Virus record (IMG/VR): IMGVR_UViG_3300021962_000217
Location: 1-42,531 of that record
Strand: one strand, 5' to 3'
DNA length: 42,531 nucleotides
DNA from: a virus
Position numbers and translations under genes: made by a program. This document shows positions 1 to 42,531 of the stretch, one piece after another. Numbering within the stretch: position 1 is the stretch's first letter; every line of letters begins with the position of its first letter. Under the pieces are notes generated by a model. That model did no database searches and was not told the DNA's origin. It was given only the letters and a program-made list of their open reading frames with translations.

Positions 1-2
1 AA

Positions 3-680
3 GTAAAACTAATCAGTGTTACTCCTGACGCAGAAAAGCACATGGCATATTGTGCTCGCGTAAGTAACCCTGCAAATCAGGAGAATGAAAAGTTCTCTGG
101 ACTACTCAAGTATTGTATTCAGCATCAACACTGGAGTATCTTCGAACAAGCTTCGATGACTGTAGAGATCAATACGACTCGTGGTCTGGCAGCACAAATC
201 CTTCGCCACCGTTCTTTCACATATCAAGAATTTTCACAACGATATGCTGATACTAATCTTTTGAATAAAACTATTCCTCTTCCAGAACTCCGTCGTCAGG
301 ACACTAAGAATCGACAGAACTCTATTGATGATATTCCTGATTATCTGAAACTGACTCTGACTGAAGATATCCGTGTTCATTTTGAGCAGTCTCTACGCCT
401 CTACAATCGCCTTCTGGAGAAAGGTGTGGCAAAGGAGTGTGCAAGGTTTGTACTGCCACTAGCAACGCCCACACGCCTCTATATGACTGGCTCTGTGCGG
501 TCGTGGATCCATTATATTGATCTTCGTTCTGCACACGGTACGCAGAAGGAGCATATAGAGATTGCAGAACTCGTCCGTTGCATCTTTACTTGTCAGTTTC
601 CTGCTGTATCTGAAGCACTTGGTTGGACTCGTGATGGTTGTTCTGAGTGCTCCGATGCACCTTCTATCACTATTGAATAA
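3..680 (+). CDS. thyX: Flavin-dependent thymidylate synthase ThyX (5' end outside window)
   Basis: Makes dTMP from dUMP using methylene-tetrahydrofolate, with FAD and NADPH, for phage DNA synthesis. The family signature RHRx7S is visible as RHRSFTYQEFS followed by QRY (about bases 203-244), in the FAD/dUMP-binding region. A later segment, GSVRSWIHYIDLRS, is the usual C-terminal conserved block. The frame is open upstream of the first ATG at 42 and encodes VKLISVTPDAEKH, the normal N-terminal strand of ThyX, so the ATG at 42 is internal and the true start lies just before the window. About 225 residues are visible, close to full length. ThyX genes are common in T4-like cyanophages, where they supplement the host thymidylate supply. 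It leads into a nucleic-acid block with phoH and an exonuclease. The stop codon overlaps a late-type promoter box. Confidence 0.95.
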   Translation, partial: VKLISVTPDAEKHMAYCARVSNPANQENEKFSGLLKYCIQHQHWSIFEQASMTVEINTTRGLAAQILRHRSFTYQEFSQRYADTNLLNKTIPLPELRRQDTKNRQNSIDDIPDYLKLTLTEDIRVHFEQSLRLYNRLLEKGVAKECARFVLPLATPTRLYMTGSVRSWIHYIDLRSAHGTQKEHIEIAELVRCIFTCQFPAVSEALGWTRDGCSECSDAPSITIE

Positions 681-683
681 ATA
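675..683 (+). promoter_or_regulatory. T4-like late promoter box GAATAAATA
   Basis: GAATAAATA matches the cyanophage/T4 late -10 pattern (NATAAATA). It overlaps the thyX stop codon and lies 27 bases before the TTG start of the next gene. Assigned by motif and position only. Confidence 0.5.
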
Positions 684-709
684 TCCTTACATACAATGGA
701 GGTGTAACA

Positions 710-958
710 TTGGCAACATATCCAGTGATTAATAAACAAACCGGTGAACAAAAAGAAGTTGTTCTCAGTGTTCATGATTGGGAGCAATGGAAAAAAGATA
801 ATCCAGACTGGGATAGAGATTGGTCGGATCCATCAACTTGTCCAGCATCAGGAGAAGTTGGTGAGATTTATGACCGACTTGTAAAGTCTCACCCAGGATG
901 GAATGATGTTCTTCATAAGGCATCAAAAGCACCAGGATCAAAAGTAAAACCAATTTAA
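710..958 (+). CDS. Conserved small cyanophage protein of unknown function
   Basis: An 82-residue acidic, tryptophan-rich protein. The start is TTG, preceded by a strong GGAGGT ribosome site at 699-704; no better ATG exists. The N-terminal half (TGEQKEVVLSVHDWEQWKKD followed by NPDW) resembles the tail of FmdB-like zinc-ribbon proteins, which often have a TGE...MS...E..W...NP pattern. The cysteine knuckles of that family are absent, so the likeness may be coincidental. No enzyme motif, signal peptide or membrane segment is seen. It sits between thyX and phoH with an 8-base gap to phoH and is probably co-transcribed with it. I do not recognise a function. Confidence 0.7.
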   Translation: MATYPVINKQTGEQKEVVLSVHDWEQWKKDNPDWDRDWSDPSTCPASGEVGEIYDRLVKSHPGWNDVLHKASKAPGSKVKPI

Positions 959-965
959 TCATTCT

Positions 966-1721
966 ATGGCAAGAAGAAGAAGGGCAGAAGATCAACCAAT
1001 TGGCGTTGGAATGACTGCAAAGCAAATGAAACGCAAAAAACCAATTGGTCTTGATTTGATGAGAGAGATTGAACCTCTCACAGATAATCAAAAACTTTTA
1101 TATAAAGCATATGAAAAAAATCAACATATTGTTGCCTATGGATGTGCTGGAACAGGTAAAACATTCATCACCCTTTATAATGCTCTTCAAGATGTATTAG
1201 ATGAAAGAAGTCCTTACGAAAAAATCTATATTGTAAGGTCTCTTGTTGCTACTCGTGAGATTGGTTTTCTTCCTGGAGACCACGAAGATAAATCCTCACT
1301 TTATCAAATTCCTTATAAGAATATGGTAAAGTATATGTTCCAGATGCCTGACGATGCATCGTTTGAGATGCTCTATGGTAATCTCAAAACTCAAGGAACC
1401 ATTAGTTTCTGGAGTACCTCCTTTATTCGTGGAACTACTCTTGACAATGCTATTATTATTGTGGATGAATTTCAGAACTTGAACTTCCACGAACTTGATA
1501 GTATAATTACACGAGTTGGTGAAAATAGTAAGATTATGTTTTGTGGTGATGCTACTCAATCTGATCTTATTAAGACCAATGAAAAGAATGGTATTGTAGA
1601 CTTTATGAAAGTTCTTCGTGTGATGCCTTCAATTGATATTATTGAATTTGAAGTTGATGATATTGTTCGCTCTGGATTCGTGAAAGAATATATCCTTGCT
1701 AAAATGGAAGTTGGTGTATGA
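966..1721 (+). CDS. phoH: PhoH-like P-loop ATPase
   Basis: PhoH-family ATPase of 251 residues. The Walker A loop GCAGTGKT is at residues 59-66 and the Walker B strand IIIVDEFQN at 163-171. Downstream GDATQSD matches the sensor region typical of PhoH and superfamily 1 helicase-like proteins. A basic N-terminus (MARRRR) and a helix before the P-loop (TDNQKLLYKAYE) complete the usual phage version. PhoH is one of the most widespread genes in marine cyanophages. Its biochemical role in phage is unsettled: RNA or DNA metabolism is likely, and despite the name, control by phosphate is not shown here because I see no PHO-box-like repeats upstream. Its last bases overlap the exonuclease gene by 4 (ATGA), so the two are translationally coupled. 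Confidence 0.95.
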   Translation: MARRRRAEDQPIGVGMTAKQMKRKKPIGLDLMREIEPLTDNQKLLYKAYEKNQHIVAYGCAGTGKTFITLYNALQDVLDERSPYEKIYIVRSLVATREIGFLPGDHEDKSSLYQIPYKNMVKYMFQMPDDASFEMLYGNLKTQGTISFWSTSFIRGTTLDNAIIIVDEFQNLNFHELDSIITRVGENSKIMFCGDATQSDLIKTNEKNGIVDFMKVLRVMPSIDIIEFEVDDIVRSGFVKEYILAKMEVGV

Positions 1722-2398
1722 GTTTTATTCATCATAATTACTTAGGTGATCTTGAATTAGAAAAGAAAGAAACAAATGGCATTCGTTTGTACCATCTTCC
1801 TGATGGTCAATGGGTGCCTTCAATTACTTCTGTGACTTCTTTTTACAATCGACAAATTTTTGTTGAATGGAGAAAGAGAGTTGGTACAGAAAAGGCAAAT
1901 GCGATTACTAAAAAGGCAACAGCAAGAGGAACTGATTTTCACCAAGTTTGTCAAGACTATCTTGAAAATAAAGAACTGAACTGGGATGATTATCAACCGT
2001 TGACAAAGTTTATGTTTCATCACGCGAAACCTTATCTTGATAAGATAAATAATATTCACGCGATTGAGAGAACTCTCTATTCTGAATATCTTGGACTTGC
2101 TGGACGAGTCGATTGTATTGCTGAATATGAAGGAGAGTTAGCAGTTATTGACTTTAAGACTTCAGAAAAGATTAAACCCGAAGAGTGGATTGAAAATTAC
2201 TTTGTTCAAGAAACCTTTTATGCGGCTGCTTATTATGAACTTACCAACATTCCTCCTGTCAAATTAATTACCTTAATGGTAACTCCTGGTGGTGAAGTCA
2301 AAGTATTTGACAAAAGAAACAAAGCAGATTATATTAGACTATTAGTTCGCTACATTAAAGAATTTGTACATCACAATACTAGGTCAGATGGAGAATGA
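1718..2398 (+). CDS. PD-(D/E)XK exonuclease, RecB/MGME1-like
   Basis: A 226-residue nuclease of the PD-(D/E)XK superfamily. The catalytic pattern is ordered as expected: His75 in GTDFH, Glu117 in AIERTLYS, Asp132 in GRVD, Asp145-x-Lys147 in VIDFKTS, then motif IV QxxxY (Gln165-Tyr169) in VQETFYAAAY. This arrangement matches the single-strand exonuclease group that includes MGME1 and RecB-like or Cas4-like nucleases. A role in recombination, repair or recycling host DNA into phage nucleotides is reasonable but inferred. It overlaps phoH upstream and gp33 downstream (11 bases), consistent with one operon. Its 3' end also carries a sigma70-type promoter (2307-2335) that could drive gp33 independently. 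No signal peptide is seen. Confidence 0.85.
   Translation: MSFIHHNYLGDLELEKKETNGIRLYHLPDGQWVPSITSVTSFYNRQIFVEWRKRVGTEKANAITKKATARGTDFHQVCQDYLENKELNWDDYQPLTKFMFHHAKPYLDKINNIHAIERTLYSEYLGLAGRVDCIAEYEGELAVIDFKTSEKIKPEEWIENYFVQETFYAAAYYELTNIPPVKLITLMVTPGGEVKVFDKRNKADYIRLLVRYIKEFVHHNTRSDGE
2307..2335 (+). promoter_or_regulatory. sigma70-type promoter ahead of gp33
   Basis: TTGACA at 2307-2312, 17-base spacer, TATATT at 2330-2335. It lies inside the 3' end of the exonuclease gene, about 52 bases before the gp33 start. One mismatch from consensus in the -10 box. Probably read by the host RNA polymerase early in infection. Confidence 0.6.
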
Positions 2399-2645
2399 AT
2401 TAGAAAAGGTACTGGAAAGCAAGTTCTTCTGCCCATCACGGTTTGCACAAGAAATTGAAAATCTTGTGCAAGTTAATGTTGAAATGAACTATATTGATGC
2501 GATCATTTATTTTTGTGAGCAGAATAATATAGATCTGGAGTCAGTTCCAAAACTTATTTCTAAACCTCTGAAAGAGAAAATTAAGTATGAAGCAATGGAA
2601 CTTAATTTTCTTAAGAAAACTTCCCGTGCTAAATTAGTTTTTTGA
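2388..2645 (+). CDS. gp33: gp33-like late transcription co-activator
   Basis: An 85-residue acidic protein that corresponds by position, size and character to T4 gp33. T4 gp33 links the sliding clamp and the beta flap of host RNA polymerase so that sigma factor gp55 can fire late promoters. The start at 2388 (ATG GAG AAT GAA) was chosen over an in-frame ATG at 2364 because it has AGGT just upstream, overlaps the previous gene by a normal 11 bases, and gives the expected length. The order gp33, gp59, gp32 is the standard cyanophage order. It overlaps gp59 by one base (TGATG). A sigma70-type promoter lies 52 bases upstream, sensible for a protein needed before late genes can be read. Late boxes elsewhere in the window are its presumed targets. 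Confidence 0.8.
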   Translation: MENELEKVLESKFFCPSRFAQEIENLVQVNVEMNYIDAIIYFCEQNNIDLESVPKLISKPLKEKIKYEAMELNFLKKTSRAKLVF

Positions 2646-3241
2646 TGATGCCCTTTGATTCATATAAATGTTATCTGTCTTTGAAGAATCACTTCACTAA
2701 AGACAGTTATGATTATTTCAAATATTGTGGTAAGTCAAGAGCAACTATTCAGTCTTTCTACAAAAGGAAAGATAGAATGTGGTTTGAAAAGATTTCAAGA
2801 CAAAAAACTGATCAAGAAGTTGTAGATTTCTTTGTTGCTAACTTTGTATCTTGTAATGATCCAGAGTCTCTTTGGATTGGTGAAATGATCAAAGAAGGAG
2901 AAGCAAGATATCAAAACTGGCAGAAAAAAGTACAATCACTTTCGTATGTCTTTAAGGAAGAGAGTCAATCTCTCTTTGAAGAAAATAAATTTGAGGATGT
3001 CTTTAAGTGTTCTAAAGGACATCCAGTTGTATTAAAAAAATATTTGAGTGGAAAGATTTCATTGGAAACAATGGTTCTTCTGGATAAAATCTTTGCATAC
3101 TCAAATAACTTTGATAAAAAACTTCAAGACCCGGTGTGGCAAACCGTAAGTCGGCGGATTAAAAAATATAATCCATTTCTAAATATTGATGTACTTAAAT
3201 TTCGTAAAATTTTGAAAGAAGTAATTCTAGGAGAAAAATGA
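2645..3241 (+). CDS. gp59: gp59-like loader of the gp41 replicative helicase
   Basis: A 198-residue helical protein matching T4 gp59, which recognises replication forks coated with gp32 and loads the gp41 helicase. Shared landmarks include an N-terminal YKCYLSLKNHF segment (T4 YKLYLMIKQH), a central WIGE/WIGD motif, and the C-terminal block SLETMVLLDKIF...VW...IKKYNPFLNID (T4 SFETFILLDSFL...VW...LKAYRKILNID). The ATG at 2645 overlaps the gp33 stop by one base; a second ATG at 2648 is equally possible, and a TTG at 2642 is less likely. Neighbouring gp32 is its functional partner in T4. The stop overlaps the next start (ATGA), so the gene is part of a tightly coupled operon. Confidence 0.9.
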   Translation: MMPFDSYKCYLSLKNHFTKDSYDYFKYCGKSRATIQSFYKRKDRMWFEKISRQKTDQEVVDFFVANFVSCNDPESLWIGEMIKEGEARYQNWQKKVQSLSYVFKEESQSLFEENKFEDVFKCSKGHPVVLKKYLSGKISLETMVLLDKIFAYSNNFDKKLQDPVWQTVSRRIKKYNPFLNIDVLKFRKILKEVILGEK

Positions 3242-3582
3242 GTTTCTTTGATTCTGAAGTCGTTCGCGCAGAGATGACTAAAATTTCTGAACTTCAAGAA
3301 GAAATTTATGGAAGCGTTTTTAAGTTTCCATCAATGACCAAAGAAGATAAGATTCATCATGTTGATCTTCTTGAAAAACTTTTAAATAAGCAACAGATTC
3401 TTTATACACGTTTAAGTCTTTCTGATGACCCAGAAGCAAAAGAAATGAAGCAACGTATTGCCGAGTCTGCTATGATGATGGGTCTTCCTTCCAATGTCGA
3501 TATGAATATCATCTTTGGTAATATGACCAAGATGCTTGAGGCGATGAAGAACCAGATTGACAAGACGGGTTCTGACCTGTAG
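3238..3582 (+). CDS. DUF1825-like protein shared with cyanobacteria
   Basis: A 114-residue protein opening with SFFDSEVVRAEM, then a helical segment (EEIYGSVFKFPSMTKEDK, HHVDLLEKLLNKQQILYTRL) and LSDDPEAKEM. This layout matches the cyanobacterial DUF1825 family, whose members start GFFDSEIVQ and have a similar two-helix body with YRIFMKR and LSDD-like segments. The family's function is unknown. Its presence between the helicase loader and the ssDNA-binding protein suggests a role in replication or control of host metabolism, which is inference. Overlaps gp59 by 4 bases. Its 3' end holds the -35 and -10 boxes of the putative gp32 promoter (3557-3585). No catalytic motif is visible. Confidence 0.75.
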   Translation: MSFFDSEVVRAEMTKISELQEEIYGSVFKFPSMTKEDKIHHVDLLEKLLNKQQILYTRLSLSDDPEAKEMKQRIAESAMMMGLPSNVDMNIIFGNMTKMLEAMKNQIDKTGSDL

Positions 3583-3585
3583 AAT
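3557..3585 (+). promoter_or_regulatory. sigma70-type promoter ahead of gp32
   Basis: TTGACA at 3557-3562, 17-base spacer, TAGAAT at 3580-3585. It overlaps the stop codon of the DUF1825 gene and lies 44 bases before the gp32 ATG. It would let gp32 be transcribed separately by host polymerase. Confidence 0.65.
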
Positions 3586-3629
3586 AACGAAGTACACAAA
3601 GGCCAAATCTCAACAAATACGAGGTACAA

Positions 3630-4583
3630 ATGTCTAATTTTGCAAATCTGAAAAAGCAATCTTCTCTTGGTTCACTGACTGAGAAACTGGTGAAGCAAGT
3701 AGAAAAGATGAATACCACTTCTGGTGGTGCTGATGAACGTCTCTGGAAACCAGAGATGGATAAAACTGGTGTAGGTTCTGCAGTCATTCGCTTCCTGCCT
3801 GCTCCTGATGGTGAAGATGTTCCTTGGGTAAAGATGTATACTCACGCTTTCCAAGGTCCTGGTGGTTGGTATATTGAAAATAGTCTGACTACAATTGGTC
3901 AGAAAGATCCCGTGTCTGAATATAATCGCGGTCTGTGGAACAGTGGTAGTGAAAAAGATAAGGACACTGTTCGTAAACAAAAGCGTAAACTGTCTTACTA
4001 CTCCAATGTTTACGTTGTAAAGGATCCTGCTAATCCTGCAAATGAAGGTAAAGTATTTCTCTTTAAGTATGGTAAGAAGATCTTTGATAAGATTCTGAAT
4101 GCTATGCAACCTGAATTTGATGATGAAGATCCAATCAATCCTTTTGACTTCTGGCAAGGTGCAAACTTCAAGATCAAGATCGTGAAGAAGGATGGTTACT
4201 GGAATTACGATAAGTCTGAGTTTGATCGCGTTGCTCCTCTCCTGGATGACGACGATGCACTCGAAGCAATCTGGAAGAAAGAGTACTCTCTTTCTGCAAT
4301 CACTGCTCCAGATCAGTTCAAGTCATACGAAGATCTTGAGAAGCGTATGAATTATGTTCTTGGTCTTGGTGGAACTAACACTCCTACTCAGTCTCGTGCT
4401 GTAGCAGAACAAGAAGAAGAGTATGATTCTTATATGCCTACTCAAAGTCGTGAGACTAAAGTAATGGAAGAACTTGAAGAATCTTACAATCGCAGTAAGT
4501 CTCCTTCACTTCCTAAAATTACTTCAGACGACGAAGATGAAGATGATGCTCTCAGTTATTTCCAGAAACTTGCTGAAGACTGA
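3630..4583 (+). CDS. gp32: gp32-like single-stranded DNA-binding protein
   Basis: A 317-residue homologue of T4 gp32, which coats ssDNA in replication, recombination and repair and organises gp59, gp41 and the polymerase. The N-terminal basic segment LKKQSSLGSL is the LAST-like cooperativity motif. The OB-fold core is clear: AVIRFLPAPDGEDVPWVKMY, GGWYIENS, YYSNVYVVKDPANPANEGKV, GKKIFDKI and FWQGANFKIKIV align with T4. The tail is strongly acidic (SDDEDEDDALSYFQKLAED), as required for protein contacts. Oddly, there are no cysteines: the three T4 zinc ligands Cys77, Cys87 and Cys90 are missing although the His in YTHAF is kept. The ribosome site is GAGG about 8 bases before the ATG. An own promoter lies at 3557-3585 and a terminator at 4617-4652. 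The convergent gp53 gene abuts its stop codon. Confidence 0.95.
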   Translation: MSNFANLKKQSSLGSLTEKLVKQVEKMNTTSGGADERLWKPEMDKTGVGSAVIRFLPAPDGEDVPWVKMYTHAFQGPGGWYIENSLTTIGQKDPVSEYNRGLWNSGSEKDKDTVRKQKRKLSYYSNVYVVKDPANPANEGKVFLFKYGKKIFDKILNAMQPEFDDEDPINPFDFWQGANFKIKIVKKDGYWNYDKSEFDRVAPLLDDDDALEAIWKKEYSLSAITAPDQFKSYEDLEKRMNYVLGLGGTNTPTQSRAVAEQEEEYDSYMPTQSRETKVMEELEESYNRSKSPSLPKITSDDEDEDDALSYFQKLAED

Positions 4584-5732
4584 TCATTCATAAAGTCTGA
4601 TATTATCACACTTCTTAAGGTTCTCAGTGACGTATTGCTGAGAACCTTTTTTATATGGCATAATATCATCCATATCATTAAAGACTACATTAAGATACCT
4701 TTGTTTAAGAACGTAAATATTTCTTTTTTCTTCTTCTATGTTTAATTCATATTCATAATTAGTGACTTTTCTTACAAAAGAATTTGAAGGAACTAAAACT
4801 GAATTGTTTAAACCAGAATCCCAGTATTCATAATATCTTGCATTTGAACTGAAAAGTATTGGTGCTCCAGTATTATCAAGTATTGCTTTTTCTGGTATTG
4901 TAAATAAAACCTGTTCTTTTCTTGGGTTAGATAGTATTGGTTTTGTAACATTAGGAATAACTGGAAGTTCATATTTGAATGTAAAAACTATATTATCAGT
5001 TTTTGAAACTATCTCTGTTATTACATGCTTACCATTATACTGAGATTCTGATACGTTATCTACAATTATTTGATCTCCAACGTTAACTCCAAGCAATCCA
5101 TTAACCATAGAAACGGTGACAATGTTTGTTGGAACTATTTGTAAAGTTTCATAATCATAATTTTCAGCAGAAATATCTGCGATTTGTGAGTTGATAGTTT
5201 CTATAAAGTTTCCATTGGTTTTCCAAGTTGGTGAAATATGAATACCACCTTTAAGAACAGTAATACCTAAGGAGTTTTTAATTTCTTGTGTTTCATAATG
5301 ATGAGTTCCATTATATAAAATTCCGTATGCAAGTTCATCAGTAAGTGCAATTTCTGATTCACTAACATCTATTCCAAGATCTCTATAATATTTTACTGCT
5401 GCTTCTGAGGTTCCATACTTTTTCAACATTACTTTTTCAAGAGTTCTTTGAGTCATTGGCCATTCTGATTGAATATTCAGAATATTATTTGAAAGAAGAA
5501 CAACCCAATCTAATGTAGAATCTCCATAGAATTTATAGGCAACATTATCAGGTCTTTCATCACCAATGATTGAATATTTTTCAAAGAATGAAAGATTGCC
5601 GAAGATATCTTCACGAAGTTTTCCACGCTTGAAAAGATTTTTAACTGAAATGTAATCTGAGATATATTTGTCTCCTGGATTTCTAGAGACATAATCAAAG
5701 TTAGGAACTTGTCTGAAGTATGGTTTAGTCAT
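4584..5732 (-). CDS. gp53: gp53-like baseplate wedge protein with extra beta module
   Basis: A 382-residue baseplate wedge protein, about twice the length of T4 gp53 (196). In T4, gp53 completes the wedge and joins wedges around the hub. The N-terminal 140 residues hold the recognisable part: YISDYISVKNLFKRG, YKFYGDSTLDWVVLLSNNI and a LysM-like YGDSTLDWV stretch that phage gp53-like proteins share. Residues about 203-260 (NIVTVSMVNGL...VGDQIIVDNVSESQYNGKH) form a small beta domain that recurs in the long fibre at 25490-31411 and looks inserted. The last 20 residues are encoded across the gp32 terminator hairpin. It is the last gene of a minus-strand operon (gp4, unknown, gp48, gp53), 2 bases after gp48. 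Convergent with gp32 with no gap between the stop codons. Confidence 0.85.
   Translation of the reverse strand: MTKPYFRQVPNFDYVSRNPGDKYISDYISVKNLFKRGKLREDIFGNLSFFEKYSIIGDERPDNVAYKFYGDSTLDWVVLLSNNILNIQSEWPMTQRTLEKVMLKKYGTSEAAVKYYRDLGIDVSESEIALTDELAYGILYNGTHHYETQEIKNSLGITVLKGGIHISPTWKTNGNFIETINSQIADISAENYDYETLQIVPTNIVTVSMVNGLLGVNVGDQIIVDNVSESQYNGKHVITEIVSKTDNIVFTFKYELPVIPNVTKPILSNPRKEQVLFTIPEKAILDNTGAPILFSSNARYYEYWDSGLNNSVLVPSNSFVRKVTNYEYELNIEEEKRNIYVLKQRYLNVVFNDMDDIMPYKKGSQQYVTENLKKCDNIRLYE
4617..4652 (+). terminator. Intrinsic terminator of gp32 transcript, inside gp53 coding region
   Basis: A perfect 11-base stem (AAGGTTCTCAG at 4617-4627 with CTGAGAACCTT at 4638-4648), a 10-base loop and a run of T to 4652. 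It acts on plus-strand transcripts leaving gp32 34 bases upstream. The same bases encode GSQQYVTENLK of gp53 on the other strand. In the opposite direction there is no T tract after the stem, so it should be one-way. Confidence 0.85.
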
Positions 5733-5734
5733 TT

Positions 5735-6997
5735 TTAGTAACCTATTGGATGATTATCGTAGTCCTTATCATAAATCGGTTCAAGTTCTTGGAAAGATAG
5801 AGACATTGTATAAGAAACCATAGTTCCGTCTGGATATGTCATGTAAGTTCCAAGTGGTGTATATTCAACTGAGCATGACAATAAGGCACATTCTTTGATT
5901 TTATTAATACCTGGATGAGTTGTGTCTGATCCATTGAATTTATATTCAATCATAAAAGTATTTGGTGCTTTTAAAAACACGCCAGCTCCATCACTTTTCT
6001 TTACTGCCATATTTTTCTTAAAAAAGTTTATAATTTTTTTAATATTCTCACCTTCTGCTCTTTCTCTTGCAGACATTTGAAATTTAAATTCAAAAGGTCT
6101 TAATTGTGGACCCGAAAACAATAACTCAAGATTTGGATTAAGAACGGTTCCAAATCTTGAAAGAAGATTTTGGACTCCAAGTGCTTCTTGCGCTAAGTAA
6201 GCCTTTAGTTGATTTTGATTTCTTATCAATTCTTTAGCCGCTTTTCCACCTGCTTCTTCAAAAGCTTTTACTACATCTCCCGGTTTATCAGCATTCATTG
6301 CTTTTAAAGATGTATTCAAAGCTAATTTTTCAATTTCGTTTAGTGATCCACCTTGCCACTCTACACTATTAAAATCAGATATTGATGATTGGATTGGTAA
6401 GAAAACAGAACCTATAATACTTTTACCTTGAGTGCTTGTTCTATTTTGAGAACTTAATGTTCCTCCTGTAAGATTTCCTGGTGGTTGATATTCGACTGCA
6501 GTAAATTTAAGTCTGTCTTGTTGTGTCGATCTCATTTTGAGAGGATAAATTAAAACTCCATCACCTGATGTTGCCTGTGTTTGTCTTGGATCAGTTGTTG
6601 GAGTGCTTCCTCCTTGTTGGTTTGGTGCTCCACTTGTATTTGCAGCATTTCCGCTTCCACCACCTGCTTGTGCTAATGCTGCTTCTTTTACTGGAGTTGC
6701 GCCAGGACCAAGAATTTGATTTTCAGTTGATTTTACTTGCTCTCTTCTTACTTGATTTAGTTGTGAATTTGGATCAGAAAGAAGTTGTTGTTCTGTGGCA
6801 GTAGCGTTGGTTGTGTTTATTTCTCGTGCAACTTGATTTCCTACCGCACCATATCCAGCAATAGGCACTCCATTATTTCCCTGCGCGTCAGTTCTTAACA
6901 ATGTAGAACTAAAAGTACCATCTCCATTGTCTACTACTTTCGTTCTATAAAAACTGTCTCCTACTTTATTGACGCCAGTTACAACCTCTTGTGCCAT
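5735..6997 (-). CDS. gp48: gp48-like baseplate tail-tube cap protein
   Basis: About 420 residues. By position next to gp53 and by its C-terminal part it corresponds to T4 gp48, which sits on the hub and, with gp54, starts tail-tube polymerisation. The first 150 residues are low-complexity (Gly, Gln, Asn, Thr rich). A folded region then begins with ILIYPLKMRSTQQDRLKFTA and includes LELLFSGPQLRPFEFKFQMSARE and a tube-like C-terminus (CSVEYTPLGTYMTYPDGTMV, SLSFQELEPIYDKDY). The FSGPQLRPFEFKF...R...E motif is typical of tube and baseplate cap proteins. The ATG at 6997 was chosen over the TTG at 7006. A late box reads into it from 7023-7017. Gap of 2 bases to gp53. Naming is by synteny plus these motifs. 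Confidence 0.75.
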   Translation of the reverse strand: MAQEVVTGVNKVGDSFYRTKVVDNGDGTFSSTLLRTDAQGNNGVPIAGYGAVGNQVAREINTTNATATEQQLLSDPNSQLNQVRREQVKSTENQILGPGATPVKEAALAQAGGGSGNAANTSGAPNQQGGSTPTTDPRQTQATSGDGVLIYPLKMRSTQQDRLKFTAVEYQPPGNLTGGTLSSQNRTSTQGKSIIGSVFLPIQSSISDFNSVEWQGGSLNEIEKLALNTSLKAMNADKPGDVVKAFEEAGGKAAKELIRNQNQLKAYLAQEALGVQNLLSRFGTVLNPNLELLFSGPQLRPFEFKFQMSARERAEGENIKKIINFFKKNMAVKKSDGAGVFLKAPNTFMIEYKFNGSDTTHPGINKIKECALLSCSVEYTPLGTYMTYPDGTMVSYTMSLSFQELEPIYDKDYDNHPIGY

Positions 6998-7011
6998 TAG
7001 ACGCAATCTTT

Positions 7012-7398
7012 TTACTTATTTAGACGCACTTTTCTATAAGGTATCGATAGCATCTCATCAAGTTCATCATACTTTATAACATGAAGTTTGCCCGCAACTT
7101 CCTCCCATGTGTATTGCCTACCTTCTCTCCAATGAAAGTTAATACCTTTGAATCCCCACCTCTCTAATGAGGTACATGCAATTAATGGATGTTGGTCGTA
7201 CTCGATATCTGGTGTTTTTGGATTGTAAACAAAGGTATAAAACTTTCCTGGTTCTGGGTATAGTACTTCTTCTTTTAAGGTATCTATAATAATCAACATT
7301 AGATCTTCTGGATCATTGGTTCCTGCATCAGCAATTTTCTTTTTGAGTTCTCTCATTCTTGGAGGAACATTTGCATATTGTCCGAAACCTTCTGCCAT
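7012..7398 (-). CDS. Conserved phage protein of unknown function
   Basis: A 128-residue protein lying between gp4 and gp48 in a minus-strand operon. It has a helical N-terminus (PPRMRELKKKIADAGTNDPE) and then a compact aromatic-rich part: PGKFYTFVYNPKTPDIEYDQHP and GFKGINFHW. The pattern of an FYTF strand, PKT, YDQHPL and then GFxGxNxHW occurs in small proteins of several large myoviruses, where function is not known to me. Its place between a head-completion gene and a baseplate gene suggests a virion-assembly role. It overlaps gp4 by one base (ATGA on the minus strand), indicating coupled translation. No signal peptide, membrane segment or catalytic motif is seen. Confidence 0.75.
   Translation of the reverse strand: MAEGFGQYANVPPRMRELKKKIADAGTNDPEDLMLIIIDTLKEEVLYPEPGKFYTFVYNPKTPDIEYDQHPLIACTSLERWGFKGINFHWREGRQYTWEEVAGKLHVIKYDELDEMLSIPYRKVRLNK
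7017..7023 (-). promoter_or_regulatory. Late promoter box CTAAATA ahead of gp48
   Basis: CTAAATA on the minus strand, just after the stop region of the upstream gene and 18 bases before the gp48 ATG. The octamer GCGTCTAA occurs twice here, once at the box and once at the gp48 start. Motif-based call. Confidence 0.5.
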
Positions 7399-7841
7399 TA
7401 CTTGATACCTAGTTCTTCTTCGGTGATGACTTTGAATTCTAACATTCTATCAGCACACCATTCTTCAGCTGCTTTCCACTTTGCTTGATTAACTGCATAA
7501 GTTCTACATTCATGAAGATATGATTTAGTCACTCTTGATTTTTGTTTGGGAGGAACTGTTTGTTTCTTTGGTTTCACTTCAATTACATATGTCTTTATTT
7601 TTCCAGACGACTCTTTAACTTTTATTAAGTAGTCTGGAAAGTATCGATGCACTCTACCATCAACAGGAGACACATAACCGATACAAAATTCTTCTGATGC
7701 CCAAGAAATAATACTTGGATTATGATCACAGTAATAACAAAACTTTCTTTCCCAACTACTTCTACAGATTATATTATTAGCATCACCTTTATACTTTTCT
7801 GGATAAGATGGTTTGTAGATACTCTTAAGACTTTCTGCCAT
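7398..7841 (-). CDS. gp4: gp4-like head completion protein, TnsA/PD-(D/E)XK fold
   Basis: A 147-residue homologue of T4 gp4 (gp50/gp4), needed late in head filling before tails attach. It carries an intact-looking PD-(D/E)XK nuclease core of the TnsA N-terminal type: Glu in SSWERKF, Asp in RYFPDYLIKV and the ExK pair in YVIEVKPKKQ. The beginning PSYPEKYKGDANNIICRSSWE and the segment YVSPVDGRVHRYFPDY match the T4 protein's NPxKYKG and YxSPVDxxxHRYFPDF style. It may trim packaged DNA ends, but that is inference. It is the first gene of the minus-strand operon and has an excellent late promoter (7879-7871) 30 bases upstream. Divergent from the plus-strand gene at 7881. Confidence 0.88.
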   Translation of the reverse strand: MAESLKSIYKPSYPEKYKGDANNIICRSSWERKFCYYCDHNPSIISWASEEFCIGYVSPVDGRVHRYFPDYLIKVKESSGKIKTYVIEVKPKKQTVPPKQKSRVTKSYLHECRTYAVNQAKWKAAEEWCADRMLEFKVITEEELGIK

Positions 7842-7870
7842 TTTCTGACATACATAATATAATAGTAAAA

Positions 7871-7879
7871 GTATTTATA
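7871..7879 (-). promoter_or_regulatory. Late promoter box TATAAATAC driving the gp4-gp53 operon
   Basis: TATAAATACTTTTACTATT on the minus strand begins with the exact T4 late -10 octamer TATAAATA. It ends 30 bases before the gp4 ATG. It also touches the ATG of the divergent gene at 7881, leaving that gene without an obvious own promoter. Confidence 0.75.
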
Positions 7880-7880
7880 G

Positions 7881-8837
7881 ATGGCAGATCCAATAAGTGG
7901 ATTTACACTAGCACAACAAGAAACAAATCTTGCTCCAGGAGTTCCTCTTCCATCAAATCCGACGACTTCTGGAACTGGATCAAGTCCAGGAAACGGAACT
8001 AACACGTCCTCTGTAATGCCTTCTGGTCCTACTCCACAAAAAGTGGCCAATTTTGAAATAAAGCAAAAATTATTAAGACCTGCACTAACATCTCATTTTC
8101 AGTGCGTATTTAATCCGCCAGATGTTTCTCAAATAAGACAGTATTATTTGGAAGGTGGTCAAGGAAATACAATCACTTTACTTTGTAGTGATGCATCTCT
8201 TCCAGGATCATCTGTTCTTACTAATGAGATTAATGATGATTACACTGGTGTAACTGAAAGATTAGGATATCGTAGACAGTATGATAACACTACTGATTTT
8301 ACTTTTTATGTTGATCATGGAACTGGAAATGGTGGATATAATGTAATCAGATTATTTGAAGAATGGATTAGATATGCAATGGGAGAAACAACTGAAGCAC
8401 CAGATTCGAATTACTATTACAGAGTAAGATATCCAGATGAACCTGTAACTGGATATCGAACTGAGATGTTCATTCAAAAATTTGAAAGAGACTTTTTAGG
8501 AAATTATTTGGAGTATGTTTTTGTAAGAGCATATCCAATTGCTATTACTTCAATGCCAGTTTCGTATAATGCATCTGAACTACTTAAATGTACGGTATCG
8601 TTTACATATAATCGTTATGTTTTAAGAAGTCGTGCAAATAGATTGCAGTCAGAACCTTCTCAACCTACATCATCAGAAATTTCTCAGTTACCTACTCCGA
8701 AGATTCAATCAATTAATCCTCAATTTGGAGTTAGTAATCCTCAATCATTACCACTTCAGCAGCAAATAAGACTTAGAAGAGGACTCGGAACAACTCCAGG
8801 AAGTATTAATCCTGGTAGTGGTGGTATCGTTGAGTAA
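7881..8837 (+). CDS. gp54/gp19-like tail-tube or tube-initiator protein
   Basis: A 318-residue protein with a disordered N-terminus (Pro, Ser, Thr, Gly rich, residues 15-52), then a tube-like domain: RPALTSHFQCVFNPP, ITLLCSDASLPGSSV, GVTERLGYRRQYDNTTDFTF, FVDHG-like, VIRLFEEWI, YPDEPVTGYRTEMFIQKFER, EYVFVRAYPIAITSMPVSYN and CTVSFTYNRYVL. The order CSDASLPG, then ERxGYRRxYDxTxDFTFYxD, then RAYPIxIxxMPVSY is typical of gp19-family tail-tube proteins and of gp54, the T4 baseplate tube initiator that is homologous to gp19. Because it neighbours baseplate genes and carries N- and C-terminal extensions, gp54 is the better guess, with a second tube paralogue as the alternative. Divergent from the gp4 operon with a 39-base gap. 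Gene 26 follows. Confidence 0.6.
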   Translation: MADPISGFTLAQQETNLAPGVPLPSNPTTSGTGSSPGNGTNTSSVMPSGPTPQKVANFEIKQKLLRPALTSHFQCVFNPPDVSQIRQYYLEGGQGNTITLLCSDASLPGSSVLTNEINDDYTGVTERLGYRRQYDNTTDFTFYVDHGTGNGGYNVIRLFEEWIRYAMGETTEAPDSNYYYRVRYPDEPVTGYRTEMFIQKFERDFLGNYLEYVFVRAYPIAITSMPVSYNASELLKCTVSFTYNRYVLRSRANRLQSEPSQPTSSEISQLPTPKIQSINPQFGVSNPQSLPLQQQIRLRRGLGTTPGSINPGSGGIVE

Positions 8838-8841
8838 GAGT

Positions 8842-8849
8842 AATAAATA
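8842..8849 (+). promoter_or_regulatory. Late promoter box AATAAATA ahead of gp26
   Basis: AATAAATA 27 bases before the gp26 ATG, in the short gap after the previous stop. Motif and position only. Confidence 0.55.
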
Positions 8850-8876
8850 ATCACACTGAAGTTTCTATAGGACATT

Positions 8877-9596
8877 ATGCCTTTACCTAAGATTTCTACG
8901 CCAACTTATGAACTTGAGTTGCCTTCAACTGGACAAAAAATTAAGTATAGACCTTTTCTTGTAAAAGAAGAAAAACTCCTAGTTCTTGCATTAGAATCTG
9001 AAGACACTAAACAGATTACTAATGCAATTAAAGTTGTTATTAAAAATTGTATTGAAACAAAAGGAATAAAAGTAGAGTCACTTCCAACTTTTGATATTGA
9101 GTATCTCTTTCTGAATATTCGTGGAAAGTCGGTAGGAGAAGAAATTGAAGTTAATATTATTTGTCCTGATGATGAGGAAACAACCGTTCCAATAAGTATT
9201 AATGTTGATGATATTAAAGTTCAAAAGAGTTCAGATCACAGCAATAAAATTAAACTTGACGATTCTATCATGATGGAAATGAAGTATCCATCTCTGGATC
9301 AGTTTATTAAGAGTAACTTTGATATTTCATCTAATAGTACAATAGATCAATCATTTGAGTTGATTGCATCCTGTATTGGTAAGATTTTCACAGAAGATGA
9401 AGTTTGGGTTGCAGAAGATGTAACTAAAAAAGAGTTGATGGAATTTTTGGATCAAATGAATACATCTCAATTTAAAGAGATTGAAAAGTTTTTTGAAACC
9501 ATGCCTAAACTTTCTCACAAGATTAAAGTATTAAATCCAAACACGAAAGTAGAAAGTGAAGTTGTTTTAGAAGGGTTATCCAGTTTTTTCGCATAG
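8877..9596 (+). CDS. gp26: gp26-like baseplate hub protein
   Basis: A 239-residue member of the T4 gp26 baseplate family. The opening PLPKISTPTYELELPSTGQK and IKYRPFLVKEEKLLVLALES are the family hallmark, followed by DTKQITNAIKVVIKNCIETK, EYLFLNIRGKSVGE, a divergent nucleic-acid-free beta part and a C-terminal helical half (SLDQFIKSNFD, ELMEFLDQMNTSQFKEIEKFFETMPKL). T4 gp26 helps assemble the central hub. The last codons read Ser-Phe-Phe-Ala-stop over T TTT TTC GCA TAG. That is a canonical -1 slippery heptamer, and the -1 frame stays open into the next small ORF (to 9778), so a longer fusion product is likely. A late box lies 27 bases upstream. Confidence 0.88.
   Translation: MPLPKISTPTYELELPSTGQKIKYRPFLVKEEKLLVLALESEDTKQITNAIKVVIKNCIETKGIKVESLPTFDIEYLFLNIRGKSVGEEIEVNIICPDDEETTVPISINVDDIKVQKSSDHSNKIKLDDSIMMEMKYPSLDQFIKSNFDISSNSTIDQSFELIASCIGKIFTEDEVWVAEDVTKKELMEFLDQMNTSQFKEIEKFFETMPKLSHKIKVLNPNTKVESEVVLEGLSSFFA
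9571..9590 (+). promoter_or_regulatory. Putative programmed -1 frameshift signal (SD-like element plus slippery heptamer)
   Basis: The slippery heptamer T TTT TTC (9584-9590) is in the correct phase relative to gp26. It is preceded 8 bases earlier by an AAGGG Shine-Dalgarno-like element (9571-9575), the same geometry as the dnaX-type stimulator. The gp26 stop TAG is at 9594-9596. The -1 frame is open from the heptamer to TAA at 9776-9778. A 9-base hairpin at 9611-9633 lies 20 bases downstream. Confidence 0.6.
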
Positions 9597-9607
9597 GAAT
9601 GTCTCAT

Positions 9608-9778
9608 ATGAACCTGGAGAGTTACTTCAGGTTAAATTTTTCTTTGATACAGTTCCATAAATATTCATTAACTGAGATTGAAAACATGATACCTTGGGAA
9701 AGAGACATTTACGTTGGTCTTCTCAAGAATCATTTAGAAGAAGAAGAACTCAAACAACAACAGCAACAGAATAGATAA
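9608..9778 (+). CDS. Small tail/baseplate assembly chaperone-like ORF (gp51 position), possible frameshift partner of gp26
   Basis: A 56-residue ORF in the -1 frame relative to gp26: FRLNFSLIQFHKYSLTEIE, then MIPWERDIYVGLLKNHLEEE and a Gln-rich tail. The pattern YSLTEIExMxPWxRDIYxxLL...EEE is that of second ORFs of tail-assembly chaperone pairs, usually reached by a -1 frameshift. In T4 the gene after 26 is 51, a hub assembly factor, so a gp51-like role is a reasonable inference although T4 gp51 is much longer. Two ATGs are possible (9599 and 9608). The latter has AGGA 9 bases upstream, so independent initiation is feasible as well. It contains a late promoter box at 9656-9663. The next gene starts 1 base after its stop. 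Confidence 0.75.
   Translation: MNLESYFRLNFSLIQFHKYSLTEIENMIPWERDIYVGLLKNHLEEEELKQQQQQNR
9656..9663 (+). promoter_or_regulatory. Late promoter box CATAAATA inside the small ORF, reading toward 9780
   Basis: CATAAATA followed by TTCATTAAC, 116 bases before the ATG at 9780 and inside the chaperone-like ORF. A plausible internal start for the large tail genes. Motif only. Confidence 0.4.
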
Positions 9779-9779
9779 C

Positions 9780-12017
9780 ATGGCTCCAGTATCCGAAAAA
9801 GTAGATGAAAGGATTCTAAGGTTACTGGGCCTTGATTTTGTTGGCGATCTTGATTATGGAACTTATCTGACCTTACTTAATGAAGCAATATTTTCTGGTA
9901 GAAGTAGACTACCTGCAGAAGAACTTGCATTATTATCTAACGAAAAGAAAAGAGTAAGAGGCAAACAAGGTAGATTTAAACCACAAAAACAAAAGATAAC
10001 AGCAGATAAGTTTGCAACAACCAAGTTTTTAAAACCAGTTGTTCAACCAATCTCAACTCCTCTTTTACCTGCACAGGTTCAAACTCCACAAGTCCAAGGA
10101 GTAAATCTAACTCCACTTCAAGAACCTTTAGATTCAATTAAAAATACTTTAGATGCATTTTTAAAATTTAGAAAAGGTTCCGACGAGCAAGAGAGAAGAG
10201 CTTATGAAGCTCAAAGAAGAGCAAAAAGAGAAGCAGTATTAGAAAATGTTCAAAAAGGAATGTCGGCAGTTTCAAATGCTGTTAAAACTTTTATATCACC
10301 ATTTCAAGGTATTGTAGATAAAATTTGGAGATTTGTTTTCTTTACTTTATTGGGTAGAACATTTACTCAATTGATAGGTTGGTTTAGTGATCCAAAAAAT
10401 ACTCAAAAGGTTCAGGTTCTTCAAAGGTTTTTTAAAGATTGGTGGCCTACACTTTTAGGTGCAGCAGTTTTATTCTTCACTCCTTTTGGTAGATTTGTAC
10501 GAGGAATTCTGAAAATTGTTGGTGGATTAACTGGAAGATTAGTTGCACAAATACCAAAACTTGGTGGCGCAATTGGTGTACTAAGAATGGTTGCATCTCG
10601 ACATCCTTTACTTGCCACTTTGGCTGTTGGTGCAGCTGCAGCAGGTGGTATTGCAGCAACTGTTAGTTACTTCAATAAACAACAAAAGAAAGAGTCTGAA
10701 GATCAAGAAGTATTAAATGCACAACAACAGGTTCAACAATTTTCTTCTGGTGGTTCTATTTTAAAATCTTTATTTGGATTCAGTGGTGGTAATCCATATG
10801 CACAGTTATTTGGTTATGGTGGAATCACAAATGATACAGGTCAAAGAATCTCTGGATTTGGTCCAGATACTCAATTGATTGCTGCACAACCTGGAGAAAT
10901 TGTTATCAATAAAAGAACTGTTGATGCAGTTGGTGCAGATACATTTTTAAATCTTAATCGTTATTATGGTGGACCTGGAGCAAACCAACCAAAATTAGGA
11001 AGACTATTTAATACAGGTGGAATGGTTGGTGGACAATCTTCTTTGTTAAATTCTAGAGCACTTCATATTTTTAATCGTTTAAGATCAAGAGGATTGTCTC
11101 CAACAGCTGCGATGGGAATTGTTGCTAATATTGGAGTTGAAACTGGTTATACTTATAGTCCATCAACAATGCAACAAGGTGGAGGTCCAGGTAGAGGGAT
11201 AGTTCAATGGGAAAGTGGAGGAAGGTTTGATAGCGATAGAATCAATTTGCAAGAATTTGCAAGATCACGAAATAAATCTTGGAATGATTTGAATACTCAA
11301 GTAGATTTTATTGTTCATGAACTTAATCATCATCCAGAATTTAAACCACTAAAATTTGCTTTAAATCAAGCAAAAAATACACAAGAAGCAACACAATTAT
11401 TTTTAACTAGATATGAAAAGGCAGGAGTTAGTCATTTAGATAGGAGACTTGCTGTTGGTCAAGAACTTGAACAGAAGTTAAAAAGACCTCCTGCTGCAAA
11501 AACAAAAGATAAGAAAGAAGAAGAAAGGCAACAAAGACCTTGGTATGATCCCTTTGGTTTTTTTGGGGGTGCTGCTGCAGTTCAAAAGAAAGAGGGTGGT
11601 GGAGTTTTTGATGTAACATCAAAAACAGGATTTGAAATTCCAAAATCAATGTTTCCTGGTGTTGATACTCAATTTGTTCCACTTGCTCTTCAACCAGGAG
11701 AAAAAGGTTTTATTATCCCTAAGGAAGCAGTTAAAAATGGTGCAGTTCCTGAGATTGAAAAACTTGTCGCCAATCTTGCACCAGAGTCAAACTCGGCAAA
11801 AGAACTTAAGTATCAAGCAGATCCAAAATTTCCTGAAATAAAACCACTTTCAAAAGGAAAAAGTGGAGTTAGTTATTTACCTGATATTAATCAATCTGCA
11901 GCAGGAGTTTCTGCTTCTGGTCAAGGTGGTGGTGCTCAAGTTCCACCGTTCTCTGCAATCTCACCAAAGAGTGCAAGAGGTATGCAAACAACAATCTATG
12001 ATGTTAGAGGTGTTTGA
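9780..12017 (+). CDS. Large tail protein with phage tail lysozyme domain (tape-measure or hub candidate)
   Basis: A 745-residue virion protein. Residues 1-75 form a conserved N-terminal cap (ERILRLLGLDF, GTYLTLLNEAIFSGRS, LSNEKKRVRGKQGRFKPQK). A charged helical stretch follows (residues 125-165), then three strongly hydrophobic segments at about 180-205, 220-250 and 277-300, as in tape-measure proteins. Residues about 424-575 are a phage tail lysozyme domain: SPTAAMGIVANIGVETG with catalytic Glu454, GPGRGIVQWESGGR, NSWNDL-type NKSWNDLNTQVDFIVHELN, and ATQLFLTRYEKAG. The C-terminus has an Ala/Gly/Pro-rich tail. It probably digests peptidoglycan during DNA entry. With the next gene it may share the tape-measure role of T4 gp29, which is not otherwise found here. 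Two bases separate it from the next ATG. Confidence 0.7.
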   Translation: MAPVSEKVDERILRLLGLDFVGDLDYGTYLTLLNEAIFSGRSRLPAEELALLSNEKKRVRGKQGRFKPQKQKITADKFATTKFLKPVVQPISTPLLPAQVQTPQVQGVNLTPLQEPLDSIKNTLDAFLKFRKGSDEQERRAYEAQRRAKREAVLENVQKGMSAVSNAVKTFISPFQGIVDKIWRFVFFTLLGRTFTQLIGWFSDPKNTQKVQVLQRFFKDWWPTLLGAAVLFFTPFGRFVRGILKIVGGLTGRLVAQIPKLGGAIGVLRMVASRHPLLATLAVGAAAAGGIAATVSYFNKQQKKESEDQEVLNAQQQVQQFSSGGSILKSLFGFSGGNPYAQLFGYGGITNDTGQRISGFGPDTQLIAAQPGEIVINKRTVDAVGADTFLNLNRYYGGPGANQPKLGRLFNTGGMVGGQSSLLNSRALHIFNRLRSRGLSPTAAMGIVANIGVETGYTYSPSTMQQGGGPGRGIVQWESGGRFDSDRINLQEFARSRNKSWNDLNTQVDFIVHELNHHPEFKPLKFALNQAKNTQEATQLFLTRYEKAGVSHLDRRLAVGQELEQKLKRPPAAKTKDKKEEERQQRPWYDPFGFFGGAAAVQKKEGGGVFDVTSKTGFEIPKSMFPGVDTQFVPLALQPGEKGFIIPKEAVKNGAVPEIEKLVANLAPESNSAKELKYQADPKFPEIKPLSKGKSGVSYLPDINQSAAGVSASGQGGGAQVPPFSAISPKSARGMQTTIYDVRGV

Positions 12018-12019
12018 TA

Positions 12020-14872
12020 ATGGCAATTAATCCACAAAAATTTCTACCTCCTGCAAAAATATCATCACCTCTTGCTAATTTTTCTGGACTATCAATCCAG
12101 AAGAAAACTACTGAAGTTAATAGAATATCACAGTTATCTTTAAAATATAATGAACAAAACGTTGATATAGTAAAAAAATCTTTAGTTGATGTTGATACTC
12201 TTTTAAAAACCGTTTTAACTGAAGATAGGAACACTACAGAACTAAAAAGAAAAAGAAAAGAGCGTGAGGAGTTTGAAGAAAGAGAATCAAAATTAGAAGT
12301 TCCTAAAGAGCAGAAAAAATTTAGATTACCTCAAGTCTCTCTTCCGGGAATGAGTTTTCTGGATAGAGTTAAAAGATTTTTACTATTCACTGGAATCGGT
12401 TGGTTATTTACAAACTTTCAGGATCAACTACCTAAACTCCTTGGTATCGTAAAGATTATTACTCCTCTTTATGGAGTTGTTGAAAATGTATTTAAGTTTA
12501 TACTTTCTTCTGTTGTTAATTTTATTGAACGTGGATATGAAACTTACGATAAAATTAGAGCACTTGTAAAAAGTGTTGGTGGAGAAGGAGCACAAAAAAG
12601 TTTTGATGCTCTATCGTCAAATCTAAACGAATATATTAATTATATTTTGATTGGTGGAATGGCACTCACCGGTGCCATTGATGCTTTTGCAAGTAACGTA
12701 AGTAAATTCAAACCTCAACCTCAAGTAAGAGAACCTGCTATTGGAGGTAGACCTAGAGTTACTAGAGGTGTAGGTGGAACATCTATAAGAGCAGGTGCTG
12801 CACGAATTACAACAACTGGTGGCGAAGTAGTTGAGAGAAATATTGCAAAAAATATACTCAGAAGAACTGTCAAACCAGCATTATCCAGATTGCCTGTTGT
12901 CGGTGCTTTAATTGAGTTTGGTCTTTCTTGGGCTCTTGGAGATCCTGTAGGTAAAGCAGCGTTCCGAGGTATTGGTTCTCTGATTGTTGGTGCAGTTGGA
13001 ACAGCAATTGGTGGTCCAATAGGTGCTGCAATTGGTGGAATACTAGGTGGAGAAGTTGGTGGTAGATTATACGATACATTTTTTGGTGGTAAAAAACCTG
13101 CAGCATATCGAAATGGTGGAAGAGTTATCAAAGCTTATGCTAAGGGTGGTGGTATTTTAGGTGATTATGGATTAGGAAGAACTCTTGAAGTTGAGAGATC
13201 TAAAAAACCAGCACCACCACAACAATCTACACAACCGGGTAGAGATGTTGGTGGACAAAGAGAAATCAAAAAACTTTTTCCAAATCCAAATGAAAACATT
13301 TTAACATATGGAAAACCAAATCCATTCTATGCACTTGAAAATACTGCAAGTGATTTTAAGAGTGCTCCATATGGTCTTGGATCTTTAATGGGTGGTGCGA
13401 TTGATGTTGCTCTTGGACAAAAATTATCAGACACTACAATCTTAAATGCGAGTATAGGACTTGAAAATATGTTTTATGCTAATTATGATAAAGATAAAAA
13501 TTATATTGATGTTCGTTCTATTATCTTTGGCGTTATTAAGAGTGCTGCTGATTCTGCATTGAACAATATTCAAAATGAATTGAGTAAAGGTAAGAGAAAG
13601 AAAGAAGAAAAAGAAAAACCAGCAGATCAAACTCAAAGTTCTCAAAGAGATGTAATGAGACCTGGTGGCACAGTAGGAGTTGATGTTGGTGGAGTGATAG
13701 TAGGATATGTTGGTTCCACCGGAAGGAGTAGTGGACCTCATATTCATATAGAAACTGGTGATGGATATAGTGGAAAGGGTGGACAAATACCTAAGTCAAT
13801 TTTGGATAATATAATTGTTGATGGAAAACCTTTATCTTCATATGCTCAAGGTGATGGAATTGGTGCAGGCAGAGGTCATCAAGGTTTTGACTATGCTATT
13901 AGAAGTGGCGCTCCAATTGTTATTAAAGGTGGTCTTAAATTTGTAGAATATGATGAAGGTTACAATGCTGGATATGGTAATTCTCTAATATTATCAGATT
14001 CATCTGGAAGAAAATATTTGATAGGACATTTATCTGGTGGTCCAAGTGATCCTAAAAAAATTAAAGAACTTCAAGAAAAACAAAAAGCAACTGCAAAATT
14101 AGATGATACTTCAGGATCAAAGGTATCTGAACCTTCCGCTCCTGTTGGATCTGGGCAAATAACAAGTATACAAAAACAAGCTCTAAATATACTTTCCAAA
14201 TATGAGTCTGCCAGTTCTGGTGGATATAATGCAGTAAATCAGATAGGAGTTGCTGGTGGTAGAGGAGTATTAGGTTATGCTGGTGACTTCAGACAGATGA
14301 AGCAGCATAAAGGAAGAGCACTCACTGATATGACCATTGCCGAAATTATGGCTTTACAAGCAGAAAAACCAGGAATGTCTAATGATGAATGGATAAAACA
14401 GGGAAGATTACATGCTGTAGGAAGGTATCAATTTATTGGTGGTACTTTACCTGGAGTTGTAGCAAGAGCAGGAGTTCCAACTTCTGCAAAATTTACTCCC
14501 GAAGTTCAAGATAAACTTGCATTGCAATATCTAAAGGAAGCTGGAATTGGTGCTTGGGTAGGTCCAGCAGATAATGCAACAAAAGCAGAAAGAGCAATCA
14601 TAGAACAAGCAAGAAAAGCTCAAAAAGGTGGAGACATATCTAGAATTTCTTCAAGTAATAATTATATTCCAAAGCAACCATCAAAATACAATACAAAGTC
14701 AATTGAAATGTATCCAGACTATTCAGAGAGCGGAGCAGGAACAAGAGTCGTTATTCAAAGGATTTTTATTGAGAAAAAGGTTCCTATGCCTATGAAAGGA
14801 AAGTCAAGAACTGACTTTATGATTGCCGGTGGTGGAAGTGTAAATAATGATATGTTAGTATACAGAGGATAA
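12020..14872 (+). CDS. Large tail protein with permuted M23 peptidase and lysozyme-like domains
   Basis: About 950 residues; the ATG at 12020 was preferred to the TTG at 12014. The N-terminal region resembles its neighbour in plan: a charged helical stretch (residues 70-100), hydrophobic segments (LDRVKRFLLFTGIGWLFTNF, INYILIGGMALTG) and a glycine-zipper stretch (about 319-352). Residues about 560-690 hold M23 metallopeptidase motifs in reversed order: HxH (574, 576 in GPHIHIE) comes first, then HxxxD (620, 624 in GHQGFDYA), GYGNSLIL and GHLSGG (His670). Residues about 718-880 form a lysozyme-like domain with KYESASSGGYNAVN (Glu729), LTDMTIAEIMALQ and HAVGRYQFIGGTL. A cell-wall-penetrating tail protein, probably in or near the tail tip or tape measure. 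Followed one base later by the hub gene. Confidence 0.7.
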   Translation: MAINPQKFLPPAKISSPLANFSGLSIQKKTTEVNRISQLSLKYNEQNVDIVKKSLVDVDTLLKTVLTEDRNTTELKRKRKEREEFEERESKLEVPKEQKKFRLPQVSLPGMSFLDRVKRFLLFTGIGWLFTNFQDQLPKLLGIVKIITPLYGVVENVFKFILSSVVNFIERGYETYDKIRALVKSVGGEGAQKSFDALSSNLNEYINYILIGGMALTGAIDAFASNVSKFKPQPQVREPAIGGRPRVTRGVGGTSIRAGAARITTTGGEVVERNIAKNILRRTVKPALSRLPVVGALIEFGLSWALGDPVGKAAFRGIGSLIVGAVGTAIGGPIGAAIGGILGGEVGGRLYDTFFGGKKPAAYRNGGRVIKAYAKGGGILGDYGLGRTLEVERSKKPAPPQQSTQPGRDVGGQREIKKLFPNPNENILTYGKPNPFYALENTASDFKSAPYGLGSLMGGAIDVALGQKLSDTTILNASIGLENMFYANYDKDKNYIDVRSIIFGVIKSAADSALNNIQNELSKGKRKKEEKEKPADQTQSSQRDVMRPGGTVGVDVGGVIVGYVGSTGRSSGPHIHIETGDGYSGKGGQIPKSILDNIIVDGKPLSSYAQGDGIGAGRGHQGFDYAIRSGAPIVIKGGLKFVEYDEGYNAGYGNSLILSDSSGRKYLIGHLSGGPSDPKKIKELQEKQKATAKLDDTSGSKVSEPSAPVGSGQITSIQKQALNILSKYESASSGGYNAVNQIGVAGGRGVLGYAGDFRQMKQHKGRALTDMTIAEIMALQAEKPGMSNDEWIKQGRLHAVGRYQFIGGTLPGVVARAGVPTSAKFTPEVQDKLALQYLKEAGIGAWVGPADNATKAERAIIEQARKAQKGGDISRISSSNNYIPKQPSKYNTKSIEMYPDYSESGAGTRVVIQRIFIEKKVPMPMKGKSRTDFMIAGGGSVNNDMLVYRG

Positions 14873-14873
14873 A

Positions 14874-16217
14874 ATGCCCGCTGCAAATGTTGCCGCTCAG
14901 GCAGGTGAAGCCCAGATTAATTTATTTGAAATTTATTCAAACTATGGAAAACCAGTAGATGTTTCTTCTGGTTGTATTGAATTGATGTACTATGAGAGTT
15001 TGTTGGATAATAGTGTTAGAGCAACAGCAACTTTGGTTGATACTGGATTTCGTTCTTCTGGTGGTGGATCTGCTGCAGTTGAAAAAGATGATATTAATTT
15101 AACAGTTGGTGAAAAAGTTAATTTAAAAGTTACTGATGGAAATCAATATAATTTAAATTTTAGTGGTGATAAACAGTTTAGAATTGAAGAAGTTAGAAAT
15201 GTTGATGAAAGTAATAATAAAATGATGTTCACTATTGACTTATTTTCAAAAGAGTCTATTGATAATACACTAGCACAAAATAGAGTAATACAAAGGTTTG
15301 ATGGTAAGATATCTGACTCAGTTACGAAAATTCTTAAAGAGAATTTAAAAACTCCAAAAACTCTTGACATTGATACCACTCTTAACTCACAAAGTTTAGT
15401 TGGAAAGACTGTTGATACACCTTTTTATACAGCGACTTGGTTAGCTTCAAGATCTGTTCCTGATATTAAAGATGCAAAAGCAAACCTTGCTGGATTTTTC
15501 TTTTATGAAACCTATGACGGATTTAAGTTCAAGTCTATAGACAAACTGTTTGAGCAACAACCAAAGAAAAAATATATCTTCAATAATTTAATACGATGTG
15601 AGGCAGGAGAAAAACCAGATGGATACGATGGGAAGATTTTGGATTTTGCTTTTGATAGTACTTTAGATTTGAAAAATGTATTGATGACGGGATCTCAAAC
15701 TTCAACTGAGTTAAGTGCTGGAAATTTTTATGAAAGTGCATTTAGAAAAAATTCTTTTTCTTCTTCCAGTCAATTCTTTGAAACCAATACTGGTGGAAAA
15801 GAGCAACCATTAATTGCTTCAGATTTAAAGTTGCAAGAACAAGTTACAAGAAGATCTTATAAATGGGATGATACAGGTATTCTTGTTGAAGGAAAGGATT
15901 TGTTATCTCAACTTCCAAAGTCTACTTATAACAACTACAATAATGATGAGGTATTGAGACAATCCTATATGAGATATAATAATCTTTTCTCAATCAAACT
16001 TTCCATTGCAATTGCTGGTGATATGAGTTTGAGAGCTGGTGATCTAATTCACTGCGACTTTCCAGAAATATCCGATAAGAAAAACACACTAGTCAGTCAA
16101 AAGAAAAGTGGTGTTTATATGATAGTTGATATTGCTCATCGTGTTACAAAAAATGGATGTTACACAAGGATAAATTTAGTAAGAGAATCTATTGGAAGAA
16201 AAGCAGCAAAAATGTGA
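14874..16217 (+). CDS. gp27-like baseplate hub protein (inferred)
   Basis: A 447-residue protein with the plan of a phage tail hub (gp27/gpD-like). It has an N-terminal beta part (INLFEIYSNYGKPVDVSSGC, IELMYYESLLDNSVRATATLVD), a swapped domain (VGEKVNLKVTDG, FRIEEVRNVDESNNKMMFTI, ESIDNTLAQNRVIQRFDGKI), a second beta barrel beginning VDTPFYTATWLASRSVPD with FFFYETYDGFKFKSIDKLF, and a C-terminal strand set (SIAIAGDMSLRAGDLIHCDF, GVYMIVDIAHRVTKNGCYTR). The segment LRAGDLIHCDFPE...SGVYMIVDIxH is diagnostic of hub proteins that form the ring under gp5. Naming rests on this pattern and on the gp5-like gene 245 bases downstream. The stop overlaps a late box (16216-16223). Confidence 0.65.
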   Translation: MPAANVAAQAGEAQINLFEIYSNYGKPVDVSSGCIELMYYESLLDNSVRATATLVDTGFRSSGGGSAAVEKDDINLTVGEKVNLKVTDGNQYNLNFSGDKQFRIEEVRNVDESNNKMMFTIDLFSKESIDNTLAQNRVIQRFDGKISDSVTKILKENLKTPKTLDIDTTLNSQSLVGKTVDTPFYTATWLASRSVPDIKDAKANLAGFFFYETYDGFKFKSIDKLFEQQPKKKYIFNNLIRCEAGEKPDGYDGKILDFAFDSTLDLKNVLMTGSQTSTELSAGNFYESAFRKNSFSSSSQFFETNTGGKEQPLIASDLKLQEQVTRRSYKWDDTGILVEGKDLLSQLPKSTYNNYNNDEVLRQSYMRYNNLFSIKLSIAIAGDMSLRAGDLIHCDFPEISDKKNTLVSQKKSGVYMIVDIAHRVTKNGCYTRINLVRESIGRKAAKM

Positions 16218-16223
16218 TAAATA
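16216..16223 (+). promoter_or_regulatory. Late promoter box GATAAATA ahead of the CP12-motif gene
   Basis: GATAAATA overlaps the stop of the hub gene and lies 24 bases before the ATG at 16248. It would serve the CP12-motif gene and the gp5-like gene. Confidence 0.55.
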
Positions 16224-16247
16224 ATATCAATCAATTTGTGTGTTCAT

Positions 16248-16463
16248 ATGGACAGAACACTTCAGCAACATATTAATGATGATCGCGATGAACTTGATAA
16301 CCCAAACACAAGTGGTCAACGTCGTCGTCATTTAGAGGGAGAACTTGATGCTTTAGAAAAGTATCAGGTAAATCATCCCGACACAGATCACGATCCATCT
16401 GGATTAGAAATGTACTGTGACGAACATCCTGATGCTCTAGAATGTAGAATGTATGACGACTGA
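16248..16463 (+). CDS. Small protein with CP12-like C-terminal GAPDH-binding motif
   Basis: A 71-residue acidic protein. Its last 20 residues read GLEMYCDEHPDALECRMYDD, with Cys57 and Cys66 separated by eight residues. This is nearly identical to the C-terminal redox loop of cyanobacterial and plant CP12 (pattern DPLExYCDENPxAxECRxYDD), which binds GAPDH and, with PRK, shuts down the Calvin cycle. The N-terminal half (HINDDRDELDNPNTSGQRRR, HLEGELDALEKYQ) is charged and helical and lacks the N-terminal CP12 cysteine pair. The ATG at 16248 is chosen over a TTG at 16236. It lies between hub genes, overlaps the gp5-like start by one base and follows a late box, so it should be made late and may be a virion or assembly protein rather than a metabolic regulator. 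The motif likeness is direct; the role is open. Confidence 0.8.
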   Translation: MDRTLQQHINDDRDELDNPNTSGQRRRHLEGELDALEKYQVNHPDTDHDPSGLEMYCDEHPDALECRMYDD

Positions 16464-17170
16464 TGACACAGTATTCTGGAAACTTTGATTTAAACACTGT
16501 ATCTTCCTTTCCTATGTGGTTAGGAAGAGTAGTTTCCAGTGTATCGTGGCAAGATAATATTGAAGCAGCGCACTTTGATCCTAAAGATCAAAAAGGTTGG
16601 GGATATCGTTATCGTGTGAGATATTTTGGATTACATTCTCCAAATACAAAAGATCTTCCTGACGAACAGTTACCCATGGCAAATGTGATTATGCCAGTAA
16701 CTGGAGGATCTGGTCTTGGAGGATCTCTTGATACTCCAACTATTTTAGCAGGATCAATTGTCGTTGGGTTTTTTCTTGATGGAATGGCAGCACAAGAACC
16801 TTATATTTTTGGTGTACTAATTAATTCAAATAATAGTGTTCCAAAACAACAACCAAAAGATGATACTGGAGGACTTCAACTCTTTAATGATACATATAAA
16901 GGAACCACACCACAACTTGCTGCGTATGTTCCTGATCATTTAATTGCTATTAAATGTCCAGAAAGACCAAGTGGAGCAAGTACACAGTATAAAGTAACAC
17001 CATCAATTCCATACACTTTAGATGAATTGAGACAAAGAACCTCAGTAAGAGAGGCGCAAGGAATCGGAATTGGAAATGTTGGAGAAGTTGTCACTAATCA
17101 AGAAGTTATTAAAGAAATACAAACAGAACAATACATAATAGAGAACGGATCTTTACCTATAGAAGAATAA
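16463..17170 (+). CDS. gp5: gp5-like hub OB-fold protein without lysozyme
   Basis: A 235-residue protein matching the N-terminal OB-fold of T4 gp5: MWLGRVVSSVSW, GYRYRVRYFGLHSPNTKDLP, DEQLPMANVIMPVTGGSG, GGSLDTPTILAGSIVVGFFLDG, EPYIFGVLIN (T4: GLHPP, LPWMSVIQPITSA, GGSVTGPVEGTRVYGHFLD, GIVLGTYGG). T4 gp5 (575 residues) continues with a lysozyme domain and a triple beta-helix needle, and both are absent here. Lysozyme-type domains occur instead in the two large upstream tail proteins, and a needle-like gene is at 19847. The protein ends with an acidic helical tail. It should cap the gp27-like ring. Overlaps the CP12-motif gene by one base and is 3 bases from the next gene. Confidence 0.85.
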   Translation: MTQYSGNFDLNTVSSFPMWLGRVVSSVSWQDNIEAAHFDPKDQKGWGYRYRVRYFGLHSPNTKDLPDEQLPMANVIMPVTGGSGLGGSLDTPTILAGSIVVGFFLDGMAAQEPYIFGVLINSNNSVPKQQPKDDTGGLQLFNDTYKGTTPQLAAYVPDHLIAIKCPERPSGASTQYKVTPSIPYTLDELRQRTSVREAQGIGIGNVGEVVTNQEVIKEIQTEQYIIENGSLPIEE

Positions 17171-17173
17171 ATT

Positions 17174-18172
17174 ATGACAAGCGGCGTTTTATCTCCACAA
17201 GGACAATGTATTATACAATCAGCAATTGATAAGTCTCGATCAATTGATTTTGATGAGATCACAAAATTTGCTTATCAGTATAAGGATGATATTAGAAAAG
17301 TATATTCAGTAGCAAGTCCTTGTAAGTCTGACAATGGTGACACTAAAGGAATTCAAAGGACAATTAAAAATCTTCAGAACGCAATATCAACAATTAAAAG
17401 ATTTTCAAATATAAACTCTGCGGTTGATGCTTTAATTAATGAAGATGTAGAACCTGGAAAGACTATCAAGAAAATAGTCAGTATTGCTACTACAGATATT
17501 GCTGGTTATGCAAAAAATATTATGGGAAGAGTTCGTGGTTGGGTAATGAACCAAATTCAAAATGGTGTGAAAAAGGTTCTTCCATTTTTGTTTCCCGGAG
17601 AAATGCCATCATTTTTAGATGGATTAGGTAAAGGAATTAATGGATTATCATGTGCTTTTGCAAAAATAGTAAGAGGTCTTGCAAAAACAGTTGGTAGTTT
17701 ATTGTTAGGACTGATTGATAAGTATGTCAATGGACCTATGTGCATCGTTGAAGATTTTCTTGCAGATCTACTTAAAGGAATTACTGATCCAATTTCTGCC
17801 GCAATAGGTGCAATAAATTCTTTCCTAGGATCTGCTGTAGGAGCAATTACAAATTTGGCAGATAGTTTGTTTAATGCAATTGATTTTGTGACGGGAATCC
17901 TAAACTTCTTTAAGTGTGATGATGACAAAGCGTGTCCAACACAAAATGAAATCAGTCGTTCTGGAGATGCATCCGAGACTTCTGCAAATACCGGTGATTC
18001 AGTAACAGCAATATCAAAATCAGGATCATATGGATCTGGTAAAGGTGTTGGAACAAGTCAAACTCCTGCCACTTTAGATACAAATACTGCTAATAGCGGT
18101 GGAGTTGATTGGTATGGTGATATAACACTCACGCAAAGACAAGAAGCAATTAGTAAGTTGCAATTATTCTAA
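17174..18172 (+). CDS. Virion-associated protein of unknown function with hydrophobic centre
   Basis: A 332-residue protein in the hub cluster. The N-terminal third is soluble and helical (CIIQSAIDKSRSIDFDEITK, NLQNAISTIKRF). Residues about 120-240 are rich in hydrophobic and Gly-Ala stretches (VLPFLFPGEMPSFLDGLGKG, LAKTVGSLLLGLIDKY, ISAAIGAINSFLGSAVGAIT), which could cross or perturb a membrane. The C-terminal 90 residues are Ser/Gly/Thr-rich, ending in VDWYGDITLTQRQEAISKLQ. Five cysteines are spread through it. No known family is recognised. Placement between the gp5-like OB gene and the spike genes, with 1-3 base gaps, points to a tail-tip or baseplate component. Confidence 0.7.
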   Translation: MTSGVLSPQGQCIIQSAIDKSRSIDFDEITKFAYQYKDDIRKVYSVASPCKSDNGDTKGIQRTIKNLQNAISTIKRFSNINSAVDALINEDVEPGKTIKKIVSIATTDIAGYAKNIMGRVRGWVMNQIQNGVKKVLPFLFPGEMPSFLDGLGKGINGLSCAFAKIVRGLAKTVGSLLLGLIDKYVNGPMCIVEDFLADLLKGITDPISAAIGAINSFLGSAVGAITNLADSLFNAIDFVTGILNFFKCDDDKACPTQNEISRSGDASETSANTGDSVTAISKSGSYGSGKGVGTSQTPATLDTNTANSGGVDWYGDITLTQRQEAISKLQLF

Positions 18173-18173
18173 T

Positions 18174-19850
18174 ATGGCAGATCAATATAGAGATTCCTGT
18201 GTAGACAGGCAAAATAAAAAAAGAAAAGTTTTTAATGGAAAAACTAATGATCCAATTCGTGTTTCATTTTATGATAAAGATGGAATGAGAATTAATGATG
18301 TGACTCGAAGTGAAGCAAATTGTATTGCTGCACAAAATCCAGCAATGCTGTTTTATTTTCAAGATGGTGATGGTTATCAAAGAGAACTTTTGATTAATGA
18401 AGTAAACGCTCTTAATATTCCTGATGCTTTGCCATCAACTGCAGCACCTTGTCCAACAGGTCCTCAACCTTGCGGTCCTCCAAAGGTTCAATTTTTTGGC
18501 GGCATGGGAATGGGAGCAATGGCAAATGCTATCGTAAGTCCTAACTCAAGTTCAGTTATAGGTTTTGATATCGTCAATCCTGGATTTAATTATCTAAAAC
18601 CACCATTTGCTCAATTAATTGATGAATGCGGAAATGGTTCTGGAGGAACATTATTTGTTCGAACAAAACCATATGAAGGAGAAAAAACTGGAACAAAAGG
18701 TGGACTTGAAGTAAAAGATGTTATTATCACTGCCCCTGGAAGAGGTTATCTTTCTGCTCCTAATGGAAGTAAAGGAGGAAATGGTATAGTAATTAATCCT
18801 GCTCCAGATCCTAATGATCCATCACCAAGACTTCCATTTGTTACATTTACTGCATCTAAGTATCTTATAAATTCTCCAGAAGAAGTAACTCTATTTTGGA
18901 CAACTCAAAATGTTACTACTGTTAATATTACAGAAATTGGAAATAATCTTCGTTTAACAAGTTCTCAGAAAGTTAAAGTCGAAAAAACAACAACTTATAA
19001 ATTAACTGCTTCTGGACCAGGAGGAACTGTTACTTCTACTGTTACAATTTCTCTTGTACCAACTTTACCTCCAGAACCACCAGTTCCAGATCCTGCACGA
19101 CCACCTTCTGTGAACTTTGTGTCCTCAAAATATGAGGTAACTGATAATGAACAATTTGATTTAATATGGCAAGTAACTAATGCAACCAGTGTAGAGATTG
19201 ATAATGGAATTGGCATAGTAACTAAAGAAGGTAAAAGAACTTTAACTATAGGAAGCACAACAACTTATACTTTAACTGCTACTGGACCTGGTGGAGTTGT
19301 AAAGCAAAAGGTTGCTGTAATTTATAGATCTCGTGTTATTCCTCCAGTACCTCCTATTCCTCCAGTACCACCAGTACCTCCAGTACCTCCTATTCCTCCA
19401 GTACCACCAGTACCTCCTATTCCTCCAGTACCACCAGTACCTCCTATTCCACCTGCTCCTCCCGAACCAATTCCCGGAGGAACTACATATAAAGTCTTGA
19501 TGTGTTTGGATGATATTTATGTTGAAGATGGTGGATTTGGATTTGTTCCTGGAGATACTGCAAGAGTTGTTCCTGAAAATGGATCTCAAGTTGAATTGCA
19601 AATAAATGAAAGAGGCGAAATCGTATCCATCAAAGTTCTTTCAAAAGGATGTGGATATACAGATCTTCCTGAGATTATAATTGAATCACAAACAGGTTAT
19701 AATGCAAAACTATATCCAGTATTAAGTGCTACTCCAATTACTGATGAGCAAGCATTTTTTGATATTCCTGATGGAGTTAAATTGGTTAATGTTGTTGATT
19801 GTGTAGGAAAGATTGCACCAAAAACAAAGTTTGATAGAGTACCACGATGA
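18174..19850 (+). CDS. Structural protein with two Ig-like domains and a polyproline linker
   Basis: A 558-residue baseplate-region protein. Residues 1-90 form a cysteine-containing head (RDSCVDRQNKKRKVFNGKTN). A beta-rich segment follows (FDIVNPGFNYLKPPFAQLID, VIITAPGRGYLSAP). Two tandem Ig-like domains lie at about 222-290 and 311-385: each ends in a TTTYxLTAxGPGG strand and contains an LxWxxTNxTxVxI core strand. Residues 388-430 are a polyproline stretch of repeated PPIPPVPPV units, encoded by three identical 27-base copies. The C-terminal domain again shows a GxGFVPGDTARV and KVLSKGCGYTDLP pattern similar to the segment before the Ig pair. Ig-like domains on phage tails usually bind cell-surface sugars weakly. 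Overlaps the needle-like gene by 4 bases (ATGA). Confidence 0.7.
   Translation: MADQYRDSCVDRQNKKRKVFNGKTNDPIRVSFYDKDGMRINDVTRSEANCIAAQNPAMLFYFQDGDGYQRELLINEVNALNIPDALPSTAAPCPTGPQPCGPPKVQFFGGMGMGAMANAIVSPNSSSVIGFDIVNPGFNYLKPPFAQLIDECGNGSGGTLFVRTKPYEGEKTGTKGGLEVKDVIITAPGRGYLSAPNGSKGGNGIVINPAPDPNDPSPRLPFVTFTASKYLINSPEEVTLFWTTQNVTTVNITEIGNNLRLTSSQKVKVEKTTTYKLTASGPGGTVTSTVTISLVPTLPPEPPVPDPARPPSVNFVSSKYEVTDNEQFDLIWQVTNATSVEIDNGIGIVTKEGKRTLTIGSTTTYTLTATGPGGVVKQKVAVIYRSRVIPPVPPIPPVPPVPPVPPIPPVPPVPPIPPVPPVPPIPPAPPEPIPGGTTYKVLMCLDDIYVEDGGFGFVPGDTARVVPENGSQVELQINERGEIVSIKVLSKGCGYTDLPEIIIESQTGYNAKLYPVLSATPITDEQAFFDIPDGVKLVNVVDCVGKIAPKTKFDRVPR
19350..19439 (+). repeat. 27-base polyproline-encoding direct repeats
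   Basis: Three identical 27-base units (19350-19376, 19386-19412, 19413-19439), with a 9-base partial unit between the first two. Each encodes PPIPPVPPV in frame, residues 393-422 of the Ig-like protein. Exact copies suggest recent expansion by slippage or recombination. Confidence 0.9.
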
Positions 19851-20425
19851 CAAAATCTAAGAATTACGAAACAAAAAGAACAGGTACAAAGGATGGTATG
19901 CTTTCCTTTGGACATATTCATCCTGACCAAGTTAAGTCTTCAGTAATGATTCAAGGACAAGAAGCTCTTGAATATATTGCCATCGATCAAACAGAACCAA
20001 GAAAACGATGGATGACTCATCGTTGCAGAGGACGTTATCAGGTAGGATGTGGAGATGATATTCCAAAGGATCAAGTTGGATTTTGGATAAATGCAGAGTC
20101 TAGTGATATTCTAATTCAAACAAAAGGAAGAATTAGAATGGAAGCAGAGAATATTGATTTGATTGCTCGTGGTCCTGATCCATCAAAAGGTGTTATCAAT
20201 ATTATTTCTAATGAAAGCGTAAACGTAGAAACTAAAAAGTTTACAGTAAACGCTAATGAATCTCTCAGTTTATACACGGATGGAGAGATGATGCAGAGTG
20301 CGATAAATATTATGAAGATTTATGGTGGAAGCATTCAGAAAATGACATCTATGAGTGCTATCAAACTACCTTCTCTTCCTATACTTGGAAACTTAAAACA
20401 ATTAGTACCCGAATTACCAATATAA
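19847..20425 (+). CDS. gp5 needle-like beta-helix protein
   Basis: A 192-residue protein with a repetitive beta stretch at about residues 86-150: SSDILIQTKGRIRMEAENID, LIARGPDPSKGVINIISNES, VNVETKKFTVNANESLSLYT. Alternating short strands with Gly, Asn and Ser turns (V/I-x-I/V..., eight-residue rhythm) are like the T4 gp5 C-terminal triple beta-helix and VgrG needle. The N-terminus (KNYETKRTGTKDGMLSFGHI) and middle (YIAIDQTEPRKRWMTHRCRG, RYQVGCGDDIP) form a head domain with two cysteines. The last 40 residues are helical to extended. It probably supplies the membrane-puncturing needle that the short gp5-like protein lacks. The fold is inferred from pattern, not alignment. Four-base gap to the next gene. 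Confidence 0.55.
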   Translation: MTKSKNYETKRTGTKDGMLSFGHIHPDQVKSSVMIQGQEALEYIAIDQTEPRKRWMTHRCRGRYQVGCGDDIPKDQVGFWINAESSDILIQTKGRIRMEAENIDLIARGPDPSKGVINIISNESVNVETKKFTVNANESLSLYTDGEMMQSAINIMKIYGGSIQKMTSMSAIKLPSLPILGNLKQLVPELPI

Positions 20426-20429
20426 CCTT

Positions 20430-21245
20430 ATGGCAAGTTCAAGTGATTATGAGTTGATTCATGGTCAACTTCACGTAACAAAAGATCCAGCAAAACCAGA
20501 AATTCTGGGAAGAGGTCCTTTTTCTATTCATGGAGCAACTTATCAGCAAGGTCCAAATCTAGAAGGTTGGGACAAAGCATTTCCAAACATCTGGGCTACC
20601 ACGATGATTGGACCACTAGTTAATAGTGATTCACCTACTCCTTTGCTTCCAGGAGCTTTGCTTGCTTGTGGTGCAATTAATAATTCACCTTATTCTCTTG
20701 CAGTGATTGGAGATGCTGCAATTCTTGATAATTGTGATGTAAATCTTGATGTTGTTGCTGGAAGAAATATAAGAGCAGGAAGAAACATCACTGCACAAGG
20801 AGAAGTTAAATCTCATTGTGGTGGTCATGTCTTATCTAAAAAGAAAAATTTTGATATTCCACATCCATCAAAAGAAGGATGGAGATTAAGACATACTTGT
20901 ATTGAAGGACCTTCAAATGATGTTTATATTAAAGGTAGAGTAAAAAATAATACAGAGATACATCTTCCAAGTTACTGGAAAGATTTTGTAAATATCCAAA
21001 CTATTGTAATTACTTTACAACCAATTGGAGCGCATCAAGACATTATTGTCAAGAGATGGAACGAAAATAAAGTTTATCTTCAATCAAAGGGAGGAATGCC
21101 CATTGATTGTTTTTACCATATTATTGCTGAAAGAATTGATGGTGAAAAATTAATTGTTGAGTATGAAGGAAGTACTCCAGCAGATTATCCTGGAAACAAT
21201 GATGAATACTCTGTTTCTGGATACCACTATGATGTTAAGGGATAA
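20430..21245 (+). CDS. Baseplate/spike protein with conserved cyanophage beta domain
   Basis: A 271-residue virion protein. Residues 1-90 precede a short stack of beta-helix-like turns (DNCDVNLDVVAGRNIRAGRN, ITAQGEVKSHCGGH). From about 145 a conserved domain begins: FDIPHPSKEGWRLRHTCIEG, NDVYIKGRVKNNTEIHLPSY, WKDFVNIQTIVITLQPIGAH, then IIVKRWNENKVYLQSKGGMP and a final YHIIAERIDG strand. This domain recurs in many T4-like marine phage fibre and spike proteins with the same HPxKExxRLRxxCxEGP signature, often at C-termini. Function of the domain is unknown to me; a tip or attachment role is plausible. Seven bases from the next gene. Confidence 0.7.
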   Translation: MASSSDYELIHGQLHVTKDPAKPEILGRGPFSIHGATYQQGPNLEGWDKAFPNIWATTMIGPLVNSDSPTPLLPGALLACGAINNSPYSLAVIGDAAILDNCDVNLDVVAGRNIRAGRNITAQGEVKSHCGGHVLSKKKNFDIPHPSKEGWRLRHTCIEGPSNDVYIKGRVKNNTEIHLPSYWKDFVNIQTIVITLQPIGAHQDIIVKRWNENKVYLQSKGGMPIDCFYHIIAERIDGEKLIVEYEGSTPADYPGNNDEYSVSGYHYDVKG

Positions 21246-21251
21246 TTTAAA

Positions 21252-23465
21252 ATGGCAGATGAAGTAAATTCACAACTAAGCACACCTGCAGATGATTTGC
21301 AATCATCACCCACAGGTTCAAATGTAACCAAGAGTGCGGTAGGATTTCAAGGAAACGATCCACCAGGACTGCCTCCAGAACCTTTTGCTTTTGCCTCTAA
21401 TGTTCCTTTTGGATCTGGAGTTGAAGATGTTGGTTCTGTAAGCGAATCCTCATATTCAATTGAGTATTCTGCAATCAATGGTAGAAATGAAATCCGAAAT
21501 CTTTTAGCAGATACTTTTCAAATTAATAATAACAACAACGACCAACCATCACCCGGTCCATCTTTCCCCGTACCAGAGGAAGTAAATGGCAATGAATTCT
21601 TTTCTATAGACACACGACCTGTTATTGCAAGTGATGTTGGTCAAGAAAGAACTGATAGTGGATCAAATTATGCAAGTACAATTGACTCCTACACAAGTTT
21701 TCTATCTAGACCAGACTTATGGAGACCCACTGATGGTGGAATGTTTGAAGTTGCAGGTATCACAGATTTAAAACATTATTCATTCCTGCCTCCACAAGAA
21801 ACAAGAATGGCAGAAGCAAACTGGCCTGGAACTCAGGTTGGTATCGCTACAGGAATAATTAGTGGAAGTGATCCAACTAAAATTACCAATGTAATAATTA
21901 CATTTGATGCCAGACCAACAAGTTGTAATGGAGTTGCCGGTGGTAATTATACTGTTGTATATGAAGGTGATTTAGTACATGATAATGACAAGGCAGCAAC
22001 CGCAACTAATGGATATATTCCAAGAAATACAAGAATAAAAGTTAAATCTGGTACAACATATACACTTAATAAATCACATACTTATACAGGTACTGTTGGA
22101 ATAGCACATACCTTTAAAGTTAGAAGGATCGGTCCTTCAAAAATTAATAGAGAATATGGATATTATGGATATCACTATTATGTTGATGAAGGTTCTTCTC
22201 CAACTTCACCCGAAGATTATAAACTAACGAAGGAATACACTTCAGAGTATTCTTATGCTTACTATTATGGTAAAGAACCTGATGGTACAAGTAAAACTGG
22301 ATCTTCTTCTTTAGGTGCTGCTGGTGTTGATGGAAATACAAGTAGATACACTGCATATAATATCACTGGTAGATGGGGAGTTTATATTGATGCTGAAGTA
22401 AAAAATTATTTTGAAGGAAGAACCTTTATTGGACATAACCAAGGAATTGGTGTTGGTGCAGTAACGGCAACCATCAATGGCAATGCAAATACAAAGGTTC
22501 AACCAGACCCTATTCTTTCAGTTTTTAACAATAGATTCAAAAACCAAAAAGGTGAACTTGACATTGGTTCTAGCAACTGCCCAGGAACTTTAGTTAGTAC
22601 TCACGGAGACTATAATTTTGATCAATATCAAATGGGTCTCTATGTTGAGGATATTGCTGCTATTGGTACAAGACCTGATATTAGATATCGTTTGAGTGTT
22701 GATGGTACTACAACTGGTGCTGGTATTCTAGGAAAGTTTACTGGAATAACATCAACTAGAGCAGCATACTTCAAGGGAACTGTTGATGTAGTTGGAGTAG
22801 TATCTGCAACCACATTAAGTGGTTCTATAAGTGGAAGTAATATTACTGGTTCTATAAGTGGAAGTCTAATCAGCGGCAATATTAGTGGTAATGCAGCGAG
22901 TGCGACAAATATTTCAAATAGTGGTACAGTAACTCTAGCAACAGCAATAGAATCAAACTCAATTTATATTACACAACCTTCTTATACGACGGATCAACCG
23001 GTTAAACTTTTAAACTTTGATTGGTATGGTAATGTATGGTCTTTAGGAAATATTAGAAGCGGATCTACACCCTCTAATGGATTTGGTGTATATGCAACTG
23101 GAATCGAAAGAGCAAGATTTACTACTTCTGGACTAACAGTAGTTGGTACGGTAACTCAAACTTCCGATATAAAACTTAAAACTAATATTAAGACACTTAC
23201 AAATTCTCTTGAAAAAGTACTTCAAATGAGAGGTGTTGAGTTTGATAGGATTGACCTTGAAGGAAATCATCAAATTGGTGTAATCGCTCAAGAAATTGAA
23301 GCAGTTGTTCCTGAATTAGTTTCTGAAAATGGTGGAACAAAATCAGTTGCTTATGGAAACATTACTGCATTACTGATTGAAGCAATTAAAGAACAGCAAG
23401 AACATATTAAAACTTTAGAAACAAAAGTTAAAGAGCTTGACACCAGACTTAAGGATCTGCTATGA
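21252..23465 (+). CDS. Tail fibre/spike with C-terminal S74 intramolecular chaperone
   Basis: A 737-residue fibre-like protein. The first 110 residues are unstructured and Ser/Pro-rich. A beta-rich body with many Tyr/Gly/Thr repeats follows (EYGYYGYHYYVDEG, EYTSEYSYAYYYG). Residues about 515-560 are Ser-Gly-Asn repeats with a GSISGSxITGSISGSLISGN rhythm, a triple-stranded fibre pattern. From about 637 the peptidase S74 chaperone domain begins: TSDIKLKTNIKTLTNSLEKV, RGVEFDRI, HQIGVIAQEIEAVVPELV, SVAYGNITALLIEAIKEQQ and a C-terminal coiled coil. S74 domains fold fibre trimers and then cleave themselves off at the Ser of the SD motif. Its last codons contain the -35 and -10 boxes of the accessory-island promoter (23437-23466). 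Confidence 0.85.
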   Translation: MADEVNSQLSTPADDLQSSPTGSNVTKSAVGFQGNDPPGLPPEPFAFASNVPFGSGVEDVGSVSESSYSIEYSAINGRNEIRNLLADTFQINNNNNDQPSPGPSFPVPEEVNGNEFFSIDTRPVIASDVGQERTDSGSNYASTIDSYTSFLSRPDLWRPTDGGMFEVAGITDLKHYSFLPPQETRMAEANWPGTQVGIATGIISGSDPTKITNVIITFDARPTSCNGVAGGNYTVVYEGDLVHDNDKAATATNGYIPRNTRIKVKSGTTYTLNKSHTYTGTVGIAHTFKVRRIGPSKINREYGYYGYHYYVDEGSSPTSPEDYKLTKEYTSEYSYAYYYGKEPDGTSKTGSSSLGAAGVDGNTSRYTAYNITGRWGVYIDAEVKNYFEGRTFIGHNQGIGVGAVTATINGNANTKVQPDPILSVFNNRFKNQKGELDIGSSNCPGTLVSTHGDYNFDQYQMGLYVEDIAAIGTRPDIRYRLSVDGTTTGAGILGKFTGITSTRAAYFKGTVDVVGVVSATTLSGSISGSNITGSISGSLISGNISGNAASATNISNSGTVTLATAIESNSIYITQPSYTTDQPVKLLNFDWYGNVWSLGNIRSGSTPSNGFGVYATGIERARFTTSGLTVVGTVTQTSDIKLKTNIKTLTNSLEKVLQMRGVEFDRIDLEGNHQIGVIAQEIEAVVPELVSENGGTKSVAYGNITALLIEAIKEQQEHIKTLETKVKELDTRLKDLL

Positions 23466-23466
23466 T
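23437..23466 (+). promoter_or_regulatory. sigma70-type promoter of the accessory island
   Basis: TTGACA at 23437-23442, 18-base spacer, TATGAT at 23461-23466, overlapping the end of the S74 fibre gene. Predicted start near 23473, about 19 bases before the ATG at 23492. A 10-base palindrome TACCTAGGTA (23466-23475) covers the start region and could be an operator. Confidence 0.6.
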
Positions 23467-23491
23467 ACCTAGGTAATCAACGGACGACCGA

Positions 23492-23674
23492 ATGCAAGAC
23501 GAGTACCTCTCACGCTGCGTGGTAGATCCTATCAAGCGTACAGTGTATCTGTATTCTAGTGAAGGATCAGAAAAGCAAGTGACCTGTGATACGGTAGAAG
23601 AATTTATGAATGTCCTAGAGTTCGTTCGTGCTACGGTGGATGAAGAGACTCTCTCATACGCAAATCCACTTTAA
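23492..23674 (+). CDS. Conserved small cyanophage protein, unknown function
   Basis: A 60-residue protein (MQDEYLSRCVVDPIKRTVYL and VEEFMNVLEFVRATVDEETL). It has a mixed beta-alpha pattern with two cysteines and a short acidic C-terminus. No family with a known function is recognised. It is the first gene after the sigma70-type promoter at 23437, so it would be made early. Codon use has slightly more C and G than the neighbouring fibre genes. Its gene is followed by a 62-base gap that contains a TTTTTGG-T-CCAAAAA inverted repeat. Confidence 0.7.
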   Translation: MQDEYLSRCVVDPIKRTVYLYSSEGSEKQVTCDTVEEFMNVLEFVRATVDEETLSYANPL

Positions 23675-23680
23675 GTTCCA

Positions 23681-23695
23681 TTTTTGGTCCAAAAA
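23681..23695 (+). repeat. Operator-like perfect inverted repeat
   Basis: TTTTTGG, one central T, then CCAAAAA: a perfect 7-base inverted repeat in the gap between two small early genes. It is not followed by a T tract on either strand in a terminator arrangement with a loop of normal size, so a protein-binding site is more likely. Confidence 0.4.
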
Positions 23696-23736
23696 AATTC
23701 CCGGTAAAAATTGCCCTTATTACTTTTTTGAAAAGT

Positions 23737-23940
23737 ATGGTTTATAAAATTTCATACAAAGACCTCAAAGAGGAACCAGTCAAAACCACTCCCGAAAATG
23801 TAAAAGAGGCAAACGAAGCACTCTTTTCCGCAAAGTGGAATCTTCCCAAAGCAGCAAAGCACTGTGGAATGTCACAAAAAGAAATGAAGTTGACATTCTT
23901 TGAGTTTTTGAAGTATAATCCTACTACTTACGAAGCGTAA
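23737..23940 (+). CDS. Small HTH-like protein of unknown function
   Basis: A 67-residue basic-acidic protein. The ATG at 23737 is preferred to a TTG at 23728. The segment WNLPKAAKHCGMSQKEMKLT looks like a helix-turn-helix: a helix with AA, then Gly-Met-Ser turn, then a recognition-like helix ending FFEFLKYNP. That would suit a small phage transcription regulator, but the likeness is by eye only. It lies in the early accessory island after an operator-like inverted repeat (23681-23695). Its 3' end contains the sigma70-type promoter of tRNA-Leu (23890-23919). Confidence 0.65.
   Translation: MVYKISYKDLKEEPVKTTPENVKEANEALFSAKWNLPKAAKHCGMSQKEMKLTFFEFLKYNPTTYEA
23890..23919 (+). promoter_or_regulatory. 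sigma70-type promoter of tRNA-Leu
   Basis: TTGACA at 23890-23895, 18-base spacer, TATAAT at 23914-23919; both boxes are perfect consensus. Embedded in the 3' end of the preceding small gene, with a predicted start near 23926, about 22 bases before the tRNA. Confidence 0.7.
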
Positions 23941-23947
23941 GTTTTTT

Positions 23948-24031
23948 GGGGCGGTGGTGGAATCGGTAGACACACCAGACTTAAAATCTGTTGGGCTTAT
24001 GCCCGTGGGAGTTCAAGTCTCCCTCGCCCTA
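23948..24031 (+). tRNA. tRNA-Leu (anticodon UAA)
   Basis: An 84-base tRNA with a long variable arm, as expected for Leu. Acceptor strand GGGGCGG (23948-23954) pairs with TCGCCCT (24024-24030) with two G-T pairs, and the discriminator base is A. The anticodon loop is CTTAAAA with anticodon TAA. The T arm is GGGAG-TTCAAGT-CTCCC. The outermost anticodon-stem pair is a C-T mismatch. CCA is not encoded. It reads UUA codons, which are abundant in the AT-rich fibre genes. Confidence 0.93.
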
Positions 24032-24044
24032 TGAGGTTCTACCT

Positions 24045-24051
24045 CTAAATA
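24045..24051 (+). promoter_or_regulatory. Late promoter box CTAAATA in the tRNA island
   Basis: CTAAATA 23 bases before the ATG at 24074, between the tRNA and the next small gene. Motif only. Confidence 0.4.
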
Positions 24052-24073
24052 AACAAAAGTAAAGGACTATTCT

Positions 24074-24343
24074 ATGAAATACAGAATAGATACCAGATAC
24101 GTTTGGTATAATCGCGGAACTCAAATAGTTCTAATGTATTTCATAAATCAAATACCTTTTACTTTCGATGACCTTCCAGACGAATCAATATTCGATTTGG
24201 AACTGATCAAATTAGCAGATAACGAAAGACGTTTTGAACCAGAAGACCTTTATCAAGCATCATACTACTTAATGCTTGAAGAATGTCATCCTCTTTTATA
24301 TGAATTGGAACTGGAAAATCCAGAAATGTTACCTGCTGACTAA
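24074..24343 (+). CDS. Small acidic protein of unknown function
   Basis: An 89-residue acidic protein: a beta-strand-rich start (YRIDTRYVWYNRGTQIVLMY, FINQIPFTFDDLPD) followed by a helical end (DLYQASYYLMLEECHPLLYE). No known family is recognised. It sits between tRNA-Leu and tRNA-Thr; the stop is one base from the tRNA-Thr start, so processing of tRNA-Thr out of its mRNA is implied. The ATG has a weak AAAGGA ribosome site about 6 bases upstream. Phage tRNA clusters often hold such short ORFs. Confidence 0.7.
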   Translation: MKYRIDTRYVWYNRGTQIVLMYFINQIPFTFDDLPDESIFDLELIKLADNERRFEPEDLYQASYYLMLEECHPLLYELELENPEMLPAD

Positions 24344-24344
24344 T

Positions 24345-24416
24345 GCCCTTGTAGCTCAGTGGTAGAGCAACGGTTTTGTAAACCGTTGGTCGTCTGTTCG
24401 AATCAGATCGGGGGCT
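24345..24416 (+). tRNA. tRNA-Thr (anticodon UGU)
   Basis: A 72-base tRNA. Acceptor GCCCTTG (24345-24351) pairs with CGGGGGC (24409-24415) with two T-G pairs. The D arm is AGCTCAGTGGTAGAGC-like, the anticodon stem ACGGT/ACCGT closes a TTTGTAA loop with anticodon TGT, and the T arm is TCTG-TTCGAAT-CAGA. CCA is not encoded. It reads ACA codons, common in the Thr-rich fibre genes. Confidence 0.93.
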
Positions 24417-24434
24417 CTGAGTTCTATAACTCCA

Positions 24435-24593
24435 ATGTCACTTATTTCACAACAAGACCGTCAGATGGTCATTGAAGCACTTGAATATTATGTTCAGAAA
24501 CTTAAGGAAGATAACTGCACTCCTGCCTCTATCAGTGCATTCCAAACACTCCTTAACTGGGTTGAATTGGAGCACTTCAAGCATGAAAATTAA
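24435..24593 (+). CDS. Very short ORF of unknown function after tRNA-Thr
   Basis: A 52-residue helical protein (MSLISQQDRQMVIEALEYYV, then QKLKEDNCTPASISAFQTLL). It begins 18 bases after tRNA-Thr and overlaps the next gene by 11 bases, a typical phage coupling. The sequence has a soluble helix-turn-helix-like shape without a known motif. It is called because of the start context, the overlap and protein-like composition. No family is recognised. Confidence 0.6.
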   Translation: MSLISQQDRQMVIEALEYYVQKLKEDNCTPASISAFQTLLNWVELEHFKHEN

Positions 24594-24756
24594 TCTTTGG
24601 TATTGTGAATCTATGAAGCAGTGGCGTTGGATTCTCACTGATGATTCCAGACCTATTCTCAAACAAGAATCTGGACAACAACCACACCTTCGTGATGCTA
24701 TGAATGATGTAGCAAATACAGTGGAATATATGTTAGAATGCAAACAAAGTGAGTAA
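24583..24756 (+). CDS. Small protein of unknown function, upstream of mom-like gene
   Basis: A 57-residue protein starting MKINLWYCESMKQWRWILTD and ending VEYMLECKQSE. The open frame extends upstream to 24472 but the ATG at 24583 gives a natural composition and an 11-base overlap with the previous small ORF; the upstream part reads as out-of-frame translation of that ORF. Pattern: two short strands with Trp residues, then an amphipathic helix. No function is recognised. Ten bases before the Mom-like gene. Confidence 0.65.
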   Translation: MKINLWYCESMKQWRWILTDDSRPILKQESGQQPHLRDAMNDVANTVEYMLECKQSE

Positions 24757-24766
24757 AAATACTTAG

Positions 24767-25384
24767 ATGAAATCAGATTTCTTTATAGATAAGGTAAGTA
24801 AGGAGGAAGTCAAAGACCTTCTTTATACTCACCATTATCTTAAAGATGAATCCAAAGATTTTAAATCTGGTTTTAATTACGGACTTTACAGAAACACTTT
24901 CACAGATGTCCTTAGAATTGGCAACTGTCTTGGTGCTTGCATTTTTACTGGTCTCCCAGTTCCAGAAATAGCAAAAGGAGCATTTGGATTAAATCGTAAT
25001 GAACAACAAGGACTCTTCGAACTTTCAAGACTTTGCATCGAACCTAGTACGCAGTCACGAGAATATAACATCACTTCTTGGTTTGTGTCAAAAGCGATTA
25101 GACAACTTCGGAAAGATACTGAAGTTAAAGCAATCCTTTCTTATGCTGATTCAAATCACCATTCTGGTACAATTTATCGCGCTTGCAACTTTAAGTACTA
25201 TGGTCTCACGGATCGAAAAAAAGATTTCTACTATTCAGACGGAACTAAACACTCTCGCGGAAAAGTAAAAGGTTCTGAAGGTGAGTGGAAAGAAAGGAGC
25301 AGAAAACATAGATACTTAATGGTATTTGATAAGCAACTACAAAAACGCTTGACTTGGAAAGAAGAATCGTGGTATAATACTTAA
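24767..25384 (+). CDS. Mom-like DNA modification protein (GNAT fold)
   Basis: A 205-residue protein with the phage Mom signature: LYTHHYLKD near the start, ACIFTGLP (a beta strand), GLFELSRLCIEP, NITSWFVSKAIRQLRK, AILSYADSNHHSGTIYRACN, FKYYGLTDRK, and HSRGKVKG. Phage Mu Mom converts adenine in DNA to a methylcarbamoyl form, making the DNA resist many restriction enzymes, and Mom belongs to the GNAT superfamily. The ELSRL and YADxxxxHxGxxYxAxxFxYxG blocks are the family hallmarks and are intact. It ends an early-type accessory island (small ORFs, tRNAs). Its last codons hold another sigma70-type promoter (25349-25378). Function is inferred from family; which base this phage modifies is not shown. 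Confidence 0.8.
   Translation: MKSDFFIDKVSKEEVKDLLYTHHYLKDESKDFKSGFNYGLYRNTFTDVLRIGNCLGACIFTGLPVPEIAKGAFGLNRNEQQGLFELSRLCIEPSTQSREYNITSWFVSKAIRQLRKDTEVKAILSYADSNHHSGTIYRACNFKYYGLTDRKKDFYYSDGTKHSRGKVKGSEGEWKERSRKHRYLMVFDKQLQKRLTWKEESWYNT
25349..25378 (+). promoter_or_regulatory. sigma70-type promoter at the 3' end of the mom-like gene
   Basis: TTGACT at 25349-25354, 18-base spacer, TATAAT at 25373-25378 with a TGG just before it, an extended -10. The predicted start is near 25385, immediately after the stop codon and about 60 bases before a strong terminator. Confidence 0.6.
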
Positions 25385-25449
25385 GGCGATACTTAACCAA
25401 ACCCCTTCCGTGTGACTTGTAAAACCTCCTCTTGTAGGAGGTTTTCTTG
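25385..25449 (+). ncRNA. Candidate small RNA between promoter and terminator
   Basis: A strong sigma70-type promoter ends 6 bases before, and a strong intrinsic terminator (25421-25445 plus T-rich tail) closes the interval. No ORF fits. The result would be a roughly 60-base RNA. An alternative is a leader whose transcript partly reads through into the long fibre gene at 25490. No family is recognised. Confidence 0.35.
25421..25449 (+). terminator. Strong intrinsic terminator before the long fibre gene
   Basis: A perfect 10-base stem AAAACCTCCT (25421-25430) / AGGAGGTTTT (25436-25445) with loop CTTGT, then CTTG. The symmetric A and T tracts could make it work in both directions. It separates the accessory island from the late fibre operon. 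Confidence 0.85.
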
Positions 25450-25450
25450 T

Positions 25451-25459
25451 GAATAAATA
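25451..25459 (+). promoter_or_regulatory. Late promoter box GAATAAATA for the long fibre gene
   Basis: GAATAAATA directly after the terminator and 30 bases before the ATG at 25490. A classic terminator-then-late-promoter arrangement. Confidence 0.6.
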
Positions 25460-25489
25460 ACTCATAACGGAACTATAAGTATTAATAAG

Positions 25490-28400
25490 ATGGGTCTTTC
25501 ACGCCTCGAAAATTTTCTGAAGTCGGCAAGAGGAACAATTCTTTATGTTGATCCAAATAGTCTTGATTCGACGGACAGTATCGAAAACTCAGGAAATAGT
25601 CTAACAAGACCATTTAGATCACTTCAAAGAGCACTGATTGAAGCAGCAAGATTTTCATATCAGCGTGGACTGTCTAATGATAGATTTAATAAAACTACAA
25701 TAGTATTATATCCAGGAGAACATATTTTAGATAACCGTCCTGGATATATTCCTACAGGTGCAGGGACTTATGCTGCAAGGAGTGGTTTAACTGGTTTAAC
25801 TGATATTACACAATGGGACATTGACACAAGATTTGACATAACTAACCCAGATAATCCTTTATATAAACTCAATTCTATTCACGGTGGTATAATTGTTCCA
25901 AGAGGAACATCAATCGTTGGTATGGATCTTCGTAAGACTAAGATTCGTCCATTATATGTTCCAGATCCAGAAAACGATAATATTGAAAGATCTGCTATTT
26001 TTCGTACAACTGGTGCTTGTTACTTCTGGCAATTTACAATTTTAGATGCAGATCCAAACGGAAATTGCTATAAGAACTATAATCCAGATCTCTTTGTTCC
26101 TAATTTCTCTCACCACAAACTTGCAGGATTTGAGTATGCAGATGGTGTAAATGGTGTTTATATCAATGATACTTTTTTAAATGACGACTTAGGAACAAAA
26201 ATTGATACACCCAGAACTGACCTGGATATGTATTATGAAAAAGTTGCAGCAGTTTATGGTGCTTCTTCAGGTAGAGAAATTGCTCCAGATTATGGCAATG
26301 GAACTGTAGATATTCAACCAGTTATTGATGAATATCGTATTGTAGGTCCAAAAGGTGCTTCTGTAGGTATTAGCAGCATCCGTGCAGGTGATGGAGTCAC
26401 TGCTACAACTACAATTACAGTAGACCTTGTAAATACGATCGAAGGACTAAGCGTTGATAGTCCAATTCAAATTAGTGGAGTAAGTGCTGCTGGTTATGAT
26501 GGTCAGTATGTAATCTATACCGCACCAAGTAGCACTCAAATTACATATAAGGTACAAAATGTACCCACAAATCCAAATCCAGGTGTTACTGGTTCAACAT
26601 TAAATCTAGTTGTCGATACTGTTACTTCAGCATCTCCATATATCTTTAACATCTCCGTGCGTTCTGTTTATGGAATGTGTGGTTTGCTTGCTGATGGCGA
26701 TAAAGCAACTGGATTTAAATCAATGGTTGTTGCACAATACACTGGTATTGGACTTCAAAAAGATGAAAATGCATTTACGAAATATGATACTGGAACAGGA
26801 GAATATAGATATTCAAACTCACTTACTAATCTGAATACAGATTCTAGATCAAGATTCAAACCAGAATATGAGAACTTTCATATTAAAGCAACAAATGATT
26901 CATTCTTGCAGTTAGTTTCTGTTTTCGCGATTGGATATGCTCAACATTTTGTAGCAGAGAATGGTGGTGATATTGCTCTTAATAACTCAAACTCCAACTT
27001 TGGTGCAAAAGCATTAGTAGCAACTGGATTTAAGAGAGAAGCATTTACTCCAGACGATTATGGATATATCACACATATCATTCCACCAAAAGAAATTGAA
27101 AATACTGAAATCAGTGTAGAATTTGGTGCTATTGATGTTGGAGTTACCACATCAAAATCTGCAGGTGCTGGTACAACTTCTCGTTTATATTTGTACGATG
27201 AAACTGATCAAAATGCACCACCAAAAGTATTGATTGATGGTTATCATATTGGCGCAAAGCAAAATGAACAATTAAACATTCAAACTTTTGTTGGTGGAGC
27301 ACTTACATCATATTCTTCAAGAATTGTAATGCCTTATGGCCCTTACAATTTAACACAATCTTCTTCTGAAAAAGTATTTACTGTTTTAAAAACTCCAGTA
27401 GGAATCAACAGTATCAATTCAAATACTCTTAGGTTAACAGAACCACATTCATTCTTAAATGGAGAATCTATTCGTATTATTGCAGATGATGGACATCTTC
27501 CCGATGGATTAGAAGCAAATCAAGTTTATTATGCAATTACAAAAGAATCTTCAACTGGAATTGGTACAGACGAAATTCGAATTGCAAAAACTTTAAGTAA
27601 CGCAATTAATGGATCTGTTTCTTCAAATGCAATTACACTTAACAATAAAGGTGGTACTTTAAGTATTGTAAGTAGAGTTTCTGATAAAAATCCAGGAAGC
27701 ATTGGACATCCAGTTCAATGGGATACTGGTGGTCAGTGGTATATTACTGTAGACACTGCGGATAATGAAATTTATACAACTATCAATTCTTCTGGAGTTG
27801 CAGGTCTTGGAAATGCAACTACAAGATCTTATGTGACACGTAAACCAGATTCTAGAAGTTTAATTGATACTCTTTATCGAGTTCGTTATGTTCTTCCAAA
27901 AGGTTCTTCAACGATTGCAAAACCACCAACTGATGGATTTATTCTTCAAGAATCTAACAATATTATAGGAACTGGTACAGATGAAATTTCACAACTTTAC
28001 AACAGTTCTGGTTCAATTTCAAACTCAACTTTACTTAGAAATCCTAAGTTTATTGCAGATGCTTCTTATTCTTCAGGCACTGTTACAATTCGTGCAGAAC
28101 TTCCACATAATTTAAAAGTTGGAGAAGAAGTTGAAATCGTCAATGTATCTCCTTCTGGATACAATGGAACTTATACGGTAACTTCAGTTCCAAGTGCGAA
28201 AGAATTTACTTATACTGCAACAACACCACTTGGTACATTTGCAAGTGATACATCTAATAGAACTTCTACTCTTCCATACTTCAGAAGAAAGAGATATGCA
28301 AAGACTTATCAAGTTTATAGATCACAAGTAGTCCAACCATACGTTGCAAATATTCAAGATGGTATTTATTATCTTACCTTAATTAATTATTCAAATAATC

Positions 28401-31400
28401 CAACAGTTGCCCCATTTAGAGATCAGGCATTTGCACAACCAGTTGAAAATCTATATCCTCAGGCAAACAATGATAACCCAGATTCTGATCCTGATGCAAC
28501 AAGTTCACATGCTCTTCCAGGTATAATTGGAAAAGTAGTAGTTAATGATCCACAAAAGAGTATTACAAAAGAGACATTAGAGTCCTTTGTAGTTGGTTAT
28601 GGTATTACAAATATCCAATCTTCAACTGGAACTGCTCATACCATTTACACTGCAGTTGATCATGGACTTTCTGGTATCACCACTGTTAGTATTGTAAGTG
28701 CTGGTAGTAACTATGGATCTAGCGGTAGTTTCACTGGTAATCTTTACAATGCAAGATTGGTGGGATTTGCGGGGTCAACTACTGGATCAAATGCAACTGC
28801 AAAAATTACTCTTACTGCAGGTGCAATTACTGGAGTTCAGATTATTGATGGTGGTTCTGCATATGGTATTGGAAATACTCTTACCGTTGTTGGTGTTGCA
28901 ACTACTACAAGTCACGTTATTGGTGTTGTAAGAGTTGAATCTATCTCAGATAATATTGGAGATACTCTTAAGATTTCCGGTGTTTCTTCTGCATCATATT
29001 CTGGTTATAATACAATTTACAGAGTTTCTGAAATTAATACTGGAGGTACAAAACAAATTAATGTAGTTTCTTCAGAAACTATTTCAAACTTCTCAACAGT
29101 AGGACTTGGTTCAACTGTAACATCTTCTTCTGGATATGTTTTCACTGGAAAAACAATAGGAATTTCTCCATTCACTTATAATCCAGTAACTGGACTTGCA
29201 ACTGTTGGATTTACAACTAGTCACGGATTTAGAGTTGATAATAAGATTCGAATTAGTGATGCAAGCGAATCTGTATTTAACGGAGACTTTATTGTTAAAA
29301 AACTGAACAGTTCTATTGGAACTTCATCTTTAATTGTTAATATTGGTGTTGGAGCAACAACTTCTACAACAGCAACAGGAACTTTATATGCATATCGCAC
29401 TACTCTAACTTCTTATGGTGGAGATTTAGATAAAGACATTGAAAATACTTCTGGTCGTTTAGATTATCAATATGCAGGTATCACTACCACTATTGGAAAT
29501 ACAATCAATATAACAACTAATTTGGATACTGATGATTTCAACTATCTAATTATTCCAAATGCTGTTTCACTTGGTCTCAAGTTTGGAGATTATTTAATTG
29601 TAGATGATGAAATTTTTAGAGTTAGAAAAAATGTTTCATCAGATTCGGTCAACGTTTTCAGAGCAATCCTAGGTTCTCCAAGACAGCAACATATTTCGGG
29701 ATCAGTTGTTCGTAGGATTAAAGTAACTCCAGTTGAACTTCGTCGTAACTCAATTATTCGTGCTTCTGGACATACTTTTGAATATCTTGGTTATGGTCCA
29801 GGAAATTACTCAACTTCATTACCAGATAAACAAGACCGTGTATTAACTAAAGAAGAAACTTTCTTAGCACAATCTACCAAAACTGATGGTGGTATTGTTG
29901 TTTATACTGGTATGAATAGTGATGGTGACTTCTTTGCTGGTAATAAGAAAATTAATTCTGCAACTGGTAAAGAAGAAACCTTTGATACTCCAGTTCCTAC
30001 AAACACTGGAGAGAAGAATGCAGATGAAATTGTTAATATCACAGAAACTCAAAAAATATTTGTTGAAGGTTCTGTAAGAGTTGAAGGTGGAAGAGATAAA
30101 AATATTGTATCAGAATTTGATGGTCCTGTAGTTTTTAACAACAAAGTTACCACAAATGCTGATATTGAAGCAAACTCACTATTCATTCAAGGTGAGGAAG
30201 AAATTTCTAGAAAGTTTAGTATTACTAATGAAAAACCAACGACTTCTGGAAACTATGGCGATATTGTTTTCAACTCCGAACCAAGCAAGAATGAGTTTGC
30301 TGGATGGACTTATGTAACAGAAAACAAATGGGAACCATTTGGATTTATTGGCGCTCCTGGTGTTGGTATTGCGTCTGCAGGAAATTATGTTGGATTCTCT
30401 ACCTTACTGAATCTTGTTGCAACTGGATTTACTTTTGGAATAGATTATAATTCAGTAACTGGCGTAAGCACACTCACGTTCAATGCAAATCCAAGAGTAG
30501 CAGTTTCAACAGGTGGATTGAATACATTACTTGGAAACTTTACTCAACTAAATTTTGTCGGTGGTGGAGTTACTGTTTCTGGTAATACTGCATCTGGAAT
30601 TGCAACCATTCAAATTTCAGGTGGTGTCTCTGCTGCAGGAACAACGCCAGGAGAACCTTTCAACTCACTTCAATGGAACAATAATGATGGATTTGCAGGA
30701 GTTCCTAATGCATTCTATGATCCTACTTTAGGTAAGTTGAGATTTGGTTCATCTTCTTTAACCAATGATTCACTTTTCTTCACCAGCACAGGTCAAGTAG
30801 GATTTGCATCTACAGTTCCATCTGCAAAGGTTGATATACTTGTTGATAATGAATCTGCGGTGTATATGAGATCTATTTCTGGATCTGGAAATATTGTCCG
30901 TATAGACGATGCAACAAATGAAACTACTCCTTTTGTCATTGATGTAAGTGGAAATGTAGGAATTAAAACTGTTACTCCTGCAGCAGCATTGGATGTTACA
31001 GGAACAACAATTATTGTAGGTGCTTTAAGACTCTATGAGTCTGATAGAAGCAACTATGTTGGATTGCAGGTTGGTTCTCTTTCATCTAATCTTACTTTCA
31101 CACTTCCAACATCTTATGGAACCAATAATCAGGTTCTAACTACAAATGGAGCAGGAGTTCTTTCTTGGAGAACAGTAGTAGATACTGATACAAGAGAAGA
31201 AACAATAGCAGGAAGTGGTATTCAGATAACTAAAACAGCAGGAAGTGGTGGAAACACCAATGCTACGATTTCTAACACTGGTGTTAGAAGTCTAACTGCG
31301 GGTTCTAATATTTCGTTAACTGCAAATACTGGTGAAATTACTATTTCTGCAAGTACACCTGCAACTTTATATCCACCATTCACAACAAGAGGATTTGCAA

Positions 31401-31411
31401 TGAACCTCTAA
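25490..31411 (+). CDS. Giant tail fibre/baseplate fibre protein (1973 residues)
   Basis: The longest gene here. The N-terminal part resembles right-handed beta-helix (pectate-lyase-like) spikes: ILYVDPNSLDSTD, then NSLTRPFRSLQRALIEAARF, TIVLYPGEHILDN and IIVPRGTSIVGMDLRKTKIR. Further turns follow to about residue 300. The middle contains at least three copies (about 305-370, 860-915, 1232-1290) of a small beta module with VxISxVSxSxYNGxYxVxxxxSxxxFTY, also present in gp53. The last 400 residues are fibre-like: GNYVGFSTLLNL, VGIKTVTPAAALDVTG and a C-terminal VLSWRT/GSGIQIT/ISNTGVRSLTAGSNISLTA. A role in host contact or as a long side-fibre or baseplate fibre is inferred. Its stop codon abuts that of the convergent minus-strand gene. 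Confidence 0.75.
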   Translation: MGLSRLENFLKSARGTILYVDPNSLDSTDSIENSGNSLTRPFRSLQRALIEAARFSYQRGLSNDRFNKTTIVLYPGEHILDNRPGYIPTGAGTYAARSGLTGLTDITQWDIDTRFDITNPDNPLYKLNSIHGGIIVPRGTSIVGMDLRKTKIRPLYVPDPENDNIERSAIFRTTGACYFWQFTILDADPNGNCYKNYNPDLFVPNFSHHKLAGFEYADGVNGVYINDTFLNDDLGTKIDTPRTDLDMYYEKVAAVYGASSGREIAPDYGNGTVDIQPVIDEYRIVGPKGASVGISSIRAGDGVTATTTITVDLVNTIEGLSVDSPIQISGVSAAGYDGQYVIYTAPSSTQITYKVQNVPTNPNPGVTGSTLNLVVDTVTSASPYIFNISVRSVYGMCGLLADGDKATGFKSMVVAQYTGIGLQKDENAFTKYDTGTGEYRYSNSLTNLNTDSRSRFKPEYENFHIKATNDSFLQLVSVFAIGYAQHFVAENGGDIALNNSNSNFGAKALVATGFKREAFTPDDYGYITHIIPPKEIENTEISVEFGAIDVGVTTSKSAGAGTTSRLYLYDETDQNAPPKVLIDGYHIGAKQNEQLNIQTFVGGALTSYSSRIVMPYGPYNLTQSSSEKVFTVLKTPVGINSINSNTLRLTEPHSFLNGESIRIIADDGHLPDGLEANQVYYAITKESSTGIGTDEIRIAKTLSNAINGSVSSNAITLNNKGGTLSIVSRVSDKNPGSIGHPVQWDTGGQWYITVDTADNEIYTTINSSGVAGLGNATTRSYVTRKPDSRSLIDTLYRVRYVLPKGSSTIAKPPTDGFILQESNNIIGTGTDEISQLYNSSGSISNSTLLRNPKFIADASYSSGTVTIRAELPHNLKVGEEVEIVNVSPSGYNGTYTVTSVPSAKEFTYTATTPLGTFASDTSNRTSTLPYFRRKRYAKTYQVYRSQVVQPYVANIQDGIYYLTLINYSNNPTVAPFRDQAFAQPVENLYPQANNDNPDSDPDATSSHALPGIIGKVVVNDPQKSITKETLESFVVGYGITNIQSSTGTAHTIYTAVDHGLSGITTVSIVSAGSNYGSSGSFTGNLYNARLVGFAGSTTGSNATAKITLTAGAITGVQIIDGGSAYGIGNTLTVVGVATTTSHVIGVVRVESISDNIGDTLKISGVSSASYSGYNTIYRVSEINTGGTKQINVVSSETISNFSTVGLGSTVTSSSGYVFTGKTIGISPFTYNPVTGLATVGFTTSHGFRVDNKIRISDASESVFNGDFIVKKLNSSIGTSSLIVNIGVGATTSTTATGTLYAYRTTLTSYGGDLDKDIENTSGRLDYQYAGITTTIGNTINITTNLDTDDFNYLIIPNAVSLGLKFGDYLIVDDEIFRVRKNVSSDSVNVFRAILGSPRQQHISGSVVRRIKVTPVELRRNSIIRASGHTFEYLGYGPGNYSTSLPDKQDRVLTKEETFLAQSTKTDGGIVVYTGMNSDGDFFAGNKKINSATGKEETFDTPVPTNTGEKNADEIVNITETQKIFVEGSVRVEGGRDKNIVSEFDGPVVFNNKVTTNADIEANSLFIQGEEEISRKFSITNEKPTTSGNYGDIVFNSEPSKNEFAGWTYVTENKWEPFGFIGAPGVGIASAGNYVGFSTLLNLVATGFTFGIDYNSVTGVSTLTFNANPRVAVSTGGLNTLLGNFTQLNFVGGGVTVSGNTASGIATIQISGGVSAAGTTPGEPFNSLQWNNNDGFAGVPNAFYDPTLGKLRFGSSSLTNDSLFFTSTGQVGFASTVPSAKVDILVDNESAVYMRSISGSGNIVRIDDATNETTPFVIDVSGNVGIKTVTPAAALDVTGTTIIVGALRLYESDRSNYVGLQVGSLSSNLTFTLPTSYGTNNQVLTTNGAGVLSWRTVVDTDTREETIAGSGIQITKTAGSGGNTNATISNTGVRSLTAGSNISLTANTGEITISASTPATLYPPFTTRGFAMNL

Positions 31412-31876
31412 TCAGGTTCCATCTTCTTTGACTATCACAATATTATAAGGCCCACAGACAGCACTAAAACTTTGATTTGGTGCTAACATTATTTCTGTGG
31501 GCAATGCAATATTTTGTTGTTGCGCTAGAGGGCCTTCAACACCTACCATGTTAGCGCCATTTAGGGCTGCAAATCCATAACCTTTATTCGCTATATCAGT
31601 TACGTTAAAATAACTATAAGCAAGATTACCAGCGTTGCTAAAATTCTGTCTTTCAATACGAATTTGGTTAAGTGCTGCTATGTTTCTACCAAGTGAATGT
31701 GCATAAGGTGCGGTTACACTTACTGTTCCATTTACTCCGCTCCAACTCATAGATATACCACCAGCATTTGCACCTACATTGACTGCTTGCATAAAGTTGA
31801 TGATTACTCTCACATTTTTACCAGTGGAGTTTGTATAAGAAAAATTTCCATTTCCACTTTTTACTTCGGATGCCAT
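31412..31876 (-). CDS. Small minus-strand virion protein candidate inside the fibre cluster
   Basis: A 154-residue protein coded on the opposite strand to all neighbouring fibre genes. It is Asn/Gly/Ala/Ser-rich and beta-like: SGNGNFSYTNSTGKNVRVII, NFMQAVNVGANAGGISMSWS, YAHSLGRNIAAL, PTEIMLAPNQSFSAVCGPYN and IVIVKEDG at the end. It looks like a small jelly-roll-type structural or adhesin protein; no family is recognised. It has its own late box (31909-31902) that overlaps the late box of the divergent fibre gene. It converges on the giant fibre gene with stops touching. Such a separately oriented small gene among fibres could be a capsid decoration, tail tip or exchangeable adhesin. Confidence 0.65.
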   Translation of the reverse strand: MASEVKSGNGNFSYTNSTGKNVRVIINFMQAVNVGANAGGISMSWSGVNGTVSVTAPYAHSLGRNIAALNQIRIERQNFSNAGNLAYSYFNVTDIANKGYGFAALNGANMVGVEGPLAQQQNIALPTEIMLAPNQSFSAVCGPYNIVIVKEDGT

Positions 31877-31901
31877 ATGATTTCTTTAGACTGTTTTATA
31901 A

Positions 31902-31913
31902 TATTTATAAATA
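31902..31913. promoter_or_regulatory. Palindromic bidirectional late promoter TATTTATAAATA
   Basis: A perfect 12-base palindrome that reads TATAAATA on both strands (plus 31906-31913, minus 31909-31902). The plus gene starts 26 bases from one end (31940) and the minus gene 25 bases from the other (31876). Two overlapping T4-type late -10 boxes share their central bases. Confidence 0.7.
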
Positions 31914-31939
31914 AGTAAAAAGGTTGGCGCTCTCCACCA

Positions 31940-33553
31940 ATGGCAGTACAAAAGAATTTTGTTGTTAAAAATGGCATAGAAGTAGATACAAAACTTATTT
32001 TTGCTGATGCTGGATCAAATAAGGTTGGTATTGCTACTACTAATCCAAAATACAATCTTCATGTTGTTGGTGGAATTGGTGCAACAAACTCTGTAGTTAC
32101 AGGTATTTCTACAGTTACTGATTTAATCATTGGTGGTAAAGTTAGTGCCGGAAGTACTTTTGGTGCAGCAGGTCAATATCTTGTTTCTACAGGTGCAGGA
32201 GTTACTTGGGGTGCTGTACCAACTGTTAGATCTTCAGATTTACAAACAGCGGGAGTAGGAGCAACTACTTTTAATACTACATACGCAGTTGGATTGCTAG
32301 ATGTATATGTTAATGGTGTTAAACTATCAAGTGATGAGTTTACAGCAAATAATGGTGCTACTGTTGTTTTAGATGATGCTTGTTTTGGTGGGGAGACTGT
32401 AGAATTTATTTCATATTCACCATTTGGAATTGGTATCGGTGGAACATCAATTCAAGGTATTACAGTATTAGAGGAAGGATCTCCAGTCGGTAGTCCTTTA
32501 CAAATTACTTCAATTAACTTTATTGGAGCAGCAGTTACAGCAGTTGGTTCTGGATATGGAGTAACAGTATATCTTTCTGATTATGTTGCATCTGCCGGAA
32601 TAGCAACTTATGCATCAACTGCAGGAGTTGCTACAGTTGCTCAAGGACTTACAGGAACTCCAAATATTCAAGTTGGTATTATAACCGCAACAAATGTTAT
32701 TGTTGGTGGAGCAACAACTCAATTAATTGTTACGGGTGACGCAAGAGTTACTGGAATTCTTACTATTGGAACATCAAGCATTACTCTTGATGGTTCTTCC
32801 AATACCATTAATGTTGGATCTGGTGTTACGATTGATGGTGCTGCAGGAACAATAAGTGCAACAACGATTAGTGTTGGAGGAGAAACTCTTGCGGGCGCTG
32901 GAGTAACTTATATTACTGCTGGTTCTGGTATTGCTGTAAATCAGAATAGTGGCAATGTAACAATAAATTCTACTGTAACATCTACACAGTGGGAAACAAC
33001 AGATGTAGGAATTAATACACTTTCTAGTGTTGGTATAGGAACTACAAATCCAACAAGTGCTCTTACAGTTAAAGGAAATACTTCTCTTGAAACTTTAAAT
33101 GTTTCTGGTGTTTCTACTTTTAACTCTGATGTCAATGTTCAAGGTGGTGTCGGAATTCATACTACCATATTAAATTCATCTTTTGTAATTTCCAGTGCGA
33201 TAGAATACTCTGCGGAACTAATGTGTTTGGATGGTACAAGTAATAGCAATAGATATGGTTTATTTGCTCAGTATGGAAGCGAAACCACAATAACATCAAG
33301 AGATGGTAATAATTATGGAACAATAAAACTAAATCAATATGATGGATCTTCAGTTCAGACATCAATAGTAATACCACCTTCTGGAAATATTGGTATTGGA
33401 ACCACAAATGCATCATCAAAACTAACTGTTCGTGGTGGTGATATTTCTGTTGGTGTTAGCACTGCTCACGGTGTTATTCTTACATCACCAAATGGAACTC
33501 AATATCGTCTTATTGTTGATGACTTCGGTACTCTCAGTACTGTTGCTGTTTAA
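31940..33553 (+). CDS. Tail fibre protein with GIGTTNP-type repeats
   Basis: A 537-residue fibre protein. It opens KNFVVKNGIEVDTKLIFADA with VGIATTNPKYNLHVVG. It then alternates fibre-like stretches with a small globular domain (YAVGLLDVYVNGVKLSSDEF, GETVEFISYSPFGIG, a common phage fibre domain). The later half again has VGIGTTNPTSALTVKG and IGIGTTNASSKLTVRG repeats, ending RLIVDDFGTLSTVAV. The (V/I)GIGTTNPxxKLxVxG repeat is typical of trimeric phage fibres and is also found in bacterial adhesins with chaperone domains. It lacks its own S74 chaperone but the next gene has one. Late box at 31906-31913, 26 bases upstream. Confidence 0.75.
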   Translation: MAVQKNFVVKNGIEVDTKLIFADAGSNKVGIATTNPKYNLHVVGGIGATNSVVTGISTVTDLIIGGKVSAGSTFGAAGQYLVSTGAGVTWGAVPTVRSSDLQTAGVGATTFNTTYAVGLLDVYVNGVKLSSDEFTANNGATVVLDDACFGGETVEFISYSPFGIGIGGTSIQGITVLEEGSPVGSPLQITSINFIGAAVTAVGSGYGVTVYLSDYVASAGIATYASTAGVATVAQGLTGTPNIQVGIITATNVIVGGATTQLIVTGDARVTGILTIGTSSITLDGSSNTINVGSGVTIDGAAGTISATTISVGGETLAGAGVTYITAGSGIAVNQNSGNVTINSTVTSTQWETTDVGINTLSSVGIGTTNPTSALTVKGNTSLETLNVSGVSTFNSDVNVQGGVGIHTTILNSSFVISSAIEYSAELMCLDGTSNSNRYGLFAQYGSETTITSRDGNNYGTIKLNQYDGSSVQTSIVIPPSGNIGIGTTNASSKLTVRGGDISVGVSTAHGVILTSPNGTQYRLIVDDFGTLSTVAV

Positions 33554-33559
33554 TAAATA
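33552..33559 (+). promoter_or_regulatory. Late promoter box AATAAATA between tandem fibres
   Basis: AATAAATA just after the previous stop, followed by AAAATATAAGGAG; the AAGGAG is the ribosome site of the ATG at 33579. Confidence 0.55.
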
Positions 33560-33578
33560 AAAATATAAGGAGAAAGCA

Positions 33579-35561
33579 ATGAGCATAAGGAACAGAGAAC
33601 TATCTCAATTTGGTTCTTTTATATACATTGACGACGCCACGAAGACCGTTGGAATTGCAACGACTGCGACTCCTTATGTTGGAATAGGAACCACAAATGC
33701 ATCTCATAAACTAACAGTTGTTGGTAATACTAATCTAAATGGAAATGTCGATATTAGTGGAAATACTAATATTACTGGAATAGTAACTGCCACTAAATTT
33801 TATGGAGATGGTTCAACACTTAATAATGTTACTGCTATTGTTGTAGATGGATGGATTTTTAATTCTTCAGGTATTCATACACTTTCTAATGTTGGTATAG
33901 GAACAACAAATCCAACAGAAAAACTTACTGTTAGTGGTGATATATCAGCAACTGGAATAATTACTTCTGCTGGAACAATTACTTCTGGAATTGTAACAGC
34001 ATCTAGATTTGTATCGACTGTTTCTTCTGGCACTGCACCACTCACAGTCAACTCAACTACACTTGTTACAAACTTAAATGCTGACCTTATTCAAGGAAGA
34101 ACTCCACCTGTTGGAGACTTTGTTGGTTCATCAGATAGTCAAACTTTAACAAATAAAACACTACAAAGTCCAGTAATCAATGGTACTGGTTTGCAAATTT
34201 CGGGATCAACTTCTGGAATTACAACTTTATCTGCACAACTGGTTGCATCAGGAACTATTCTTCTTCCTGCAATTTCTGGAATAGGAACTGTCGTAACCAC
34301 TGCTGATGTTGGAACAATTACATCAGGAATGATTGCAAATTCGAGTATTGTAAATGCTGATATTGCTGTCGGTGCTGGAATTACATATGGTAAATTAAGT
34401 CTTACCAATTCACTTGTAAATGCTGATATTGCTGTCGGTGCTGGAATTACATATGGTAAATTAAGTCTTACCAATTCACTTGTAAATGCTGATATTTCCG
34501 CAACGGCAGCAATTGCAAACTCAAAACTTGCAAACTCTACGATTTCTGGAGTTTCTTTAGGAAGTGATTTAAATGCACTAAGTCTTGGAACTTATCTATC
34601 TTACACTGCAGGAACCACTTATAATGGTTCCACTGCAAGAACTCTTAACATAAGTGCTTCCAATACCTACAGTGCAGGAACATCAAATATTGTTGCTCGT
34701 GATAGTTCTGGTAACTTCAGTGCAGGTACAATTACTGCAACATTAAGTGGAACTGCAACCAATGCAACAAATGTTAATCTTACTTCTGGAGCTTCGACTA
34801 GTAATTTTGTAATATTTTCAGAAGCAGCAACAGGAAATCAACCACTTAAAACTGATGCTGGATTAACATATAATGCGTCTACAAATATTTTAGGAGCAAG
34901 TATTTCTGGTACAGCAACAAATGCAACTAATGTAACTCTTACTGCTTCTACAACTGCATCTGCATTTAAGGTTCCTTTTGCGAATACAACCGTCTCTACC
35001 ACTGGAAACTATGGGTTGCTTCAAGATTCTACAGCAACTTTTACTTATAATCCTTCAACAAATACACTTACTTGTGGTACGTTTTCTGGAGCTCTTTTTG
35101 GTAATGCAGACACTGCTACCAATGCTACAACAGCAGGTACAGCAGACGCATTAAATATTAGTAATAATTATAGAGTTAATTCTTTTGGAGTTGGTACTAA
35201 CGCATCAGGAACTGCTGGAGAGATTAGAGCAACCTCAAATATCACGGCATATTATTCTGATGATCGTCTAAAAACAAAATTAGGTAATATTGAGAATGCT
35301 CTTGAAAAAGTATGTAGTCTCAATGGATTTTATTATGAAGCAAATGAAGTTGCACAAAAACTTGGTTATAAAGTAAAAAGAGAAGTTGGTGTTAGTGCTC
35401 AAGAAGTAGAAAAAATTCTACCAGAAATCGTAACTGGAGCACCAATTGATGAACAATATAAAACTATATACTATGACAAATTGATACCACTTTTAATTGA
35501 ATCTATTAAAGAACTTAGAGAGGAAGTTAAAATTCTTAAAGAAAAATTAGGAGAGAATTGA
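33579..35561 (+). CDS. Tail fibre with tandem repeats and C-terminal S74 chaperone
   Basis: A 660-residue fibre related to the preceding gene (GIGTTNASHKLTVVG and GIGTTNPTEKLTVSG repeats). Residues about 258-310 contain NADIAVGAGITYGKLSLTNS, duplicated exactly at the DNA level (66-base unit), a repeat family seen in fibres as VxxADIxxGAxIxxxKL. After many GTATNATNV-type turns comes the S74 domain from about residue 557: YYSDDRLKTKLGNIENALEK, VKREVGVSAQEVEKILPEIV, YDKLIPLLIESIKELREEVK and a coiled-coil end. It should trimerise and self-cleave at the SD serine. The second S74 fibre of the window is at 21252. Start supported by AAGGAG. Confidence 0.85.
   Translation: MSIRNRELSQFGSFIYIDDATKTVGIATTATPYVGIGTTNASHKLTVVGNTNLNGNVDISGNTNITGIVTATKFYGDGSTLNNVTAIVVDGWIFNSSGIHTLSNVGIGTTNPTEKLTVSGDISATGIITSAGTITSGIVTASRFVSTVSSGTAPLTVNSTTLVTNLNADLIQGRTPPVGDFVGSSDSQTLTNKTLQSPVINGTGLQISGSTSGITTLSAQLVASGTILLPAISGIGTVVTTADVGTITSGMIANSSIVNADIAVGAGITYGKLSLTNSLVNADIAVGAGITYGKLSLTNSLVNADISATAAIANSKLANSTISGVSLGSDLNALSLGTYLSYTAGTTYNGSTARTLNISASNTYSAGTSNIVARDSSGNFSAGTITATLSGTATNATNVNLTSGASTSNFVIFSEAATGNQPLKTDAGLTYNASTNILGASISGTATNATNVTLTASTTASAFKVPFANTTVSTTGNYGLLQDSTATFTYNPSTNTLTCGTFSGALFGNADTATNATTAGTADALNISNNYRVNSFGVGTNASGTAGEIRATSNITAYYSDDRLKTKLGNIENALEKVCSLNGFYYEANEVAQKLGYKVKREVGVSAQEVEKILPEIVTGAPIDEQYKTIYYDKLIPLLIESIKELREEVKILKEKLGEN
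34350..34496 (+). repeat. Perfect 66-base tandem duplication in a fibre gene
   Basis: Two identical 66-base units (34350-34415 and 34416-34481) plus a 15-base third partial copy to 34496. In frame; each unit adds 22 residues (VNADIAVGAGITYGKLSLTN plus SL). Perfect identity suggests very recent duplication. Confidence 0.95.
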
Positions 35562-35562
35562 T

Positions 35563-36765
35563 ATGGTATTACCTGGTTCTGGTCCAATGGCCGCGAGTGC
35601 AATTAATGGCGAATTGGGAAGACCATCAACTACTGCTTTTCCCTTAAATGGACCATCTGAAAGATCTCTTGCAGGGAAACCAACAACTAATTCACAAATA
35701 TCTTATTCTGATTTTTATGGAAAATTTTTGGGATATTTGGCATCTTCAACTGGCGCAACAGTAAAAGATGTTGGTGGATATAGATATCATATTTTTTATG
35801 GTCCAGGAACTTTTACAGTATCAAGAAATTCAACAAACCCCAGTAGTACAATAGAATTTGTTGTTGTAGGTGGTGGGGGCGGTGGTGGTGTAACGTCAGG
35901 ATACAATGGAACTGGTGGCGGTGGCGGCGGTCAAGTTTGGGGTGGAAGTAGAAATGGAAATTTAATTGGAACATATCCCGTAAGCGTTGGTGGTGGAGGT
36001 GCAGGAGCATCCGTTAATACCTCTCAGGGAAGTGTTGGATCTATTTCTCTCACACCGTTTACACCAACAGGTTTTTATGCAGGTGGAGGAGGTGGTGGAG
36101 GAAGTAGCTCTACAGGTGCTAGAAATGGAACTCCAGGAAACCAAGTTGGAAGTGTTGGGCAAGGATCTGGTGGTGGTGGTGCTACATCTGGATCTGGTGA
36201 TCCTACTTTACCAAACATCGGAGGAACAGGTGCTCCAGATATAAATGGAGTGGGACAGTCTGCAGATTGGGCAAATCCTGGTGGAAATGGTCTAGGAAGT
36301 GGAATTTCTCCACAACCGACTCCACAAGCAATTCTAAATCAAAGAGCAGGCGGTGGTGGCGGTGGCGCTAGTCCTGGTGGCGGAGGAGGCGGTGGTTTTA
36401 CTACACCTTCTCCTTATGGAACTGTTGGAAGAGGTGGTTTTGGTGGTGCTGCCGTTCCACAACCAGTATTTGCTGGAGCTGCTATATACGGCGTCGGTGC
36501 CGTTGGTGGTGGTGGCGGCGGTGGTGGATTTTTTGGAGGAAATGGTGCTTATGATGGCGGAAGTTATGAAGGTCCTGGATATGGCGGTGGAGTTTATATT
36601 CAACTTTACAATCCAACAAGATATCCTGGTGGAGCAAAAAGAGCAGAACCAAGTGATGCTGGAACAGGTGGTGGGGGAGGTGGCGGAGCACCAATAGGTT
36701 CTCCGGCAGGTCAAACAGCAGGAAATGGTGGATCTGGTATTATAATTTTTAGATATACAATATAA
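35563..36765 (+). CDS. Poly-glycine adhesin, gp38/receptor-binding-like
   Basis: A 400-residue protein. The N-terminus (MAASAINGELGRPSTTAFPL, ISYSDFYGKFLGY) and a beta segment (YRYHIFYGPGTFTVSRNSTN, IEFVVVGGGGGGG) lead into about 290 residues of glycine-rich motifs separated by variable loops (GGGGGGQVWGG, GGGGAGASVN, GGGGGGFTTP, GGGGGGGGFFGG, GGGGGGGAP), ending GNGGSGIIIFRYTI. This Gly-rich architecture resembles T2-type gp38 adhesins, where polyglycine helices form a scaffold and the loops between bind the receptor. The loops would be the host-range determinants. One base after the S74 fibre gene. Antisense frames in this stretch are low-complexity artefacts. Confidence 0.75.
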   Translation: MVLPGSGPMAASAINGELGRPSTTAFPLNGPSERSLAGKPTTNSQISYSDFYGKFLGYLASSTGATVKDVGGYRYHIFYGPGTFTVSRNSTNPSSTIEFVVVGGGGGGGVTSGYNGTGGGGGGQVWGGSRNGNLIGTYPVSVGGGGAGASVNTSQGSVGSISLTPFTPTGFYAGGGGGGGSSSTGARNGTPGNQVGSVGQGSGGGGATSGSGDPTLPNIGGTGAPDINGVGQSADWANPGGNGLGSGISPQPTPQAILNQRAGGGGGGASPGGGGGGGFTTPSPYGTVGRGGFGGAAVPQPVFAGAAIYGVGAVGGGGGGGGFFGGNGAYDGGSYEGPGYGGGVYIQLYNPTRYPGGAKRAEPSDAGTGGGGGGGAPIGSPAGQTAGNGGSGIIIFRYTI

Positions 36766-36781
36766 ATTGGAGGAAATTAAA

Positions 36782-37174
36782 ATGGCACATTTTGCAGAAC
36801 TAAATGAAAATAATGAGGTAATTTACGTAACTTATATACCTAACGATTACTTAAAAGAAATTATGGTTCATGGAAAAACTGAAGAAGAAGCAGGAATATG
36901 GCATCTTCATATGAATCATGGAGAACATAGAAGATGGGTTCAAACGAGTTACAACAACAATATTCGCGGTACATATGCTGGTCTAGGATATTTTTATGAT
37001 GAAGACTTGGATGCATTTTTACCTCCACAACCATTTCCTTCTTGGACACTAAATCGCGAAAATAAAACTTGGGAACCACCATTGCCAATGCCAGAATATC
37101 CACCAGAAGTAGTTGAATCTATGTCTGGAGAGTATTATTGGAATGAAGAAAATCAAAATTGGATTTTAGGATAA
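36782..37174 (+). CDS. Conserved cyanophage structural protein of unknown function
   Basis: A 130-residue protein. The ATG at 36782 is supported by GGAGG (36769-36773); an in-frame TTG at 36767 would precede the ribosome site. It begins AHFAELNENNEVIYVTYIPN and continues with RRWVQTSYNNNIRGTYAGLG, YFYDEDLDAFLPPQPFPSWT and a Pro-rich end (EPPLPMPEYPPE). The WVQTSYNxNIRxxxAGxGYxYDxxxDAFxPPxPFPSW pattern recurs in small proteins of marine cyanophages, usually beside fibre genes. Its function is unknown; fibre attachment or tip protein is a guess. Followed by the perfect sigma70-type promoter at 37186. Confidence 0.7.
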   Translation: MAHFAELNENNEVIYVTYIPNDYLKEIMVHGKTEEEAGIWHLHMNHGEHRRWVQTSYNNNIRGTYAGLGYFYDEDLDAFLPPQPFPSWTLNRENKTWEPPLPMPEYPPEVVESMSGEYYWNEENQNWILG

Positions 37175-37185
37175 GTAACCAATAA

Positions 37186-37214
37186 TTGACATTAAAACTA
37201 TAGTAATATATAAT
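37186..37214 (+). promoter_or_regulatory. Perfect-consensus sigma70 promoter of the oxygenase pair
   Basis: TTGACA at 37186-37191, 17-base spacer, TATAAT at 37209-37214: no mismatch in either box and optimal spacing. It lies in an intergenic gap, 31 bases before the start at 37245, with AAGGAG in the predicted leader. Confidence 0.8.
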
Positions 37215-37244
37215 ATCTCTGAATAGATTATAAGGAGTTTGGAA

Positions 37245-37880
37245 TTGGCATATCAATCAATTTGGTATTTTACAAATATACCTAATAATATTATCGATAT
37301 TGTTGAAGAAGATCTTAAAGATAACTTTGATAGCCAACTACAAGATTCAAAAGTTGGTGAAGGTGATTTTGGAACTGTAGATAAAGATAAAAGAAATGCA
37401 AGAAATGCCTGGGTTCCAACAACTCACTGGATTGCAGGATTTGTTTGGCATTATGTGCAGAGAGCAAATCGTGAAAACTTTTTATATGATCTAACTAATA
37501 TTGATGGAGAATCTCTTCAATATACTGTATATGGAAAAGGTGAATATTACGGTTGGCATAATGATGCAGGACTTTCTTCACATTACAAACCAGTATCGGG
37601 AGGTAACCGTGGACATGATGGAGAAATTCTTCAGGACTTTGTAAATGAGAATTGTGAAAAAGTAAGAAAACTGTCGTTTAGTTTGCTTCTTTCTGATCCA
37701 GATACTTATGAGGGTGGAAACTTACAATTCTTAGATGAAACAGGAAAGCCTTATGTTGCTCCAAGACAAAGAGGAACCATTATTCTTTTTGATTCTCGCT
37801 CACAACATAGAGTTCAAAAAGTAACTAAAGGTGTTCGTAAAAGTCTTGTTGGATGGACAGTTGGACCACGTTGGAAGTGA
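37245..37880 (+). CDS. 2-oxoglutarate/Fe(II) oxygenase, prolyl-hydroxylase-like
   Basis: A 211-residue double-stranded beta-helix oxygenase. Iron ligands are visible as His105-x-Asp107 in GWHNDAGL and the distal His188 in DSRSQHRVQ; Arg198 in KGVRKSLVGW fits the 2-oxoglutarate carboxylate. The EGGNLQFLD and RQRGTIILFDS segments are typical of the PiuC / prolyl-4-hydroxylase-like branch. The start is TTG at 37245, because AAGGAG (37232-37237) lies 7 bases upstream, whereas the TTG at 37239 is too close. Substrate unknown: protein hydroxylation of fibre proteins or nucleic-acid demethylation are options. First gene after a perfect sigma70-type promoter, so probably expressed early despite the fibre neighbours. 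Seven bases before the second oxygenase. Confidence 0.9.
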   Translation: MAYQSIWYFTNIPNNIIDIVEEDLKDNFDSQLQDSKVGEGDFGTVDKDKRNARNAWVPTTHWIAGFVWHYVQRANRENFLYDLTNIDGESLQYTVYGKGEYYGWHNDAGLSSHYKPVSGGNRGHDGEILQDFVNENCEKVRKLSFSLLLSDPDTYEGGNLQFLDETGKPYVAPRQRGTIILFDSRSQHRVQKVTKGVRKSLVGWTVGPRWK

Positions 37881-37887
37881 GGTAAAA

Positions 37888-38604
37888 ATGACAGAAAAAA
37901 TGGTACAAGAACAAATTGACTGGCAAGAATTAATCAACTCTGGAACATCACCAACAAATAATAAACAATTTGATAGAGATGGATACTTAGTTTTAAGAAA
38001 TCTATGGAATCCACAAGACCTTTATTGTGAACCACCAAAAGAAAAAGGGCAATACAATTATTTTGGAAAAATTGACAAGTTTAGCTATTGTCCTGTAGAA
38101 AATCAAGTTGAAGGATCAACTTCAAGATACTATTGGCCACCTTATAAATTTGCACATTCTCAAATTCGTATGAAACTTGAGAAAGCAATTGGTAAAAAAC
38201 TTTATAATACTTATTACTATGATAGGTTTTATAATCCAGGACAAGCATTAGCAAATCACGCAGACCGTCCTGCTTGCGAAATTTCTGTGACCATTCACGT
38301 AAGCAGTAATGTCAGCAATCCTTGGCCCATCTGGATTAAAACACCGGACACTTATAGTGATGATAAAAAAACTGAGATTATTAAAAAAGGAGAAAATCGT
38401 TCAGTGATTCTTCATCCTGGTGATGGAATGGTTTATAAAGGATGTGAAAGACCACATTGGAGAGAACCACTTCCAAAAGAATATAAAAAAACTTGGTATG
38501 TCAAGAAAGTAGAGAAAGAAGGATTGTATTATCATCAGATTTTCTTTCACTATGTTCTCGCTGATGGAGAAAGATCACATTTTGCATTTGATAGAGGCAA
38601 TTAA
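37888..38604 (+). CDS. Second 2OG-Fe(II) oxygenase-like protein
   Basis: A 238-residue protein of the 2OG-Fe(II) group, distinct from its neighbour. Iron-binding residues His124-x-Asp126 (LANHADRPACE), His190 (RPHWREPL) with Arg192 downstream, in a jelly-roll setting (EISVTIHVSSN, PWPIWIKTPD, SVILHPGDGMVYKGCERPHW, YYHQIFFHYVLADG). The start at 37888 (MTEKMVQEQI) follows the stop of the first oxygenase by 7 bases. The frame is open upstream to 37831 but that part overlaps the first oxygenase out of frame. The pair probably forms a single early operon from the promoter at 37186 and may act on the same or successive substrates. Substrate unknown. Confidence 0.8.
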   Translation: MTEKMVQEQIDWQELINSGTSPTNNKQFDRDGYLVLRNLWNPQDLYCEPPKEKGQYNYFGKIDKFSYCPVENQVEGSTSRYYWPPYKFAHSQIRMKLEKAIGKKLYNTYYYDRFYNPGQALANHADRPACEISVTIHVSSNVSNPWPIWIKTPDTYSDDKKTEIIKKGENRSVILHPGDGMVYKGCERPHWREPLPKEYKKTWYVKKVEKEGLYYHQIFFHYVLADGERSHFAFDRGN

Positions 38605-38606
38605 TA

Positions 38607-38615
38607 CAATAAATA
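38607..38615 (+). promoter_or_regulatory. Late promoter box CAATAAATA
   Basis: CAATAAATACTTAAAA right after the second oxygenase stop, 20 bases before the ATG at 38636. It would return transcription to the late programme. Confidence 0.55.
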
Positions 38616-38635
38616 CTTAAAAATCCTAAAGAAAA

Positions 38636-38971
38636 ATGGCAGTTGCTGAAGTTACAAATATAGTGATTGAGAAAGGAACTGATTTTGAAGCAACTTTTAG
38701 TCTGTTTGATCCTGACCAGTCTGCATCAGTACTAACTGGTCTAACAACCACTTATGCATCAATTCGTAAGTATCCCGATGCAACAGCAGGTGAAGAGTTT
38801 TCAAAGACAATCACTGCAGGAACTGGAACCATTAAACTTACACTGACTGCAACTCAAACTGCAAATCTCAAAGCAGGAAGAAATTATTTTGATGTTGTTC
38901 TTACAATAGGTGGAAAGAAAACAAAAGTCATTAAAGGAACTGCAATCGTAGAAGAGAGTGCATCCGTATGA
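38636..38971 (+). CDS. Small fibre-associated virion protein, conserved in cyanophages
   Basis: A 111-residue beta-rich protein: VTNIVIEKGTDFEATFSLFD, ATTYASIRKYP-like TTYASIRKYPDAT, GTIKLTLTATQTANLKAGRN and YFDVVLTIGGKKTKVIKGTA. The pattern of IxxGTDFxxTFxLxxPDxSxxxLTG...YxxxIRKxxxA...F...I...GxIxLxLTxxQTxxLxxGRxxYDVxIT is common to small baseplate upper-fibre or BppU-like N-terminal domains. In other phages these join fibres to the baseplate. Overlaps the next gene by 4 bases (ATGA). Confidence 0.75.
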   Translation: MAVAEVTNIVIEKGTDFEATFSLFDPDQSASVLTGLTTTYASIRKYPDATAGEEFSKTITAGTGTIKLTLTATQTANLKAGRNYFDVVLTIGGKKTKVIKGTAIVEESASV

Positions 38972-39306
38972 CTTATAAAGTTACTTTTTCTTCTGGTAAT
39001 AATTACTCTGCTAAAATTTCTCAACCATCTAATTATAAAACAACTCTTGTTACTCAAGTAGAAATTATGCCACAGAATCTTAACGAACTTACAGACGTAG
39101 AAATCAGTGGTAATAATGACAAATATGTATTAATGTTTGATGCAGCATCTGGAAAATGGAAAGATGTAAATCCAGACACAGTTCTCAACGCTGCTGCAGC
39201 AACTGAAACAACACAACCAGGACTTGTTGGTTATGCAACTGCATTCCTAGATCGTGTTGATATTGATCTTGATGATCGTATTGACCTAGATGCGGGTGGT
39301 TTTTAA
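38968..39306 (+). CDS. Small structural protein of unknown function
   Basis: A 112-residue protein. It opens with a short beta segment (YKVTFSSGNNYSAKISQPSN), has a MPQNLNELTDVEISGNNDKY fibre-like stretch (the LxELTDVxxS... pattern found in phage fibre proteins), and ends DRVDIDLDDRIDLDAGGF, an acidic repetitive tail. No known family is recognised. Four-base overlap with the previous gene; the next late box and fibre follow. A fibre adaptor is a reasonable guess. Confidence 0.65.
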   Translation: MTYKVTFSSGNNYSAKISQPSNYKTTLVTQVEIMPQNLNELTDVEISGNNDKYVLMFDAASGKWKDVNPDTVLNAAAATETTQPGLVGYATAFLDRVDIDLDDRIDLDAGGF

Positions 39307-39310
39307 TATT

Positions 39311-39317
39311 CTAAATA
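39311..39317 (+). promoter_or_regulatory. Late promoter box CTAAATA (with ACTATTAT context)
   Basis: TTCTAAATACTATTATAATC closely follows the T4 late consensus TATAAATACTATT downstream of the box. It lies 27 bases before the ATG at 39345. Confidence 0.65.
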
Positions 39318-39344
39318 CTATTATAATCAAATAGTCATAAGAAG

Positions 39345-41954
39345 ATGCCTGCACCAGTACTTCAGTTTAAGAGAGGTAATGCAGGGGTAGCAGGAACCGT
39401 ACCTGCACTCCGTCCAGGTGAACCAGCAATTTCGTTAAACAACTTTGATTTCTTTATTGGTATTGATACCTCTGTAGCAAACAACAAATTCTTCGGTTCC
39501 CACCGTTACTGGGGAAGAGAAGATGGAACTAACTCATTAAAATTGAAGTTAGTTGATAAAAACGGAAGCAATTATGTTGCTATCAAGTCACCAGATACTC
39601 TTGGTGGTAATGTAACTTATACACTTCCAGGAACTCAAGGCGGAAATCAAACCGTTCTTACTAATGATGGCAGCGGTAATCTTTCTTGGTCAAGTGGTTC
39701 ATTAAACGCAGTATTTAGTGGAATTACCACAATCGGCGGAGATTTTCTTGACGTAAATGTAAATAGTGATTTTTCTGGAATCACTACGTTCTCTAATACT
39801 ACTGACAATACACTTGGAGATCCTAATACTGGTGCAGTACAGATTGGTGGCGGTCTTGGAGTTAATAAGAACGTAACTGTTGGTGCAGGTCTCTCTGTTG
39901 TAGGTGAGTCATATTTTATTGGAACTGCTACTTTCTATGGTGGCCAACTCAATCTTGGTGATAGTGATACTGATAATATCAGTGTTGCTGGTGAGTTTGT
40001 ATCCAATCTTGTTCCTAATGCAACCAATACTTATGATTTAGGTCTGACAGGAAAAAGGTGGAGAAATGCTTTCTATAGTGGAAATGTTGATATTACTGGT
40101 AATTTAAATGTTGATGGTAATCTATCAATCGGTGGAACCACTGTTACATTATTAGGTCAAGACGTTTTCATTCAAAACAAGGATATTATTCTTGGATATA
40201 CTACAGCAACATCACCTAATGACGATACTGCAAATCACGCTGGTGTTGCAATTGCATCAACGGTTGGAAGTCCATTAGTTCCATTCTCTGCATCTGGAAT
40301 TAATACACTTCCAGATACTTACAAGCAGATGATGTGGTTCCACGCAGGAACTCTTGGATTTGGCACTGATGCATTTGCTTTTAACTATGGCGTTGCAATC
40401 GGAACCACAACGATGGCGAATGGAGTTCGCCTTGCTGTTGGTTCTGGTATCACAATGACTGATACCACAATTAGTGCTACAACAGGTAACTTTACAAATA
40501 TTTCCGCAACAAATATTACTGGTTCTCTAACTGGTACTATTTCAACAGCAACCAGAGCAACCACTGTCGATACAACCGCAACTGGGACTAATACTAACTA
40601 TCATTTAGTATTCACTGATAATGCCACTAGCACCACTGGTGCTACGATGCGTGTTGATGCTGGCATCTATTACAATCCATCATCTAATAATTTATTCGCA
40701 TCTCAATTTATTGGTGATGTAGTCGCTGGTACTATAAAAGCAGCAGATACAACAACTGCAATGACCCTTGCAAATAGTACGGGTAATGTAACATTTAATG
40801 GTGACATTCAAATTGGTGGTAATGATATTAAAGCAAGTGATGGAAATACCAATATTACTCTCACTTCAAACACATTAACTACTTTCTCTGGTGATATCAA
40901 AGTCACTGGAAATGACATTCAGGCATCTGATGGAACTGTTGCACTCACACTTTCGGCAACATCTGGAAATGTAAAAACAGGTGGTGACTTAATTGCTGGT
41001 AGTGGTTATCTTGCTTCTGCAAATGGTACTCGTGCAATGTATATGTACGATACCTCTGGAAACGTTGCATTCCAAGGAAAGGTAATTGCAAATAATTATA
41101 GAAGTTCTACAAATGCAAACGATACATTAACTTTTAGTGATCTTGATGCAACATTTGCAAGAAATCTTGTAATCACTGGTATCACAACTATAGGAACTGG
41201 TGTTGGTATCACTCAGTTCTCTTCATCAGTATCTACAGGAACCTCAACTTCTTCTGTTCCAACTTCATCTGCGGTTATTGATTATGTAAATGCTGCTGAT
41301 ATTGGAATAGCAGGCGATAGTGGAACTGGAACTGTTAATACAACACAAACTCTTACGGTTGCAGGAACTGCAAGTGAGATTGAAACTTCTGCTTCAGGTC
41401 AAACAATCACCGTTGGTCTTCCTGATGCAGTTGTTGTTGGAACTTCCTTAAGTGCCCCAACGCTCAGAGCTGGAACCATTCAATCATCAAACACTGGTGC
41501 AACTGCGATTACGATTGTAGCAAATGATGTTACTATTGCTGATGACCTGACTGTTGGTGGTAATCTCTACGTTAATGGTAACACAACTCAAGTCAACACA
41601 ACCTCTATGACAGTAGAGGATAGAACTGTTGAACTTGGTGTTGTTGATGGTTCTGCTCCTGGGTCTGCTACTACTTGGGACCTTGGCGTTCTCTTTAATT
41701 ATTATACAGATGCTGCGAAGAAATCTGCATTTATCTGGGAACACGGAGATAGCAGATTCAAGTTTGCAAGTGTCCTTGCTTCTGACACTAATGGAACTAA
41801 TGTAAATACACCACAACTGACTGTTACTACATTTGCTCCTATTGAAATTGGTTCATTATGGGTCAATGATTGTGCAGGTCAGTCACAAGTTATTTCCTGC
41901 ACAGGATCTGAAAGATTCCTTGAGAATATTACCGTTGATGCGGGAACATTTTGA
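39345..41954 (+). CDS. Tail fibre protein with Mtd-like N-terminus
   Basis: An 869-residue fibre. The N-terminus (LQFKRGNAGVAGTVPALRPG, EPAISLNNFDFFIGID) follows the phage fibre start pattern of (I/V)QFKRGxxx...LxxGExAxxxxxxxLFIG, related to the N-terminal domain of Bordetella phage Mtd. It is followed by YTLPGTQGGNQTVLTNDGSG, then many GITTIG, NVDITGNL and GDIKVTGNDIQASDG-type turns. The C-terminal part holds LSAPTLRAGTIQSSNTGATA and a conserved end (TTQVNTTSMTVEDRTVELGV, AFIWEHGDSRFKFAS, ENITVDAGTF). No S74 domain is present. A trimeric side fibre is likely. It ends before a terminator that overlaps the next promoter. Confidence 0.75.
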   Translation: MPAPVLQFKRGNAGVAGTVPALRPGEPAISLNNFDFFIGIDTSVANNKFFGSHRYWGREDGTNSLKLKLVDKNGSNYVAIKSPDTLGGNVTYTLPGTQGGNQTVLTNDGSGNLSWSSGSLNAVFSGITTIGGDFLDVNVNSDFSGITTFSNTTDNTLGDPNTGAVQIGGGLGVNKNVTVGAGLSVVGESYFIGTATFYGGQLNLGDSDTDNISVAGEFVSNLVPNATNTYDLGLTGKRWRNAFYSGNVDITGNLNVDGNLSIGGTTVTLLGQDVFIQNKDIILGYTTATSPNDDTANHAGVAIASTVGSPLVPFSASGINTLPDTYKQMMWFHAGTLGFGTDAFAFNYGVAIGTTTMANGVRLAVGSGITMTDTTISATTGNFTNISATNITGSLTGTISTATRATTVDTTATGTNTNYHLVFTDNATSTTGATMRVDAGIYYNPSSNNLFASQFIGDVVAGTIKAADTTTAMTLANSTGNVTFNGDIQIGGNDIKASDGNTNITLTSNTLTTFSGDIKVTGNDIQASDGTVALTLSATSGNVKTGGDLIAGSGYLASANGTRAMYMYDTSGNVAFQGKVIANNYRSSTNANDTLTFSDLDATFARNLVITGITTIGTGVGITQFSSSVSTGTSTSSVPTSSAVIDYVNAADIGIAGDSGTGTVNTTQTLTVAGTASEIETSASGQTITVGLPDAVVVGTSLSAPTLRAGTIQSSNTGATAITIVANDVTIADDLTVGGNLYVNGNTTQVNTTSMTVEDRTVELGVVDGSAPGSATTWDLGVLFNYYTDAAKKSAFIWEHGDSRFKFASVLASDTNGTNVNTPQLTVTTFAPIEIGSLWVNDCAGQSQVISCTGSERFLENITVDAGTF

Positions 41955-41971
41955 TAACTAAATCATAAGTT

Positions 41972-41978
41972 CTAAATA
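41972..41978 (+). promoter_or_regulatory. Late promoter box CTAAATA overlapping a terminator stem
   Basis: CTAAATA immediately before and touching the 5' side of the terminator hairpin (41978-41998), 26 bases before the ATG at 42004. Confidence 0.5.
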
Positions 41979-42003
41979 AGAGGAGTTTATCTCCTCTTTT
42001 TTT
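41978..42003 (+). terminator. Intrinsic terminator after the 869-residue fibre gene
   Basis: AAGAGGAG (41978-41985), loop TTTAT, CTCCTCTT (41991-41998), then five more T up to the next ATG. The next gene starts directly after the T tract. Confidence 0.8.
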
Positions 42004-42192
42004 ATGTCTGAAGATGACTTGAAAGCAGTTCTTGCAAAATATCAACAAAAAGCATTTGACTTGTTCAATAGAAACATTGTATTAGAAACTCAAGTAGAAA
42101 CACTCACTGCAAATGTAAATGCTTTGAGTGTTGAGTTAGAAAAGTTACGGAAACCAAAAAGAGGAACAAAGACAGAAGACGATTTCTCATAA
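42004..42192 (+). CDS. Small coiled-coil protein of unknown function
   Basis: A 62-residue protein that is almost entirely a predicted coiled coil: LKAVLAKYQQKAFDLFNRNI, VLETQVETLTANVNALSVEL, ending RKPKRGTKTEDDFS. The heptad pattern of hydrophobic residues is regular. Short coiled-coil proteins of this kind occur between fibre genes of cyanophages; function unknown, maybe an oligomerisation or assembly factor. It sits between a terminator and a late box and is therefore an independent transcription unit of one gene. Confidence 0.7.
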   Translation: MSEDDLKAVLAKYQQKAFDLFNRNIVLETQVETLTANVNALSVELEKLRKPKRGTKTEDDFS

Positions 42193-42195
42193 ATA
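42188..42195 (+). promoter_or_regulatory. Late promoter box CATAAATA for the collagen-like gene
   Basis: CATAAATA overlapping the stop of the previous gene, 51 bases before the ATG at 42246. The predicted transcript start (about 42202) coincides with a hairpin at 42201-42218. Confidence 0.5.
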
Positions 42196-42200
42196 ATAAA

Positions 42201-42218
42201 AACTCTTATATAAGAGTT
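42201..42218 (+). other. Hairpin at the predicted 5' end of the collagen-like mRNA
   Basis: AACTCTTATATAAGAGTT is an 18-base perfect palindrome: a 7-base stem with a 4-base loop in RNA. No T tract follows, so it is not a terminator. It is about 6 bases downstream of the late box. Confidence 0.5.
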
Positions 42219-42245
42219 CTACGGTTCCTACCACAATGCGAATAA

Positions 42246-42531
42246 ATGGCTGATCCTATCATAAGAGTTAAAAGATCTACTGTTCAAGGAAAAGTACCAA
42301 CGAATGAACAATTAGGTCTTGGAGAAATAGCTATTAACCACTATGATGGTAAAGTTTTTATTCGCCAAGACACTGGTGGAGTAGGAATAGGAACAACTGT
42401 TATTGCTATTGGAAATCAAGGACCTCAAGGAGCACAAGGAGAACAAGGTTCTCAAGGAGTACAGGGTTCTACAGGAGCACAAGGAGTACAAGGTTCTCAA
42501 GGACCTCAAGGAGCACAAGGAGAACAAGGTT
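42246..42531 (+). CDS. Collagen-like tail fibre protein (3' end outside window)
   Basis: Incomplete gene running off the window edge. The visible 95 residues start MADPIIRVKRSTVQGKVPTN, then LGLGEIAINHYDGKVFIRQD, an N-terminal domain of the same kind as that at 39345 (xxxFKRxxxx...xLxxGExAxNxxDGKxFI), then GTTVIAIGNQGP. From residue 59 the sequence becomes Gly-x-y triplets (GPQGAQGEQGSQGVQG and so on) with an 81-base DNA repeat. Collagen-like stretches in phage fibres form triple helices and act as stiff spacers. Late box at 42188-42195 and a hairpin at 42201-42218 precede it. Confidence 0.85.
   Translation, partial: MADPIIRVKRSTVQGKVPTNEQLGLGEIAINHYDGKVFIRQDTGGVGIGTTVIAIGNQGPQGAQGEQGSQGVQGSTGAQGVQGSQGPQGAQGEQG
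42420..42531 (+). repeat. Collagen-like Gly-x-y coding repeat, 81-base period
   Basis: The 31 bases at 42420-42450 recur exactly at 42501-42531, 81 bases apart, i.e. nine Gly-x-y triplets. Within it, 9-base subunits (GGA/GGT-NNN-CAA) are repeated. The array continues beyond the window. Confidence 0.9.

Follow-up and report, generated by a model that had tools for sequence, protein, structure and literature searches.

A conserved slippery sequence at the end of gp26 points to -1 frameshifting into a gp51-like domain in T4-like phages

Does the small reading frame that overlaps the 3′ end of gp26 in a marine T4-like phage encode a protein of its own, or is it read as a C-terminal extension of gp26 after a -1 ribosomal frameshift? 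We addressed this question in the window, the whole 42,531-nt stretch of IMG/VR record IMGVR_UViG_3300021962_000217, where all features described here lie on the plus strand. The gp26 ORF (8877..9596, 239 aa) matches PF12322 (T4_baseplate, E 9e-76) and PHROG 150 (‘baseplate hub’, E 3e-81). A gene caller would place a 59-aa ORF at 9599..9778, beginning at ATG 9599. This ORF matches PHROG 634, ‘baseplate hub assembly catalyst’ (gp51), with an E value of 1.6e-27, and also the C-terminal end of PHROG 150 (positions 241-280 of 282, E 8e-5), indicating that both parts lie in one chain in some database proteins.

The junction reads ...GAA GGG TTA TCC AGT TTT TTC GCA TAG GAATGTCTCAT ATG and contains a T_TTT_TTC heptamer (9584..9590) in phase with the gp26 0 frame. 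A preliminary description of the locus had pointed to this heptamer and its phase, and had set it four bases before the stop; the distance is in fact three (GCA), followed by the TAG at 9594..9596. From the slip the -1 frame reads FF-RIGMSHMNLESYF...QQQQQNR and stays open until the TAA at 9776-9778. The resulting gp51-like extension, or TAC-C (9590..9778), comprises 62 aa after the slip, in agreement with the roughly 60 open codons described earlier, and is marked as coding by PHROG 634, the C-terminus of PHROG 150 and purifying selection. The candidate upstream stimulator noted in the same description, a Shine-Dalgarno (SD)-like AAGGG, is likewise present at 9571..9575, 8 nt before the heptamer. 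Of the window's 43 ORFs that reach 100 aa, three carry an in-phase X_XXY_YYZ within 45 nt of their end, and in-phase T_TTT_TTC turns up in the whole set only once, at the end of gp26.

We gathered gp26 relatives from IMG/VR and phage records and removed identical junctions, leaving 276 loci with full context, in each of which the extension was located by profile search. The set spans phages of Synechococcus, Prochlorococcus, Methylophilales, Sinorhizobium, Caulobacter, Pseudomonas, Delftia, Aeromonas and Vibrio (KVP40). The gp51-like part lies in the -1 frame at 273 of the 276 distinct junctions, and each of these also has T_TTT_TT[C/T/A] in phase close to the end of gp26 (TTTTTTC in 255, TTTTTTT in 11 and TTTTTTA in 7). 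Clustering at 85% and 75% nucleotide identity was used to limit the effect of shared ancestry; with one locus per 75% cluster, heptamer and -1 extension are found together in 81/81 representatives. Codon usage at the site is equally constrained. The Phe-Phe pair is written TTTTTC in 93% of cases at the heptamer vs 5% at other gp26 Phe-Phe pairs, and the codon preceding TTT has T as its third base in 273/273 loci, across eight codons and seven amino acids (Ser, Asp, Asn, Ala, Thr, Gly and His), against a background of 71% for Ser/Asp/Asn codons. This conservation puts the signal far beyond chance. In six loci, L293 and L313 among them, the heptamer lies 31 nt before the gp26 stop rather than 10, which lengthens the overlap of the two frames; the extensions of L293 and L313 have no ATG nearby. 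The comparison across cyanomyoviruses that the preliminary description proposed thus finds the heptamer, the SD-like element and the open -1 frame all conserved.

Three loci fall outside the 273. Stenotrophomonas phage BUCT608 has the heptamer followed by a -1 extension that resembles the others on visual inspection but escaped the profile. A Klebsiella T4-type phage has a gp26 without the heptamer. In Vibrio phage K444 (L096:3055-3261), gp26 ends ACG CTT TTT GCG TAATGATGG, without a slippery heptamer; the extension (by eye ...NAIMPWHLMSL...) is kept in the -1 frame, and an ATG overlaps the gp26 stop (TAATGATG). The K444 genome has only one PF12322 gene; separate translation or a different shift signal is possible there. 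An extension kept in the -1 frame without the heptamer counts against the frameshift reading. A search of IMG/VR for further junctions of the K444 kind returned none.

The sequences flanking the heptamer carry further signals. Across relatives, the SD-like element is mostly found 8-11 nt upstream of the heptamer. Because A[AG]GG results wherever Glu is followed by Gly, the presence of the element is by itself weak evidence; its support comes from codon choice, with more GGG and GAG, and from a test of anti-SD pairing, which is stronger than in synonymous recodings (-7.8 vs -6.4 kcal/mol, 173 loci). On the 3′ side, the 40 nt beginning 4 nt after the heptamer are more structured than shuffled sequences (mean z -1.87, n=81), with values of -0.6 to +0.2 elsewhere. 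Predicted folding energy in this region is -8.2 vs -4.1 kcal/mol for synonymous versions, with a p value of 3e-11 that, like all those given, is optimistic owing to common ancestry among the loci; control positions show weak or no excess.

In the window, where downstream structure has a z of -3.5 relative to synonymous recodings, the candidate stimulator is a 9-bp RNA hairpin, AACCTGGAG-AGTTA-CTTCAGGTT (9611..9633), located 20 nt after the heptamer. This distance exceeds the usual one and counts against the frameshift reading. Different hairpins occupy the downstream position in many lineages. Within the window clade (58 loci), 32 loci carry a 5-bp hairpin 10 nt after the heptamer and 16, including the window, the 9-bp hairpin at 20 nt; none has both and ten have neither. 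The two hairpins fall within 9601-9633 and equivalent positions, and the one 10 nt after the heptamer is GGTCC-ATAT-GGACC. RNAalifold over the whole window clade yielded no consensus structure because two alternative hairpins are in use, a problem that was resolved by folding loci singly and comparing each with synonymous recodings. All nine pairs of the 9-bp hairpin are kept in 13 loci and two pairs show two-sided changes, an illustration rather than a test, as these loci were chosen for carrying the hairpin. Some excess structure is also seen in the window clade in the extension just after the hairpin zone (z -1.2), and the exact boundary is uncertain. The downstream hairpin, absent from the preliminary description, appears to be part of the signal. 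A broader proposal, for and against which we see the case as evenly balanced, is that the T4-like TAC signal has three parts (SD-like element, T_TTT_TTC and hairpin), in which the slippery site hardly varies while the hairpin repeatedly arises anew or changes position from lineage to lineage; this would imply that selection maintains a set TAC-NC:TAC-N ratio.

The most serious competing explanation is that the downstream ORF forms a gene in its own right, gp51: translation would start afresh at 9608 (or 9599), possibly through termination-reinitiation, and no fused protein would arise. Most database records annotate it so, and many genomes list a separate ‘baseplate hub assembly catalyst’; K444, with its overlapping ATG and no heptamer, also fits. 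The window itself offers a possible independent ATG at 9608..9610 with an AGGA 9 nt upstream, the only usable AGGA for either of its two ATGs. The preliminary description had cautioned that translation could begin here, and the AGGA stands; generality does not, as this ATG is not conserved in relatives. No ATG occurs within ten codons after the slip in 131/273 loci or in the first 12 codons in 93/273; a further 125 have one that lacks an SD-like 4-mer, and only in 55/273, the window included, is an ATG preceded by such a 4-mer at a spacing of 4-12 nt. In records of S-H9-1, S-CAM4 and ACG-2014d (L081, L082 and L083 among others) the gp51-like frame has been left unannotated, presumably because it has no good start codon.

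Selection on the frame argues in the same direction. Codons 5-10 of the -1 frame precede most possible starts, and there pN/pS amounts to 0.18 for the window clade and 0.41 for loci without an early ATG (first ten codons), compared to about 1-2 for the other two frames over the same codons. The gp51 frame is therefore under purifying selection even upstream of any ATG, which a separate gene would not account for, and such a gene would also leave the invariant heptamer unexplained. Some separate initiation at 9608 is possible in the window, and frameshifting and separate initiation could coexist, but separate initiation is not the conserved route. We consider an independent gene without fusion improbable as an account of the junction.

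The organization of PF12322 genes provides a further argument against a stand-alone gp51. Seven complete genomes of the frameshift type (P-SSM2, P-HM1, KVP40, S-SM1, S-ShM2, Cr30 and phiM19) have one PF12322 gene each, as does the 42.5-kb window record, and T4 and a Klebsiella relative have two, gp26 and gp51, which are divergently transcribed in both. The Klebsiella gp51 consists of PF12322 over residues 1-202 followed by the extension over residues 200-249, in frame and at the predicted junction, and an alignment of T4-type gp51 shows the same ending. T4-type gp51 is thus a natural in-frame fusion, and the frameshift product predicted for the window has the architecture of gp51.

Transcription itself could in principle slip on the T run and yield shifted mRNAs that encode the fusion, and the homopolymer it would need is present, with 7-8 T in a few loci. 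Yet a run of six T is short for polymerase slippage, and the run is exactly six in 262/273 loci and never longer than eight, which argues against this mechanism. The phase of the heptamer, the SD-like element and the downstream hairpin are also features of a ribosomal signal, leaving transcriptional slippage very unlikely. Least credible of all, with hardly any probability left to it, is that coincidence, or gene overlap together with a protein-level demand for Phe-Phe, accounts for the T run and the open -1 frame: the Phe-Phe pair is itself conserved and Glu-Gly codons write the SD-like motif automatically, but the reading is already contradicted by the choice of TTT TTC and of a preceding third-base T across several amino acids, and by RNA structure and SD pairing above synonymous expectation.

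The explanation that we regard as very probable is that gp26 is a short TAC-N and that -1 frameshifting makes a TAC-NC of about 300 aa, in the style of lambda G/GT. Most ribosomes would end at TAG 9594. A fraction would be delayed between the mRNA hairpin in front and the SD-like AAGGG at the rear, base-paired to 16S rRNA, and would slip back one base with two tRNA-Phe on TTT TTC (9585-9590), then read the -1 frame to 9778. The predicted product carries gp26 residues 1-238 followed by 62 residues from the gp51-like domain. If the pair acts as gpG/gpGT do in lambda, both forms would cooperate in coating the tape-measure protein, whose gene lies just downstream, and in bringing in tail-tube subunits. 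The data show the sequence of the site with its phase and its conservation, selection for coding in the -1 frame, RNA structure and SD pairing beyond expectation, and a T4-type gp51 that is fused in frame; that slippage takes place, its rate and the chaperone action are inferred. The observation made in the preliminary description is confirmed, and its frameshift interpretation is, at the level of sequence, strongly supported.

The genomic context fits the ‘tail-chaperone-like’ label that had been given to the small ORF: the pair is homologous to a recognized TAC family of T4-like phages (gp26/gp51, PF12322), and the two overlapping ORFs lie directly upstream of a putative tape-measure gene (9780..12017, 745 aa), whose identity is taken from its position and a weak match to the tape-measure family PHROG 9570 (E 2.7e-13). 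The protein also carries a tail lysozyme domain (PF18013, E 2e-28). In Cr30 a downstream gene is annotated as the tape-measure protein. The window region 9780-14872 holds two consecutive large tail genes, of 745 and 952 aa, both with cell-wall-degrading domains (tail lysozyme PF18013 and M23 peptidase-like, respectively), and either may be the tape measure. The putative tape measure and T4 gp29 share no PHROG family, and their alignment is too divergent to link them. An AlphaFold2 model of gp26 is confident (pLDDT 87.5). A Foldseek search of this model against the PDB gave no significant match (the HK97 TAC, 2ob9, is listed at E 1.9, prob 0.18), nor did a fold search with gp51, and a PDB sequence search found nothing. 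On gene order, the isoform pair and homology, the two products are probably the tail-assembly chaperone pair of T4-like phages.

The abstract of a 2022 study by Vladimirov and colleagues reportedly states that frameshifting has been kept in several T4-like groups and that T4 relies on separate genes, 26 and 51. The PRFect paper (PMC10885494) cites Vladimirov, Gautam & Davidson 2022 (Virology 566:9-15), which identified the TAC genes of T4-like phages, for T4-like TACs, with short and fused genes separate in some; a second paper (PMC12846349) cites it for -1 frameshift signals of the polyT type ‘in TAC-N genes of T4-like phages’. The statement in the preliminary description that T4 gp26 and gp51 are not usually described in this way is, to judge from these two citing papers, out of date. 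As the study is represented there, its T4-like TACs share with the window a gp26-type TAC-N, a gp51-type C-terminal domain and a polyT slippery site ending TAC-N, so the present case is new neither in kind nor in mechanism. New here are the scale of conservation, the stimulators and one Vibrio phage without the heptamer; our search turned up no previous account of either the SD-like element or the variable hairpins at this junction, the 2022 study being known through the papers that cite it.

If correct, the frameshift reading would call for re-annotating hundreds of genomes of cyanophages and marine T4-like phages, in which gp26 and ‘gp51 baseplate hub assembly catalyst’ appear as two genes or gp51 is missed. 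It would also link T4 gp26 and gp51, historically called hub proteins, to tail-assembly chaperones, and would provide, in a single frameshift signal whose hairpins vary, a large natural series with which to study the control of the ratio.

The slippery sequence of lambda is G_GGA_AAG, and E. coli dnaX combines an upstream SD-like element, an A_AAA_AAG heptamer and a downstream hairpin. In the lambda model (PMC5009743), coating of the tape measure falls to the short form and recruitment of the tube protein to the long one; our comparison with gpG/gpGT makes no claim of sequence similarity, the window having T_TTT_TTC instead. A conserved -1 shift at a polyT motif, GTTTTT, also ends TAC-N in Vandenendeviridae, including Pseudomonas phage Adele (PMC12846349), which differ from the window in phage family and chaperone genes as well as in the motif. 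In T4, gp26 and gp51 are both PF12322 proteins, and gp51 ends in the same extension, joined at the matching place, but T4 obtains its long form from a separate, divergently transcribed gene and does not need a frameshift. E. coli dnaX (PMC5009743) has the same order of SD-like element, slippery heptamer and hairpin, and differs in its heptamer, gene and purpose; in the window the extension makes the longer product.
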